Of a stretch of DNA of 51,647 nucleotides, positions 1-51,647 are shown piece by piece; position 1 is the stretch's first letter, and each line of letters opens with the position of its first letter. The notes beneath the pieces are model-generated. The model ran no database searches, was not told where the DNA came from, and saw only the letters and a program-made list of their open reading frames with translations. The stretch comes from Methanobacteriota archaeon. GTDB taxonomy: Archaea > Thermoplasmatota > Poseidoniia > Poseidoniales > Poseidoniaceae. A program made the position numbers and the translations under genes. The stretch lies in NCBI GenBank assembly GCA_002706065.1, contig PAJM01000037.1, forward strand, positions 1-51,647. Direction: 5' to 3'.

Positions 1-1
1 C

Positions 2-235
2 ATGGTTGGTGATGGAGAGCCAAACTACGACATTATGACGGTTGGGGCTTTTGGTTGTTGTTCATTGTTGAATGTGGCCTTTATCTCACAAGCCATATAC
101 CAACAAAAATTGATGCAACACCACGCAATTTACGGGGGGGAAAGGAAAGGTTCGAAGTTGGGCTATATCACTGCACTTATCTTTGCTGTCTTTGGCATGG
201 TGATTCTTTTGGGAAACCTCTTCTCAAATTTTTGA
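2..235 (+). CDS. C-terminal part of a small membrane protein (5' end probably outside window)
   Basis: The reading frame is open from the window edge to a TGA at 233-235, so the first ATG at position 2 may be internal. The visible 77 residues carry two hydrophobic segments (about residues 12-32 and 53-74) joined by a short basic loop, so this is probably the end of a polytopic or two-helix membrane protein. I recognise no family. It converges on the tryptophan dioxygenase gene; the 43-bp gap has no clear terminator apart from a short AT-rich inverted repeat overlapping the stop. Confidence 0.45.
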   Translation: MVGDGEPNYDIMTVGAFGCCSLLNVAFISQAIYQQKLMQHHAIYGGERKGSKLGYITALIFAVFGMVILLGNLFSNF

Positions 236-278
236 GAAGTTATCCAAAGTATGTTGGGCACTTCAGAGTCTGATTCCA

Positions 279-1370
279 TCATGAATTGAATCCGTAATAA
301 TCAGATTGAATAACGCCCTCAAGAGATTGGCGTGGAAGCAAGACGGTGCGCACGGCCCAGAGATCAGTAAAGATTCGATAGGTTGCAGTCTTGTCGAGGT
401 AATCAACACCGCTTGAGCCCCCTGTTCCCATTCGACGGCCGATCATACGCTCAACCATTCGTGCATGTGCATGGCGGAACAGAAGCATGGATTGTTCGAG
501 TTGAACGATGGTATCAATCAAACGTCGGGGCCAGGAAAGAAGTGGCAGTTCTGGATAAGATTCGATGAACAGTAGGCCTGCACGTGCTCGATTTGTGATG
601 CCATCTGGCTTGAGAAAATCTCTTGCAGATGCAAGATTTGCGTCCATTCGAGGTTTTAATGAATCGATGCTGCCGTGGCCAATACTGACCATGTGTTCAA
701 TCACTTGGTCAGAATGAGCCTTCATCGTATTGAGGTGTTCATCAACATAGGCGTCGACATTTGCTTGATCGTTGGCATCAGACGGGACTGAACCGTTGAT
801 TGGTGTTCGCGACAACCAATTCGAAACCAACTGTTCTAACGTTGGTTCTATAGAAATTGAACTGAGTGTTTCGAAGGCTTCATCGTTGATTTTTCCTTCT
901 TGATTGAGCTTCTTCATGTGAGCCATTGGGTCCATGTCCGACACGCGTGATTCTTGTTTGAGACCAAGACGCATCTCCATCGCTCGCATTTGCCATGATT
1001 CAAACCCTGAGGAAGTGCCCAAGCGATCTCGGAAGGCGAGGAATCCCTGTGGGCTCAGCGTCTCCATCACCTTCCATTGATTGGCAAGCAATCGAAAGAT
1101 TTCGATCACCCGTTCCAGATGATATACCATGTGCGGCAGATGCTTTTCTTCGACGGATTCTTGTGACAGATAATCGTGGACTGCGTCCAATTCTGAGCGA
1201 ACTTGCTTGAACCAGAGTTCAAACGTTTGGTGTGTGATGATAAAATGCATCTCATCATTGGTAGGAAGAGGGCTATGCCCTTCTGGACCTGCTTGCAACT
1301 GAAGCAATTCTTCGAGACGAAGGTAACCCGAATAGGTCATTCGATTCGCTGGGGAACCTGAGCCTGCCAT
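279..1370 (-). CDS. kynA: Tryptophan 2,3-dioxygenase
   Basis: Heme enzyme that opens the indole ring of L-tryptophan with O2 to give N-formylkynurenine, the first step of the kynurenine route. The N-terminal motif DEMHFIITHQTFELWFK carries the His that corresponds to the substrate-side base in the family. Near the C-terminus a His-Ala-Arg-Met-Val-Glu-Arg segment (about residue 302) matches the proximal heme His, followed by the diagnostic GTGGSSGVDYL. Length (363 aa from ATG 1370) fits the family. An in-frame GTG at 1406 and a second ATG at 1340 are alternative starts; the conserved region begins at the latter. It is transcribed divergently from purP. No kynureninase or formamidase lies nearby, so the fate of the product is not shown here. 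Confidence 0.9.
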   Translation of the reverse strand: MAGSGSPANRMTYSGYLRLEELLQLQAGPEGHSPLPTNDEMHFIITHQTFELWFKQVRSELDAVHDYLSQESVEEKHLPHMVYHLERVIEIFRLLANQWKVMETLSPQGFLAFRDRLGTSSGFESWQMRAMEMRLGLKQESRVSDMDPMAHMKKLNQEGKINDEAFETLSSISIEPTLEQLVSNWLSRTPINGSVPSDANDQANVDAYVDEHLNTMKAHSDQVIEHMVSIGHGSIDSLKPRMDANLASARDFLKPDGITNRARAGLLFIESYPELPLLSWPRRLIDTIVQLEQSMLLFRHAHARMVERMIGRRMGTGGSSGVDYLDKTATYRIFTDLWAVRTVLLPRQSLEGVIQSDYYGFNS

Positions 1371-1483
1371 GAACCTTGATGGAGATTCGGCTCTTGAACT
1401 CTTCACCCAATTTTGTCCAAATCATGCCACCCTTTTGAGGGAAGAAGGATAACAGTCATAGAGTGCATACGAAACCCCTCGAC

Positions 1484-2596
1484 ATGGGCGTAGACCACTC
1501 CACACTCCTCTCATGGCTCGCCGACTATGATAAAGACAGCATTACCATCGGTGTTGTCGCTTCCCACTCATCCCTTCAAATCCTTCATGGAGCCCGTATG
1601 GAAGGCTTCCGAACCCTTGGAATTGCAGTCGGTGAGAACAGGCGTCGGTTCTACAAAGCCTTCCCTGGAGCAGAACCTGATGAATGGTTGATGCTTGAAG
1701 ACTATCGTGAGATGCTAGACTATGCCGAGTGGTTCCGAAGCAAGAACGTCATTATTGTCCCACATGGGTCCCTTGTTGAGTACCTCGGAAGCGAGAACTA
1801 TCGCAATCTGGAGGTGCCTACGTTCGGAAACCGTGGTATTCTACGCTGGGAGAGCAGTCGAGCCAAACAACGCGATTGGCTCATGGCAGGGGGATGTACC
1901 ATGCCGAAAGTACTCGAAGACCCGCATGACATTGATGGCCCTGTAATCGTCAAATACGCAGGGGCGAAAGGCGGAAGAGGTTACTTCATCGCTCGTGATT
2001 ACCGTGATTTCCGTAGGAACGTGGACATTGAAGAAGAATTCACGATTCAAGAGTATGTTCTTGGTTGTCGATACTATCTTCATTTCTTCTTCGATCCCCT
2101 CGCAACTGATGGGTATCAAGTTCAAGGTCGTGGAAAGCATGCAGGGAAGAACCTCGGACGGTTGGAGCTCCTCTCCATGGACCGACGAGATGAAGCCAAC
2201 GTTGACGAGTTCTACAAATTAGGCTCACTTCGAGATTTGAGAGAATCAGGGATGGAGCCTTCCTTCGTTGTGACAGGAAACCAACCCGTTGTCATTCGTG
2301 AATCCTTGCTCCCACGAGCCTTTGAAATGGCCGAGGGAACGGTTGCTGCTTCGTTTGAATTGGAAGATGAATCAAGAGGCATGATTGGACCATTCTGTTT
2401 GGAAACCATCGTCACAGATTCTTTGGAATTCAAAGTGTTTGAAATCAGTGCCCGTATCGTTGCTGGGTCAAACCCATTCGTAGGGGGTTCTCCATACTCT
2501 GACATCAACGAAACTCGGATGTCAACAGGGCGTCGTATCGCTCGAAGCGTTCGCAATGCCTTGAAAAACGATCGACTCGATGACATCCTGTCATGA
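1484..2596 (+). CDS. purP: PurP, 5-formaminoimidazole-4-carboxamide ribonucleotide (FAICAR) synthetase
   Basis: Archaeal ATP-grasp enzyme that makes FAICAR from AICAR, formate and ATP in purine synthesis, replacing the folate-dependent transformylase of bacteria. Family features seen: the N-terminal segment IGVVASHSSLQILHGAR, the ATP-grasp core VIVKYAGAKGGRGYF, the EEEFTIQEYVLG segment, and the C-terminal FEISARIVAGSNPF with the metal-binding Glu/Asn region. About 370 aa, typical for the family. I prefer ATG 1484; a GTG seven codons upstream at 1463 is possible. PurP is essentially restricted to archaea, so this gene is one of the strongest taxonomic pointers in the window. Confidence 0.93.
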   Translation: MGVDHSTLLSWLADYDKDSITIGVVASHSSLQILHGARMEGFRTLGIAVGENRRRFYKAFPGAEPDEWLMLEDYREMLDYAEWFRSKNVIIVPHGSLVEYLGSENYRNLEVPTFGNRGILRWESSRAKQRDWLMAGGCTMPKVLEDPHDIDGPVIVKYAGAKGGRGYFIARDYRDFRRNVDIEEEFTIQEYVLGCRYYLHFFFDPLATDGYQVQGRGKHAGKNLGRLELLSMDRRDEANVDEFYKLGSLRDLRESGMEPSFVVTGNQPVVIRESLLPRAFEMAEGTVAASFELEDESRGMIGPFCLETIVTDSLEFKVFEISARIVAGSNPFVGGSPYSDINETRMSTGRRIARSVRNALKNDRLDDILS

Positions 2597-2673
2597 CCGC
2601 TGTGGACGTCAGCAAAGGATGAAAAAGCACGGTGATTGGGTCTTAGACATCAATCGATGGGGGTGGTGAACAC

Positions 2674-3315
2674 GTGGAACACTGGCACAAGCGTTGGTTG
2701 AACAATCAAACTGGATGGCACAAATCAACATTCAATGAGTTACTCGTGAACCACTGGCCTGCAATCGATGTTCCTCCAAATTGCAATGTCATGGTTCCAA
2801 TGTGCGGCAAGTCCCTCGACATGATTTGGTTGGCACAGCAAGGGCATTCCGTCACTGGATTTGAAATGGTGAAGAAAGCAGTCACGCAATTCTTCTCAGA
2901 GAATCAATTGGATTATGAGATTGAAGACAAAAATGGATGCTCGATGCATGTGAGCGAGCCATTTGCAATACATCACGGGGACTTTTTCCAACTCAAACCG
3001 GAACACATCCAAGCAGATGCGTGGTACGATCGTGCAGCGATAATTGCTATCGAACCGTCAATGAGGCAAGCGTATGTTAAGCAAATTCGGAACCAAACAA
3101 GACCCGGAGCGATTGGTTTGTTGATTACGTTCGCATATCCTCAAGAACAGATGCAAGGGCCACCCTTTTCCCTGCATGATGAGGATGTGATGGAGTTGTT
3201 CTCCAACGGTTTTGAGGTCAAATGTTTGGAACATGTTCAACTTGATGATGAGAAGGAGAGGGGGTTGACGTATCTTACATCATCTGTTTTCAAAATCACT
3301 CGAAATGAAGATTGA
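2674..3315 (+). CDS. tpm: Thiopurine S-methyltransferase (TPMT) family methyltransferase
   Basis: SAM-dependent methyltransferase of the bacterial TPMT type (213 aa). The N-terminus has the family signature: WHKRWLNNQTGWH, then a HWPAI segment and VMVPMCGKSLDMIWLAQQGH, which forms the SAM-binding loop, then a GFE acidic end of strand 2. The conserved YDRAAIIAI segment is also present. Bacterial relatives methylate thiols, selenium or tellurium species; the substrate here cannot be told from sequence. The start is GTG at 2674, preceded by a purine-rich GGGGGTGGTGA. TPMT is unusual in archaea, so lateral acquisition is likely (inference). Confidence 0.87.
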   Translation: MEHWHKRWLNNQTGWHKSTFNELLVNHWPAIDVPPNCNVMVPMCGKSLDMIWLAQQGHSVTGFEMVKKAVTQFFSENQLDYEIEDKNGCSMHVSEPFAIHHGDFFQLKPEHIQADAWYDRAAIIAIEPSMRQAYVKQIRNQTRPGAIGLLITFAYPQEQMQGPPFSLHDEDVMELFSNGFEVKCLEHVQLDDEKERGLTYLTSSVFKITRNED

Positions 3316-3343
3316 TTGCTGCTCGTGCAGTCAATTTCAACCT

Positions 3344-4675
3344 TCAATCTAAATTAGGTGCGGGTGGTACGCCAGAGCCATCATCTTCTGGATCGGTTCC
3401 GACCTCACTTTCGATTTCGTCAACGAGGTCACCAAATTCAACTTGCTTCGGTGTGGATTCATCGACAAGAATTTGATCCGCAGAAACCTCACCACTTTCT
3501 GCTCGTCGAACTTGTTCTTCCAATTCTCGCTTGATTCGTTCTCGCTCTTCCATGGTTGGAACATTGAATGAACAAACAAGTTGAATTTCTTCTCCAAAGG
3601 AGAGTTCACCTCCATATTCCATCAAGTCGCCATATGCATTGGCAATGACTTGGAATTTGGTAGGATCCTTGGAGCGTCGCTTCTTGTGCTTCTTGTAATA
3701 GTGAACAAAGACTTGGTATGTACCAGCAGGTGCTTCTCCTTCTGGCCAGACGACGTTTTCGACAGGTTTGCGGGAATCTGGCCTGACGTTGGCGTCAACG
3801 TCGAGTTCACCACCACAAGCTGATTTTCGGTTTCCGCCGTGAATACGCTCGCCTGAAGGGCAGACCACGTGCAAATCGAGATCATTGTAATTGTTCCACA
3901 TGAGAGAGACTTGGACATCAGATGATCGAGCACCTTCTCGCTCGAGACGTGCTCGTAATTCCTCAAGTGCACGAGAAGCGGCCTGACGTCGTGCAAGGGC
4001 TTCTTTTTCCTGAGCAGCTCGGATTTCTTTTTGCCGTTGTTCCTCCAATGCAGCGAGTTCTGCTTGTCGTGCAGCTTCCTCAGCATCGCGCTCTGCTTGT
4101 GCAGCAGCATCTCGCTCAGCGTTAGCTCGAGCCTCCTCTGCAGCACGTTCTGCTTCAAGGCGGTCTTTCTCTGCCTGTTCTTCTTGTTCTTTCTTGAGAC
4201 GTTCTTGCTGTTCAGCGAGAGCAGCTTCTTCTTCTTCGAGCCGACGACGCTCCTCGTCTTCTTCACGTCGAGCCCATTCTTCATCACGAAGACGACGTCG
4301 CTCGAGCATTTCTTCTTCTGTCTCTTCACCATTGTCTTCTTCGATGAATGGTTCTTCAGGTTCTGGTGATTCTTCTCGCACAGGTGGTTCTTCCGTGCGA
4401 ACCGGTTCAATGGGCGGTTGCTCTTGTTGAATCAAGGCAATGCTTCCACCCGACAGATTTCGTCGACGGCGTTCTGACTCGATCATGATGAGTTTTCGTT
4501 CAAATTCAGAGCGAGCACTGGAGAAACTTGAGCCTCGAACTGGAGTCCGAAGACCATCTGCCACCATACCCTGTCGAACTTCGAGGGCTGCATCGCGTCG
4601 AATCAAGATAAACCAAACACCGAGAACAAAGCCTCCACCAAGGATGCCCAAAACAAGCATGGAACCGGTGTCCAT
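3344..4675 (-). CDS. Membrane-anchored coiled-coil protein with C-terminal DUF2135/YfaP-like domain
   Basis: 443 aa from ATG 4675. The reading frame stays open to 4999 but would then overlap the divergent aroA'. An N-terminal transmembrane helix (about residues 5-25) is followed by a Pro/Glu-rich linker and a long Arg/Glu/Ala-rich coiled coil (roughly residues 110-255). Next comes a globular beta domain with VSLMWNNYNDLDLHV, SGERIHGG, GGELDVDAN and the segment APAGTYQVFVHYY, which resembles the YfaP/DUF2135 domain. The acidic tail follows. The topology suggests an envelope protein with a rod-like spacer. Function is unknown; DUF2135 proteins are often extracytoplasmic. A TATA-like box about 28 bp upstream supports the start. 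Confidence 0.72.
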   Translation of the reverse strand: MDTGSMLVLGILGGGFVLGVWFILIRRDAALEVRQGMVADGLRTPVRGSSFSSARSEFERKLIMIESERRRRNLSGGSIALIQQEQPPIEPVRTEEPPVREESPEPEEPFIEEDNGEETEEEMLERRRLRDEEWARREEDEERRRLEEEEAALAEQQERLKKEQEEQAEKDRLEAERAAEEARANAERDAAAQAERDAEEAARQAELAALEEQRQKEIRAAQEKEALARRQAASRALEELRARLEREGARSSDVQVSLMWNNYNDLDLHVVCPSGERIHGGNRKSACGGELDVDANVRPDSRKPVENVVWPEGEAPAGTYQVFVHYYKKHKKRRSKDPTKFQVIANAYGDLMEYGGELSFGEEIQLVCSFNVPTMEERERIKRELEEQVRRAESGEVSADQILVDESTPKQVEFGDLVDEIESEVGTDPEDDGSGVPPAPNLD

Positions 4676-4697
4676 GGTTACGGGAAAGCATACTGTG

Positions 4698-4708
4698 TCT
4701 TTTATCAT
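4698..4708 (-). promoter_or_regulatory. TATA-like box for the DUF2135 gene
   Basis: Read on the minus strand this is ATGATAAAAGA, an A/T-rich box centred about 28 bp before the ATG at 4675. That is the archaeal spacing between TATA box and transcription start, so the transcript would be leaderless or nearly so. It also argues against the longer reading frame to 4999. Confidence 0.45.
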
Positions 4709-4774
4709 TTGCTTGGTCGATTTGGCGATTGAATGCATGCAAAGCATTGAATGTGTCAAGCATCTCGTCATGGC

Positions 4775-5569
4775 ATGAACAAGTCCGAACGGCTTGAACA
4801 CCTCCTCCCAAATGGTCGTGGTGTATGGATTCCAATCGATCACGGAATGTCGGATTATCCAACCCAAGGACTCGAAGACATTGAGAATCTTATTCGTCAG
4901 CTGATTTCTGCTGGAGTCAATGCAATCGTTGCTCAGAAAGGCGTTGTGGGCCGATACAGTCATCTCTGCAACGGAAGTAACACCAACATGGTCATTCACT
5001 TTTCAGCGTCCACCAGGCATGGTGGAGCTGATGCCTCGCGAAAGGTGTCAGTAGGACAAGCCTCGGAAGTTGAATCGCGAGGTGGAGTAGCGGCGTCTGC
5101 ACAAGTCAACATCGGTTCAGAGGGAGAAGCCTCAATGTTGGAGGCTATGGGCGAACTTACCACACAGTGTCACCACCTGGGAATACCTGTTCTTGGTATG
5201 ATCTATGCTCGAGGACCAAATCTCGATATCGTCGAAGGCGATGAAACAAAAGGAGTTGCTCACGCTGCACGAGTTGCTTTCGAAATTGGCTGCGATGTTG
5301 GGAAGACGACATGGACTGGGGACGAGGTTTCTTTCTCGCAGGTCACGTCAGCCGTCCCGATTCCTCTGCTCGTAGCCGGAGGAGCAAAAACAAACACACG
5401 AGAGATGCTGACGATGGTCGAAAAGGCGGTGCAACATGGAGCCGCTGGTGTTTGCATGGGTCGCCAGGTCTTTGCTCACCACTCACCTGAATCCGTTGCG
5501 AAGGCTCTGATGAAAATTGTTCATGAGGGCGCCACCGCTGAAGAAGCAATGGCAAGCGTTGAACTATGA
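4775..5569 (+). CDS. aroA': 2-amino-3,7-dideoxy-D-threo-hept-6-ulosonate (ADH) synthase
   Basis: First enzyme of the archaeal alternative route to 3-dehydroquinate. It is a class I aldolase-fold transaldolase that joins 6-deoxy-5-ketofructose 1-phosphate with L-aspartate 4-semialdehyde. Seen in the sequence: IPIDHG with Asp22, MIYARG with Tyr144, and the Schiff-base lysine in DVGKTTWTGD (Lys177), then VAGGAK and GVCMGRQVF at the phosphate-binding end. The 264-aa length from ATG 4775 fits; an ATG at 4751 would add eight poorly conserved residues. It opens a tight five-gene operon that continues with aroB' 9 bp downstream. The operon's last gene, aspartate kinase, lies on the pathway to its semialdehyde substrate. 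Confidence 0.9.
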   Translation: MNKSERLEHLLPNGRGVWIPIDHGMSDYPTQGLEDIENLIRQLISAGVNAIVAQKGVVGRYSHLCNGSNTNMVIHFSASTRHGGADASRKVSVGQASEVESRGGVAASAQVNIGSEGEASMLEAMGELTTQCHHLGIPVLGMIYARGPNLDIVEGDETKGVAHAARVAFEIGCDVGKTTWTGDEVSFSQVTSAVPIPLLVAGGAKTNTREMLTMVEKAVQHGAAGVCMGRQVFAHHSPESVAKALMKIVHEGATAEEAMASVEL

Positions 5570-5578
5570 GGTTGAAGC

Positions 5579-6577
5579 ATGGAAGTTTGGCTAAACACGT
5601 CCAACAACGATGGGCATGAAGGCGTTGATGCTTTGTTTTCTGAGCAACAAGGTAACGGTATCTGGATCGAAGATGGGGTCTTATTTCGAGAGGATTCCAT
5701 GATTGGTGGCCACGTTCACATCGATTCTGAATCCGCTCAAACACAAGCCCGCAGCCTCGCAGGAACTGTTGAATGGATTCTCCTAACCTTTGAAGACTGG
5801 TCGATGATTCCAATTGAAAACATCTTGGCTGCAACCGAGTCTACTCCAACAAAAGTGGCTGCTCAAATTCGCCATCCCATCGAAGCTCAAGGTGCAGGAT
5901 TTGCATTGGACATCGGAGTTGATGCATTGTTGTGTTCTGTGGATTGTCTTGAAGCAGCTTTAATTGTAAAATCACAGCGATTGGAGAAATCAATTCCAAC
6001 AGATGCTAAGGGTGAGAACCATGAAGATTCGGTCGCATTGACTGCAATGCCAATTACTGAGATTCAACAAGGTCATGCTGGCGACAGAGTTTGCATCGAT
6101 TTGCTGTCAATGCTCAAACAAGGCGAAGGAATCTTGATTGGTTCGACGGCACGTTCGTTTGTTCTGATTCACGGTGAAACGATTGCATCGAAATACGTCC
6201 CAACTCGCCCGTTTCGTGTCAATGCCGGCAGTGTTGACGCATACACCTACCTCGCCGATGGCACAACAAAGTACCTTTGTGAACTAACATCTGGTGATGA
6301 CATTCTGGTCGTTGATCCTTCAGGGAACACACGCACTGCGACCATTGGTCGAATGAAAATTGAAACGCGACCGTTCATTCTATTGAGGTTTCAAGATGAA
6401 AATACTAATGAAGGACATGTCTTCATTCAACAAGCGGAGACGGTTCGCTTGGTTTTGGGAAACGGAAAGGTTTGCTCAGTGACCAACCTTTCGGTAGGGG
6501 ACAGCATTCTTGGGTACGCATCTTCCTCAACCCGTCATGTAGGACAAAGCATCTCAGCTCCTTCTGAGGAGCGTTAA
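5579..6577 (+). CDS. aroB': 3-dehydroquinate synthase II
   Basis: Archaeal-type enzyme (332 aa) that oxidatively deaminates and cyclises ADH to 3-dehydroquinate with NAD+. It is unrelated to bacterial AroB. The family block RPFRVNAGSVDAYTYL is intact, followed by YLCELTSGDDILVVD, the GRMKIETRP segment and a beta-rich C-terminal domain with ETVRLV. The start has a GAGGT motif seven bases upstream, overlapping the end of aroA'. It acts directly after ADH synthase. A 3-dehydroquinate dehydratase and shikimate dehydrogenase are not in the window and must be elsewhere. Confidence 0.9.
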   Translation: MEVWLNTSNNDGHEGVDALFSEQQGNGIWIEDGVLFREDSMIGGHVHIDSESAQTQARSLAGTVEWILLTFEDWSMIPIENILAATESTPTKVAAQIRHPIEAQGAGFALDIGVDALLCSVDCLEAALIVKSQRLEKSIPTDAKGENHEDSVALTAMPITEIQQGHAGDRVCIDLLSMLKQGEGILIGSTARSFVLIHGETIASKYVPTRPFRVNAGSVDAYTYLADGTTKYLCELTSGDDILVVDPSGNTRTATIGRMKIETRPFILLRFQDENTNEGHVFIQQAETVRLVLGNGKVCSVTNLSVGDSILGYASSSTRHVGQSISAPSEER

Positions 6578-6580
6578 GGC

Positions 6581-7471
6581 ATGGCAGTTTTAGGTCAGGG
6601 AACTGCCCATGGAGCATGCAGCCTCTTGCATGCAGCTGGAACTGGTTATGGTGCCAGCATGGCCATCGACTTGCCCATTCTTGTTCGAGTTCTCAACAAA
6701 AAAAGCAAACGCGAGGTTAACGATACGGATGGATTGCTGCCTCATATTGTTGATGCTTGGAAGAATGCAGGTCATGCGTTACCGATCGATGAGGAAAATC
6801 TTCACTGGGCAGTACAGTCAAAGATACCCCCTCGTGAAGGATTGAAGTCCTCTTCCGCACTTTGCGTGGCAGCAGTGCGTGCGCTTTGCGACTCTACCGA
6901 TACATCACTGCAATTGCATGAGATTGTGGCCATCGCAGTTGATGCACAACTTCGTGCAGAAATCACCCTAACGGGAAGCATCGATGACACATGGGCATGT
7001 GCCACAGGTGGATGGAAATTGGTCAATGCCAATGAGCCTGACGTTGCACAAGGCGTACTCCTCGAAGGAGGAGGACCGATGAAAGACGAATGGAAGGTAT
7101 TGGTTATCTCCCGTGGGCCCCGAAAAGAACGCCCATCCCTTGAGGACTTCCTGCCGCATCAACAACAGTTCATTCAAGCCCTCAATGCCATTCAAGATGG
7201 GAATGAATTGGTCGCCCTCACGCTCAATGGACGCGGCGTTATCGGGGCAACCAAAGATCACCGGGCGAGAATCCTCGCCAACGATGCCCTTGTGAACGGA
7301 GCACGTGCAGCTGGACCAAGTGGTTCAGGGACTGCAGTTGTAATCGTTATTCCAATTCAACTTGAAGGTGTAATCAATCGAATAAAAGCATGGTGCTCGA
7401 ACAAGCATCCAGACTTCAATGTCATCGAAACTCGGTTCATCAACCCTGAGAATACAGATGCTGAGGAATAA
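6581..7471 (+). CDS. aroK: Shikimate kinase, archaeal GHMP type
   Basis: Phosphorylates shikimate to shikimate 3-phosphate. This is the archaeal GHMP-kinase version, not the P-loop bacterial enzyme. The phosphate-binding loop is PPREGLKSSSA (residues 83-93), with the catalytic-domain motif LTGSIDDTWACATGG further on and a C-terminal AAGPSGSGTAVV loop. The 296-aa length is usual. It starts three bases after aroB' and is followed 44 bp later by aroC. EPSP synthase (aroA) is missing from the operon. Confidence 0.9.
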   Translation: MAVLGQGTAHGACSLLHAAGTGYGASMAIDLPILVRVLNKKSKREVNDTDGLLPHIVDAWKNAGHALPIDEENLHWAVQSKIPPREGLKSSSALCVAAVRALCDSTDTSLQLHEIVAIAVDAQLRAEITLTGSIDDTWACATGGWKLVNANEPDVAQGVLLEGGGPMKDEWKVLVISRGPRKERPSLEDFLPHQQQFIQALNAIQDGNELVALTLNGRGVIGATKDHRARILANDALVNGARAAGPSGSGTAVVIVIPIQLEGVINRIKAWCSNKHPDFNVIETRFINPENTDAEE

Positions 7472-7515
7472 GGCTCAACTTCTTGAACGCGTGTTGCTTG
7501 GGATGACTGAGACCA

Positions 7516-8589
7516 ATGAAGATGCGCCTTGGGGAATCCCTGTCCATCACCTTGTTTGGTGAGAGCCATGGGCAACTGGTTGGAACCCTCTTGGAGGGCG
7601 TTCCAGCGGGTCTTAGAATCGACCAAGAACGCATCGCTCAACGGATGCTGACACGAAGACCGGGAGGTCATTTTGCAAGCAAGCGAAAGGAAGACGATCA
7701 CGTAGAACTTGTGACGGGTGTTCACGAGGGCTATGCAACAGGTCAACCAATTCTCATCCAAATACGCAACAAAGATTCACGTTCAAGTGACTACAGTTTC
7801 ATTCCAAATCATCCACGCCCAGGCCATCAAGATCTCCTTATGCATCAGCGAAGTGGAGGTTTTGCAGATTTGCGAGGTGGTGGTTCATCATCTGCTCGAC
7901 TTACAGCAGGCATCGTCGCGGCTGCTGCCTTGGTTGAGCCTCTCCTTGGAGAGATTCAGATCGACGCCCACGTAGGGGCCATTGGTTCCATTGAAGCAGC
8001 TCGAATCGACGCATGCCCAGAGGAATGGGCAAACGAACTCTGTGAACAACTCCGATGCCGTGATCCAACTGTCGTTGATGCAATGAAAGACCATGTCGAT
8101 GCCATTCGGAAGCAACGAAATTCCACCGGCAGTCGAGTTGATGTTCTCGTCTCCAACATGCCCCAAGGACTTGGTGAGCCATGGTTTGACGGACTTGAGC
8201 CTGCACTTGGCAGGGCTTATCTATCCATACCAGCCGCTCGCGGTGTAGCGTTCGGTAGGGGATTTGAAGTTGTCAAAATGACTGGTCTGGAACACAACAA
8301 TCCCTGGAGCGGCACGAAGGAACAACCACGACAAGAAGGTGAACGAGCAGATGGCAGCATTGCTGGGCTCTCCTCGGGTTCGGACCTCTATGCACAAATC
8401 GCATTCAAGCCCCCTTCAAGCATCGCCCATGAGCAGACAACGTTGGACTTGGATGATGGTCAACAAAAACCACTCGTTGTCAAAGGCCGCCATGATCCTG
8501 TCCTCGGACCGAGAGCAGTAAGCGTTGCTCGAGCGATGACAACATTGGTTCTGTGCGACCTCATTTTAAGGAAACGTGATGCGTTTTGA
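7516..8589 (+). CDS. aroC: Chorismate synthase
   Basis: Makes chorismate from EPSP with reduced FMN, the last common step of aromatic synthesis. Motifs present: FGESHG near the N-terminus, RRPGG, the HPRPGHQD segment with its conserved His, GGGSSSARLTAG, the SIPAARGVAFGRGF block and KGRHDPVLGPRAV at the C-terminus. Several usually invariant positions differ: GGGRSSAR is GGGSSSAR here, and the GG-SNG loop reads AGLSSGSDLY. It is therefore a divergent but full-length (357 aa) member. Its TGA overlaps the TTG start of aspartate kinase, showing translational coupling. Confidence 0.9.
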   Translation: MKMRLGESLSITLFGESHGQLVGTLLEGVPAGLRIDQERIAQRMLTRRPGGHFASKRKEDDHVELVTGVHEGYATGQPILIQIRNKDSRSSDYSFIPNHPRPGHQDLLMHQRSGGFADLRGGGSSSARLTAGIVAAAALVEPLLGEIQIDAHVGAIGSIEAARIDACPEEWANELCEQLRCRDPTVVDAMKDHVDAIRKQRNSTGSRVDVLVSNMPQGLGEPWFDGLEPALGRAYLSIPAARGVAFGRGFEVVKMTGLEHNNPWSGTKEQPRQEGERADGSIAGLSSGSDLYAQIAFKPPSSIAHEQTTLDLDDGQQKPLVVKGRHDPVLGPRAVSVARAMTTLVLCDLILRKRDAF

Positions 8590-9908
8590 GACGACGAATC
8601 ATCCATAAATTCGGAGGTTCATGTCTACGCGAACCTGATGATATCGAGAAAATTGCCGAAGTAATCCGTGGAGATGAACAAGCCATACTCGTCGTCTCAG
8701 CATTGTGGGGAACGACGGATCGGTTGTATCGTGCAGCAAAAGACCCTCGCTATGCAAGCCGTTTGGTTCAGGATTTGTCGAAACAACATCTCCGATTCGC
8801 ACCAAACATTGACTCCTCGAAAAATGCCCACTTGTTTTCGATGGTTCTTCACAATCTCAAAGAAGCACTCCGTTCATTGGCTCAACATCCACATGATCAA
8901 TCCGCCTTGAACAATTTACTTGCAACTGGAGAACGCTTGAGCGCACTTGTGGTTGCTCATCGGTTGCAAGAACTTGGCTATGATGCGTATCCACTTGGAG
9001 CAGAAGACATTGGAATTACTCTCGATGGCAATTATCAAGCGAACCACGTCGATTTACAGGCATCCAGCACGAAACTCGACCGAGAAACACTCCATGGTAC
9101 GCCCGTTATTACAGGATGGTTTGGGGAAGGACAGAACAAGGAAATTGCAATTCTAAGCCGGGGTGGTTCAGATCACTCGGCTACAGCAATCGCCAATCTG
9201 ATTGATGCGGATCGAGTCATTCTTTGGAAGGATGTACCCGGCATCTTCAGATTAAATCCGAGGTGGGGGATTCGATCAGAAACCATCCCCTATCTGAGTT
9301 ATCAAGAGGCCATCGAGTTGTCGCTAATGGATACACCTGTCTTGCATCCATCCACCATCGAGCCCTTAATTGAGCCTGAGATTCAGTTGGAAGTCCGCCA
9401 CCTCTACGATCCAAGAGATGAACAAAAGACGGTTGTTGGACCCGGCCGTCCTGGCGATCGGTTGAAAGCGATTGGTTGCCTTCCGAATGTTGTTAGCCTC
9501 GGTTTCTCACATCACCACGTTGATCAGCATCAACGTCAACTTGTGAAAATTCTTGGTGAGTTGGCTCAAAACGAAGTCAATTGGTGGGGATTGGAATCAA
9601 GGCTGGGCGACTCACGACTTATTGTATCGCAGCACGACATGCATCGTGCAGCATCGATTTTCGATCGTTTTGACATCAAAGCAAATCATCATCACCATCT
9701 CGGTCTGTTGTCGATTATAGGTTGTGAAGAAGAGGATATGGATGCAATGAATTCATTGTTTGAATCCACAGAATTCGAACTCACATGGTTAAACAAGACC
9801 AGTTCAGCTGCCCGAGTGGCCATAGACGGGGAAGATTTGGGACGCGCATTGCTTCTTCTGCACAACTTCATCAAAGAAACGAGTCAGACCGTCATTCAGC
9901 AGAATTGA
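8586..9908 (+). CDS. Aspartate kinase
   Basis: Phosphorylates L-aspartate to 4-phosphoaspartate, the entry to lysine, threonine and methionine. In this operon it also feeds aspartate semialdehyde to ADH synthase. The N-terminal KFGGSCL (residues 8-14), TGERLSA (114-120) and SRGGSDHSATAIA, then WKDVPGIFRLNPR, identify the amino acid kinase domain. The last ~130 residues resemble the ACT regulatory region. The start is the TTG at 8586, which overlaps the aroC stop; no better in-frame start precedes the KFGGS motif. The end of the gene faces the convergent membrane-protein gene with a two-base gap. Confidence 0.88.
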   Translation: MRRRIIHKFGGSCLREPDDIEKIAEVIRGDEQAILVVSALWGTTDRLYRAAKDPRYASRLVQDLSKQHLRFAPNIDSSKNAHLFSMVLHNLKEALRSLAQHPHDQSALNNLLATGERLSALVVAHRLQELGYDAYPLGAEDIGITLDGNYQANHVDLQASSTKLDRETLHGTPVITGWFGEGQNKEIAILSRGGSDHSATAIANLIDADRVILWKDVPGIFRLNPRWGIRSETIPYLSYQEAIELSLMDTPVLHPSTIEPLIEPEIQLEVRHLYDPRDEQKTVVGPGRPGDRLKAIGCLPNVVSLGFSHHHVDQHQRQLVKILGELAQNEVNWWGLESRLGDSRLIVSQHDMHRAASIFDRFDIKANHHHHLGLLSIIGCEEEDMDAMNSLFESTEFELTWLNKTSSAARVAIDGEDLGRALLLLHNFIKETSQTVIQQN

Positions 9909-9910
9909 AG

Positions 9911-10831
9911 TCACTCATCGTTGCCTTCTCTGCGCTTCTGGATGTATGTTGGTAGATCAAGAGCGAATAGCCCTCCGACCACAAGGAACACAAACAACGT
10001 TCCTAGCGCTACACCGTAAACAGAACCCAATTCAACGGATTCTCTCAGTCGTGTTGCAGTATCCTCTGACAGGATTCCGACAATCCATGGCAAAATGGTA
10101 TTCGCAGAAAGAACCAGTGTTGCCAAAACGGTGGCGACGATTGGGTTTATGAGAAGGGAACGATGATACTTTCCAACAATCTTCTTTGGGTTCATGACGT
10201 AAACCTCATTGGTACGGATGCTCGTATCCAACATCGAATAACGGAGAACGCCATTTGAAAGTTCAAAATACATGATTAAGAGGACGGAATAAATGACAAC
10301 CAATGATGCAAGAATCGTTGGACTGTCAGCCAGTCCAAACAAATCATTGACGCTGGTCTTCGAGGAAGCAAAACGCATGATTGCAAGGATAAACAGAAGA
10401 TACGAACCCAGCATGTAGCGAGCATCACGCTGATAGGCGCCCCAGAAACCAAGACCTGTTGCTCCAACGATAATACCAATCTGGAACAACAATGCGAGAT
10501 CTGCGCTTCCAAGAAGCATAAACCAAATGGTTCCTTCTGGAGGAGAAATGATGTAGGTTAACAACGCAAGTCCAACGAGAATTACGTAAACTCCAAGTTG
10601 CATGTTTTGTACAAATTTGTCTGGTGGAAGGAATTTCATCTTCGGAACAATCGGTCCGCCAATGAGACTTTCAATGAAAGAAGGCATCTCCAACTCAGGA
10701 ACTGCATCCTTAGGAATTTCAGAACCGATTCCCATCTGTCCTGCAGCCTTCTTTCGACTTGGTGCGGACGAGCGCACAACTTTTCCATCGTAGAGATGGC
10801 TAGTATCCGAAGATGCCTTTCGCATTGTCAT
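9911..10831 (-). CDS. Polytopic membrane protein of the MoxR/DUF58 cluster
   Basis: 306 aa. A soluble ~75-residue N-terminus rich in Lys, Ser and Pro is followed by about six hydrophobic helices (starting near residues 79, 104, 143, 168, 229 and 275) and a short basic/acidic tail. I recognise no domain. It is the last gene of the module: its ATG follows the DUF58 stop with an intervening GAGGTGA, so it is translated with that gene. Its position suggests a membrane partner of the MoxR-DUF58 machinery (inference). Confidence 0.7.
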   Translation of the reverse strand: MTMRKASSDTSHLYDGKVVRSSAPSRKKAAGQMGIGSEIPKDAVPELEMPSFIESLIGGPIVPKMKFLPPDKFVQNMQLGVYVILVGLALLTYIISPPEGTIWFMLLGSADLALLFQIGIIVGATGLGFWGAYQRDARYMLGSYLLFILAIMRFASSKTSVNDLFGLADSPTILASLVVIYSVLLIMYFELSNGVLRYSMLDTSIRTNEVYVMNPKKIVGKYHRSLLINPIVATVLATLVLSANTILPWIVGILSEDTATRLRESVELGSVYGVALGTLFVFLVVGGLFALDLPTYIQKRREGNDE

Positions 10832-10835
10832 GTTC

Positions 10836-10842
10836 TCACCTC
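10836..10842 (-). promoter_or_regulatory. Ribosome binding site, GAGGTGA
   Basis: On the minus strand GAGGTGA stands four bases before the ATG at 10831 and overlaps the DUF58 stop codon. It fixes the start of the downstream membrane-protein gene. Confidence 0.6.
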
Positions 10843-12154
10843 AGAATCCTCGTGCACCTGCTAGTGCTGTTGAAAGGAGCATATCTGGCTCCCAGTCCAT
10901 GATGTTGACACCAAGTCCACGCAACTCTCCTATGAGGACGTCTCGCTCGGTCTTCATGACTTCGTAGCCAGTTCGATCGAGACGCTTTGCGTCAAACTCG
11001 AACTCAAGAGATGATGGTGTAAGAACAGTGACGTCAAAATCACGAGCGCGGAAGTCTCGAAGCGCATTGACGATGGTCGGATCGTCTTCCAAATTAGAAA
11101 GGAAGATGATTGGGCTGCCCTTGTTGATGTGAGGCAAAATACGGTTGACCACAACTTGCAATGGAATGTTGCCACGAGCGACAGCTCCTGCGAGTTTGGT
11201 GAGAATGACGTACAACTGCTTCTTTCCTGTATCGCGGTCAACACTGACAACTTCATCGCCGTAAACAACGACACCGACAGAATCACGGCGACCCAAGAAA
11301 TACTTTGCAAGGGAGGCTGCTGCTCGTGTCGAATAGACCAAAGCGTTTCGGCTCACTGGTCCAGTCTCACTCACGGCTCGCGAGTCAATGATGATGATGA
11401 CGTCAGATACTGCATCACGCTCTCGCTCATTGACCATAAGTTTCCCTGATCGAGCGTATGCACTCCAGTTGATCGCACGGAAGGAATCTCCTTCGAAATA
11501 CTCACGAAGGGAATAGAACTCCGAACCTGGTCCAGGTTGTCGGATGTTGACAGCACCAGTGAAAATCTTCGGAACACGAGACTTGACGAATGTATCTTTG
11601 AGATCTTCCATCTTTGGGAACACAAGGAAATCGTTGTAGACATGCATTTCTTTTTCCTTGTGGAACAAACCAAACGGATCTTGGACCCGAACGGCTACAG
11701 GCCCAATGCTATAGAACCCACGAAGAGGACATTCAAGCGTGTATTCGATGTAGGTCTCACGTCGTGGACCAAGTTCCATCAAAATGTAGTTTGAGCCTTC
11801 CTTGATGCGCATGACTTCAGGGACGCGATCTCGAACTTCGAGAATTTTTGCCAATCCTGAATTGTTTTGCATACGTAACGTCACTGTCAGTTCTCCGTCT
11901 TCGAAGATTCTCGAACCCGAGAGTTTTCGCATAGCAAGAACGCTGCCTAAGGCGACACCTTCCTCACCGGTCCACTCCTCGGCACGGCGGCCACTGGAGG
12001 CGACGTCAGCATGACCGCCAAACAAGGCAGCCCACGTTAGGAAGACAAATATCACAACAGCAATTGTGACCAATTGAGAATTCCTAAGCGTAAGACCAAG
12101 AAGATACATGGCAACGGCCATGCTTCCTAGCATTGCTGATTTGCGACTCCACAT
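10841..12154 (-). CDS. DUF58 domain protein
   Basis: 437 aa. Two closely spaced N-terminal transmembrane helices (about residues 8-25 and 28-46) are followed by a beta-rich region. The DUF58 signature comes next: PGPGSEFYSLREYFEGDSFRAINW, where the D-x-R-x-INW element is diagnostic, then a von Willebrand A-like fold (VIIIIDSRAVSE and PIIFLSNLED). DUF58 proteins are regularly paired with MoxR ATPases and thought to act with them in assembly or activation of other proteins. A GAGGTG sits eight bases before the ATG. The gene lies 36 bp downstream of MoxR. Confidence 0.88.
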   Translation of the reverse strand: MWSRKSAMLGSMAVAMYLLGLTLRNSQLVTIAVVIFVFLTWAALFGGHADVASSGRRAEEWTGEEGVALGSVLAMRKLSGSRIFEDGELTVTLRMQNNSGLAKILEVRDRVPEVMRIKEGSNYILMELGPRRETYIEYTLECPLRGFYSIGPVAVRVQDPFGLFHKEKEMHVYNDFLVFPKMEDLKDTFVKSRVPKIFTGAVNIRQPGPGSEFYSLREYFEGDSFRAINWSAYARSGKLMVNERERDAVSDVIIIIDSRAVSETGPVSRNALVYSTRAAASLAKYFLGRRDSVGVVVYGDEVVSVDRDTGKKQLYVILTKLAGAVARGNIPLQVVVNRILPHINKGSPIIFLSNLEDDPTIVNALRDFRARDFDVTVLTPSSLEFEFDAKRLDRTGYEVMKTERDVLIGELRGLGVNIMDWEPDMLLSTALAGARGF

Positions 12155-12161
12155 CCGAGAA

Positions 12162-12167
12162 CACCTC
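12162..12167 (-). promoter_or_regulatory. Ribosome binding site for the DUF58 gene
   Basis: Minus-strand GAGGTG, seven to eight bases before the ATG at 12154. Confidence 0.5.
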
Positions 12168-12190
12168 TAGTCAAGTATGATTCAATGATC

Positions 12191-13339
12191 TCAAACGGTA
12201 GGTACTGGAACTTCTCGTAGGATGCTTTGCATAACTTCGCCAGCCTCAAGACCCTTGATTTGGTGCTCAGGCTTGAGGATGATTCTGTGTGCAATTGCAA
12301 GTTCTGCAACCGACTTGATGTCATCAGGCGTCACAAAGTCACGTCCACGCAAAGCTGCTGCTGCACGACCGGTCTTGAGCAATGCTTGAGAACCACGAGG
12401 CGAAGAACCGACAAGAACACGAGGGTCTTCACGGGTTCGAGCGACGACTTCGACCATGTACATTCGAAGAGCTGGGTCCACATAGATGTCTTCACAAGCC
12501 TGTTGCATAGCGATAACACGCTGTGGGTCGGTAATAACATCGACATCAACAGCGTCCTTACCACGTGTGATACGTCGAGCGAGAATCTCGTCTTCATCAG
12601 CACGGTCTGGGTAACCGACACTCATCTTGAACATGAAACGGTCAAGTTGAGCTTCTGGTAGCGGGTATGTTCCTTCCTGCTCGACAGGGTTCTGGGTTGC
12701 CATAACAATGAACGGAGCAGGGAGTTTGTGAGTAACAGTACCGATGGTGACTTGCTTTTCTTGCATAGCCTCAAGCAATGCTGCTTGTGTCTTTGGCGGT
12801 GCACGGTTGATCTCGTCAGCAAGAAGTAGGTTACAGAACAATGGTCCTGGCTTGAATGTAAATTCACCCTTCTTGGCGTCGTAAATGTTGGTACCGGTAA
12901 TGTCAGCTGGGAGCAAGTCAGGCGTGAATTGAACACGCTTGAAGTCACAACCGAGAGCGTCAGCAAACGTGTTGGTCATCAATGTCTTTGCCAATCCAGG
13001 GTAATCTTCGAAGAGAAGGTTACCGTTGGAAAGGATGTTGATGAGAACGTTGTCGATGACGTGGCTCTTACCGATAATGACTTTCTGTACCTCAGCGCTG
13101 ATCGCTTGTGCGATGGCGCCAACGGCGGAAAGTCGCTCACGGACTTCTGGGGTGCTTTGGTGCTTCGGCTGGGCCGGAGCGGCCGGTGCTGCAGGGGCGG
13201 CTGGCGCTGCTGGTGCTACAGGTGCTGCTGGTGCGGCTGGTGCCGCAGGCATTGGTGCTGCAGGTGCAGGTGGCGCTGGTGCCGCTGGCGCTGCTGGCGC
13301 GGGCGCGGGCGGGGCTGCTGGTGGTGCGGGGGGTTGCAT
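12191..13339 (-). CDS. MoxR-family AAA+ ATPase with Ala/Pro-rich N-terminus
   Basis: 382 aa. Residues 1-57 are almost pure Ala/Pro with no likeness to the catalytic domain. The AAA+ domain has a MoxR-type Walker A EDYPGLAKT (111-119), the QFTPDLLPADITGT block, Walker B LLLADEINRAPPKTQAALLEAM, sensor 1 MATQNP and the arginine-bearing GSSPRGSQALLKTGRAAA region. MoxR ATPases act as chaperones that insert cofactors or mature complexes. The gene lies between DUF4350 and DUF58 genes on one strand. A strong AGGAGG stands eight bases before the ATG. Confidence 0.93.
   Translation of the reverse strand: MQPPAPPAAPPAPAPAAPAAPAPPAPAAPMPAAPAAPAAPVAPAAPAAPAAPAAPAQPKHQSTPEVRERLSAVGAIAQAISAEVQKVIIGKSHVIDNVLINILSNGNLLFEDYPGLAKTLMTNTFADALGCDFKRVQFTPDLLPADITGTNIYDAKKGEFTFKPGPLFCNLLLADEINRAPPKTQAALLEAMQEKQVTIGTVTHKLPAPFIVMATQNPVEQEGTYPLPEAQLDRFMFKMSVGYPDRADEDEILARRITRGKDAVDVDVITDPQRVIAMQQACEDIYVDPALRMYMVEVVARTREDPRVLVGSSPRGSQALLKTGRAAAALRGRDFVTPDDIKSVAELAIAHRIILKPEHQIKGLEAGEVMQSILREVPVPTV
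13168..13339 (-). repeat. Low-complexity Ala/Pro tract encoded in the MoxR gene
   Basis: About 170 bp of GC-rich, imperfect GCN/CCN repeat codes for the first 57 residues of the MoxR protein (runs of PAAPAAP type). Read on the plus strand it gives spurious Gly/Ala-rich reading frames. Such tracts expand and contract easily and are a likely site of length variation between strains. Confidence 0.8.
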
Positions 13340-13347
13340 GTCATTTT

Positions 13348-13353
13348 CCTCCT
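13348..13353 (-). promoter_or_regulatory. Strong ribosome binding site (AGGAGG) for moxR
   Basis: Perfect AGGAGG on the minus strand, eight bases before the ATG at 13339. It is the strongest Shine-Dalgarno-like site I noticed in the window and confirms that the Ala/Pro tract is translated. Confidence 0.65.
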
Positions 13354-13360
13354 TTTTTCT

Positions 13361-14959
13361 TCAGTTTCCCCAACGACGAATTAGTGGGATGATTTCCCGT
13401 AGTTCTTCGTTGGAATAGGATCTCGCCGAACTCACTAGTTCAACAAGGCGTGGGTCACGGACCATCTGCATGATTTCAGCAGGGGTCTTTCGGGCAAATT
13501 CATCCCGAGTGAGGTCGTTGAATTGCCGAACCTTTGAGAGGAATGCTTCTCTGGTTCGGACTTGGTACAGTGAGCTGTCCACCTTCGTTGGACGTTCTCT
13601 GAACCGGGTAAGGTCGAATACATGGCGCCAGTTTTCCTTTTCGGGAACAACCATGATTGCAATGGCAAGGAGGGCGAACAGATTGAGAATAATCAGCCAC
13701 TTCAGATATGCGTCACTGGTCAACAAAACAACGGCTCCAATGGCTTCTGTGAACGGCTGTGTTGCGATGCTTGAAACGTGTCGGCTCTCATCGAAGACGA
13801 TGTTGAACTCGTCGGTGTTTCGTGTGATTTGGAGGGAAAGTTCGTCGTTGTCGAATTCCATCATATCACGGACCAATGCACGGAAGTAGAGTTGGTTGCC
13901 TTGCCAAGCAGTGTCACCTTGAGCAGCAACGAGTCCGTCAGGGTCTGTATCCCAGCAGGTGTGTCCGTTCTCTTGGTAGAGATCTGAACCGCATTGTTGC
14001 TTGCCTGTGAGGTCAGCATCGCCAGCGTCCCAGAGATGGTTAGCGAAAACGGAGTGGTCAGAAACGAAGACGATGCTACCGGTAACGGAAACTTCTCCGT
14101 TATCTCCATCGGATTTTGTATCGTAAGCCTCAATGTTCGGATAATCGATTCGAACAATGAGGTCGGTCTTTCCAGTCTTTGGATTTGCGACGTTGTTGAT
14201 ATCGAATCCGGAGCGAGCAACAAACGCTTGGTCACTCGCAGAAGCGAGGACCTTAACTTCACGACTGTCGTCCTCAACATCAAGAACCTGAATCGCAGTA
14301 GGTGAATGGAAGAGGACCGGCATCCGACAGTTATCGGTCACGCCAGAGGAAACCTCTGCCTCGGTACACGGAGTTCGAAGGGAAGCCTCATCCATCAAAT
14401 CAAGATCTTCGCTCACCGATGCGACGGACCACAGCCTTGTCTCTTGTGGAGCGAGACGATTCTGGGTAGCATCCGTCACTTCGTAGTACCACTTTCCATC
14501 TGACACTGGCGCATCGAAGTACAGTACTCCAAATTCCTCAGCAACGCGCTTTGCATTGGTTGAGTTCGAAGCTAAGATGACTTTGCCACCCTTCTCGGTA
14601 ACGAAGTCGTAGATTGCTTGAGCCTCTGCAGCATCGAATGGTTTCTCTGGAGCAGCGATGATGAGCATGGTACGATGTGGGTCCTGCCAGTCGTTGACAA
14701 GCATCGGTGTTGACATTGTGTTGTAGATCGAGTACTTTTCGCCCGTCTTACCATCTTCACTTTCGCCAAGCGTATCTCGCATCTTGGAGAGTTGCTGATA
14801 TTGGTAATCCCCATCTGCATTTCGCACGTACGGAGAAAAGACCGTTTCTTTGGACGAGGATGCGAGCACGATAAGAACGGTTGAAAGGAGAATTGATACG
14901 ACCAATCCGACCATGAGTTTCTTTTCAACAGAGAGTTTTGTTTTCTCTGTTTCAGCCAT
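13361..14959 (-). CDS. DUF4350-like membrane protein
   Basis: 532 aa. One transmembrane helix near the N-terminus (about 16-34), a large domain beginning with a Rossmann-like unit (RTMLIIAAPEKPF, AIYDFVTEKGGKVILAS, then a GVLYFD strand), and a second helix near residue 420-440 before a ~90-residue charged C-terminal segment. This matches the DUF4350 arrangement commonly found beside MoxR and DUF58 genes: the long middle part faces outside and the tail faces the cytoplasm where MoxR acts (inference). It is followed 21 bp later by moxR. Confidence 0.7.
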   Translation of the reverse strand: MAETEKTKLSVEKKLMVGLVVSILLSTVLIVLASSSKETVFSPYVRNADGDYQYQQLSKMRDTLGESEDGKTGEKYSIYNTMSTPMLVNDWQDPHRTMLIIAAPEKPFDAAEAQAIYDFVTEKGGKVILASNSTNAKRVAEEFGVLYFDAPVSDGKWYYEVTDATQNRLAPQETRLWSVASVSEDLDLMDEASLRTPCTEAEVSSGVTDNCRMPVLFHSPTAIQVLDVEDDSREVKVLASASDQAFVARSGFDINNVANPKTGKTDLIVRIDYPNIEAYDTKSDGDNGEVSVTGSIVFVSDHSVFANHLWDAGDADLTGKQQCGSDLYQENGHTCWDTDPDGLVAAQGDTAWQGNQLYFRALVRDMMEFDNDELSLQITRNTDEFNIVFDESRHVSSIATQPFTEAIGAVVLLTSDAYLKWLIILNLFALLAIAIMVVPEKENWRHVFDLTRFRERPTKVDSSLYQVRTREAFLSKVRQFNDLTRDEFARKTPAEIMQMVRDPRLVELVSSARSYSNEELREIIPLIRRWGN

Positions 14960-15086
14960 AATATCATCTCACTTTGCGGCGAACGCAGTATGTTCTTTTC
15001 ATCGGAATCACGATACACACATAATGATTCTCCCTTGACGTTTAGAGAGATTTTTAGGACATGAGTGCAGATTGCAACACGTCTAA

Positions 15087-16055
15087 TCAGCCGACATCGA
15101 GGCGATTTCGACGTGAAAGCGCCACTATTCCGAGTAAAATTAGCAGCGTTTGTGAACCAAGTGATGGCAAGGCCGAAGAAGCATCAGAATCAGAGCCCGA
15201 ATCTGAGGAACTGGAACCAGTATCACCACCTCCAGAATCTTGGCTTCCACCCGACTCATCAATGTCGATTGTGAACACCGTGCTTCGCTCCAAACCATTC
15301 CCTTCAGATGTGACGATGATCGTAACCTCGCATGTCTTGGTTGGGTGGGCACTTGATGGCGAGATTCGGAAACTCACTTCTGCAGGCTGATTGCCGTTCA
15401 CATCAGTCGGTTGGATTTGAATGTCCTCGCCAGTTTCAAGGCCTTCAAGATTGAGCAGTGGACAACCACGGATTTCGGCCTCAATGGCACTCGCAGCATC
15501 GAGACTGTTCCCCATATTCTTGAGGATTAACGTCTCTTCGACCCATGTTCCTGCATCCACTGAGCTTGTGACTAGAGAAACTTCAGGCATGAGTTTGTGA
15601 TGTCTTGGAACGTTGAGGTTTGCTTCGATTTCCTTTGGCGAAACAGGTGCACCTGCTGCATTCTCTTCTGCAGTTACAAGAATGGTAATCTTATCACTTG
15701 GAGAGTGACTTCGAACTGCATCAGGATCCGAAGTGGAAAGGATGATTGAAAAAGTCTCATTTGATTGTGCGCTAACCGTGATTGATTCTTCATAGGATGG
15801 TTCGAGGAATTCGACATCATCATCAAATTCAACCACAATTGTTAGACTCAAATCGTTGACTCGCGGGTTGTCAACGAAAAAGACCAATGTATCTTCAACC
15901 TTCCATTTTTCACCATCGAGAGTGAGATCATAACTCGGCTCAACTTCAGTGTCCCAACCAAACTCCCATTCATTGTTGGAAGGGAATTGCCCCGAGGTTG
16001 ATGGAAGAATCGCTCCAAGAAGAAGCACTGTAATCAAAAACGCTGGAGTTCTCAT
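15087..16055 (-). CDS. Secreted, C-terminally anchored beta-rich protein
   Basis: 322 aa. A signal peptide (about 1-22, ending near TSG-Q) leads into repeated beta-sandwich-like segments that mention acidic Asp/Glu pairs and NVP/KNMGNS motifs typical of CARDB-like archaeal surface domains. A Ser/Gly/Asp-rich spacer (about 265-292) precedes a final hydrophobic helix and a basic RRNR end, so the protein is probably held at the cell surface. Its ATG overlaps the TGA of the FAD subunit gene upstream (ATGA), coupling it to the Mo hydroxylase operon, and it precedes the DUF4350-moxR module. Function unknown. Confidence 0.7.
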   Translation of the reverse strand: MRTPAFLITVLLLGAILPSTSGQFPSNNEWEFGWDTEVEPSYDLTLDGEKWKVEDTLVFFVDNPRVNDLSLTIVVEFDDDVEFLEPSYEESITVSAQSNETFSIILSTSDPDAVRSHSPSDKITILVTAEENAAGAPVSPKEIEANLNVPRHHKLMPEVSLVTSSVDAGTWVEETLILKNMGNSLDAASAIEAEIRGCPLLNLEGLETGEDIQIQPTDVNGNQPAEVSFRISPSSAHPTKTCEVTIIVTSEGNGLERSTVFTIDIDESGGSQDSGGGDTGSSSSDSGSDSDASSALPSLGSQTLLILLGIVALSRRNRLDVG

Positions 16056-17029
16056 GCTTTATCACCAAGAATTTCATGAAGACTGCGCTTTGTTAATACC
16101 CGAACCATCGATTTTCGATACCTCGGAGGGAGAGCAGTGTTGTTGACCGGTTTGATGGATTTCATAATTGCCTTGGAAAGTGATCCGACGAGATCGCTGG
16201 AAAATACTTCTTCAATCGCATCAATTTCAGATTGATGGTATCTTGGAACGGACTCCAGTGCCGTTGATGCAATCCTCAAGGATGATGGTTGCCCGACAAT
16301 CCACGATGAAGCGACACCTGCCTCGGGGAAATCCCAGGATTCTCGTACACGGAGTTTCTTGTAGGAGCCGACTCGATGCTCGACTCCCTCTGGGAACGTT
16401 ACCTTGAGCACAAACTCGCCGCTCTCGAGGACGTTTCGGGTAATGCCATCGAGCTTGAAAAACTCGTTGACAGGAACCTGTCGTTGGCCACTCGGACCGA
16501 TGATATGAATCAGTCCTTCCAAGACCATCAGTGATGGAGCAATATCGCCTTGATAGGTTGCTACACACAGTGTATTTTGATTCGGAATGACACGACAGTC
16601 AGATCCCGTCCCACAATCCTCTTTGTGACACCAATCGATTGAGCGTCGCCAATCCTCACTCTGGTTGAACCAAAAACAGCGTGTATCAAGACAGATATTA
16701 CCGCCAAGTGTTGCATTGTTTCGGATCAAAAAAGAGGCGACTTTGCTGGCGGCTGATGCAATAAGAGGATGCACATCTTCTGAATCAGCCAATGCTCCAA
16801 GTCGAGCCATCGCTCCAATCTCATGCATCGAAATCGTGTCAATCCCCTTGATGTTAGCAAGTGAAATGACGTGCTTTTTGACGTTAATGTGCCATTTGTA
16901 GTTCGGCAATAAGTCCGTGCCGCCTGCAACCCAGTCAAAGGATTCATCGTTTGCTAAGAAGGTCGAAGCAAGTTCACATGCTTCCTCAACAGTCTCCGGA
17001 TGATGGAGGTTAAACGGTGGCATCAGCAT
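16052..17029 (-). CDS. FAD-binding subunit of Mo hydroxylase, 4-hydroxybenzoyl-CoA reductase beta-like
   Basis: About 325 aa of the CoxM/HcrB family. FAD motifs are VAGGTDLLPN (near 35-44) and ATLGGNICLDTRCFW (near 107-121). Between residues ~113 and 156 lies a Cys-rich insertion with Cys at about 114, 119, 135, 140, 146 and 156. An insertion of this kind binds an extra [4Fe-4S] cluster in HcrB and is absent from CO dehydrogenase or xanthine dehydrogenase subunits. The ATG at 17029 overlaps the stop of the large subunit (TGATG) and has GAGGTGA six bases upstream. The subunit passes electrons between FAD and the 2Fe-2S subunit. Confidence 0.85.
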   Translation of the reverse strand: MLMPPFNLHHPETVEEACELASTFLANDESFDWVAGGTDLLPNYKWHINVKKHVISLANIKGIDTISMHEIGAMARLGALADSEDVHPLIASAASKVASFLIRNNATLGGNICLDTRCFWFNQSEDWRRSIDWCHKEDCGTGSDCRVIPNQNTLCVATYQGDIAPSLMVLEGLIHIIGPSGQRQVPVNEFFKLDGITRNVLESGEFVLKVTFPEGVEHRVGSYKKLRVRESWDFPEAGVASSWIVGQPSSLRIASTALESVPRYHQSEIDAIEEVFSSDLVGSLSKAIMKSIKPVNNTALPPRYRKSMVRVLTKRSLHEILGDKA

Positions 17030-19833
17030 CACTGATCACCTCGCATTTGGCGTTGTTCTTTCTTCAACCAGGCCTTTCCTGCAAGGCCAAGTTCTGCTAA
17101 TTGTTCAGGAACTGGTTCGACGGCAGATTTCCATCCTTCCACTTGGTCTTCGAGCGGTTGGTTTGGGTCGAAGCCAAACAAAACACCGTTGACATAAGCG
17201 CTGGTGTCTTCGCTTCGCTGCCGTCGACGATCACGCACTTTGTGTTCCGCTCCACGTGCGACAAGTGTTGCTTGCAACGGACTGTGTTCAAGTCGTGGCG
17301 AGGGAAGTTCCGTCTCATCGATTCCACCAAGTGATCTGGTTTTGGAGGAGATTGCCTTCCAAACGATGTCAGGTGTGAGCGGGAGATCTCGAATTCGAAC
17401 ACCAATCGCATCGTACACAGCATTCACCACGGCAGGTAGGATTGGTAAGAGTGGCCCCTCGCCAGCCTCTTTTGCACCGAATGGGCCTTCGGGGTCAGAT
17501 GACTCAACGATGATAGGAGTCACGTGAGGCATTTCGTGTACTGAAGGGATTTTGTATTCCAAAAGATTTGGATTTTGTAGGTGGCCGGTTCGTCCGTAGA
17601 CCATTTTCTCAGAGAGGACCTGTCCCAGCCCCATGTGGCATGATCCGATGATCTGGCCTTCCACAGCGAGTGGATTCAAGGCCTTACCACAATCGTGAGC
17701 AGCCCAGACGTCCGTGCATGAGACAAGACCTGTTTCCACATCAACATCAACCTCTGCCACGTACGCTGAAAACGAGTAGGCAGGTGCAAGTCCAGCTGCA
17801 GCACCTTTGTGGACTCCACCCATGGGAGGTGACCGATACGCACCACTTGCAATGAGGGAACCCTTGTCTTCCTGTGCCTTGTGCAGTGCTTGAAGATAAG
17901 ATACACCTACCGCGGGGTCGTGTTTGTAGTAAATACGTCGATCGTTGAGAACAAGTACATCAGGATGGTATCCCAACATTTCCCATGCCGCGTTGAGAAG
18001 TTTCTCACGTATGTCAAGTGCTGCGCGAATCGCTGCATTTGCGTTCATGAACGTTACTCGGCTTGAATAGGAGCCCAAGTCAACCGGACTTGTATCGCTC
18101 TCATGAGAGCGGACATGAATCATTTCGATGGGGAGAGCGAGTACTTCTGAGACGACTTGAGCAACTGCTGTCGTCGAACCTTGTCCAATGTCAGCAGCGC
18201 CGGTATGGACCGTTACACCACCATCCATGTCAATCTGCATGTGCACTGTAGCATGCGGGAAACGGTTTGGGTCCCAGTGAATTGGCAGACCCGATCCTGA
18301 AATGAAGAAACCACATCCAATTCCGATACCTTTTCCGAGAGACATTTGGCGGAATTTCGAATCCCATTCGGAACCTTCACGAACCCGTTCAAGTGCTTCT
18401 CGCATTCCGTTTGAAGTGATACGGAATCCTGAGATGGTACGACTGTGAGGTGGGAGAAGATTTGCGAGGCGGAGGTCGATTGGATCGACTTGCATCTGCT
18501 CAGCCATTTCATCAAGACCAACTTCAACTGCACATCGGGTGTTGACTGCTCCGTGACCACGCATGGCTCCACTCGCTGGTTTGTTTGTCCACACACGTGC
18601 GCCTGTATAATGGAACGAGCCAAGCTCATACGGAGCGGTTGCAAGCACGCCGTTGTAGTAGGAGGTTACGTGTCCGAAGGAGGCAAAGCCACCACCATCG
18701 ATCAGTGCGTCGATGTCAAAACCTGAAATCCGAGCCTCGTCGTCAGCAGTCATCTTGACTTCGATGTAACTTGGATGTCGGCCACGATTGATCCAATACA
18801 CTTCTTCGCGAGTGAAATTGATTCGAACAGGGCGTCCAGCTTTCCGCGCAAGGATTGCAGCGCACATTTCATGAGGAAACGGATCGGATTTGCCTCCAAA
18901 TCCTCCGCCAACAAAGGTTCGGATGACATTGATTTGATGCATCGGAACTTCAAGCACAGTCGAAAGTGCTCGATGTGCATAATGAGGAACCTGTTGAGGG
19001 GTGTACAACTGCAAGCGTCCGTTTGGATCCCAATGGGCTACAACTGCGTGAGGCTCGGTGAATCCGTGATGGACGCCTTCCATTCGCCATTTTCCATGAG
19101 ATGAGGCTGTAGGGTCATCGACAAGACTTCTATCACCGAACTCTTGGAAAACACGCTTCTGAACGTTGGTTGTACCAACGTGATATTTTCCACGCCAGTG
19201 AATTGGTTCGTCTTGGTCTTCCAAACCCTTTCTGGGATCAAACACCGGGTCGAGAACATCCCATTCAATTTCAAACAGATTGAGTGCTTCCATGGCTGTC
19301 GCTTCATCAACAGCTGCAACACATGCGACGAGATCACCAACGTGGCGTACCTTTTCGACAGCCATTGCATGCTCGTCTTTTGTAACAGGGAGGACACCAA
19401 ACGTGTTTGTTGCGTCCGCCCCAGTGGCAACCGCTAACACGCCTGGCAATGCCTCAACTTTTGAGGTATCAATCGACTTAATCTTCGCATAATGGTGTGG
19501 CGAACGTAGAATTTTCCCGATGATTTCGTTGGCCAAACGAACGTCGTCTCCGTACCATGCTTGACCAGTAACTTTCGCATGAGAATCGACCAACGCTCTC
19601 GATTTACCGACCTCTGTACCGGTTCGATAGCGATCGTGGATGTGAGATCCTGCTGGCTGTGGCTCTTTTCCACCCACAGACTCTGGAATCGAGTCGAGAT
19701 CTCGTGGAGCCATGTTCGGCCGAGAACCACCTGACCCAGGGGGTGGGAATTTTTGCTTTCCAGCAACACGTTTTCCGTCTTTCCGTGTCTCGCCTGAATT
19801 TGCCCCGGGTTGTTGTCGATATCCTCCCGCCAT
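17029..19833 (-). CDS. Molybdopterin-binding large subunit of Mo hydroxylase (xanthine dehydrogenase/HcrA family)
   Basis: 934 aa from ATG 19833, chosen because GAGGTGA lies four bases upstream; the open frame to 20055 overlaps the small subunit. Motifs: GGGFGGKSDPFPHE (309-322), GAMRGHGAVN (422-431), TGAADIGQGS (544-553) and the C-terminal GAKEAGEGP, whose last Glu (about 792) matches the catalytic base of the family. The CO dehydrogenase Cys motif (AYRCSFR) is absent. Unusual extras are a ~75-residue polar N-terminal extension and a ~95-residue Arg/Glu-rich C-terminal tail. The substrate cannot be deduced; the 4Fe-4S partner subunit suggests a reductive aromatic acyl-CoA type enzyme or relative. 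Confidence 0.88.
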   Translation of the reverse strand: MAGGYRQQPGANSGETRKDGKRVAGKQKFPPPGSGGSRPNMAPRDLDSIPESVGGKEPQPAGSHIHDRYRTGTEVGKSRALVDSHAKVTGQAWYGDDVRLANEIIGKILRSPHHYAKIKSIDTSKVEALPGVLAVATGADATNTFGVLPVTKDEHAMAVEKVRHVGDLVACVAAVDEATAMEALNLFEIEWDVLDPVFDPRKGLEDQDEPIHWRGKYHVGTTNVQKRVFQEFGDRSLVDDPTASSHGKWRMEGVHHGFTEPHAVVAHWDPNGRLQLYTPQQVPHYAHRALSTVLEVPMHQINVIRTFVGGGFGGKSDPFPHEMCAAILARKAGRPVRINFTREEVYWINRGRHPSYIEVKMTADDEARISGFDIDALIDGGGFASFGHVTSYYNGVLATAPYELGSFHYTGARVWTNKPASGAMRGHGAVNTRCAVEVGLDEMAEQMQVDPIDLRLANLLPPHSRTISGFRITSNGMREALERVREGSEWDSKFRQMSLGKGIGIGCGFFISGSGLPIHWDPNRFPHATVHMQIDMDGGVTVHTGAADIGQGSTTAVAQVVSEVLALPIEMIHVRSHESDTSPVDLGSYSSRVTFMNANAAIRAALDIREKLLNAAWEMLGYHPDVLVLNDRRIYYKHDPAVGVSYLQALHKAQEDKGSLIASGAYRSPPMGGVHKGAAAGLAPAYSFSAYVAEVDVDVETGLVSCTDVWAAHDCGKALNPLAVEGQIIGSCHMGLGQVLSEKMVYGRTGHLQNPNLLEYKIPSVHEMPHVTPIIVESSDPEGPFGAKEAGEGPLLPILPAVVNAVYDAIGVRIRDLPLTPDIVWKAISSKTRSLGGIDETELPSPRLEHSPLQATLVARGAEHKVRDRRRQRSEDTSAYVNGVLFGFDPNQPLEDQVEGWKSAVEPVPEQLAELGLAGKAWLKKEQRQMRGDQ

Positions 19834-19837
19834 GTCA

Positions 19838-19844
19838 TCACCTC
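19838..19844 (-). promoter_or_regulatory. Ribosome binding site deciding the large-subunit start
   Basis: GAGGTGA on the minus strand, partly made of the small subunit's last codons and stop, four bases before ATG 19833. It favours this ATG over the in-frame ATG at 19848. Confidence 0.6.
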
Positions 19845-20449
19845 GCATGACCAGGAGGCATCGATGGTTCATCAGGCCCTTCAGGATGTGGATTTGGATG
19901 CGGATCGCTTGCAGGAGTTGGAGCAGGAGCATCGCCACGTTTGATTTCAGCTGCTGCTTCAATGGAATCGATAATCTGTTGATAGCCTGTGCATCGACAA
20001 AGGTTGCCCTCGATGGCGAGGGCAATGTCATCTCGCGTCGGATCTTGATTTTCATTGAGAAGTGCTTCTGCGCTCATCAAGAAACCGGGTGTACAGAATC
20101 CACATTGTGAGCCGCCGTGGGTGGCAAAGCAGGTTTGAATTGGAGCAAGGTGAGCCCCGTTTGCGAGGCCTTCCACCGTTGTTATCTCTTGGTGTTGAAC
20201 CTGCCCTGCGAGACACAGGCAGGAAAGGCGAGGCTCGCCATCAATCATCACAGCACAACAGCCACAGGTTCCCAGATCACAACCGCGCTTGACGCCAAGC
20301 ATACCGACTTCGTCACGCAGTACGTCGAGGAGAATGGCGTTGGACGGAGCGATTGCTTGGACTTCTTGTCCATTGACAATGGCCTCCCAAATGGTCTTTG
20401 GAGCGGATGGAATCATCGAAACATGTTCTTTTCCAACCACATAACTCAC
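19838..20449 (-). CDS. 2Fe-2S subunit of Mo hydroxylase (CoxS/HcrC-like)
   Basis: 203 aa. The plant-ferredoxin cluster site is CDLGTCGCC followed 11 residues later by Cys; the second cluster site is QCGFCTPGF plus CRCTGYQQI. These two motifs define the small subunit of Mo hydroxylases. A ~30-residue Pro/His/Glu-rich tail follows the conserved end. The annotated start is GTG 20449; an ATG at 20416 (start of MIPSAPKTIWEAIVNG) is equally possible. First gene of the run that continues with the large and FAD subunits. Confidence 0.88.
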   Translation of the reverse strand: MSYVVGKEHVSMIPSAPKTIWEAIVNGQEVQAIAPSNAILLDVLRDEVGMLGVKRGCDLGTCGCCAVMIDGEPRLSCLCLAGQVQHQEITTVEGLANGAHLAPIQTCFATHGGSQCGFCTPGFLMSAEALLNENQDPTRDDIALAIEGNLCRCTGYQQIIDSIEAAAEIKRGDAPAPTPASDPHPNPHPEGPDEPSMPPGHAR

Positions 20450-20506
20450 CTATCCTAACCTTGAGAACTCCGTCTATGAATGTAAGGTTTCACTCCATTG
20501 CAGCGT

Positions 20507-22510
20507 CTATGCCTTTCCTTCCCAAAATTGATTTTCAGACAAATCTGAATCCACTGCGTCGACGATTTGTGCATCGAGATATGACCTGAGATCTTTGCCT
20601 GACAAGGACCCTTCCTCACGATTCGAGACTGATGAAATCAAAAGAAGTGCGACGAGGAAGATGACGATTCCACCGACTGAAATCCAGATGACTGTGCTTG
20701 TTGAGACGCCATCACTAGTGACGGCCATGACGGGGTTCGTATCGTCATCCATGACCATGATTTCAGCGGTAACAAGTGGCGATGAAGAGGTCGTTCCAGC
20801 GTCGTATTGAATACCCCGCAGCGAAATGGTGTGGTTGCCCATAACAGCGATACCCGGTAGATGTTCAATTTGGTGAATGATGTCGATGATTGACAACTTG
20901 CCAGAAGTCTCACCCGATTCATAGCCATGGATGTTCGACCAATCGTCCCGTAGATGGTTGCTTCTCCATTGAACCGTTTCCATGTTGTCGTTTACTTCAA
21001 AGGCGATGCTGTCACCGCGTTCGAGATGAATTCGATTATCGAGGGTTGCAGGCGTCGAGATGGTCACGCTGAGGTTTGAATCGAAGACATAGTCCCGTTC
21101 TGCTGCCTCTAGCAAGGCATCAAGTGCACGAACCTCGCCATGGCCATAGACATTGTTTTGACGATTCTTGGGGATGAGATCTTCCGCACACGGTTCGTTC
21201 GCACCCATGTAATGGCATTGCCGGTAGGTGGCAGTCTCTTGCATGATGTTTCGAATGTCAAATGGTGAAAGATCAGGATTCGCTTGCAACATCAATGCTG
21301 CTACGCCTGCTGCACCGGGAGTGGCCATGCTTGTACCACTGAATGCGACATAACCGTCGCCCGTGTTGTGTGCAACTGACATGACATCTGAACCGACATA
21401 AGCGATGTTTGGTTTAATTCGACCTTCTTCTGTTGGACCTTGACTGCTGTAGATGGCGATGCTTGAATCCTTATCCAGTGCCCCTACAGTAATCGCATCT
21501 TCAGCGCTACCAGGCGTTCCAATTTGAGCGGAGAATGCACTGTTACCAGCCGCAATGAAAAGAGCGATGCCAGCACGGACCATTTCGTTTGCATACCGAT
21601 TGACACTATCCTCTTCAGAAGAGGTCCACTCAATTGCACCAGGGCCGCCGAGACTCATCGATGCAGCACGGATATTGAATTCGTATCGTTTCTCAACGGT
21701 CCATTCCATTCCAGCCATGACTGTGGCGAATGAACCACTTCCACCAGAATCGAGAACCTTGACACCGACCAAAGAAGCCTGTGGCGCCATTCCGGGGTGG
21801 TCGTAAGTAGGTGCGCCCGTTCCAGCAGTTGTTCCAGCACAATGTGAGCCGTGGCCTTGGTCATCGTATGGGTAGACTTCGGTTCCGTTGGTCAGACTTG
21901 GATTGTTGACCGGATCGTAAAATGCAATGACCTTTGGGTCGTGTGTTGTAGGGTCGTCGTCTTGGTCATCAAGGCTCGAATGGTTTCCATCAATTCCTGT
22001 GTCGATGATGGCCACGGTTGTGCCAGAGCCATCGTAACCTGTCTGCGCCCATGCTGTATCAACACCATGGAGGACTGCAGCGTCTCCGTTGGTGACGCTC
22101 AGAATACCATCCAATTCAAGCATGACAACACCTGGAAGTTGGGACGTCTCAAGGATGTGCCCGACTGGCACTCGGCCTGCAAGAGCATCGATGCCCTTCA
22201 AGGTCCATTGGTGCCGGTATTCGACGCTCTCCTCGAGCATTTGAATTTCAGCTTCACCAGGAGTAAATGAGAAATCGATAATCAATGGAAGTGTCTTGTC
22301 ATCATCAAGGAAGAGGGGGTTCTTCTGATGGACCTCGATCATATCTCCAATCCCGTTACCATCTCGGTCCACAGTGGTCTCAACCCACCACCCCTGTTCC
22401 GCAGATTCTGTACTCGTTTCTACGGGTACTGTAGCAAGAACTGTTGGCAAAATGAACATGATGAGACAGAGGGTTGTTAGCGACAATCTTGGCAATATTG
22501 TACGGCTCAT
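20507..22510 (-). CDS. Membrane-anchored subtilisin-family (S8) serine protease
   Basis: 667 aa. Signal peptide or anchor at 5-27, then a DRDGNGIGD calcium-type loop, a propeptide-like region (about 60-150) and the peptidase domain. The catalytic residues are Asp170 (AIIDTGID), His220 (DQGHGSHCAGT) and Ser394 (FSGTSMATPG), with oxyanion Asn323 (AAGNSA). A beta domain follows, and a transmembrane helix near 610-632 precedes a short cytoplasmic acidic tail. It is probably displayed on the outer face of the membrane to digest protein. It is divergent from the giant membrane-protein gene; the 133-bp gap holds a TATA-like box for that gene. Confidence 0.92.
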   Translation of the reverse strand: MSRTILPRLSLTTLCLIMFILPTVLATVPVETSTESAEQGWWVETTVDRDGNGIGDMIEVHQKNPLFLDDDKTLPLIIDFSFTPGEAEIQMLEESVEYRHQWTLKGIDALAGRVPVGHILETSQLPGVVMLELDGILSVTNGDAAVLHGVDTAWAQTGYDGSGTTVAIIDTGIDGNHSSLDDQDDDPTTHDPKVIAFYDPVNNPSLTNGTEVYPYDDQGHGSHCAGTTAGTGAPTYDHPGMAPQASLVGVKVLDSGGSGSFATVMAGMEWTVEKRYEFNIRAASMSLGGPGAIEWTSSEEDSVNRYANEMVRAGIALFIAAGNSAFSAQIGTPGSAEDAITVGALDKDSSIAIYSSQGPTEEGRIKPNIAYVGSDVMSVAHNTGDGYVAFSGTSMATPGAAGVAALMLQANPDLSPFDIRNIMQETATYRQCHYMGANEPCAEDLIPKNRQNNVYGHGEVRALDALLEAAERDYVFDSNLSVTISTPATLDNRIHLERGDSIAFEVNDNMETVQWRSNHLRDDWSNIHGYESGETSGKLSIIDIIHQIEHLPGIAVMGNHTISLRGIQYDAGTTSSSPLVTAEIMVMDDDTNPVMAVTSDGVSTSTVIWISVGGIVIFLVALLLISSVSNREEGSLSGKDLRSYLDAQIVDAVDSDLSENQFWEGKA

Positions 22511-22607
22511 AGATTAGCCCAAGAATTACTATGGTTTGAAGTCTTTCGATTCGAGTGTAAAAAAAATCCTCTGAAATGCTACTCAAAGGGCAAATGCTGG
22601 GTGTTAA

Positions 22608-22614
22608 TTTATAT
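22608..22614 (+). promoter_or_regulatory. TATA-like box for the 1336-residue membrane protein
   Basis: TTTATAT centred about 33 bp before ATG 22644, in an otherwise empty divergent gap. The spacing predicts a very short 5' leader. Confidence 0.45.
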
Positions 22615-22643
22615 CGGAAACCTCGAATGAACAACCGATTCAA

Positions 22644-25600
22644 ATGCCCGCACCACAGAGGAAACCGAAACAGATGGTATCAGTTGCGAACGATGCGATT
22701 TTCGCAAAAGAAGAGGACGAGATTCCGTTTAAACCGATCATCGTTCGTGCACCCGGACAAACCAACGGAGACTCCCTTGAACGATTCACTGAAATCATCA
22801 TGTTTGGCGTAGCAATGATAGGAATTTGGATTGGTCTGTTCATGATTGCGTACGGTGGTGACGTGGGTGAGGAGCGATACATGATTCTCTTCGCTGGCGG
22901 TCTTATTTCCTCGGCGATTGCTCTATTCATGGTTGAATTACAAGCGAAAAAGAATGAGTTCCAGTTGATGGTGTCCCAAAATTATCTGTTGGGACTCTCG
23001 TTCTTCTTCATGGCTGTTGGTACACTTTGGGGCATTCGTTTTCTCGGCGGATTTGTGACACTCCAAGAAATCGAATTCGATGGAAATGCCCTTGATTTCA
23101 TGGGCAGCATCGTGGACGGTGAATACAAACCAGGCCCGAACATGATCTATGCTCAAGCCTTGGGTGCTGTTTTGATGTGGGCCATTCATCAACGAATCCT
23201 CAATCGATACAAAGGAGATACAACCTTTGGCTGGGCTGTTGCAACCTACATCCCACTTGCACTGCTGCTTGTTGGCGTAGGGCGATGGATTGAGTATGCC
23301 GATTATGAGGTGTCTTACCCTCTTGGAATTTCGATTGTCGCCCTTTGTGGCCTCTCCATGTACAGTGCGTTGATGTCGAATAAATCGATCAACTTCGCTG
23401 TCGTCAGTGTGGTCTCGGGTATCATTCCGCTGATCTATGAAATCCTCAATGAAAATGCCCCTCCTGAGGGCCGTGGCGGTGCACTGTCCCTACTTGTCTA
23501 CATCATCATCATTCAGGGATACCTTGCCGGTAACGAACGTCTAAAACAAAGCCTTGCTGAGAAAATGTCATTCTTTGTCATTGGCGTCGTCGTCGTTGCC
23601 ATGTTGATTGCGAGTATTGAGGATCTCAATCTGGTCTTGGGCCCACTCAAACCGGCCAGTCTGGGTAATGATGGAATCGCATCCCTCGTGACGTTACCAG
23701 TTGCGTTGTGGATCACTGTCTTGTGTGCGTACTTCCCAGCAACCCACAGAAATAGAGTCCCTGCTATGCCAATTGGGCTTGCCTTTTCCTTGTGGACGCT
23801 CAACGGTGATGAGGCCATTATCCCATGGACTCTTTCCTTGATCATGATCGCATACATGCTCTTCTTTGCAGAGGCAACTCGGAAGTGGGTTGCAGATCTC
23901 ACGTTGTCGGCTTTGTCGTTGTCGTACCTTTTCAGCGATCAAATCGGATACGGTGTAGACCAAATTGAGGTCGATGTTGCTATTGCTATCGGCATCGCTG
24001 TGATTGCGGAAACAGCCCGTCGAATGGAAAAAGTTTCGATCTGGAGCAGTGTACAAACTGTTACCTTCATCGCCCTGAGCAGCACGATTCTGGACTCACC
24101 GTACTGGTATGTCTCCTGGATCTTCGTCATCTATCTCTTAGGAATGGTCTACGAATCAATGCTAAGGGCTCGCGATGCTGATGAAATTGAAAAACGGAAT
24201 GCCACTCTCGCCCTATTCACATCACTTGTTGTCAGTTCTGGCCTCTTGTTGACTGGAAAACTCGAAATCCCCGATACGTATCAACTCTCTTCGTTGAATG
24301 GACTATCGCTTGAATATCTTGTTCTTGGCCTTATTGTTTACGGACTATTCAACACCGTTCGCGACGTTGAAGTCGATATTGGAAGATTGCTTTCTCTTCT
24401 TGAACTGAAAGCTGCCGGTGCGTATACATATGACTCTGAAACCAACGCATGGTACATCAAAGAATCCGATGAGCAAGAACTGGTGGAAGATGCTTCTTTT
24501 GGTTCAATCGCTCGAATATCCCTTGCGTTTTCATTGCTTGCAGTAACAATCGGAATCAGCACGCTCGATGCTACCATGCTATCAGGAGATTCCTTCTACC
24601 TTGTTGGCCTCTACATCCTCCCCATTGGAATATTGTTCTGGGAAATCTATTCCATGGACATCTTGTCATCTCAAAGCAGAATGATTGGGGCGTTTATGTT
24701 GCTCATTATCGCAGCATCCTCGATGCCGATGATGACAAATATCGAGCATACAGACGGGTTGTTCAAAGCAGGTATCTTGTACGACATCCTATTCCTCCTG
24801 GCTCCGATTGGTGCGTTTGTATTGATCAGTAAACGTGGACTCGATCGTGACCACCTTAGTCGAACTGCAGATCAAGTCATGCTCTGCGTTTTGCTCGTCA
24901 TTGGAATGTTGGATCAATCCGGTGGATTGCTCTTCCTCAGCATGTACGGCCTTGTCGCACTTGTAGCGCTTCAATATCGCCACCATGGCGTTACCATGTT
25001 GGCACCGTTAGCGACAATTTCGATGCATTGGTTGGGTGATCATGGCATCGCATACGCGTTCCTCGAGTCAAGCTTTTTCGACAACCCAAATGAAATCTCC
25101 GAAGTTCGTGTCCTTTGGTTCACTCGCGTTACAGGCTTACTCGTTTCAGCGCACATGTTGATGCCTATTGTATGGAGTATCCTCGAAGTCCAAAGGGACG
25201 AAGCAAATGACAATCCGTTTCCGTGGTTCATCCCGATGCTTTGGTTCCTCTTCGCAGTATGGGCCGTTCTTCCATCCGCTTCGTGGCTACCACTCATCGC
25301 CTGTATTTTTGGAATCCTCAATGCATGGGTACGTGGCGATATCAATCTCATGCCACTGCTCTCGGTTGGACTCATCTTTTCATTCATGATCGGCTTTGCA
25401 GATGGTGGGTACTTCTCAGGCGAGATCTTTGGATACTCCATGCTCTTCTCTGGACTCATCATCTACGGACTGTGGCTCGCGAATAGCTATGGCATCATGG
25501 ATATGCACGTCACCGATCATGAGCGTTTGGAGAAACTCATGCCGTATCCATTGGACGTACAATTACGCTTCCTCGCCATTGTGTCACTCCTTCTTTCCTT

Positions 25601-26654
25601 TAATGTGGCCAATGGATTGGGGATGCTTGGCGGAAGTGGATGGGCTACCTATGAAGCTCTCCAAAAAGGAGACAAAGTATCCATTCTCTTCCTTCCACTC
25701 ATCGATGGTTTAACCGCAGCCAATCTCATCCTTCAAGCCGAAGTCTTCTCGCCTTCCGTGGAACGGTTCCTCATCGGAGCCATCTTCTTCGCCGAGGGTG
25801 CTGGGATGATCTATCTGTCATCAAAAACCGATCGAATCTACGATTCAAAGATTTTCACATGGGAGGATGATGATGAATTCTTCCGTTTCATTGAATATAT
25901 GGGCTTCTCAGGTGTTGTAGCGGCCTTAACCGGTGTAATTTGGGCATTTGGTTCAGATCAAACAACGCTTGCATACTTCCTTACAGCAATCATTCTAACA
26001 GCCCTGGCAATTACTGGATTTGACAAAAGCCAAGCAGAAGTTCGATGGCGTCGTGGCCTTGGTGTATTCGGTTCAGTATTCACACTGTTCATTCTGTTCC
26101 TGACGCTTGATAGCAATGGTGAAGATGTTTTGTTCAAGGGACTCACACTCGTTTCTATCGGACTCCTTGCCCTTGGATATGGTTTCCTCTACATGCAACG
26201 CCGCTCAATGTTCGACGTACAGAATGTTGTTATCCCTCAAGTCTTTGGAAATACAGTGGTTCCTCAACAACCAATTCCTGAAACTGATGCCGATGAGGAG
26301 GACGACATTGAGGAAGACGTTGAAGAAGAGAACGACGATATTCAGGAGCACGAAATCAAGACTGAAGCAACGTCCTTTAACGATGAGGGCAGCAGCGATG
26401 CTGAAGAATTGGAACTCCTCGAATTGGGCAAAGCACTTGAAGAAGAGTTAGAAGAACTTGGAAAACCAATAGGTGGAGCGATGACGGACAACATTGGTTA
26501 CATCGAAACGATGGAAGGTTTCGATGTACGCCTACCGAAGGAATCCATTGAGATGATTACTCGAACCATTGAGATGACACCGCACGAAGGATTCAAGCCA
26601 GTTGTGCGAGTCAACGTGCTTGGACAAATCGTCCTCGACTTTGAACCTCTATGA
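22644..26654 (+). CDS. Giant polytopic membrane protein of unknown function (1336 aa)
   Basis: A short cytoplasmic N-terminus (~45 residues, with KFEEDE-like charge) leads into a run of roughly thirty hydrophobic helices that fills residues ~48-1195, broken by only a few polar loops (one near 575-620 contains an acidic, Tyr-rich stretch). A highly acidic linker follows (about 1212-1245, Asp/Glu runs), then a small folded-looking C-terminal segment (about 1285-1336). I see no transporter, glycosyltransferase or kinase motif and recognise no family. The gene stands alone on the plus strand between two subtilase genes on the minus strand and overlaps the second by six bases. Confidence 0.8.
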   Translation: MPAPQRKPKQMVSVANDAIFAKEEDEIPFKPIIVRAPGQTNGDSLERFTEIIMFGVAMIGIWIGLFMIAYGGDVGEERYMILFAGGLISSAIALFMVELQAKKNEFQLMVSQNYLLGLSFFFMAVGTLWGIRFLGGFVTLQEIEFDGNALDFMGSIVDGEYKPGPNMIYAQALGAVLMWAIHQRILNRYKGDTTFGWAVATYIPLALLLVGVGRWIEYADYEVSYPLGISIVALCGLSMYSALMSNKSINFAVVSVVSGIIPLIYEILNENAPPEGRGGALSLLVYIIIIQGYLAGNERLKQSLAEKMSFFVIGVVVVAMLIASIEDLNLVLGPLKPASLGNDGIASLVTLPVALWITVLCAYFPATHRNRVPAMPIGLAFSLWTLNGDEAIIPWTLSLIMIAYMLFFAEATRKWVADLTLSALSLSYLFSDQIGYGVDQIEVDVAIAIGIAVIAETARRMEKVSIWSSVQTVTFIALSSTILDSPYWYVSWIFVIYLLGMVYESMLRARDADEIEKRNATLALFTSLVVSSGLLLTGKLEIPDTYQLSSLNGLSLEYLVLGLIVYGLFNTVRDVEVDIGRLLSLLELKAAGAYTYDSETNAWYIKESDEQELVEDASFGSIARISLAFSLLAVTIGISTLDATMLSGDSFYLVGLYILPIGILFWEIYSMDILSSQSRMIGAFMLLIIAASSMPMMTNIEHTDGLFKAGILYDILFLLAPIGAFVLISKRGLDRDHLSRTADQVMLCVLLVIGMLDQSGGLLFLSMYGLVALVALQYRHHGVTMLAPLATISMHWLGDHGIAYAFLESSFFDNPNEISEVRVLWFTRVTGLLVSAHMLMPIVWSILEVQRDEANDNPFPWFIPMLWFLFAVWAVLPSASWLPLIACIFGILNAWVRGDINLMPLLSVGLIFSFMIGFADGGYFSGEIFGYSMLFSGLIIYGLWLANSYGIMDMHVTDHERLEKLMPYPLDVQLRFLAIVSLLLSFNVANGLGMLGGSGWATYEALQKGDKVSILFLPLIDGLTAANLILQAEVFSPSVERFLIGAIFFAEGAGMIYLSSKTDRIYDSKIFTWEDDDEFFRFIEYMGFSGVVAALTGVIWAFGSDQTTLAYFLTAIILTALAITGFDKSQAEVRWRRGLGVFGSVFTLFILFLTLDSNGEDVLFKGLTLVSIGLLALGYGFLYMQRRSMFDVQNVVIPQVFGNTVVPQQPIPETDADEEDDIEEDVEEENDDIQEHEIKTEATSFNDEGSSDAEELELLELGKALEEELEELGKPIGGAMTDNIGYIETMEGFDVRLPKESIEMITRTIEMTPHEGFKPVVRVNVLGQIVLDFEPL

Positions 26655-27968
26655 TTCGTCTTCCTTGAACAAAGCAACTCGATCAGAGGCAAATCCCTCA
26701 CTGGAAGCGGAGGGGTAGACGCCCCAGTAGGCTTCACGAGCTTCTTGATTGATGGTCATGCAAAGAACGACATCCCCAGGACGGTCGTCCATTGGTTGAC
26801 TACCGTTGAGATGCATGATCATCGGTTCAATGTTGGACATGTTGACCACGCCCCAACCAACTTGTGTGCATGGAGCCACTGGTGAAACTGGCGTTGTTCC
26901 TGAAAATGGATCCCATGTTGTAAAGGAAGGATACCACGCAGACAAATTCAATGCATTCCGAACCTCTGAATTTCGAAGGGTGAATGTCTCACCCTCGCTC
27001 GTGGCTCCATTGACGAGATAACCGCCTCGTTCAGTAGAAGCTCCGGAGCCACCGTCATCGAATTCGTCACGAAGTTCTTGGAGAACGAACGACAAGATAC
27101 CAGCAGTTCGAGGTGTTGCAAACGACGTACCAGAGGTCTCATGATACCCATCAGTATCGTCATGATTTGGCAGGAGTTGTGTCCAATCTGCTGCAATATC
27201 AGGATAAGAACCGCTCATCGTCTCCTTTTGGTCGTCGCCTTCTTCGGCGTATCCAGCAATGCCAATTGACCATGGTGGACCTGCAGTTGCGTCTTGAACT
27301 GCAGGTGAAGGCGTATTGTCTGCAGCACCGGTGTGAATCTTTTTGTTGCCAACAACGGCTTCATAGGTTCCGGTCTCAATTCCCGGGACTGGAAGCGAAC
27401 CAATGGCTCCAAACGATGTGGAAATGATGTCGACAAGAGGTTGATTTGAAGCCGCAAGCACCGCTTCCGTAGAGAACCCTTCAACAAAGAAAATGACTGC
27501 ATCTGGATTTGCATCCAAGACTGCACCCGTAACCGCTGTTCCGTGACCATCTGAAGGGTCGTCAAGAATGTGAATATCCGTTCCACCATCTGGTGATGTC
27601 CCGATGATTTTCGTTCCGTAAAAATAGACGATATCGGATGTCGTAATGCTATCCCAACAACCTTCTTTGTCCGCTTGATAACGTTCTTCCCACGAACCTT
27701 CGAGCGCAATATAGCACGTTTTGGTGACACCAAGCGATTCAAGGAGCCAATTTGGGTAGACTTCATCGGTTTGGAAATGATCGTGATACACATTGATTCC
27801 AGTGTCTACTGGTGCAACAACCGAGTAGTAACGCCAGCCATTGCCTGCTTTATTATCCGCAGCATTTCCTTGTGAAGATTGGTTTTCGTCGCCATCATCC
27901 AATGCCATTTGCCAATACACCCAAGAACCAGCAAGAGCAAGGAGTACGATAACCAGCAATGTGCGCAT
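26649..27968 (-). CDS. Second subtilisin-family (S8) serine protease, N-terminally anchored
   Basis: 439 aa from ATG 27968. An N-terminal helix (about 3-20) acts as signal or anchor, then an Asp/Asn/Ser-rich linker. Catalytic residues: Asp55 (VAPVDTGIN), His142 (DGHGTAVTG) and Ser282 (TSGTSFATPRTAG). The oxyanion Asn is probably Asn218 in GAADNTPSP, where the usual AAGN reads AADN. There is no propeptide-like region, and the core is shorter than in the upstream subtilase. The frame is open to 28040, but that would run into the oligoribonuclease region. A convergent 6-bp overlap joins it to the giant membrane-protein gene. Confidence 0.85.
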   Translation of the reverse strand: MRTLLVIVLLALAGSWVYWQMALDDGDENQSSQGNAADNKAGNGWRYYSVVAPVDTGINVYHDHFQTDEVYPNWLLESLGVTKTCYIALEGSWEERYQADKEGCWDSITTSDIVYFYGTKIIGTSPDGGTDIHILDDPSDGHGTAVTGAVLDANPDAVIFFVEGFSTEAVLAASNQPLVDIISTSFGAIGSLPVPGIETGTYEAVVGNKKIHTGAADNTPSPAVQDATAGPPWSIGIAGYAEEGDDQKETMSGSYPDIAADWTQLLPNHDDTDGYHETSGTSFATPRTAGILSFVLQELRDEFDDGGSGASTERGGYLVNGATSEGETFTLRNSEVRNALNLSAWYPSFTTWDPFSGTTPVSPVAPCTQVGWGVVNMSNIEPMIMHLNGSQPMDDRPGDVVLCMTINQEAREAYWGVYPSASSEGFASDRVALFKEDES

Positions 27969-28110
27969 CTTGACCAAAAAAAGCCAGAAGTCGAATACCT
28001 CTGCACCGACTGGGAGAAGGACATCGGCAGCATCGACCATGCCTAAGCGTGCAACATCACCATCAAGAAGCCTACGCCGACTTCAAGAACCGAATTCTCC
28101 TCGGAAACGC

Positions 28111-28659
28111 ATGGACGACCCAAACACGCGAATGGTATGGATAGATCTCGAAATGACCGGTTTGGATTTGGAACGAGAAAGCATCATTGAAATCGCAACA
28201 ATCATCACCGATTCTGAGCTCAACATCATTGCTGAAGGTCCAAATCTTGCAATTTCAGTGTCTGAAAAACTCATCGAAGGCATGGATGAATGGAACACAA
28301 GGCACCACTTTGGAAGTGGGTTAATCGATCGAGTCCGTAACGATTCAGTCAGTTTAGAAGAAGCTGAGCGCCAAACGCTCGAGTTCATCAAAAAATATGT
28401 CCCAAAGAGAACTGCACCGCTTTGTGGGAATTCGGTGTGGAACGATCGTCAGTTTCTCGTGAAGGAGATGCCGGGCATAACCGATTACCTGCATTATAGA
28501 ATGATTGATGTATCGACCATCAAAGAACTCGCTCGGCGTTGGTACCATGGCTTACCAAAGTTTGAGAAAAAAGCAGCCCACCTTGCTTTGGACGATATTC
28601 GTGAATCCGTGTTTGAACTGAAACATTTCCGTCAGCATGTCTTCATCGACCGTCCGTGA
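28111..28659 (+). CDS. orn: Oligoribonuclease (DEDDh 3'-5' exoribonuclease)
   Basis: Degrades 2-5 nucleotide RNAs, including dinucleotides, to mononucleotides. The 182-residue frame from ATG 28111 opens with MVWIDLEMTGLD (exo I: Asp, Glu), then GNSVWNDRQFL (exo II Asp) and HLALDDIRESV (exo III with His and Asp). These complete the DEDDh site. Length equals bacterial Orn. ATGs at 28039 and 28132 are alternatives; the long open extension upstream lacks family likeness. Orn is common in bacteria and eukaryotes but rare in archaea. The 3' end overlaps the convergent flavin oxidoreductase gene by 17 bp. Confidence 0.9.
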   Translation: MDDPNTRMVWIDLEMTGLDLERESIIEIATIITDSELNIIAEGPNLAISVSEKLIEGMDEWNTRHHFGSGLIDRVRNDSVSLEEAERQTLEFIKKYVPKRTAPLCGNSVWNDRQFLVKEMPGITDYLHYRMIDVSTIKELARRWYHGLPKFEKKAAHLALDDIRESVFELKHFRQHVFIDRP

Positions 28660-29722
28660 CGAATCCCTTCCAGCGACGCATGTAGTCAACAAAAACTGGG
28701 CTCAAATCAGCTTGAAGAAGTTCCTCTGGGCTGAATGGTGGTCTTGAAAGGGAGTTGCCGTTTGCAACCAGAGATGGCCAATCAGGATGTGGAAGCGCAA
28801 CACGAGCGACGCCAACTGCTTGTGCCCCCTCGTCGAGTACAAATTGTGCATCATCCGCAGTCCAGACCGAACCTGTTGAGACAATTGGTATGGAATCTGA
28901 GAAGGTTGAACAGATTTCATGCGTTACTGTCTTACCATTGTCTTGAACATCGAAGACATCCCAGCATGAGATGTGAACAGCATCGATGTCTTCCTCAATG
29001 AGCAATGCAATGACTTGTTTCGTCTCTTCGAGTGTGATACCAATCTCATTCGATACTGGGGAAAGCCTGACCATGATCGCAAAATCAGGACGCACGACAG
29101 CACGAATTCCTCGAATAATGGTCAACAAAAATTCGCACCTCTCCTCGACAGTTCCACCAAACCGATCGATTCGTCGATTGGTGTTTGTTCCAAGAAATTG
29201 AGCGATTAAGTATCCATGTGCCCCATGCAATTCAACCCCATCAAAACCAGCGGACTCACAGCGTTTTGCGGCGTCAATAAAATCACGAATTGTCTCTTCA
29301 ACTTCTTCGATTGTAAGTGCTCTTGAGTGTCCTTCGTTCTCTGAAATGAAATTTTCACTTGCAGAGCAAGGCTGCTGGCCGGTCAAGGAAGAAGGTGCTC
29401 GCATCCCTCCATGAAAAATTTGAACGAACGAACGGGAATCGTATTTTTTCAGGTTCATTGCTAAGTCGGTCAATCCAGGGAGGTGATGATCACTCCATAC
29501 CCCGAATTCCCCTTCCCAACCTTGTCCTGATTTCTGAACGTGAGATGCTGCGGTGGTGATGATTCCAAAACCGCCCTTCGCTCGCCGAAGGAGGAATCCA
29601 ATTTCATCGTCTGAAAGCCTACCATCACCATGGCTTTGTTTGTTTGTCATCGCAGCTAGTACGCTACGATTTGGTATTTCCATACCGTTACGCATCTGCC
29701 AGGATTCGTCCATCGAAGGCAT
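28643..29722 (-). CDS. NADH:flavin oxidoreductase, Old Yellow Enzyme family
   Basis: 359-aa single-domain FMN TIM barrel. Markers: AAMTNKQ near the start, FVQIFHGGM, GFDGVELHGAHGYLIAQFL, then NTNRRIDRFGGTVEER, and the late VSTGSVWTADDA and GVARVALPHPDWP phosphate-binding parts. The iron-sulfur/FAD extension of 2,4-dienoyl-CoA reductase is absent, so it is an ene-reductase or xenobiotic reductase-like enzyme whose substrate is unknown. It follows xdhC by 9 bp and probably shares its transcript. Confidence 0.88.
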   Translation of the reverse strand: MPSMDESWQMRNGMEIPNRSVLAAMTNKQSHGDGRLSDDEIGFLLRRAKGGFGIITTAASHVQKSGQGWEGEFGVWSDHHLPGLTDLAMNLKKYDSRSFVQIFHGGMRAPSSLTGQQPCSASENFISENEGHSRALTIEEVEETIRDFIDAAKRCESAGFDGVELHGAHGYLIAQFLGTNTNRRIDRFGGTVEERCEFLLTIIRGIRAVVRPDFAIMVRLSPVSNEIGITLEETKQVIALLIEEDIDAVHISCWDVFDVQDNGKTVTHEICSTFSDSIPIVSTGSVWTADDAQFVLDEGAQAVGVARVALPHPDWPSLVANGNSLSRPPFSPEELLQADLSPVFVDYMRRWKGFVTDGR

Positions 29723-29731
29723 ACCATGACC

Positions 29732-30598
29732 TCACAGGTCTCGCCAACTCGGAGCACGAACATCTGCATCTTTGTGCATGGACAACACTTCAGCGATGAC
29801 TGCGATCGCGATCTCCTCAGGCGACTCTGCACCAATGTTCAATCCAATCGGGCAGCGAACATTGTCAAGTGTTGATGCTTGAATTCCGGATTCAACACAC
29901 GATTTGGTGAAGGACTTCCACTTTGACCGGCTACCAATAGCGCCAACTCTCGGAAAGGATTTCCCATCCATGGGAAGACTATCGGCTTCGGCGAGTTGAA
30001 GCAAGTGTTTCAGCCGATCCAAATCCTCGGAATAATCATGACCAAGGAGGAGGACATCAGAGAAACGAGCAAGTGTTTGTGTTGATTCTGTTTCGAAAAA
30101 AGACTCAACAGAACAGTGATGCCGTTCAATGGCCTCAGGGTAAAGTTCCTCGGTCGTAAAGGCCGCTCTGGTGTCTTGGACCGAGTAACTCCAACCTTTC
30201 TTAGGGAGTAAAATCGAGATGGCTTCCGAACAATGGCCTCCTCCCATGAGCAAAATGTGTGGCATCGGCATCATCAACTCCAGCGAAATGGTGACTTGAC
30301 CACCACATAACGAGTCGAGTGGTTGTACTTCATAGCCCTTCGCCCCCTTGTTGAGACCAAAGGTATGGACCTCCGACGAGGCGTTCGATTCACCTACCAA
30401 TTCTTTGCAGCGATTTAGAATTCGATGTTCTAAGCCTGCACCACCAACGGTTCCAACCCAGTCATGATAACGATTCATGGCCAACCTGGCACCGGTTTTT
30501 CCCGGAACGCTTCCTTTGGTTCCAACTACGGATGCTAGAACGACAGGGGAATTGTGTTGCAACTGTTCCAACACCCAAGCCAGAACTCTCGCCGTCAT
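29732..30598 (-). CDS. xdhC: XdhC/CoxF-family molybdenum cofactor maturation protein
   Basis: 288 aa. The N-terminal XdhC domain shows VVLASVVGTKGSVPGKTGARLAM and GTVGGAGLEHRIL. A Rossmann domain begins at HILLMGGGHCSEAI, and the C-terminal signature IGLNIGAESPEEIAIAVIAEVL is intact. XdhC proteins bind Moco, promote its sulfuration and deliver it to xanthine dehydrogenase-type enzymes. It is not beside the Mo hydroxylase genes (about 10 kb away) but is preceded by a MobA-like gene, so these two probably form its maturation pair (inference). Confidence 0.9.
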   Translation of the reverse strand: MTARVLAWVLEQLQHNSPVVLASVVGTKGSVPGKTGARLAMNRYHDWVGTVGGAGLEHRILNRCKELVGESNASSEVHTFGLNKGAKGYEVQPLDSLCGGQVTISLELMMPMPHILLMGGGHCSEAISILLPKKGWSYSVQDTRAAFTTEELYPEAIERHHCSVESFFETESTQTLARFSDVLLLGHDYSEDLDRLKHLLQLAEADSLPMDGKSFPRVGAIGSRSKWKSFTKSCVESGIQASTLDNVRCPIGLNIGAESPEEIAIAVIAEVLSMHKDADVRAPSWRDL

Positions 30599-30634
30599 GG
30601 CAAACCCTCGATGAACCTACACATACGGTTTGCG

Positions 30635-31219
30635 CTAAAACCAATCTTCCTTCGATGCGAGAAGGAGTTTATTCACATCTTCTTGCCGATCTATGTTGAG
30701 ATGAAGGAATGGGAAGTTGACACGAATGGTTTTACGTTGGATAAGCGATGATAGTGGAACGTCTCCTGACGACAAATAAACGCCCTTGATGTCATTACCA
30801 ACCAAGAACAATGGATGGCCACCTTGATCATCCCATATCGGGCAACAACTTACATCGGATTCAAGCAACAAACGCACAATCTCAATACTCCAACCTGGAC
30901 GGTCAACGGGAACGATTAGCAGGCGGTTTGGTAAGCGACCATTGCGCTCAAGAATACTCTCCAGAGCGCAACGTAGCGATCCTGTTCTACCCTTTTCAGG
31001 GTCTGGATTGAGAACGACATGAATCGAAGGACATTGAATCATGATATCTGCAAGTAAATCAGCATTTGTAACTGCAGTGATTGCAACGTTGGTTAGTTTC
31101 TGTAAGCGAGCAACCAAACAAGAAATCAGTGAGTTTCCTCCAAGGTCGATTAGAGCTTTAGCTTCACCAAGACGCGATGAGCGCCCTGCTGCCAAAATTA
31201 TGACATCCAAGGCAACCAT
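30635..31219 (-). CDS. MobA-like (MocA/CoxI-type) nucleotidyltransferase
   Basis: 194 aa from ATG 31219; the longer frame to 31315 overlaps the divergent gene. The nucleotide-binding motif is ILAAGRSSRLGEAKALIDLGG, followed by a metal-binding VPVDRP and WDDQGGHPLF, which contacts the pterin in relatives. This family attaches CMP or GMP to molybdopterin. Next to xdhC it is most likely the cytidylyltransferase that makes the dinucleotide cofactor used by Mo hydroxylases. Confidence 0.85.
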   Translation of the reverse strand: MVALDVIILAAGRSSRLGEAKALIDLGGNSLISCLVARLQKLTNVAITAVTNADLLADIMIQCPSIHVVLNPDPEKGRTGSLRCALESILERNGRLPNRLLIVPVDRPGWSIEIVRLLLESDVSCCPIWDDQGGHPLFLVGNDIKGVYLSSGDVPLSSLIQRKTIRVNFPFLHLNIDRQEDVNKLLLASKEDWF

Positions 31220-31240
31220 AAGCAAACCAGTTGAACGCCT

Positions 31241-31948
31241 ATGTTGAGAATTTCGGTTGATATACCGTGGAAATGTAATGGAATCATGTCGACAGAGATG
31301 GCTGAGAACCCACATGGTAAATCCATCACATTTCTCAGAGGTATCTGCAACAGCATTGACGAAATCGAATTCGTCGAATCATCATCAATATACAACATCA
31401 CGGTTCGGATTCGCGGACGCTCCGGACGTCATTACGAGGTTGTCGCTTCTCGTCCAGTGGGTCTTTTCATGGGCGTTCCTTGGGAAACAGAAGTTACTGG
31501 AGCAGCATGGAAATCTGATTTCAATACGGAAAAGTCTCGAGCCTACACAGCAAAATTATGTCTCAACATTCATGAAGAGAAACAACACCTACCAATAGGC
31601 GATCGACTGGCATCCCTTGCTCTCAGCCTCCACAATGATATCAAGTTGGCCATGGACATACCTTTGGTTGCTCAATTTATTGTCTGTCCAAGAAATGAAT
31701 TACTGAAGGTTCACATCTTTCAAGATGAAATGATTGTTACAACGGATTTGCTCAACGATGAATTTTACGATGAAGAGCCATCAGAATTCCTTGACAGTGA
31801 CGATGAATTTGATTTTCTTGAGAGTATTGCAAACTTCTGGCATTCTCAGGATAATGAAGAACCGCTTGGGCTCGAATCACCAGATGGCAATTGGGCAAGA
31901 GAGCTCGAACATGATATCATGAGACGGTATGAAAGGGTGAATGATTAA
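31241..31948 (+). CDS. Acidic protein of unknown function
   Basis: 235 aa from ATG 31241, or 220 aa from ATG 31286. A mostly beta N-terminal part (residues ~25-150) has no motif I recognise; the last ~70 residues are strongly acidic (DEFYDEEPSEF, then SDDEFDF). No signal peptide or membrane helix. The stop abuts the stop of the acyl-CoA dehydrogenase gene on the other strand with no spare base. Its coding status rests on the long open frame and codon usage similar to neighbours. Confidence 0.6.
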   Translation: MLRISVDIPWKCNGIMSTEMAENPHGKSITFLRGICNSIDEIEFVESSSIYNITVRIRGRSGRHYEVVASRPVGLFMGVPWETEVTGAAWKSDFNTEKSRAYTAKLCLNIHEEKQHLPIGDRLASLALSLHNDIKLAMDIPLVAQFIVCPRNELLKVHIFQDEMIVTTDLLNDEFYDEEPSEFLDSDDEFDFLESIANFWHSQDNEEPLGLESPDGNWARELEHDIMRRYERVND

Positions 31949-33097
31949 TCACATGTCTTTTGTGATTTCTCGACCAATAATCATACGCTGTACTTGGCTG
32001 CTTCCTTCGTAAATCTGCATGACCTTAGCACCACGCATCAAACGGGCGACAGGGTATTCTTCAGAGTATCCATAGCCGCCAAAGACCTGTACTGCATCGG
32101 TAGCAATCTGCATGGCTGCATCAGATGCAAATCGCTTTGCTTGTGCTGCAGATTCCGTGTTTTTGGTACCAGAATCAGCCTCAACAGCGGATTTCCACGT
32201 CAACATTCGGCTCGCTTCGATGTTGGTCTTCATATCTGCAAGCATGAATTGGATGGCCTGGTGCTTGTGCAATGGCTTACCAAAGGATTGCCGCTCATTG
32301 CTGTACTGGAGTGCGTGTTCGTAAGCAGCACGTGAGAGACCCGTCGCATGCGCAGCAATGTTTGGGCGGCTCAAATCAAACGCATTCATTGCATTCATCC
32401 ATCCACCCGATTCGCTTTCTCCAACCAGTTGATTGGCGGGTACTCGTACGTTGTTGAATGTGATGCTACGCGTATCGCTGCACCGTTGCCCCATGTTGGT
32501 TTCTTTCTTACCAAGTGAAAGACCTTCAGCATGGGACTCGACGATGAATCCGGACATCCCTCTGTATCCAGCGTCAGGATCTGTCTTGGCGAGTACAAAA
32601 AAGAAATCAGCATAACCTGCACCGGTGATCCACATCTTGGAACCGTTGATGATGTAATCGTCACCATCACGAATTGCGGTTGTTTGGATAGCGGCAACAT
32701 CAGACCCTGCTCCCGGTTCAGTCACTGCATAGGATGCAAGTGCTCCCTCTTCAGCAACCTTTCTCAGCCAGACGTTCTTTTGTTCCTCTGTTGCGCCGGT
32801 AATGATTGGAGCGCAGGCAAGTGCGGTTGCATATGCTGCAGTTGCGAATCCCGGGTCGCCCCATGCCAGTTCCTCATTGACAAGGACCTCTTCCATGCAA
32901 CCCAGGCCAGGGCCTCCGTACGCCTCAGGGATGTGGAGATTAAGCAACCCCATCTCATGAGCAAGTTGTATGGTTTCTTTGGGATAGATGGATTGTTCAT
33001 CCCAGTGTTCTGCATGAGGACGGATTTCATCTCGAGCAAATTCGCGGGCGAGTTCACGCAGCATCTCTTGCATCTCATCCAATTGGAAGTCGACCAT
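31949..33097 (-). CDS. Acyl-CoA dehydrogenase
   Basis: 382-aa flavoprotein that introduces the first double bond in fatty acyl-CoA (or branched acyl-CoA) oxidation. FAD/substrate motifs: YAVTEPGAGSDVAAI, MWITGAGYADF, and RQSFGKPLHKHQAIQFMLADM. The catalytic base is Glu364 in MQIYEGSSQVQR, the position used by short- and medium-chain enzymes; isovaleryl- and long-chain-type enzymes have it elsewhere. Electron transfer flavoprotein genes are not in the window. A GGGGGT motif lies before the ATG. Confidence 0.92.
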   Translation of the reverse strand: MVDFQLDEMQEMLRELAREFARDEIRPHAEHWDEQSIYPKETIQLAHEMGLLNLHIPEAYGGPGLGCMEEVLVNEELAWGDPGFATAAYATALACAPIITGATEEQKNVWLRKVAEEGALASYAVTEPGAGSDVAAIQTTAIRDGDDYIINGSKMWITGAGYADFFFVLAKTDPDAGYRGMSGFIVESHAEGLSLGKKETNMGQRCSDTRSITFNNVRVPANQLVGESESGGWMNAMNAFDLSRPNIAAHATGLSRAAYEHALQYSNERQSFGKPLHKHQAIQFMLADMKTNIEASRMLTWKSAVEADSGTKNTESAAQAKRFASDAAMQIATDAVQVFGGYGYSEEYPVARLMRGAKVMQIYEGSSQVQRMIIGREITKDM

Positions 33098-33144
33098 GGT
33101 ACCCCCACATGGACATCGGAAATAAGTCTTGATTTACAACCGAC

Positions 33145-34248
33145 TCAGCGATTGAGTTCTAAAACGACCAAGAACACAACGTAAAACAAAACCATACAGA
33201 ATCCCTCCCATCGTTCAAATCGGTAGGTTCGGCGCATGAAGAACAGTGCGAGGATGACACCCAAAACTGTAGCAGGTGCAATAAGTTCCATGGTCAGTCC
33301 ATTGTCTTCTGCTGATATCGACAATGGATGAATCATCGATGCAATTCCCACGGACAGTAACGGATCTGTGATGTTTGAACCAATCAAGGTTCCAATCGCA
33401 ACTCCCTTGCTTCGCTTCGCAGCCATGAGAGCGATGGTCAATTCAGGCAGTGATGTCCCAATTCCTGAGACTGTTGTACCGACAACAGAGTGAGGGACAT
33501 GAAGCCGAATCGCCAGATCATAGGCTTGTTCTACTAAGATATGCGCAGCATAAACAGCAAATGAAAGTCCCAAGAAAATCATAATCAAATATGCCGCAGA
33601 ACTCCAGTTCGACCCCCGTATCTCATATTCACCTGCATCTTTGACTTCCTCTTGTCGAATGGCTTCTCGTTTCATCAAAAGCCAAACAATGTAAGCGATA
33701 TAGAGTGATGCGAGAATGGCTCCTTCCCATCGTTCCAATGTGTCGTTGGTCCACACGAAAAACAGGAGCAATACAACGGCAAGCAACATAATGACCCCAT
33801 CACGGTTCAGCCAGGACGGACGTACCTTAACCGAACGTGTCATGACAACAATACCGAGAATGAGAGTTATCTGCACCAACACGGAACCAAGAATACTCCC
33901 AATCGCAAAATCAGCTGCTCCGGACTTCCCTTGGCTTGCCTCATAAGCAGCACTTCCTGAAACGAGAATCTCTGGTAGCGAGGTCCCGATGGATACTATT
34001 GTCAATCCAATGACGATCTCAGCAATACCTGCTCGACGAGCAAGTCCTTTTGCACCTTCAATGAAGAAATCCGCACTGGTGATGAGCAAGCCGAGTGAAA
34101 GAAGAAGAATCATGCTCACGACGAACATTGAGTTTGACTGTCCGAGGTATTTCATCAAAACGATTGCGAAGAACAACGCGCCAGTAATGAGCATGGCGTT
34201 GAAGTGGATGAGTTGGGGAATTCCCATCAACTCATCCTTCTGGTCCAT
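33145..34248 (-). CDS. CaCA-family calcium/cation antiporter (YrbG-like)
   Basis: 367 aa with about ten to eleven helices. The two inverted alpha repeats are clear: GLTIVSIGTSLPEI (81-94, Glu93) and VGTTVSGIGTSLPEL (256-270, Glu269), each followed by a GS-rich helix (GSILGSVLVQ, GTLIGSNITDP). These acidic residues bind the cation. A central cytoplasmic loop near 195-215 is charged. Family members exchange Ca2+ for Na+ or H+. The N-terminus holds one extra helix (about 14-34) before the first repeat. Confidence 0.92.
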   Translation of the reverse strand: MDQKDELMGIPQLIHFNAMLITGALFFAIVLMKYLGQSNSMFVVSMILLLSLGLLITSADFFIEGAKGLARRAGIAEIVIGLTIVSIGTSLPEILVSGSAAYEASQGKSGAADFAIGSILGSVLVQITLILGIVVMTRSVKVRPSWLNRDGVIMLLAVVLLLFFVWTNDTLERWEGAILASLYIAYIVWLLMKREAIRQEEVKDAGEYEIRGSNWSSAAYLIMIFLGLSFAVYAAHILVEQAYDLAIRLHVPHSVVGTTVSGIGTSLPELTIALMAAKRSKGVAIGTLIGSNITDPLLSVGIASMIHPLSISAEDNGLTMELIAPATVLGVILALFFMRRTYRFERWEGFCMVLFYVVFLVVLELNR

Positions 34249-34301
34249 AATCTTCCCATGAGTTATGGGTTTTGATGCTTCTGTCGTTCCGCGGAGTTAA
34301 G

Positions 34302-34940
34302 ATGATGTTCTGTTTCTATCTGGTTGAGTCGATGTGGAGACGAGGTGGCATCGAGGCGTGCGGAACCTTCACGATGGTTCTCGTCGGATGTGGCAGCGTT
34401 GCATTGGGCCGTTCAAGCCTCGAAATCTCTCTCGCATTTGGAGCGATTGTGGCCCTCGTCATCGTGGCCATTGGTCGATGGAGTGGAGCACACATTAACC
34501 CTGCAGTGTCACTCGCCTTTTGGTATCGAGGAAACCTTTCTTCAACAGACACTGTCGCTCATGTCTCTGGTCAATTGATTGGAGCATTATGTGCTGGTGT
34601 TGTACTCGGCGGAGCTGGCCCAACCACTCGGAATACATCATGGTTGAATCTGATTGGAATTGAGATTCTAATCACTTTTCTTCTAATGGCCTCAATTCTC
34701 TGGATTGTACGTCAAACAGAACAATGGGTACCAATCGCCATGGTGGTTGGATCAACCGTCGGAATCCTCGCCTTCTCTTTCGGAGAATACACTGGTGCGA
34801 GCATGAATCCGGCTCGAACATTCGGCCCAAACATCGTCTCCGGAGATTTTGCAGTCATTCCAGTCTATTTCGTTTGCACAATCATCGGAGCATTGCTGGC
34901 TGTCATTACAGAGCGATTTATTCCATCAACTTCCGAATGA
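34302..34940 (+). CDS. Aquaporin / MIP-family channel
   Basis: 212 aa from ATG 34302, chosen because GGAG lies five bases upstream; the frame opens with a TTG at 34272. Both pore motifs are present: GAHINPAVS (NPA 66-68) and GASMNPARTFGP (NPA 169-171, with selectivity Arg172). Six helices. The loop signatures lean toward water-type AqpZ rather than glycerol facilitators (no NxARD), but this is weak. The 3' end overlaps the convergent E1 gene by 23 bp. Confidence 0.9.
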   Translation: MMFCFYLVESMWRRGGIEACGTFTMVLVGCGSVALGRSSLEISLAFGAIVALVIVAIGRWSGAHINPAVSLAFWYRGNLSSTDTVAHVSGQLIGALCAGVVLGGAGPTTRNTSWLNLIGIEILITFLLMASILWIVRQTEQWVPIAMVVGSTVGILAFSFGEYTGASMNPARTFGPNIVSGDFAVIPVYFVCTIIGALLAVITERFIPSTSE

Positions 34941-37503
34941 CAGACACGACGTGCTCGGTTGATGGAATTGTGTGATTTTCCAATGGAGGAGAAAACGGCA
35001 CGGGAGTATCGATTGCACCGATAACAACAGGCTGTGCTTCGAGTTGATAGAACGTTGCTTCCAGAATCCGAGATTGAATGGTATGACCAAGTCCTCCATG
35101 CCATTGGCCTTCTTGCAGAATGACAAGACGGCCGGTCTTTTGCACCGACGCAATACAAGATTCTGCATCAAACGGCAACAACGTTCGCAAATCGATGATT
35201 TCAACATCAATTCCGTTCGCATTCAGTTCCTCAGCCGCTTGACCTGCGATGTGAACCATCGCACCCCATGTCACGAGTGTAACGTCATTGCCTTTGCGTA
35301 GGATTGATGCCTTGCCAATCGAATGACGCTCTCCCCGTGCAATGGAAGAATGAACCGAATCCGTGTCGACGTTTTGGTTGATATTGTGACCCCAACCGGT
35401 CTTCCCTCCTCGCAATCCATACAATCCTATGTGTTCAAGGAACAAGACTGGATCATCTAGTTCGGCTGCTTCAATCAACAAATCATAGGCATCTTGGGGA
35501 GTACCCGGAGCGAGGACAACCAATCCAGGATCATTTGCAAACCACGATTCGATCATGTTTGCATGGAATGGACCTGAACGTGTTTTTGCACCAAGCGGAA
35601 CTCGTATCGTCATTGGACAATCAGCACCCCAGCGCCATCGCAACATCGCTGCATTGTTGACTAAAGCATTGAATCCAAGGGCTGCAAAGCCGCCGAATTG
35701 AATCTCAACCATCGGCCGCATACCAGACAGTGCAGCACCTACTCCAGTATGAACAATAATCCCTTCACACAGCGGCATATCAACCAATTTCTCTTGATGA
35801 CCTGCGTTTTTCAGTGCCATATTCATGCCGAATGCACCTGCGACTTCCATGTCTTCACCGATGAAGACACAGTCATCCCCGTAAGAATTGGCGATGTCGA
35901 CCATGGCCTGTTGAATCGCTCTGGCATAGGTCCATCCACCTGATTCGACATAATCGAATGGAGAAAAAGATGCTCTCGATTGGACATCTGTTGCCGAGTT
36001 TATAGAATTGAAATGGTCCTTATGCGTTCTTGCATCATGAAGGGAGGTTACACCTTTTGTGACGGTTTCAGGCTGCGGCCAATCCATGGCCTCAACACTT
36101 TGACGCGCTTCATCGACATGGTTTTGTTCTTCAGATTCCATTTGAGAAAGTTCGTCCTCGGTCACTCCAAGCGTCAACAACAATTCGCGATGGGATGGAA
36201 TCGGGTCTTTATCGGCCCAGTATTCAAGGAGTTCTCGATCGACGTATCCCGGTGGAGTTCCTGTTTCCGAACCGAGGTAAAGATCGTCATGATGATGTGC
36301 ATGTCCGCAACCACGCATCGTTTCTACGTGGATCATGGTTGGTCCTCCGCCCTCAAGACCAAATTCCCTTGCTGTGGCAACACTCGCATGCCATGCAGCT
36401 GGATCTGACCCATCGATGGTCCACGCAGGGAATCCCATCGCTACTGCTTTGTCAGCCCATAATTCAACGCCAGACTGATGCGCTGGTGGAGTGTCAAGGG
36501 CGATTTGGTTGTTTTGAAGAATGTAACAAATCGGCAAACCTCGGGCCCCGGCGAGATTTATCGCCTCCCAGTATTCACCTGAAGAGGAGGCTCCTTCACC
36601 GATGCAAGCAACATGAAATCGATTCAGTGATTGTTTCCATCCAGCAAAAGCAAGACCGGTCAAGGTCGCACTCGCAATCGGAAGAGGGGCGGTTGGAGGA
36701 AGAACACCCACGTGCCATGCCCCAATATGGAGATCTCGTCCACCAGCACCTTCGTGACCACCGTTTTGATTCGAACCCGCTTTACCCATTTGTGCAGCCA
36801 TAACGTCAACAACGGTATCGCCCATGGCCAGTGCCAATCCAACATCTCGAATCATCGGAGCAACCAAATCCCCGTCGTAGCCGTTTCCAGGTGTGTGTGA
36901 TTTGTTCGGTTTATCGGTTCGCTTCAATGCAGTTGCAACTGCAACAACACCTTCTTGCCAGGTTGAGCGAAATCCTTTACCTCCAAAGCGTGAACCATCT
37001 GGAGTTTCCATTCCAGAAAAGAACACCTCTTTGAGATGAGCATCCATGGCACGGGTTCGAGTCATCAACCTCTGCCATTCCAATCGATGTTCCATGGTTG
37101 TCGACATGTAGTAAGCAAGACGGCGCAGACAGAGTCTGAGATCGATGAGAAGGTGAGCCATTCGTCGGTCGAGATGCTCACTAATGCTACGACGAGGCAT
37201 CACTTCTTGCTCGAGAATCGTTGAGATTTTGTGTGTGTTTTGGGCTTCAAAGCCTCGCTTAAACGCATCAACAAATCGTTGACTAAACGTGTGCCATGAG
37301 TCGCCATCGAAGGAATGCTGGCCATCAACATCAAGGTGATCCCAGATGTTTGCGGCAAGGAACACGTGTCCTTCATGACGTTCGGCAAAAAAGCGCATGA
37401 CTTCTGCGCGAGCAGCATCGAAGAGAAGCGGTTGTGTAAATGTCAGAGCTTCACTCGGCGTCCATTCAGCCCCGTGAATCATTGGTTGTGCACCCTGTGT
37501 CAT
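34918..37503 (-). CDS. Fused 2-oxoacid dehydrogenase E1 alpha-beta subunit with N-terminal extension
   Basis: 861 aa from ATG 37503. Residues ~1-140 are an extension without a recognisable domain. Residues ~145-490 are the thiamine diphosphate E1 alpha part, with IGEGASSSGEYWEAINLAG...LQNNQ as the cofactor motif and GCGHAHHHDD in the loop region. Residues ~520-861 are the E1 beta part (FIGEDMEVAGAFG, then CEGIIVHTGVGAALSGMRPM). Enzymes of this type decarboxylate branched-chain 2-oxoacids or pyruvate and need E2 and E3, which are absent here. The unfused heterodimer is the common form, so this is a fusion. Confidence 0.88.
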   Translation of the reverse strand: MTQGAQPMIHGAEWTPSEALTFTQPLLFDAARAEVMRFFAERHEGHVFLAANIWDHLDVDGQHSFDGDSWHTFSQRFVDAFKRGFEAQNTHKISTILEQEVMPRRSISEHLDRRMAHLLIDLRLCLRRLAYYMSTTMEHRLEWQRLMTRTRAMDAHLKEVFFSGMETPDGSRFGGKGFRSTWQEGVVAVATALKRTDKPNKSHTPGNGYDGDLVAPMIRDVGLALAMGDTVVDVMAAQMGKAGSNQNGGHEGAGGRDLHIGAWHVGVLPPTAPLPIASATLTGLAFAGWKQSLNRFHVACIGEGASSSGEYWEAINLAGARGLPICYILQNNQIALDTPPAHQSGVELWADKAVAMGFPAWTIDGSDPAAWHASVATAREFGLEGGGPTMIHVETMRGCGHAHHHDDLYLGSETGTPPGYVDRELLEYWADKDPIPSHRELLLTLGVTEDELSQMESEEQNHVDEARQSVEAMDWPQPETVTKGVTSLHDARTHKDHFNSINSATDVQSRASFSPFDYVESGGWTYARAIQQAMVDIANSYGDDCVFIGEDMEVAGAFGMNMALKNAGHQEKLVDMPLCEGIIVHTGVGAALSGMRPMVEIQFGGFAALGFNALVNNAAMLRWRWGADCPMTIRVPLGAKTRSGPFHANMIESWFANDPGLVVLAPGTPQDAYDLLIEAAELDDPVLFLEHIGLYGLRGGKTGWGHNINQNVDTDSVHSSIARGERHSIGKASILRKGNDVTLVTWGAMVHIAGQAAEELNANGIDVEIIDLRTLLPFDAESCIASVQKTGRLVILQEGQWHGGLGHTIQSRILEATFYQLEAQPVVIGAIDTPVPFSPPLENHTIPSTEHVVSVIRKLME

Positions 37504-37571
37504 GACCCCGCCCCGTATTGGCGAAGGAACACCTTGTTTCAAGGCTATGGATTCAAGACGTTGGGAAAAAC

Positions 37572-38378
37572 TTACTCATCTTCACCGATTGCTTCCTTGA
37601 GGACACGAATTGATATGCGTGTGACAATCACTGTGACGATAACCGTTGCAACTATTCCTAAGAGAAGCAGGAACAGCCCTCCGTTCGATTGCGTTAAGCC
37701 GGCCATTCCTGATTGGCTCAGTGCAATGGAACCAAGTGCGTGGCCATAATACGCATAAATGATGCAATAGACCAGACTTGAAAGATTGGAAAGCATGAAC
37801 ACTCGCAATGACACGGGAGTTGCTGACATGATGTAGTTGAGCCACTCATCAGGAAGAATCGGTGAAAGCCGTACCAACACTGAGATTCGCATCGCATCCT
37901 CTCCCAATGCTGATTCAATGTTCAACATACGCTGATCGTTTCGAATCGCTTCTTGGATTGAATCACGAAACAGCCATCGTCCCAAAACGAAAGCGATGAG
38001 CCCTCCAATCATCGACGCTGCAAAATTGACGAGAACAGCAATCCAGAATGGGAAAATTGCTCCTGCTCCGACCTTGACAAAAGGAGTTGGTAGCAAAAGA
38101 ACGATGGCAAGAGAGAGGGCTATTGCAAACAGAACAGGTGACCAAATTCCAAAGCCCTTGAACCAAGCAATGATTTCAACCGCATCTTGAAACAGAACGT
38201 AACCAGCAATTCCACACAAGACCAATGCCAACAAGCCAAATAACGCTCGCCATTGATACACTCTGACCTTCTGTTGTTTCATTCGCTCAAGATTTTGACG
38301 CCCATCGATGAGATGAAGCTCTGAAGGACGTGGGAGTTGAGAGACAGAGGGCCTTGGAAGTTTCCTCACACCCCTCAC
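37572..38378 (-). CDS. TVP38/TMEM64 (VTT/DedA-like) membrane protein
   Basis: 268 aa with four to six helices. The VTT core LLPTPFVKVGAGAIFPFW, then GGLIAFVLGRWLFRDSI and VLVRLSPILPDEWLNYIMSATPV, is intact: the G-rich re-entrant loop and R-x-x-P motif are typical. VTT proteins are proposed lipid scramblases or undecaprenyl-phosphate flippase relatives. The start GTG 38378 overlaps the upstream stop (GTGA); an ATG at 38282 would remove a 32-residue polar N-terminus. It is translationally coupled to the receiver-domain gene. Confidence 0.85.
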   Translation of the reverse strand: MRGVRKLPRPSVSQLPRPSELHLIDGRQNLERMKQQKVRVYQWRALFGLLALVLCGIAGYVLFQDAVEIIAWFKGFGIWSPVLFAIALSLAIVLLLPTPFVKVGAGAIFPFWIAVLVNFAASMIGGLIAFVLGRWLFRDSIQEAIRNDQRMLNIESALGEDAMRISVLVRLSPILPDEWLNYIMSATPVSLRVFMLSNLSSLVYCIIYAYYGHALGSIALSQSGMAGLTQSNGGLFLLLLGIVATVIVTVIVTRISIRVLKEAIGEDE

Positions 38379-39400
38379 TCCTCTTCTGATTCTGGCAACG
38401 AGGAGAGTACGTCACCCAACATGTCTGTTGCATCCTCAATTCGAGTCATAAGTGTCGTGTCAGCAACAGCCCCGGGACGTCCTAAATCCCACATCAAATC
38501 ATGAACCATTTCTGTGGTTAAGCGAGTCATCCGTAGAACTTGAGGGTCGATTCGTTCCAAGTCATCATCCGGAAGAATTGCAATCTGTTCGGGGGTCTCT
38601 CCGAGTATACCGTCCATCGTCGTTTCAATTTCATTGGCAATCTTTGCTGCTTGTTGCTCAAGAATGGATTCCATCCCACCCTGAGAAACGGGTGTTGATT
38701 GTTCATTGAGATCGCCGAGGGATTTCTTTCGTTTCAAGTCTTCAAAGGACGGCCCCTTTGCATCTCCTGCCTCATCCCCATCCTGAACCAATCGATTGAG
38801 TGCAACGCGCAACAAGTTCGAAAGTTCCGTCGCTTCCAAATCAAGGTCGACTTCCATTCCCTCCTCGCCCATTTGCACAAGAATTTCGTTGATGAACGAT
38901 TCATTGATGCGATCAGGTCCCACCAGTCCTTTGAGCATTGGAAGTGCCCATCCGCCTCCACCTGCCATCACAGCAACGTCGAATGAACCTCCGCCTGTTT
39001 CAAGCGAGACGTCTGCAGGAGGGGGAATGAACTGTTTTCGGCTATGTTTCCATAGTTGATCAATGAGCACTTTCATATCGACGGGTTTTCCGATGACTTC
39101 GTGGATTCCAGCCTTCGCAGCAACCAACATAAAATCAGGCGATGTTGAGCGCGAAAGGAGAACAATGCGACACTTGAACGCAAACTCTGGGTCCCCCATC
39201 AACCGTTGAGCAGCATCGATTGCATCACCCGATTTCCACTCGCCATCAAGGAGAACGACTTCAGGCATCACAGCCAATGCAGTTCCTTCTGCTTGACGTA
39301 ACGTTCCTGCGCGAGTCACTTCAAATCCTTCACGTTCAAGTGTTGATGCGAGAAGGGTACGACGACCCTGATTCTCGTCAGCAACGATGACTTTGCCCAT
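38375..39400 (-). CDS. Receiver-domain (REC) protein with unknown C-terminal region
   Basis: 341 aa. The N-terminal receiver has Asp8/Glu9, phospho-acceptor Asp52 (VVLLDGEW), Ser/Thr at 83-86 (LLSRSTS) and Lys105 (GKPVD). The next ~215 residues form no output domain I recognise; they include an acidic helical part with repeated Asp/Glu and Met, and no DNA-binding signature. It could act by protein contact. A histidine kinase is not seen nearby. The gene overlaps the VTT gene, hinting that the two act together. Confidence 0.78.
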   Translation of the reverse strand: MGKVIVADENQGRRTLLASTLEREGFEVTRAGTLRQAEGTALAVMPEVVLLDGEWKSGDAIDAAQRLMGDPEFAFKCRIVLLSRSTSPDFMLVAAKAGIHEVIGKPVDMKVLIDQLWKHSRKQFIPPPADVSLETGGGSFDVAVMAGGGGWALPMLKGLVGPDRINESFINEILVQMGEEGMEVDLDLEATELSNLLRVALNRLVQDGDEAGDAKGPSFEDLKRKKSLGDLNEQSTPVSQGGMESILEQQAAKIANEIETTMDGILGETPEQIAILPDDDLERIDPQVLRMTRLTTEMVHDLMWDLGRPGAVADTTLMTRIEDATDMLGDVLSSLPESEEE

Positions 39401-39450
39401 GATGACCAGTAGGAAACGAGCGCTCCGGCTCTTTGAACCTCACCCTCGAT

Positions 39451-40605
39451 TTAACCTCGAATGATGTCTTCTGGAGCAATTCGAGCCCATGCCATGATGC
39501 CACCGGTCAGATTGTACATACGCGTCATATCAATTCCAGATTGATTCAGCAACATAATCGCCAGTTGAGAGCGCATTCCACTGCGACAAATAACCACAAC
39601 ATCGCGTTCTTCTGGAACTCTGTCTGCTGCAGTATCAGCAACTTCATGGACAACATGCAAATCAAATGTAGAGAGACGGACCTGCTCCAATTCTCCTTCG
39701 CTTCGAACATCGATGATGAACGGGTTCCATCCGCCCTGTTGTTTTGTTTTCAAATCAGAGACGGTAATGGACTGCATCATGGATTCCCCTGGAACCTCAT
39801 CCTCTTGAACTTGCTGAGGACGTGGAGTGCAATACATTGGATCGTCGAATAGGGCCTGCGCATACCGTAAATCAGTAATCTCTGGTTTTGATTCAAGGGC
39901 TTCAAATTGAAGAGATTGCATGGACATGGATTCAGCATCATAGAGCAGTAACCGACCGATGAGGCTCGGTTCCATTCCCACGATGTACTTGATCACTTCC
40001 GTTGCTTGGATGCTGCCGACAACACCAGGAAGAACACCAAAGACACCAGCTTCTGCACAATTTTGCAAGGCTGATGCAGGTGGTGCCTCTGGGAATAGAT
40101 CACGGTAGCAGCGATTCTGCTTTGTTGAAAAGAACGAAACTTGCCCCTCAAAACGATGGATTGAACCATACACCCAAGGGATGGAGAGTAGAGAACATGC
40201 GTCATCAATAAGATATCGTGTCGGGATGTTATCGGTGCCATCAACAACAATGTCCCAACCTGAAAACAACTCAAGGACATTGTTTGGATTGAGACGTTCT
40301 TTGTATTCAATAATGGTCAAATTTGGGTCGAGCGCAAGCAGTTGTTCTTTGGCTGATTCAACCTTTAATCGGCCAACATCTTCGGTCCGATGAAGAACCT
40401 GTCGTTGCAGATTTGAAATGTCAACACGGTCATCATCAATGATGCCAATGGTACCAATCCCTGCTGCTGCGAGATAGAGAAGAACTGGACTTCCAAGTCC
40501 GCCAGCGCCGACAACGAACACCTTTGCTCTTGCCAACCGTTCCTGCCCTTCAATTCCAACTTGGGGAAGCACAAGATGACGGGCATGCCGTTGCACATCG
40601 ACCAT
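39451..40605 (-). CDS. MoeZ-like ThiF/E1 adenylyltransferase with C-terminal rhodanese domain
   Basis: 384 aa. ThiF part: VVGAGGLGSP (32-40), IIDDDRVDISNLQRQ, then catalytic Cys183 in NCAEAGVFG. Rhodanese part: active Cys340 in VVICRSGMRS. This architecture adenylates and sulfurates a ubiquitin-like sulfur carrier (ThiS, MoaD, SAMP) for molybdopterin, thiamine or tRNA thiolation. The Zn-binding CxxC of MoeB reads CYRD here and the later pair is also absent, as in actinobacterial MoeZ. With a Mo hydroxylase present, a molybdopterin role is plausible. Confidence 0.88.
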   Translation of the reverse strand: MVDVQRHARHLVLPQVGIEGQERLARAKVFVVGAGGLGSPVLLYLAAAGIGTIGIIDDDRVDISNLQRQVLHRTEDVGRLKVESAKEQLLALDPNLTIIEYKERLNPNNVLELFSGWDIVVDGTDNIPTRYLIDDACSLLSIPWVYGSIHRFEGQVSFFSTKQNRCYRDLFPEAPPASALQNCAEAGVFGVLPGVVGSIQATEVIKYIVGMEPSLIGRLLLYDAESMSMQSLQFEALESKPEITDLRYAQALFDDPMYCTPRPQQVQEDEVPGESMMQSITVSDLKTKQQGGWNPFIIDVRSEGELEQVRLSTFDLHVVHEVADTAADRVPEERDVVVICRSGMRSQLAIMLLNQSGIDMTRMYNLTGGIMAWARIAPEDIIRG

Positions 40606-40645
40606 GTCGGTGCGTGTTGCTGCTCAATGAAATAGACATCGTTGC

Positions 40646-41575
40646 TCAATGAGCGTTCTCTTCAAGCCACTTTTCTGCATCCATGGCAGCCTGGCAACCC
40701 ATTCCAGCGGCTGTAATCGCTTGCTTGTAGCGAGTGTCAACCACGTCTCCGGCAGCAAACACGCCATCGATTGAAGTCATGGTGTGGTTTCTGTGAATGA
40801 TGTACCCATTCTCGTCGGTGTCAACTTGACCGGCCAAGAAACCCGTGATCGGTTTGTGACCGATTGCAATGAATGCTCCTGTCGCAGCGATTTCCTCCGT
40901 AGTACCATCTCTTGGATCCTCCAGAACTGCACCCGTAAGTCCCTTCTCGTCACTCAACCATTCCTTGACTTGGCGGAATGTTTTGATCTCAATCTTTGGA
41001 TGATTTGCAGCTCGCTCGTACATGATTGTCGATGCACGGAAGACGTCTCTGCGATGGACGAGGGTCACCTTTGATGCAAATCGTGTCAAGAAAGTTGCTT
41101 CTTCACAGGCTGAATCTCCACCGCCAATGACGAGTACTTCCTCTTCGCGGAAGAAGGCCCCGTCGCACGTAGCACACGTGGAGATTCCTCGTCCTTTTTG
41201 CTCAGCCTCACCAGGTGCATCCAACCAAATTGATTCTGCACCGGTACAGACGATCAGTGAATGTGCAAAGAAATCTTCACCCTCAACCGTGACCTTAAAC
41301 GGCCTTGAAGAGGCGTCAACGGATTCGACGTTCTTGTCCTGCACCTTCAATCCGAATCGTTCGGCTTGTTCACGAAGTTGCATCATCATTTCAGGACCAC
41401 CAATTCCTTCTGGATAGCCTGGGAAATTCTCAATATCGCTGGTAAGCATCAATTGACCACCAGACATGTATCCAGCGAACATAAGTGGCTCCAGCATCGC
41501 TCGAGCAGCATACAAACCGGCAGTATAGCCTGCAGGACCCGAACCGATTATGATGATGTTGTGAACTTCTGACAT
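40646..41575 (-). CDS. trxB: Thioredoxin-disulfide reductase
   Basis: 309-aa low-molecular-weight type. FAD motif GSGPAGYTAG (11-20), redox pair Cys134/Cys137 in CATCDGAFF, NADP(H) motif GGGDSACEEA with VHRRDVFRAS, and a C-terminal FAD motif GVFAAGDVVD. Starts at ATG 41575, since GAGGGTGA lies five bases upstream within a short ATG-initiated lead (41590). Reduces thioredoxin. Confidence 0.93.
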   Translation of the reverse strand: MSEVHNIIIIGSGPAGYTAGLYAARAMLEPLMFAGYMSGGQLMLTSDIENFPGYPEGIGGPEMMMQLREQAERFGLKVQDKNVESVDASSRPFKVTVEGEDFFAHSLIVCTGAESIWLDAPGEAEQKGRGISTCATCDGAFFREEEVLVIGGGDSACEEATFLTRFASKVTLVHRRDVFRASTIMYERAANHPKIEIKTFRQVKEWLSDEKGLTGAVLEDPRDGTTEEIAATGAFIAIGHKPITGFLAGQVDTDENGYIIHRNHTMTSIDGVFAAGDVVDTRYKQAITAAGMGCQAAMDAEKWLEENAH

Positions 41576-41832
41576 TTGACTCACCCTCATGCCAAGACCT
41601 CAATGGACTTGAACATTATCCCTTTGATTTCTCAATCAAGGCGTCCGCTAAACACATATGTATCACCTCATTCGATTGTTTGGCATGAGCAAGAGGTTGA
41701 GCATCCCACGTATTCTACTCGTGGAGCAATGCGTGATGGATGAGAATGAATTGAACACCCATCTGGTAGTCAACAGTGGTTCTACAGAAATCCAGTGACG
41801 CAGCAATGGGTTCATCAAAAGAAACAATGATG
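41576..41832 (+). other. Intergenic region, no gene found
   Basis: About 257 bp between trxB and the methyltransferase, the longest gap in the window. No long ORF fits neighbours (an 81-codon minus-strand frame extends over the methyltransferase end but looks like a shadow). I see no tRNA cloverleaf, riboswitch or strong hairpin. A TATGTGTTT-like stretch near 41656-41666 could be a trxB promoter, but the distance to the start is about 80 bp. Confidence 0.5.
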
Positions 41833-42534
41833 TCACGTTCTCAAGACGAGACAGGTTGCACTGTAATTCCTGAAGAGCCAAGGAAACTGTCGAGGAAAGA
41901 ACATCCATTCCTTCGGCTTGTAGAAGGGCATGAAGATTCGTGCAATGTTCTTGACCAATTCGACTGGTTTGCGGTGATCGTTGCTTGTGATAATTGCCCC
42001 TTCAATCAAGGTCGCATTTGAAAACAACTCAGCAAATTCCTCGACATTTGGACGAAACATTGTATCGATTGGGTCCGGATGGTAAGGAAACTTGTAGGGG
42101 CCTGAGATGAACAAATAGCCATTTTCTGGGATGATTTCTTGCAGAGATTCACAAATCCTCTGTATACTTTCTGTCGGAACATGTTCAAGCATATTCGAGC
42201 AAATGATGGATTTGAAACCCATTGTCTTTAATTTTTCAAGGAATTGAGGATCGGTAACATCACCGACAATGTCAACGCCAGGATTTGCTTTCAAATCAAC
42301 ATTCACGACGTCATGATGTGATTCGCGAGCTTTGCTGAAGATAAACTCCTCAATCCAAGGTTGACGATGTTTTGCAAGCTCTTCGCTTGAACTACCCAGG
42401 TTGAGCAACGGAAACACATCATTCGGGTCGAGCGAATGCATCACATTGCCGATGAATTTTGCCTCTTCGTACAACATGGTGAACCCAATTGCAGATGGCT
42501 GACCCATGCTACATTTTATTTTTGGTTGACCCAT
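41833..42534 (-). CDS. SAM-dependent methyltransferase (class I)
   Basis: 233 aa. A Rossmann methyltransferase core is suggested by LLNLGSSSEE (SAM-binding), VNVDLKANPGVDIVGDVTD (acidic strand 2 end), SIICSNMLEHVP (motif IV region) and a C-terminal helical/aromatic tail. The SAM loop is GSSSE rather than the usual GxGxG, so the core is divergent. Two in-frame ATGs, 42534 and 42507, open the same MGQP motif; either may be used. Substrate unknown. It is divergent from the YdjM-like gene; the starts are only about 10 bp apart. Confidence 0.75.
   Translation of the reverse strand: MGQPKIKCSMGQPSAIGFTMLYEEAKFIGNVMHSLDPNDVFPLLNLGSSSEELAKHRQPWIEEFIFSKARESHHDVVNVDLKANPGVDIVGDVTDPQFLEKLKTMGFKSIICSNMLEHVPTESIQRICESLQEIIPENGYLFISGPYKFPYHPDPIDTMFRPNVEEFAELFSNATLIEGAIITSNDHRKPVELVKNIARIFMPFYKPKEWMFFPRQFPWLFRNYSATCLVLRT
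42514..42523 (+). promoter_or_regulatory. TATA-like box for the YdjM-like gene
   Basis: TTTTATTTTT centred 25-28 bp before ATG 42544. It lies inside the 5' end of the divergent methyltransferase frame if the longer start is used, and predicts a leaderless transcript. Confidence 0.45.
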
Positions 42535-42543
42535 CCTAGAATC

Positions 42544-43077
42544 ATGGATGTTCTTTCACATTGGTTCATGGGGTCTGGTGCGACGAACGGCCGAACAAAA
42601 TTTTGGGTTGCTGGGGTGATGGGTGTCCTTCCAGATCTTCTCGTTTTCGCACCCAATTCCTTCTTTTTGGACGAACGACCTGAGATTACAGATGAAACTG
42701 TGACAGCGGATTTTGGTTGGTACGCTTGGGAGGCATATCAGGTAACACACAGTCTCGTCTGGGCAACGATTGGTTTCCTTTTCACGTGGATTTTGTTCGA
42801 AAAGAAAGGGGTGACGCAACGCTTGTTCACAAACAACGAACTGTCTGCAAAAAGTGCCGCTCTTTGGCTATGGCTACCATGGTTTATCCATATCATCAAT
42901 GACATTCCAACGCATACAGGGAGATTCTTTCCAACACCATTTTTGGCGCCGTTTAGTGACGTCCATTTCGATGGGTATCGATGGAGCACACCTTGGGTTT
43001 GGTTCACAAATCTAGCAATTATCATAGCCATTTGGGGCTATGTGTTCTACAAAAAACGAGCAAAATCAGTCGCTTAA
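42544..43077 (+). CDS. Membrane protein, YdjM-like predicted metal-dependent hydrolase
   Basis: 177 aa from ATG 42544; the open frame to 42436 would overlap the divergent methyltransferase. About four helices. Conserved-looking His/Asp residues: MDVLSHWFMG, GVLPDLLVF, THSLVWA and HIINDIPTHT, the pattern of inner-membrane YdjM/DUF457 proteins. The assignment is moderate. The end overlaps ribH on the other strand by 12 bp. Confidence 0.65.
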   Translation: MDVLSHWFMGSGATNGRTKFWVAGVMGVLPDLLVFAPNSFFLDERPEITDETVTADFGWYAWEAYQVTHSLVWATIGFLFTWILFEKKGVTQRLFTNNELSAKSAALWLWLPWFIHIINDIPTHTGRFFPTPFLAPFSDVHFDGYRWSTPWVWFTNLAIIIAIWGYVFYKKRAKSVA

Positions 43078-43467
43078 GAATGGCCTTAGTGCATCCACAG
43101 CAGCAGTCGCATGCGGACCAATTCGGGGAGCTACGTGGTCGTGAAGAGCACCTGGACCAATGATTCCCAAACCGATTGGTTTGTTGTGAACCAATTGCAG
43201 TTCGAGGATGGTTTTCACAACACTATGGCCCAAAACGAGGCCATGATCGGTTTCGCCCTTCTCGATGATGCCGAGACAAAAGGCGCCCTCGACATCCTCG
43301 TTTGCTAAAACACGGTCCAGAGCAAGCGGGATTTCCATACAGCCCGGGACTCGGATGACATCAACGATGTTGTATCCTAAATCTTCAGCTTGCGAGGTTG
43401 CAATGGTTAGCATTCGTTCGATATCTTCCAAGTGGTACGTTGCGCATACAGCTACAATATTTGTCAT
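43066..43467 (-). CDS. ribH: 6,7-dimethyl-8-ribityllumazine synthase
   Basis: 133 aa, condenses 5-amino-6-ribitylaminouracil with 3,4-dihydroxy-2-butanone 4-phosphate. Motifs RVPGCMEIPLALDRVL and LGIIEKGETDHG (catalytic His75), then GIIGPGALHDH. Short N- and C-termini fit the archaeal/bacterial icosahedral or pentameric enzymes. It starts two bases after ribE and ends the flavin operon. Confidence 0.88.
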   Translation of the reverse strand: MTNIVAVCATYHLEDIERMLTIATSQAEDLGYNIVDVIRVPGCMEIPLALDRVLANEDVEGAFCLGIIEKGETDHGLVLGHSVVKTILELQLVHNKPIGLGIIGPGALHDHVAPRIGPHATAAVDALRPFLSD

Positions 43468-43469
43468 GT

Positions 43470-44069
43470 TTAACTCTCCTTCATCATTCGTTCAACCGTT
43501 TCGACGATCATCATGGTTGTTGAATCAATTTCTAAGTTCACTCCTTCACCAGCGTGTTTCTGACCAAGAGTCGTGAGCCGAAGTGTTTCTGGAATCAAAT
43601 GCAAGTCAAAGCCTCCATCGTTAACATCACCGATGGTGAGTGAAATCCCATCAATACCAACATAGCCTTTGCTAACGATGTATTTTCTGACATGGGGTGG
43701 AGGTAGAATGGTGTATTGTGCTCCATCGCCGACACGGTCTGCCTTGGTAATCAATCCTCGACCGATGATGTGCCCAGAAAGAAGATGGCCGCCAACTTCA
43801 TCCCCATAACGTAATGAACGCTCAACGTTGACCTGGTCTCCCTTTTGTAGGTGCCCAAGTGTTGTTTTTTCAAGCGTCTCTGGAATGACATCAAAGGTCA
43901 CGATTTCTTCTGAGAATGCTGTCGCTGTAAGACAAACGCCGTCAATTGAAATACTTGCACCAATCTGCAGTTCCTCTGTTGATGGGACTTGAATTCGAAG
44001 GGTAGTAATTTCGTTTCCAGGCTCGATTGAAACAAGTTCACCAATTCCTTGGACAATACCGGTAAACAT
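43470..44069 (-). CDS. ribE: Riboflavin synthase, bacterial-type (lumazine-binding repeats)
   Basis: 199 aa. Two lumazine-binding repeats: MFTGIVQGIGEL at the start and GYVGIDGISLTI in the second half. Dismutates 6,7-dimethyl-8-ribityllumazine to riboflavin. Archaea commonly use an unrelated pentameric RibC instead, so the bacterial type is noteworthy. The ATG overlaps the ribL stop (TGATG), so translation is coupled. Confidence 0.92.
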   Translation of the reverse strand: MFTGIVQGIGELVSIEPGNEITTLRIQVPSTEELQIGASISIDGVCLTATAFSEEIVTFDVIPETLEKTTLGHLQKGDQVNVERSLRYGDEVGGHLLSGHIIGRGLITKADRVGDGAQYTILPPPHVRKYIVSKGYVGIDGISLTIGDVNDGGFDLHLIPETLRLTTLGQKHAGEGVNLEIDSTTMMIVETVERMMKES

Positions 44070-44509
44070 CAAAATTCACCATCCTTGGCTCGTTTCACGA
44101 TTCGTGCAATTATTTTGCGGGTTCCGTCTAAATCATCACTCAAGCCTTCGACCCGAACAACCTCAATTGCGGAATACCCACGCTCATCGAGAGCTGTTCG
44201 AATTCGGTCTTCAACATGTTCTTGATCATAGCCAAGTGCGATGACAGAGGGCTGGATATCTGGTAGAATATCGAAGATTGGAACTTCTGGAGGGTTTCCG
44301 ACACAGGCCACATCAACCGGCTTTAGTCCCTCGACCATGCGACGGCGTAGGTCTTGATTGGTGACTGGTTCATGCTTCCTTTGACGGACGGTGTCATCGT
44401 GTGCAACAACGACTGTCAAGTGGTCGCCTAGTGCCTTGGCCTGTTCAAGATAGTGAAGATGACCAGCGTGTAGGAGGTCAAAAACACCTACTGCTAGTAC
44501 CTTCTTCAT
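44069..44509 (-). CDS. ribL: FAD synthetase, archaeal RibL type
   Basis: 147-aa cytidylyltransferase-fold adenylyltransferase that makes FAD from FMN and ATP. The HxGH motif is LLHAGH (His14, His17), with the nucleotide-binding TVVVAHDDTVRQRK and LGYDQ regions typical of RibL. ATG 44509 is preceded by GGTGAG at six to eleven bases. It lies between ribB and ribE, an archaeal gene among bacterial-type ones. Confidence 0.88.
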   Translation of the reverse strand: MKKVLAVGVFDLLHAGHLHYLEQAKALGDHLTVVVAHDDTVRQRKHEPVTNQDLRRRMVEGLKPVDVACVGNPPEVPIFDILPDIQPSVIALGYDQEHVEDRIRTALDERGYSAIEVVRVEGLSDDLDGTRKIIARIVKRAKDGEF

Positions 44510-44523
44510 GGTGCTCACCAGAG

Positions 44524-45303
44524 TTAAGCAGAAGATTCATGTTCTTGAGATTGCCCATGCAACGCTGCGATCACTTCTGCACCTTCCAAGAATGGTATCT
44601 CTCGCTCATTCGCCCATGTACGAGCATCACTGACCGAAAGTGCTCCATCGCCGTCAGGTTGGAGCATTTCTGCTCCAATGACGACTGGCACAAGACCTGA
44701 GAGCCGTGCAATTCCCACTGCAAGCTCGGTATGACCCTGTCGTGATAGAAGTCCTCCCTGAGACTCTCTGCAAACGGGAATATGGCCAGGTGTTCGGAAT
44801 TCCGCGCCCATTCGACGCTGAGCTTCGCCTTCTGAGAGATTCTCTTCAAACACAACTTCTGTTAGCTCCGCAAAGCGACGGGTTGTGAGTGCACGATCAT
44901 GGTCGGTGATACCTGTGTATGTATCCCGATGATTCAGAGAGAGTGTGAATGCGGAGCGTGAATCATAGCGTAAATCGTTGGTCTTCAGTTCAGCCAGCAC
45001 AGGGAATTCCTTGGTGAGTGCATCGTGCGTGTGCAAGTCCTGCAAGAACGGTAAGCCAAAGGCTTGACCAACATCGTGTCCAATGGCGAGAAACAGGAGC
45101 CCTCCACAGTCTTGGCGGAGTTGGCGCATCGTTGATGGTTTAGCAAAAGAGGCAGGAAACAGGAGGTCTGTCTCACCCTCTCGTTTATCCGAATCGAAGA
45201 GACAGACAGGCTTGCCTTGCCGGAAGGCTTCAATCGCAGCTTGAACAATTTCCGACATATGTTGCGGTTTCGTTTCACCTTCATGAACCGTCGTATTGCG
45301 CAT
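44524..45303 (-). CDS. ribB: 3,4-dihydroxy-2-butanone 4-phosphate synthase
   Basis: About 259 aa, converts ribulose 5-phosphate to 3,4-dihydroxy-2-butanone 4-phosphate plus formate. Motifs: REGETDLLFPA, SLNHRDTYTGITDHDRALT and FRTPGHIPVCRE...GHTELAV. No GTP cyclohydrolase II domain. It begins at ATG 45303 (an ATG at 45258 is possible) and leads the operon ribB-ribL-ribE-ribH. Divergent from the TIM-barrel gene; no FMN riboswitch is visible in the 82-bp gap. Confidence 0.92.
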   Translation of the reverse strand: MRNTTVHEGETKPQHMSEIVQAAIEAFRQGKPVCLFDSDKREGETDLLFPASFAKPSTMRQLRQDCGGLLFLAIGHDVGQAFGLPFLQDLHTHDALTKEFPVLAELKTNDLRYDSRSAFTLSLNHRDTYTGITDHDRALTTRRFAELTEVVFEENLSEGEAQRRMGAEFRTPGHIPVCRESQGGLLSRQGHTELAVGIARLSGLVPVVIGAEMLQPDGDGALSVSDARTWANEREIPFLEGAEVIAALHGQSQEHESSA

Positions 45304-45385
45304 TATGTACAGAATTCCGGCAAACGCGTGACGGAAAGGGGTTAATGTAGGGAACGGCTTGGCTTGTATTCGCGGGGGTGGAATG

Positions 45386-46540
45386 ATGGGTGTGAAACTT
45401 GGTCCTGCAGGCGTACCTTTGTCCTGTAAAGGGCGAACAATCGTCGAGGGAATGGATGATATTATCGCTCTCGGACTCGAGACGATGGAAGCCCAAACTG
45501 TTCGGTTGATTCAGCCTCAACACTTTGAGCAATATTGGCAAGCCGGAGTTCTTGCAAACAAGGCTGAATTTGAGATGAACATTCACGGACCATACTATTC
45601 TGAGTTGTTAGGGAACCGTGTTGAACGGGGACGATCTCTTGCTAAAATTGAGGCAACGTTGCAAGCCGCACGTACCATCAACGCACGACATATCACACTC
45701 CACGCAGGCCACTATGGGGACTTTGGTCGTGGCACTGCTGCAAACGAGCAAGTTGCGAACATCTTCTCAAGCATTGTTGAGCGAGTCAACGACATTTGGC
45801 ACGATGATGAAGATGAGTTTCCCGTATTCCCTTGGATTAAAGATGGAACCCCATCGAAAATTGGCATCGAAACCTCTGGCCGACAAGAATTGTGGGGAAC
45901 TCTCGAAGAAGTCATCGAAGTCGTCAATCACGTCGAAGGGACCATTCCTGTTCTCAATGTTGCACACATCCACGCTCGTGGACATGGACGGATGAAGACC
46001 TCCGAAGATTACGGAGAATTGTTTGACATGGTCCGTGAATCGATTGGCACGAAGGAGTTCTATTGCCACTTCTCGGGTGTCGAACACCGCACAGGAAATG
46101 CAATGCATTACACACAAATCAAGAAGTCCGATTTGAACTTTGAACCACTGGCCGAATTTATCGTAGAAGATGGTGGTTGGTTGGACATCACCCTGATTTC
46201 AGATTCACCACTCTTAGAACACGATGCGATGTACATGTTGCAGAACATCGACAAAGCCAAGCACAAGCAGCTTGAACGCAAAGCACGAGAAGATCGACGA
46301 CGAGCGTTGGCTGCCCAAACAGGCACATCCGTAGAAGACCTACAACGTCGCGAGGAAGAAATGGCCAAGTTACGTACTCAAGGGGAAGCTGAAGCAGCGC
46401 CTGTGGAAGAAGCGAAACCAGAACCTGCTCCGGAAGAAAAGAAGCCAAAGAAAGCTGCTGCTTCCAAAAAGAAAGCCAAGAAGGAAGACAACGAAGATGT
46501 GTTTTCTTTCGATGAAGAAGACGATGATGACTTGTTCTGA
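45386..46540 (+). CDS. Endonuclease IV-like TIM-barrel protein with charged C-terminal tail
   Basis: 384 aa. The first ~280 residues match the endonuclease IV/sugar-isomerase-like TIM barrel: MNIHGPYYSEL, ITLHAGHYGDF, IGIETSGRQELWGTLEEVIEVV, NVAHIHARGHGR and CHFSGVEHRT carry many of the expected metal-ligand His, Glu and Asp positions. The site equivalent to DTCH reads NVAH. The last ~100 residues are a Lys/Glu/Ala-rich low-complexity tail ending in DDDDLF. It probably cuts DNA at abasic sites, but the changed ligand leaves doubt. GGGGGTGGA precedes adjacent ATGs at 45383 and 45386. Confidence 0.8.
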   Translation: MGVKLGPAGVPLSCKGRTIVEGMDDIIALGLETMEAQTVRLIQPQHFEQYWQAGVLANKAEFEMNIHGPYYSELLGNRVERGRSLAKIEATLQAARTINARHITLHAGHYGDFGRGTAANEQVANIFSSIVERVNDIWHDDEDEFPVFPWIKDGTPSKIGIETSGRQELWGTLEEVIEVVNHVEGTIPVLNVAHIHARGHGRMKTSEDYGELFDMVRESIGTKEFYCHFSGVEHRTGNAMHYTQIKKSDLNFEPLAEFIVEDGGWLDITLISDSPLLEHDAMYMLQNIDKAKHKQLERKAREDRRRALAAQTGTSVEDLQRREEEMAKLRTQGEAEAAPVEEAKPEPAPEEKKPKKAAASKKKAKKEDNEDVFSFDEEDDDDLF

Positions 46541-46630
46541 TTCGGTGATTCGTTTCCGCCCCAAAATTGTGGATTTCTTCCCTCAAAGAAGGGAATGCAC
46601 ATAAGGACAAAGAGTTCGAAGTCCCTTTCC

Positions 46631-47629
46631 ATGGCACACATTGCGGTGTTGGGATTGGGAAATTGGGGGACGGCCATCGCACGTCTTTGGTTGTTGGAAG
46701 GCCATCGTGTGAAAGGATGGACCATTGAACAAGAGGTGTATGAATCCATTACGATGGATGGAATCAACCGAAAGTATCTGCCCCAACAATCTGTGGAAGG
46801 TTTGGAAGCCACGATGCATCTTGAGGAAGCGCTTGACGGTGTTGAAATTGTTGTTTTGGCCATTCCGTCGTCCGTAATTCTCAATGTTGTTGATGACATT
46901 CTCCCATTCTTGCGTCCTGGACACGTTCTTCTCGACTTGGCAAAAGGCCTTGCACCAGGAAAGCGATTGATTTCCCAAGCGATTCATGAGGCGTTGAGGA
47001 ATGCAAACTGTTCCAATCCCTTGGCGGTTTTAACCGGTCCAACAATCGCCCCAGAAGCTGCAGGTGGCGTCATGACAACGGCTTTGGTCGCCTCGGAAGA
47101 CCTCTCTGTCGCTGAACGTCTTGCAGATACGCTCTCGACTCCGACGTTGCTTCTCCATGCAGCCTCTGATCCAGAGGGTGCTGAATTATGGGGCGCCTTC
47201 AAAAACGTCGTTGCACTTGCATGTGGACTTGTTGATGGGTTGAAAACAACAGGTACGCTTGGTGGTGATAATCTCAAAGCAGCAATTTTTAGTGCAGGTT
47301 TCAAAGAAGGATGCATCCTCTTGCCATTGCTTGGAGCGCGTGCAGAAGTCGCCTTTGGACCCGCAGGACTTGGTGACCTTTACGTGACATCTACCTCTCC
47401 ATTTGGTCGCAACAGAACCATGGGTGAGAAGCTTGGAACCGGAAAAACCTTGGAAGAAGCGCTCGAGGAAATGACCATGGTTGCAGAAGGTGTTCGGGCT
47501 GCAAGAATGTTCAGAGAACGCGCCATCGATCAAGGAATAGACATCCCATTTACCAAGGCTCTCAACACACTTCTCGATGGCGACATTGAAGCCGAAGAGT
47601 GCTGTCGTCGCATGGTCCTCTTGGGCTAA
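46631..47629 (+). CDS. gpsA: NAD(P)H-dependent glycerol-3-phosphate dehydrogenase, bacterial type
   Basis: 332 aa, reduces dihydroxyacetone phosphate to sn-glycerol 3-phosphate. Nucleotide-binding VLGLGNWGTAIARLW, VVLAIPSSV and LAKGLAPGKRL, then the catalytic-domain FKNVVALACGLVDGL, AGLGDLYVTSTSPFGRNR and the EGVRAARMF end. This is the enzyme bacteria use for G3P, whereas most archaea use G1P dehydrogenase. No G1P dehydrogenase is in the window. An in-frame ATG upstream at 46595 adds 12 non-conserved residues. Confidence 0.93.
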   Translation: MAHIAVLGLGNWGTAIARLWLLEGHRVKGWTIEQEVYESITMDGINRKYLPQQSVEGLEATMHLEEALDGVEIVVLAIPSSVILNVVDDILPFLRPGHVLLDLAKGLAPGKRLISQAIHEALRNANCSNPLAVLTGPTIAPEAAGGVMTTALVASEDLSVAERLADTLSTPTLLLHAASDPEGAELWGAFKNVVALACGLVDGLKTTGTLGGDNLKAAIFSAGFKEGCILLPLLGARAEVAFGPAGLGDLYVTSTSPFGRNRTMGEKLGTGKTLEEALEEMTMVAEGVRAARMFRERAIDQGIDIPFTKALNTLLDGDIEAEECCRRMVLLG

Positions 47630-47668
47630 TTCCGATTGCCTCATATGTTGGGACACTCTCCTGCTACC

Positions 47669-47896
47669 ATGGCAGAGGACAAATCTACGGACTTAACTGA
47701 ATTCGAAGCGGGTCTTTTGCAATGGTTGTGCGAAAAGAACTTTCATGCCGAGCCATGGTCGACAAAAAAAGCAGCGAAACAATTCTTCGTTGAAGAGGAA
47801 ACAATCTACGAAGCTGTTGCCGCTTTGACACGGAAAGTCCCACAACGCATTCAAGTCTTTTACAAGAACGGTGCTTTGCACATCGCTGCGGATTGA
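47669..47896 (+). CDS. Small winged-helix-like protein
   Basis: 75 aa from ATG 47669; the frame is open 11 codons further upstream to 47636, with another ATG at 47645. Helix-strand pattern (TEFEAGLLQWLCEKNF, STKKAAKQFFVEEETIYEAVAALTRKVPQRI, then a beta hairpin IQVFYKNGALHIA) resembles a winged helix, but I cannot place a family. It follows gpsA by about 40 bp and could be a small regulator (inference). Confidence 0.6.
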   Translation: MAEDKSTDLTEFEAGLLQWLCEKNFHAEPWSTKKAAKQFFVEEETIYEAVAALTRKVPQRIQVFYKNGALHIAAD

Positions 47897-47897
47897 T

Positions 47898-48848
47898 TTA
47901 TTCTTCGTCGAATCTCTGAACCCATGATGAAGGGAGAAGTACTGTCCAAAATGGATGCATTTTCTTCGTCATGTCATCTTTGAAGAGGGAACGGGTAACC
48001 TTGGAAACGAAATCAAGAATCAGGACAACAATGAAAATAACGATTACATATGCAAAGACTTTGTCATACTGAAGGAAATCGAGGTAGAGATTGATGTAAT
48101 AGCCAATCCCTCCCGCTCCAACAATTCCAATTACAGTACCGTGTCTGAAATTGTACTCAAACATAAAGATCGCTTGAGAAATGAGATTGTTTGCGGATTC
48201 GGGGAGAATGACACCAAAGGAACGTTCAAGCCAACCATGACCCATCGCACGTGATGCATCAAGTTGTGGTTTAGCAACACCTTCGATTGCTTCATACTGC
48301 AACTTTCCAAGATAACCAACCGTGTAGATTGTCATAGCCATGATTCCTGCCATGGGTCCAAGTCCGACCATAATCACGAACAACAATGCCCAAAGAATAC
48401 TTGGCAGACTTCGGAATGCTGCGAGGAAGGTTCGAGCAGGGTAGGAAATCCAAGCAGGACTGAGATTTTCAGCAGCGAGCAGTGCAATCGGATACGAAAT
48501 GAACATACCAAATACGGTGGCAATGAATGCAATTTTCAGGGTTTCAAGAACTCCAATCCATGCTGTTGAACACGTGAATTCGAGGAGTTTAGGTTCTTCA
48601 CACACAGGATAGGCTTGAGGTTCTAAGACACTCCAATCGGGTGGCCACAAGGACTCCCTGAAGAACGTCTGAACATTTCTCGGACTCTCAAACAACTTCT
48701 GCCAATTTCCTTCAATCGTTGAGTGGGTAACCATTACGGCAAGAACGGCTAATGTAACAAAAACCGCCGGCCAGCGCCATTGATACCATGCATTGAGGAA
48801 GGGAGTTGGCTTTTCTTCCAACTCGTATTTCTCACGATGCTCATTCAT
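47898..48848 (-). CDS. phnE: Phosphonate-type ABC transporter permease
   Basis: 316 aa with about six helices and a polar ~75-residue loop after the first. The coupling-helix motif for the ATPase reads YEAIEGVAKPQLDASRAMG, with HGTVIGIVGAGGIGYYINLYLDFLQYDK later, as in PhnE. ATG 48848 has GAGGAGG upstream and overlaps the PhnC stop by eight bases. Forms the membrane channel with PhnC. Confidence 0.88.
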   Translation of the reverse strand: MNEHREKYELEEKPTPFLNAWYQWRWPAVFVTLAVLAVMVTHSTIEGNWQKLFESPRNVQTFFRESLWPPDWSVLEPQAYPVCEEPKLLEFTCSTAWIGVLETLKIAFIATVFGMFISYPIALLAAENLSPAWISYPARTFLAAFRSLPSILWALLFVIMVGLGPMAGIMAMTIYTVGYLGKLQYEAIEGVAKPQLDASRAMGHGWLERSFGVILPESANNLISQAIFMFEYNFRHGTVIGIVGAGGIGYYINLYLDFLQYDKVFAYVIVIFIVVLILDFVSKVTRSLFKDDMTKKMHPFWTVLLPSSWVQRFDEE

Positions 48849-49536
48849 GAACTTCATCCTCCTCATTGAAAATTTCAACGAGTTTGTTACCTTCTGCGGT
48901 AAACAAACGATCCGCCATCTGTCGTGCGCGATTTAGATCATGCTCAACGAGAACCATGATCGCATTGTTTTGCTTCACATAGTCTAGAACTTTCTTCATC
49001 ACCATGATCAGAGTTTCTTCATCGAGTTCTGCAAGAAATTCATCAGCTAAAATCAAGCGTGGCTTTTGAGCGAGCGTCCTCGCTACGGCAACACGTCGTT
49101 GTTGACCTCCTGAGAGTTTTCGGATGGGCGTTCTGAGTTTGTGAGTTAATCCAACCGATTCGATGGCTTGCAATGAAACCGGCTTGCAGATCGATGAGAA
49201 TGGAAACCAAGCAGAGGTGTGACCTGCTTTTGCCCCAAGCATCACATTGTGGTATACGCTCGCATGTCGGATCAATCCCAATCGTTGTGGGATGTATCCT
49301 ACTTCACCACGTCGTATCGTCGAGGAACCAAAAACGGAGACTCCACCTTTCACCGGATTCAAGAGCCCCGCCAACGTTCGCAACAATGTTGTTTTCCCAA
49401 TTCCAGAAGCGCCATTGATAGCAATGATTTGCCCTTCCTTGAACTCAAAGTTGATGTTGGTAATCAAAGGATTGTGCTTTTCATAACCCACAGAGAGATC
49501 TTGGCCAACAACAACATCATGCTCGGCCAAGTACAT
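48841..49536 (-). CDS. phnC: Phosphonate-type ABC transporter ATP-binding subunit
   Basis: 231 aa. Walker A GASGIGKTT, Q-loop YIPQ, signature LSGGQQRR, Walker B LILADEFLAELD, and the H-loop VEHD are all intact. It energises uptake with PhnE and the tandem PhnD-like protein. The Asp-Glu following Walker B is present (ADE), so catalysis should be normal. The GTG at 49539 gives one more codon. Confidence 0.9.
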   Translation of the reverse strand: MYLAEHDVVVGQDLSVGYEKHNPLITNINFEFKEGQIIAINGASGIGKTTLLRTLAGLLNPVKGGVSVFGSSTIRRGEVGYIPQRLGLIRHASVYHNVMLGAKAGHTSAWFPFSSICKPVSLQAIESVGLTHKLRTPIRKLSGGQQRRVAVARTLAQKPRLILADEFLAELDEETLIMVMKKVLDYVKQNNAIMVLVEHDLNRARQMADRLFTAEGNKLVEIFNEEDEVHE

Positions 49537-49584
49537 CACCCTGCGCCCAAAATAGGCTACCCACTACATCAAGCTCGTACGGTA

Positions 49585-50600
49585 TCAAATATCGTATTTT
49601 CCGTCAAAGTACGCAGCAATACCTGGTACGTTTGAGATCGAATCGGAATAACTGCCCATGTGTTCTTGGGTGTTGACAGCAATGAGTCCTCCTGTGTTGA
49701 GAATCTCATCAAGGATTGAGTCACCGCACATGTTTGGTGTAATCTCTCGGTCAACATCATGTGTGATTTTGTTGTAACAGTAACCTGCACCTTCATCAAT
49801 CCATTCTTCGCCATTCATGTCCATGAGGGCGTTCAGAATTGCCGCACGGGTGTACATGTCCATCATTTCCGGGTTGTACATGACTGGGTGGCTCGGAGCC
49901 TTTCCAAACAATGGAAGAGCAACGTAACCAGATGAGCCGTCTTCATTCTCAAGGCACCAATTACGTTGCTTTTGGACACAGTTGTAATCATAAGTTGTGT
50001 CTGCAATGAAAGCGATGTCGCCACGGTCCTCAGAAAGGCATCGGAGTGCTCCTTCGTAGCTGTAGTAGAAATCACCAGATTCTGGAATCGATGCGTCCTC
50101 GTTGAAGAAGTTGAAAATCGTCGAACGAAGTGAGGCAACATCATTTGGATCACCGATCACTTCTGCATACCCATTCCCTATCAAGTAGCCCATTGGAAGG
50201 AGCATACCCGCGGATTTCAACCAGCCTGTGTGGCAAGATGTTTTGCCCTCAAACAGTGCAAATGGATCGGTCGAGTCGTCGTCATCGAGGAATGCCTGTG
50301 CCATGTCGCTGTCTGCTCGGACGTATGCCTGAGCCCCATACCATGACCGTCCATCAGGCTTCAAATCAGCAGCGAGTGCAGAGAGGCCATACTCTTTCCA
50401 TCCGACCCATGCTGCACCTCCGTCCATGAATCCAATGTCAGCATGACCAAATCGAAGAGCTTCGATGATTGCTCCTTCGGAGGAAACGTCGTACAATTCG
50501 ACACTAACTCCAAGTTTCTTGGAGAGTCGGTCTGCGAGGATTTGTGGATTTGCATCGATGTTTTCGTATGTGTCGCGAACTTCGTAAGCGATCACGATTG
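49585..50600 (-). repeat. Tandem domain copy 2 of the PhnD-like gene
   Basis: Codes for residues ~349-686. It aligns with copy 1 (50635-51563) at about one-half to two-thirds amino-acid identity by eye, with clear DNA similarity in the SCHTGWLK and YLIGNGY regions. This is direct evidence of an intragenic duplication. Confidence 0.8.
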
Positions 50601-51645
50601 GGTCTTTCGTAGGCGATACCGATGTGTTGACGCCGTATTTACCGCCGTAGTAGGCTTGAATTCCAGGGATGTTTCGAATGGCTGCTGAATATGTACCTAG
50701 GTGATCTTCTGTGGTTCCAACATCGACAATTCCGCTTGGGGAATTGATGATATCATCGAGAATATCTTCACCTTCGTCGTTGTTCTCCATGTCAACAAGT
50801 ACCTTGCGAACAATGTCGGCTTTCTCGTCGCTCATGGTTTCAGGGTTGTACATTACTGGATGACCTGGTGCACGTCCAAACAGTGGCAATTCGACGTATT
50901 GGCTTTCATCAAGACACCATGAGTTGCTGTCTGCACGGTCAACGCAGTAGTAGTCGAGTGTGGTGTCAGCGACGAATGCAATGTCTCCTCTGTCTTCAGA
51001 CAAACACTTCAGCGCACCTTTGTAGCTGTAGTATGTGTCACCCGATTCCGGAATTGATGCCTCTTCGTTAAAGAATGCGTAGATGGTATTTCGCATCGAC
51101 TCAACCGTGTTTGGATCACCGATGACATTCGCATATCCATTGCCGATGAGGTAACCCATAGGCAGGAGCATACCTGCGGACTTGAGCCATCCTGTGTGGC
51201 AGGAGGTCTTGCCTTGGAATAGTGAGAATGGGTCGGTGTACAAGTCATCGTCAAGGTGTGCTTGCGCCATATCACTGTCTGCGTGAACAACTGCTCGTGC
51301 ACCATACCATGTGCGACCATCTGGTTTTGTTTCAGATGCGAGAACGGCGAGATCGTACTGTTGCCAGCCAACCCATGCTGAGCCGCCATCCATAAATGCG
51401 ATGTCAGCATGACCGAAGCGGAGGGCTTCGATTGATGCTCCTTCGGAATCGACAGCATACAATTCAACTGGAGCGTTGAGTTTCTCTTCAAGATAGTCTG
51501 CAAATCGTTGTGGGTTGTCGTCGATGTTGGTGTAGGTGTCACGAACCTCATAGGCTACGACCAAGGAATCGATTTGTCCAAGCTCGTCAACATCATTTTC
51601 GTCAGATACATCACCAAGACATCCAGAGAATGAAAACATCAACAT
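49585..51645 (-). CDS. Tandem-duplicated PhnD-like substrate-binding protein, 5' end beyond the window
   Basis: 686 visible residues. The N-terminus reads MLMFSFSGCLGD, the end of a lipobox (F-S-G-C), so the start and signal peptide probably lie outside the window. Two copies of a PhnD-type (PF12974-like) domain follow, about residues 29-337 and 351-686, in register at ~322 residues. They share GKTSCHTGWLKSAGMLLPM, YLIGNGYA-VIGDPN and LSEDRGDIAF. The C-terminal copy carries an insert with two Cys near its end. It is probably tethered outside the membrane and delivers ligand to PhnE/PhnC. The ligand (phosphonate, phosphate, phosphite or other) cannot be told. Confidence 0.88.
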   Translation of the reverse strand: MLMFSFSGCLGDVSDENDVDELGQIDSLVVAYEVRDTYTNIDDNPQRFADYLEEKLNAPVELYAVDSEGASIEALRFGHADIAFMDGGSAWVGWQQYDLAVLASETKPDGRTWYGARAVVHADSDMAQAHLDDDLYTDPFSLFQGKTSCHTGWLKSAGMLLPMGYLIGNGYANVIGDPNTVESMRNTIYAFFNEEASIPESGDTYYSYKGALKCLSEDRGDIAFVADTTLDYYCVDRADSNSWCLDESQYVELPLFGRAPGHPVMYNPETMSDEKADIVRKVLVDMENNDEGEDILDDIINSPSGIVDVGTTEDHLGTYSAAIRNIPGIQAYYGGKYGVNTSVSPTKDPIVIAYEVRDTYENIDANPQILADRLSKKLGVSVELYDVSSEGAIIEALRFGHADIGFMDGGAAWVGWKEYGLSALAADLKPDGRSWYGAQAYVRADSDMAQAFLDDDDSTDPFALFEGKTSCHTGWLKSAGMLLPMGYLIGNGYAEVIGDPNDVASLRSTIFNFFNEDASIPESGDFYYSYEGALRCLSEDRGDIAFIADTTYDYNCVQKQRNWCLENEDGSSGYVALPLFGKAPSHPVMYNPEMMDMYTRAAILNALMDMNGEEWIDEGAGYCYNKITHDVDREITPNMCGDSILDEILNTGGLIAVNTQEHMGSYSDSISNVPGIAAYFDGKYDI
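50635..51563 (-). repeat. Tandem domain copy 1 of the PhnD-like gene
   Basis: Codes for residues ~28-337, the N-terminal copy. A short linker rich in Thr/Pro (VSPTKDP) separates it from copy 2. Confidence 0.8.
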
Positions 51646-51647
51646 GA

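Follow-up and report, generated by a model that had tools for sequence, protein, structure and literature searches.

Transferrins are textbook eukaryotic proteins of unsettled origin, represented in animals by serum transferrin, lactoferrin, ovotransferrin and melanotransferrin (PF00405). The bacterial ferric-binding protein FbpA has been called the 'bacterial transferrin' (PMC9957567), and the phytotransferrin ISIP2a of diatoms mediates carbonate-dependent iron uptake (reviewed in PMC7676907). PhnD, PtxB and HtxB, which serve phosphonate, phosphite and hypophosphite, respectively, belong to another family (PF12974), and a published survey of Marine Group II (MGII) archaea counts phosphonate transport as a core trait of the group (PMC6336850).

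We analyzed a stretch of 51,647 nucleotides (the window), which is the whole of contig PAJM01000037.1 of a Poseidoniaceae archaeon (assembly GCA_002706065.1). A gene at its end, read in the preliminary description as a double-headed PhnD-like binding protein with a phosphonate-type ligand, very probably encodes a lipid-anchored two-lobed transferrin of an MGII archaeon that would work with an ABC importer for Fe(III) under iron-sensing control.

The archaeal protein shares with the animal transferrins two lobes of ~330 residues, the four ferric ligands, the anion-site threonine, the SCHT/KCL cysteine pair and the fold, and both groups include members with one ligand-less lobe. It differs in having a lysine for the anion-site arginine and in combining a lipoprotein anchor with an ABC importer, whereas the animal proteins rely on a receptor and endocytosis. 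With PhnD, PtxB and HtxB it has in common the superfamily, the ABC operon and a PhnE-type permease, but the Asp, Thr, His and Cys residues are missing from those proteins, and the PhnD-like protein of locus L074 does not match PF00405. FbpA would work alike, as a periplasmic clamp with tyrosine ligands, a synergistic anion and an ABC importer; it belongs, however, to a separate branch of binding proteins, and the window protein matches no FbpA family in Pfam or NCBIfam. ISIP2a shares the setting of ocean plankton and a transferrin-like capture of iron but belongs to the Fea1-type surface proteins of eukaryotes and is internalized by endocytosis, and the Fea1 profile is not among the Pfam matches of the window protein.

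A two-lobed lipoprotein with an old internal duplication

The gene and its two lobes map as follows.

49585..51645, minus strand: bilobal transferrin-family substrate-binding lipoprotein gene, 686 codons (PF00405 3.2e-33, PF12974 5.7e-41, PDB transferrin matches, lipobox)
50626..51570, minus strand: N-lobe, approximately residues 26-340 of the 686-residue ORF, with D86, Y114, Y208 and H262, T151 and K155, and C149/C214 (residue mapping)
49588..50625, minus strand: C-lobe, residues 341-686, with D408, Y436, Y530 and H586, T473 and K477, C471/C536, and the insert cysteines C623 and C640 (residue mapping and AlphaFold2 lobe model)

The frame is open up to 2 bases before the contig end; the true start is therefore missing and ~20 residues are cut at the 5' end. 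The closest full-length relative (L064, same genus) is 94% identical and 705 residues long, and its ~20 extra residues form the signal peptide before the lipobox, whose Gly-Cys is invariant among 19 bilobal homologues.

The tandem arrangement put forward in the preliminary description holds: the repeat period of the two homologous domains is exactly 322 residues (given there as ~322), the GKTSCHTGW loop is found in both copies, and copy 2 has a C-terminal insert with two cysteines, C623 and C640, both invariant in the 19 bilobal homologues. The copies are 67% identical in protein (313 aligned residues) and 64.5% in DNA, with only 39% identity at third codon positions, and the same bilobal gene is present in many separately assembled genomes. 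An assembly duplication, raised earlier as a possible artefact, is rejected because of this third-position divergence and because independently assembled relatives have the same layout. The comparison indicates instead an old duplication that has been kept by selection. The concern that relatives might carry a single domain under a different gene model also falls away, as both architectures are genuine and intact.

Profile and fold searches identify transferrin lobes

The window protein matches the Pfam transferrin profile PF00405 with 115.7 bits (cut-off, 20.3) in four stretches that cover both copies. It also matches PF12974, as the preliminary description had it, and this profile scores higher than PF00405 in whole-protein bits. 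The PF00405 signal reflects more than a shared superfamily, since it is absent from all 14 control genomes, 12 of which have PF12974 matches. Scores against the PhnD equivalog TIGR03431 (63.8 bits; cut-off, 261.1) and against TIGR01098 (92.5 bits; cut-off, 112.05) lie below threshold.

Among the chains listed, a phmmer search of the PDB with the window protein retrieved lactoferrins, ovotransferrins, serum transferrins and melanotransferrin (best, 1.4e-24), and a profile built from single-lobe relatives retrieved melanotransferrin at 2.2e-55, with 60 of the 60 chains listed belonging to the transferrin family. The best 50 PDB fold matches of an AlphaFold2 model of the whole bilobal protein (pLDDT 82) are all transferrins; the TM-scores are low (0.31-0.42), as is to be expected if the angle between lobes differs. 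The C-lobe modeled alone (mean pLDDT 92.6) aligns to the ovotransferrin N-lobe with TM-scores of 0.64/0.67 and also to PtxB structures (TMt up to 0.80), so fold alone is indecisive. Profile matches, fold, diagnostic residues and phylogeny together identify the domains as transferrin lobes, and the PhnD label is wrong in substance.

Ferric ligands, anion site and phylogeny

The ferric ligands of lactoferrin, D60, Y92, Y192 and H253, align with D86, Y114, Y208 and H262 in the first lobe and with D408, Y436, Y530 and H586 in the second. The corresponding codons, with ligand roles assigned by alignment, are listed below.

51388..51390, minus strand: codon of D86, N-lobe (lactoferrin D60)
51304..51306, minus strand: codon of Y114, N-lobe (lactoferrin Y92)
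51022..51024, minus strand: codon of Y208, N-lobe (lactoferrin Y192)
50860..50862, minus strand: codon of H262, N-lobe (lactoferrin H253)
50422..50424, minus strand: codon of D408, C-lobe
50338..50340, minus strand: codon of Y436, C-lobe
50056..50058, minus strand: codon of Y530, C-lobe
49888..49890, minus strand: codon of H586, C-lobe

At the anion site, at the start of helix 5, both lobes keep the threonine (T151, T473) and have lysine for arginine (K155, K477), a residue that varies within the transferrin family, being serine in the melanotransferrin C-lobe. The SCHT...KCL cysteine pair (lactoferrin C115-C198) is present in both lobes and is 99% conserved over 72 lobes. GKTSCHTGW, which had been predicted to be a ligand loop, thus contains in SCHT the transferrin anion/disulfide motif.

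We counted ligand sets by lobe in homologues from 40 loci, drawn from families f1 and f2 and the sister order f3. Ligands, anion-site threonine and cysteine pair are shared by almost all of the single lobes and N-lobes. The Asp-Tyr-Tyr-His set (DYYH) occurs in 20 of 23 single-lobe proteins (the others: EYYH, DYNH and one with an unknown letter) and in 15 of 24 N-lobes, with DYFH in one more. For the 24 C-lobes the figures are 12 with DYYH, four with EYYH and seven in which the set is lost, all of family f2. These f2 C-lobes read SREE, QSAT, NSND and so on, all four ligands having been replaced, and they parallel the dead C-lobes of some animal transferrins. In six f2 loci (L038, L039, L041, L042, L070 and L072) such a bilobal protein lies beside a separate single-lobe gene that keeps the ligands.

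The f2 proteins would suit an arrangement in which the lobes do different jobs, one binding iron and the other the permease or another ligand. The window protein and the other f1 and f3 bilobals, however, retain the full set in both lobes (DYYH or EYYH), which makes such a division unlikely. The earlier suggestion that the two domains bind two different compounds is likewise not favored for the window protein, whose lobes have the same four ligands, although in the f2 relatives the second lobe has lost them.

The transferrin reading is further supported by comparison with eight PhnD-like plasmid proteins, which lack Asp, Thr, Lys/Arg and the Cys pair and have only the first Tyr of the set, except that three MntR-linked members retain the His and second Tyr as well. 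Maximum-likelihood analysis separated the transferrins, prokaryotic and animal together, from the PhnDs with support of 100/100. The animal and prokaryotic groups stand apart (100/99 and 80/81) in this tree, in which branches are long and the animal proteins are represented only by those segments that the PDB search aligned. Because the archaeal N- and C-lobes group together within the prokaryotic side, bilobality probably arose separately in archaea, apart from the animal duplication.

The adjoining importer genes

Two genes next to the transferrin gene encode the remaining parts of an ABC importer.

48841..49539, minus strand: ABC ATPase of the importer, PhnC-like (PF00005 1.7e-28; TIGR02315 139.7 against a cut-off of 266.1, below the PhnC equivalog)
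47898..48878, minus strand: ABC permease of the importer, PhnE family (TIGR01097 241 bits, cut-off 216.7; PF00528 1.9e-19); the start may lie downstream

The order transferrin, ATPase, permease recurs in almost all loci of relatives. With an adjacent ATPase and permease and a lipobox, the protein has the features of an ABC-importer binding protein, and its earlier assignment to such an importer stands.

A small ORF of 86 aa (47636-47896), with a weak match to Tap RNA-binding, lies between the permease gene and a glycerol-3-phosphate dehydrogenase gene and is kept at the same spot in ~60 loci. In f3 (L162-L167, L170-L173, L052 and L053), the transferrin set is followed by a gene for a 308-residue membrane-anchored protein (SSYEEDLGT), which also follows FTR1 in L162; this protein may be part of the iron system.

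Association with a putative iron box and exclusion of FTR1

The motif TTAGGNNNNCCTAA occurs upstream of 102 of 127 homologues, at 4.13 per kb compared with 0.017 per kb elsewhere (1.28 Mb), an enrichment of ~240-fold; it was first noticed in intergenic regions of f3 and only afterwards counted across all loci, which makes f3 the discovery set and f1 and f2 the test. We counted 138 boxes in 109 unique upstream regions against a mean of 0.045 in shuffles, and the density upstream of other genes is 0.098 per kb. The motif is close to the half-sites of the known DtxR/IdeR iron-box consensus. This resemblance, and its position beside DtxR and FTR1 genes, suggest that it is a putative iron-regulator operator. 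The promoter of the window gene lies off the contig, and its iron box is predicted solely from the nearest relatives (L064 and L068).

The distribution of the iron permease FTR1 points in the same direction. Among 40 genomes, 23 have the transferrin, 10 have FTR1, none has both and seven have neither (Fisher p 2.3e-5, treating related genomes as independent). The two systems also share slots. In f3, one and the same DtxR gene has either FTR1 or the three-gene transferrin set as its divergent neighbor, and boxes lie in the gap. In two f2 genomes (G078 and G098), a boxed FTR1 lies between the glycerol-3-phosphate dehydrogenase side and a secreted-protein gene, which is the transferrin slot of relatives. 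The FTR1 gene in the shared slot carries the same motif in both f2 and f3. Gene neighborhoods elsewhere point to iron as well: a homologue on a Natronococcus occultus plasmid (L073:7827-8890), used only for its neighbors because its frame is broken, adjoins intact ATPase, permease and iron-dependent repressor genes, and a UBP7-type bacterial homologue lies in the haem/iron cluster described below.

Searches of the class found no FeoB (60 genomes) and no Nramp match over the cut-off (40 genomes). A FecCD permease is present in eight of the 60 genomes, including that of the window, so the transferrin importer need not be its only iron route.

Instead of free Fe(III) with carbonate, the cargo of a transferrin-type protein might be Mn(III) or another hard metal, or else chelated ferric iron (as citrate, siderophore or haem). 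Transferrins do accept several hard metals (PMC9957567), alphaproteobacteria have distant PhnD-like homologues next to MntR, the anion-site arginine is replaced by lysine and a UBP7 homologue lies near haem genes. Neither the Asp nor the SCHT motif is present in the MntR-linked proteins, however, and these are not members of the transferrin clade; in addition, the box is similar to iron boxes of the DtxR/IdeR type, and the slot's other occupant is an iron permease. We therefore hold a different cargo to be unlikely. A genuine binding protein for phosphonate (or phosphite) that was duplicated within a PhnCDE importer is a highly improbable reading, for although the PF12974 match, a permease above the PhnE equivalog cut-off and the PtxB alignments would be accounted for, the sub-threshold TIGR03431 and TIGR01098 scores, the transferrin-type rather than PhnD-type residues, the iron-type box with FTR1 exclusion and the lack of PhnJ (C-P lyase, the one phosphonate pathway searched) in all 60 genomes of the class speak against it.

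On Roseibium, Leisingera and Martelella plasmids (L074, L075 and L160), a phosphonate-annotated importer with a PhnD-like protein that keeps Tyr, Tyr and His, without the Asp and SCHT, lies beside genes for MntR and cytochrome c peroxidase; it is probably a mislabeled importer of a metal, perhaps manganese. The loose NCBI name 'PhnD/SsuA/transferrin family substrate-binding protein' also covers the PhnD-like L156, which has no iron ligands.

Proposed mechanism and evolutionary implications

We propose that the lipoprotein is displayed on the outward-facing side of the membrane, where each lobe would act as a two-domain periplasmic-binding-protein clamp closing on one Fe(III). The metal would be held by the Asp, two Tyr and the His, with carbonate as the probable synergistic anion at the Thr/Lys site, and two tethered lobes would provide two iron sites per anchor. 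The loaded protein would then dock on the neighboring PhnE-family permease, and ATP hydrolysis by the neighboring ATPase would drive iron into the cell. A DtxR/IdeR-type regulator is predicted to repress transcription when iron is sufficient, and FTR1 would often replace the transferrin system where the latter is absent.

On balance, we also favor a broader proposal, in which ABC-linked prokaryotic transferrins would be the stock of animal transferrin, marine archaea would have evolved the bilobal form on their own, and the 'phosphonate uptake' of MGII would be an iron-regulated, carbonate-dependent Fe(III) uptake exchanged slot for slot with FTR1. A prokaryotic group with a complete iron site, one- and two-lobed and ABC-coupled, would be the missing link that joins animal transferrin to periplasmic binding proteins, and would represent a second, apparently independent, invention of bilobality. 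The presumed diet of one of the most abundant planktonic archaeal groups would change, in an ocean poor in iron, from phosphonate transport to Fe(III) uptake. Were carbonate the synergistic anion, ocean acidification should reduce uptake, as reported for diatom phytotransferrin. Our literature search, which covered mainly open-access papers, found no report of archaeal or ABC-linked transferrins with a complete site.

Distribution in Poseidoniia and beyond

PF00405 matches occur in 74 of 293 genomes of the phylum, namely in both families of Poseidoniales and in the sister order f3, besides three stray genomes. When GTDB genomes were scanned, 270 relatives came up, and almost all of the 80 retained carry the titles Poseidoniales, Thalassarchaeaceae or Euryarchaeota, which places the organism in MGII; the MG-II chromosome CM001443.1 is among the relatives. 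One- or two-lobed transferrin genes, with genes for an ABC ATPase and a PhnE-type permease next to them, are common in Poseidoniia (MGII and its sister order). The two-domain form, thought at first to be uncommon next to a standard single form, is thus one of two common architectures in the class. In 60 genomes of the class, the places with PF12974 over cut-off are the same genes as those matched by PF00405, where both were searched. Our data suggest that the 'phosphonate transport' trait of MGII rests on this transferrin-type protein.

No relative was found in the viral contigs scanned. Weak PF12974 matches in two genomes (G067 and G124) lie in frames that read as formate dehydrogenase and do not match the lobe profile, and these genomes were counted as lacking the system. 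One contig titled bacterial (L118) has MGII synteny and was not counted as bacterial. The bacterial relatives L142 and L091 are of UBP7 type. There, the single-lobe transferrin (L142:1-4915 and L091) lies in a haem/iron cluster, with genes for FecCD, an ATPase, Peripla_BP_2, a HugZ-like PNPOx protein and haem oxygenase, and has no PhnE-type permease of its own nearby. An 815-residue frame in L043 / L122, with an internal run of N, is possibly misjoined or a three-lobe transferrin.
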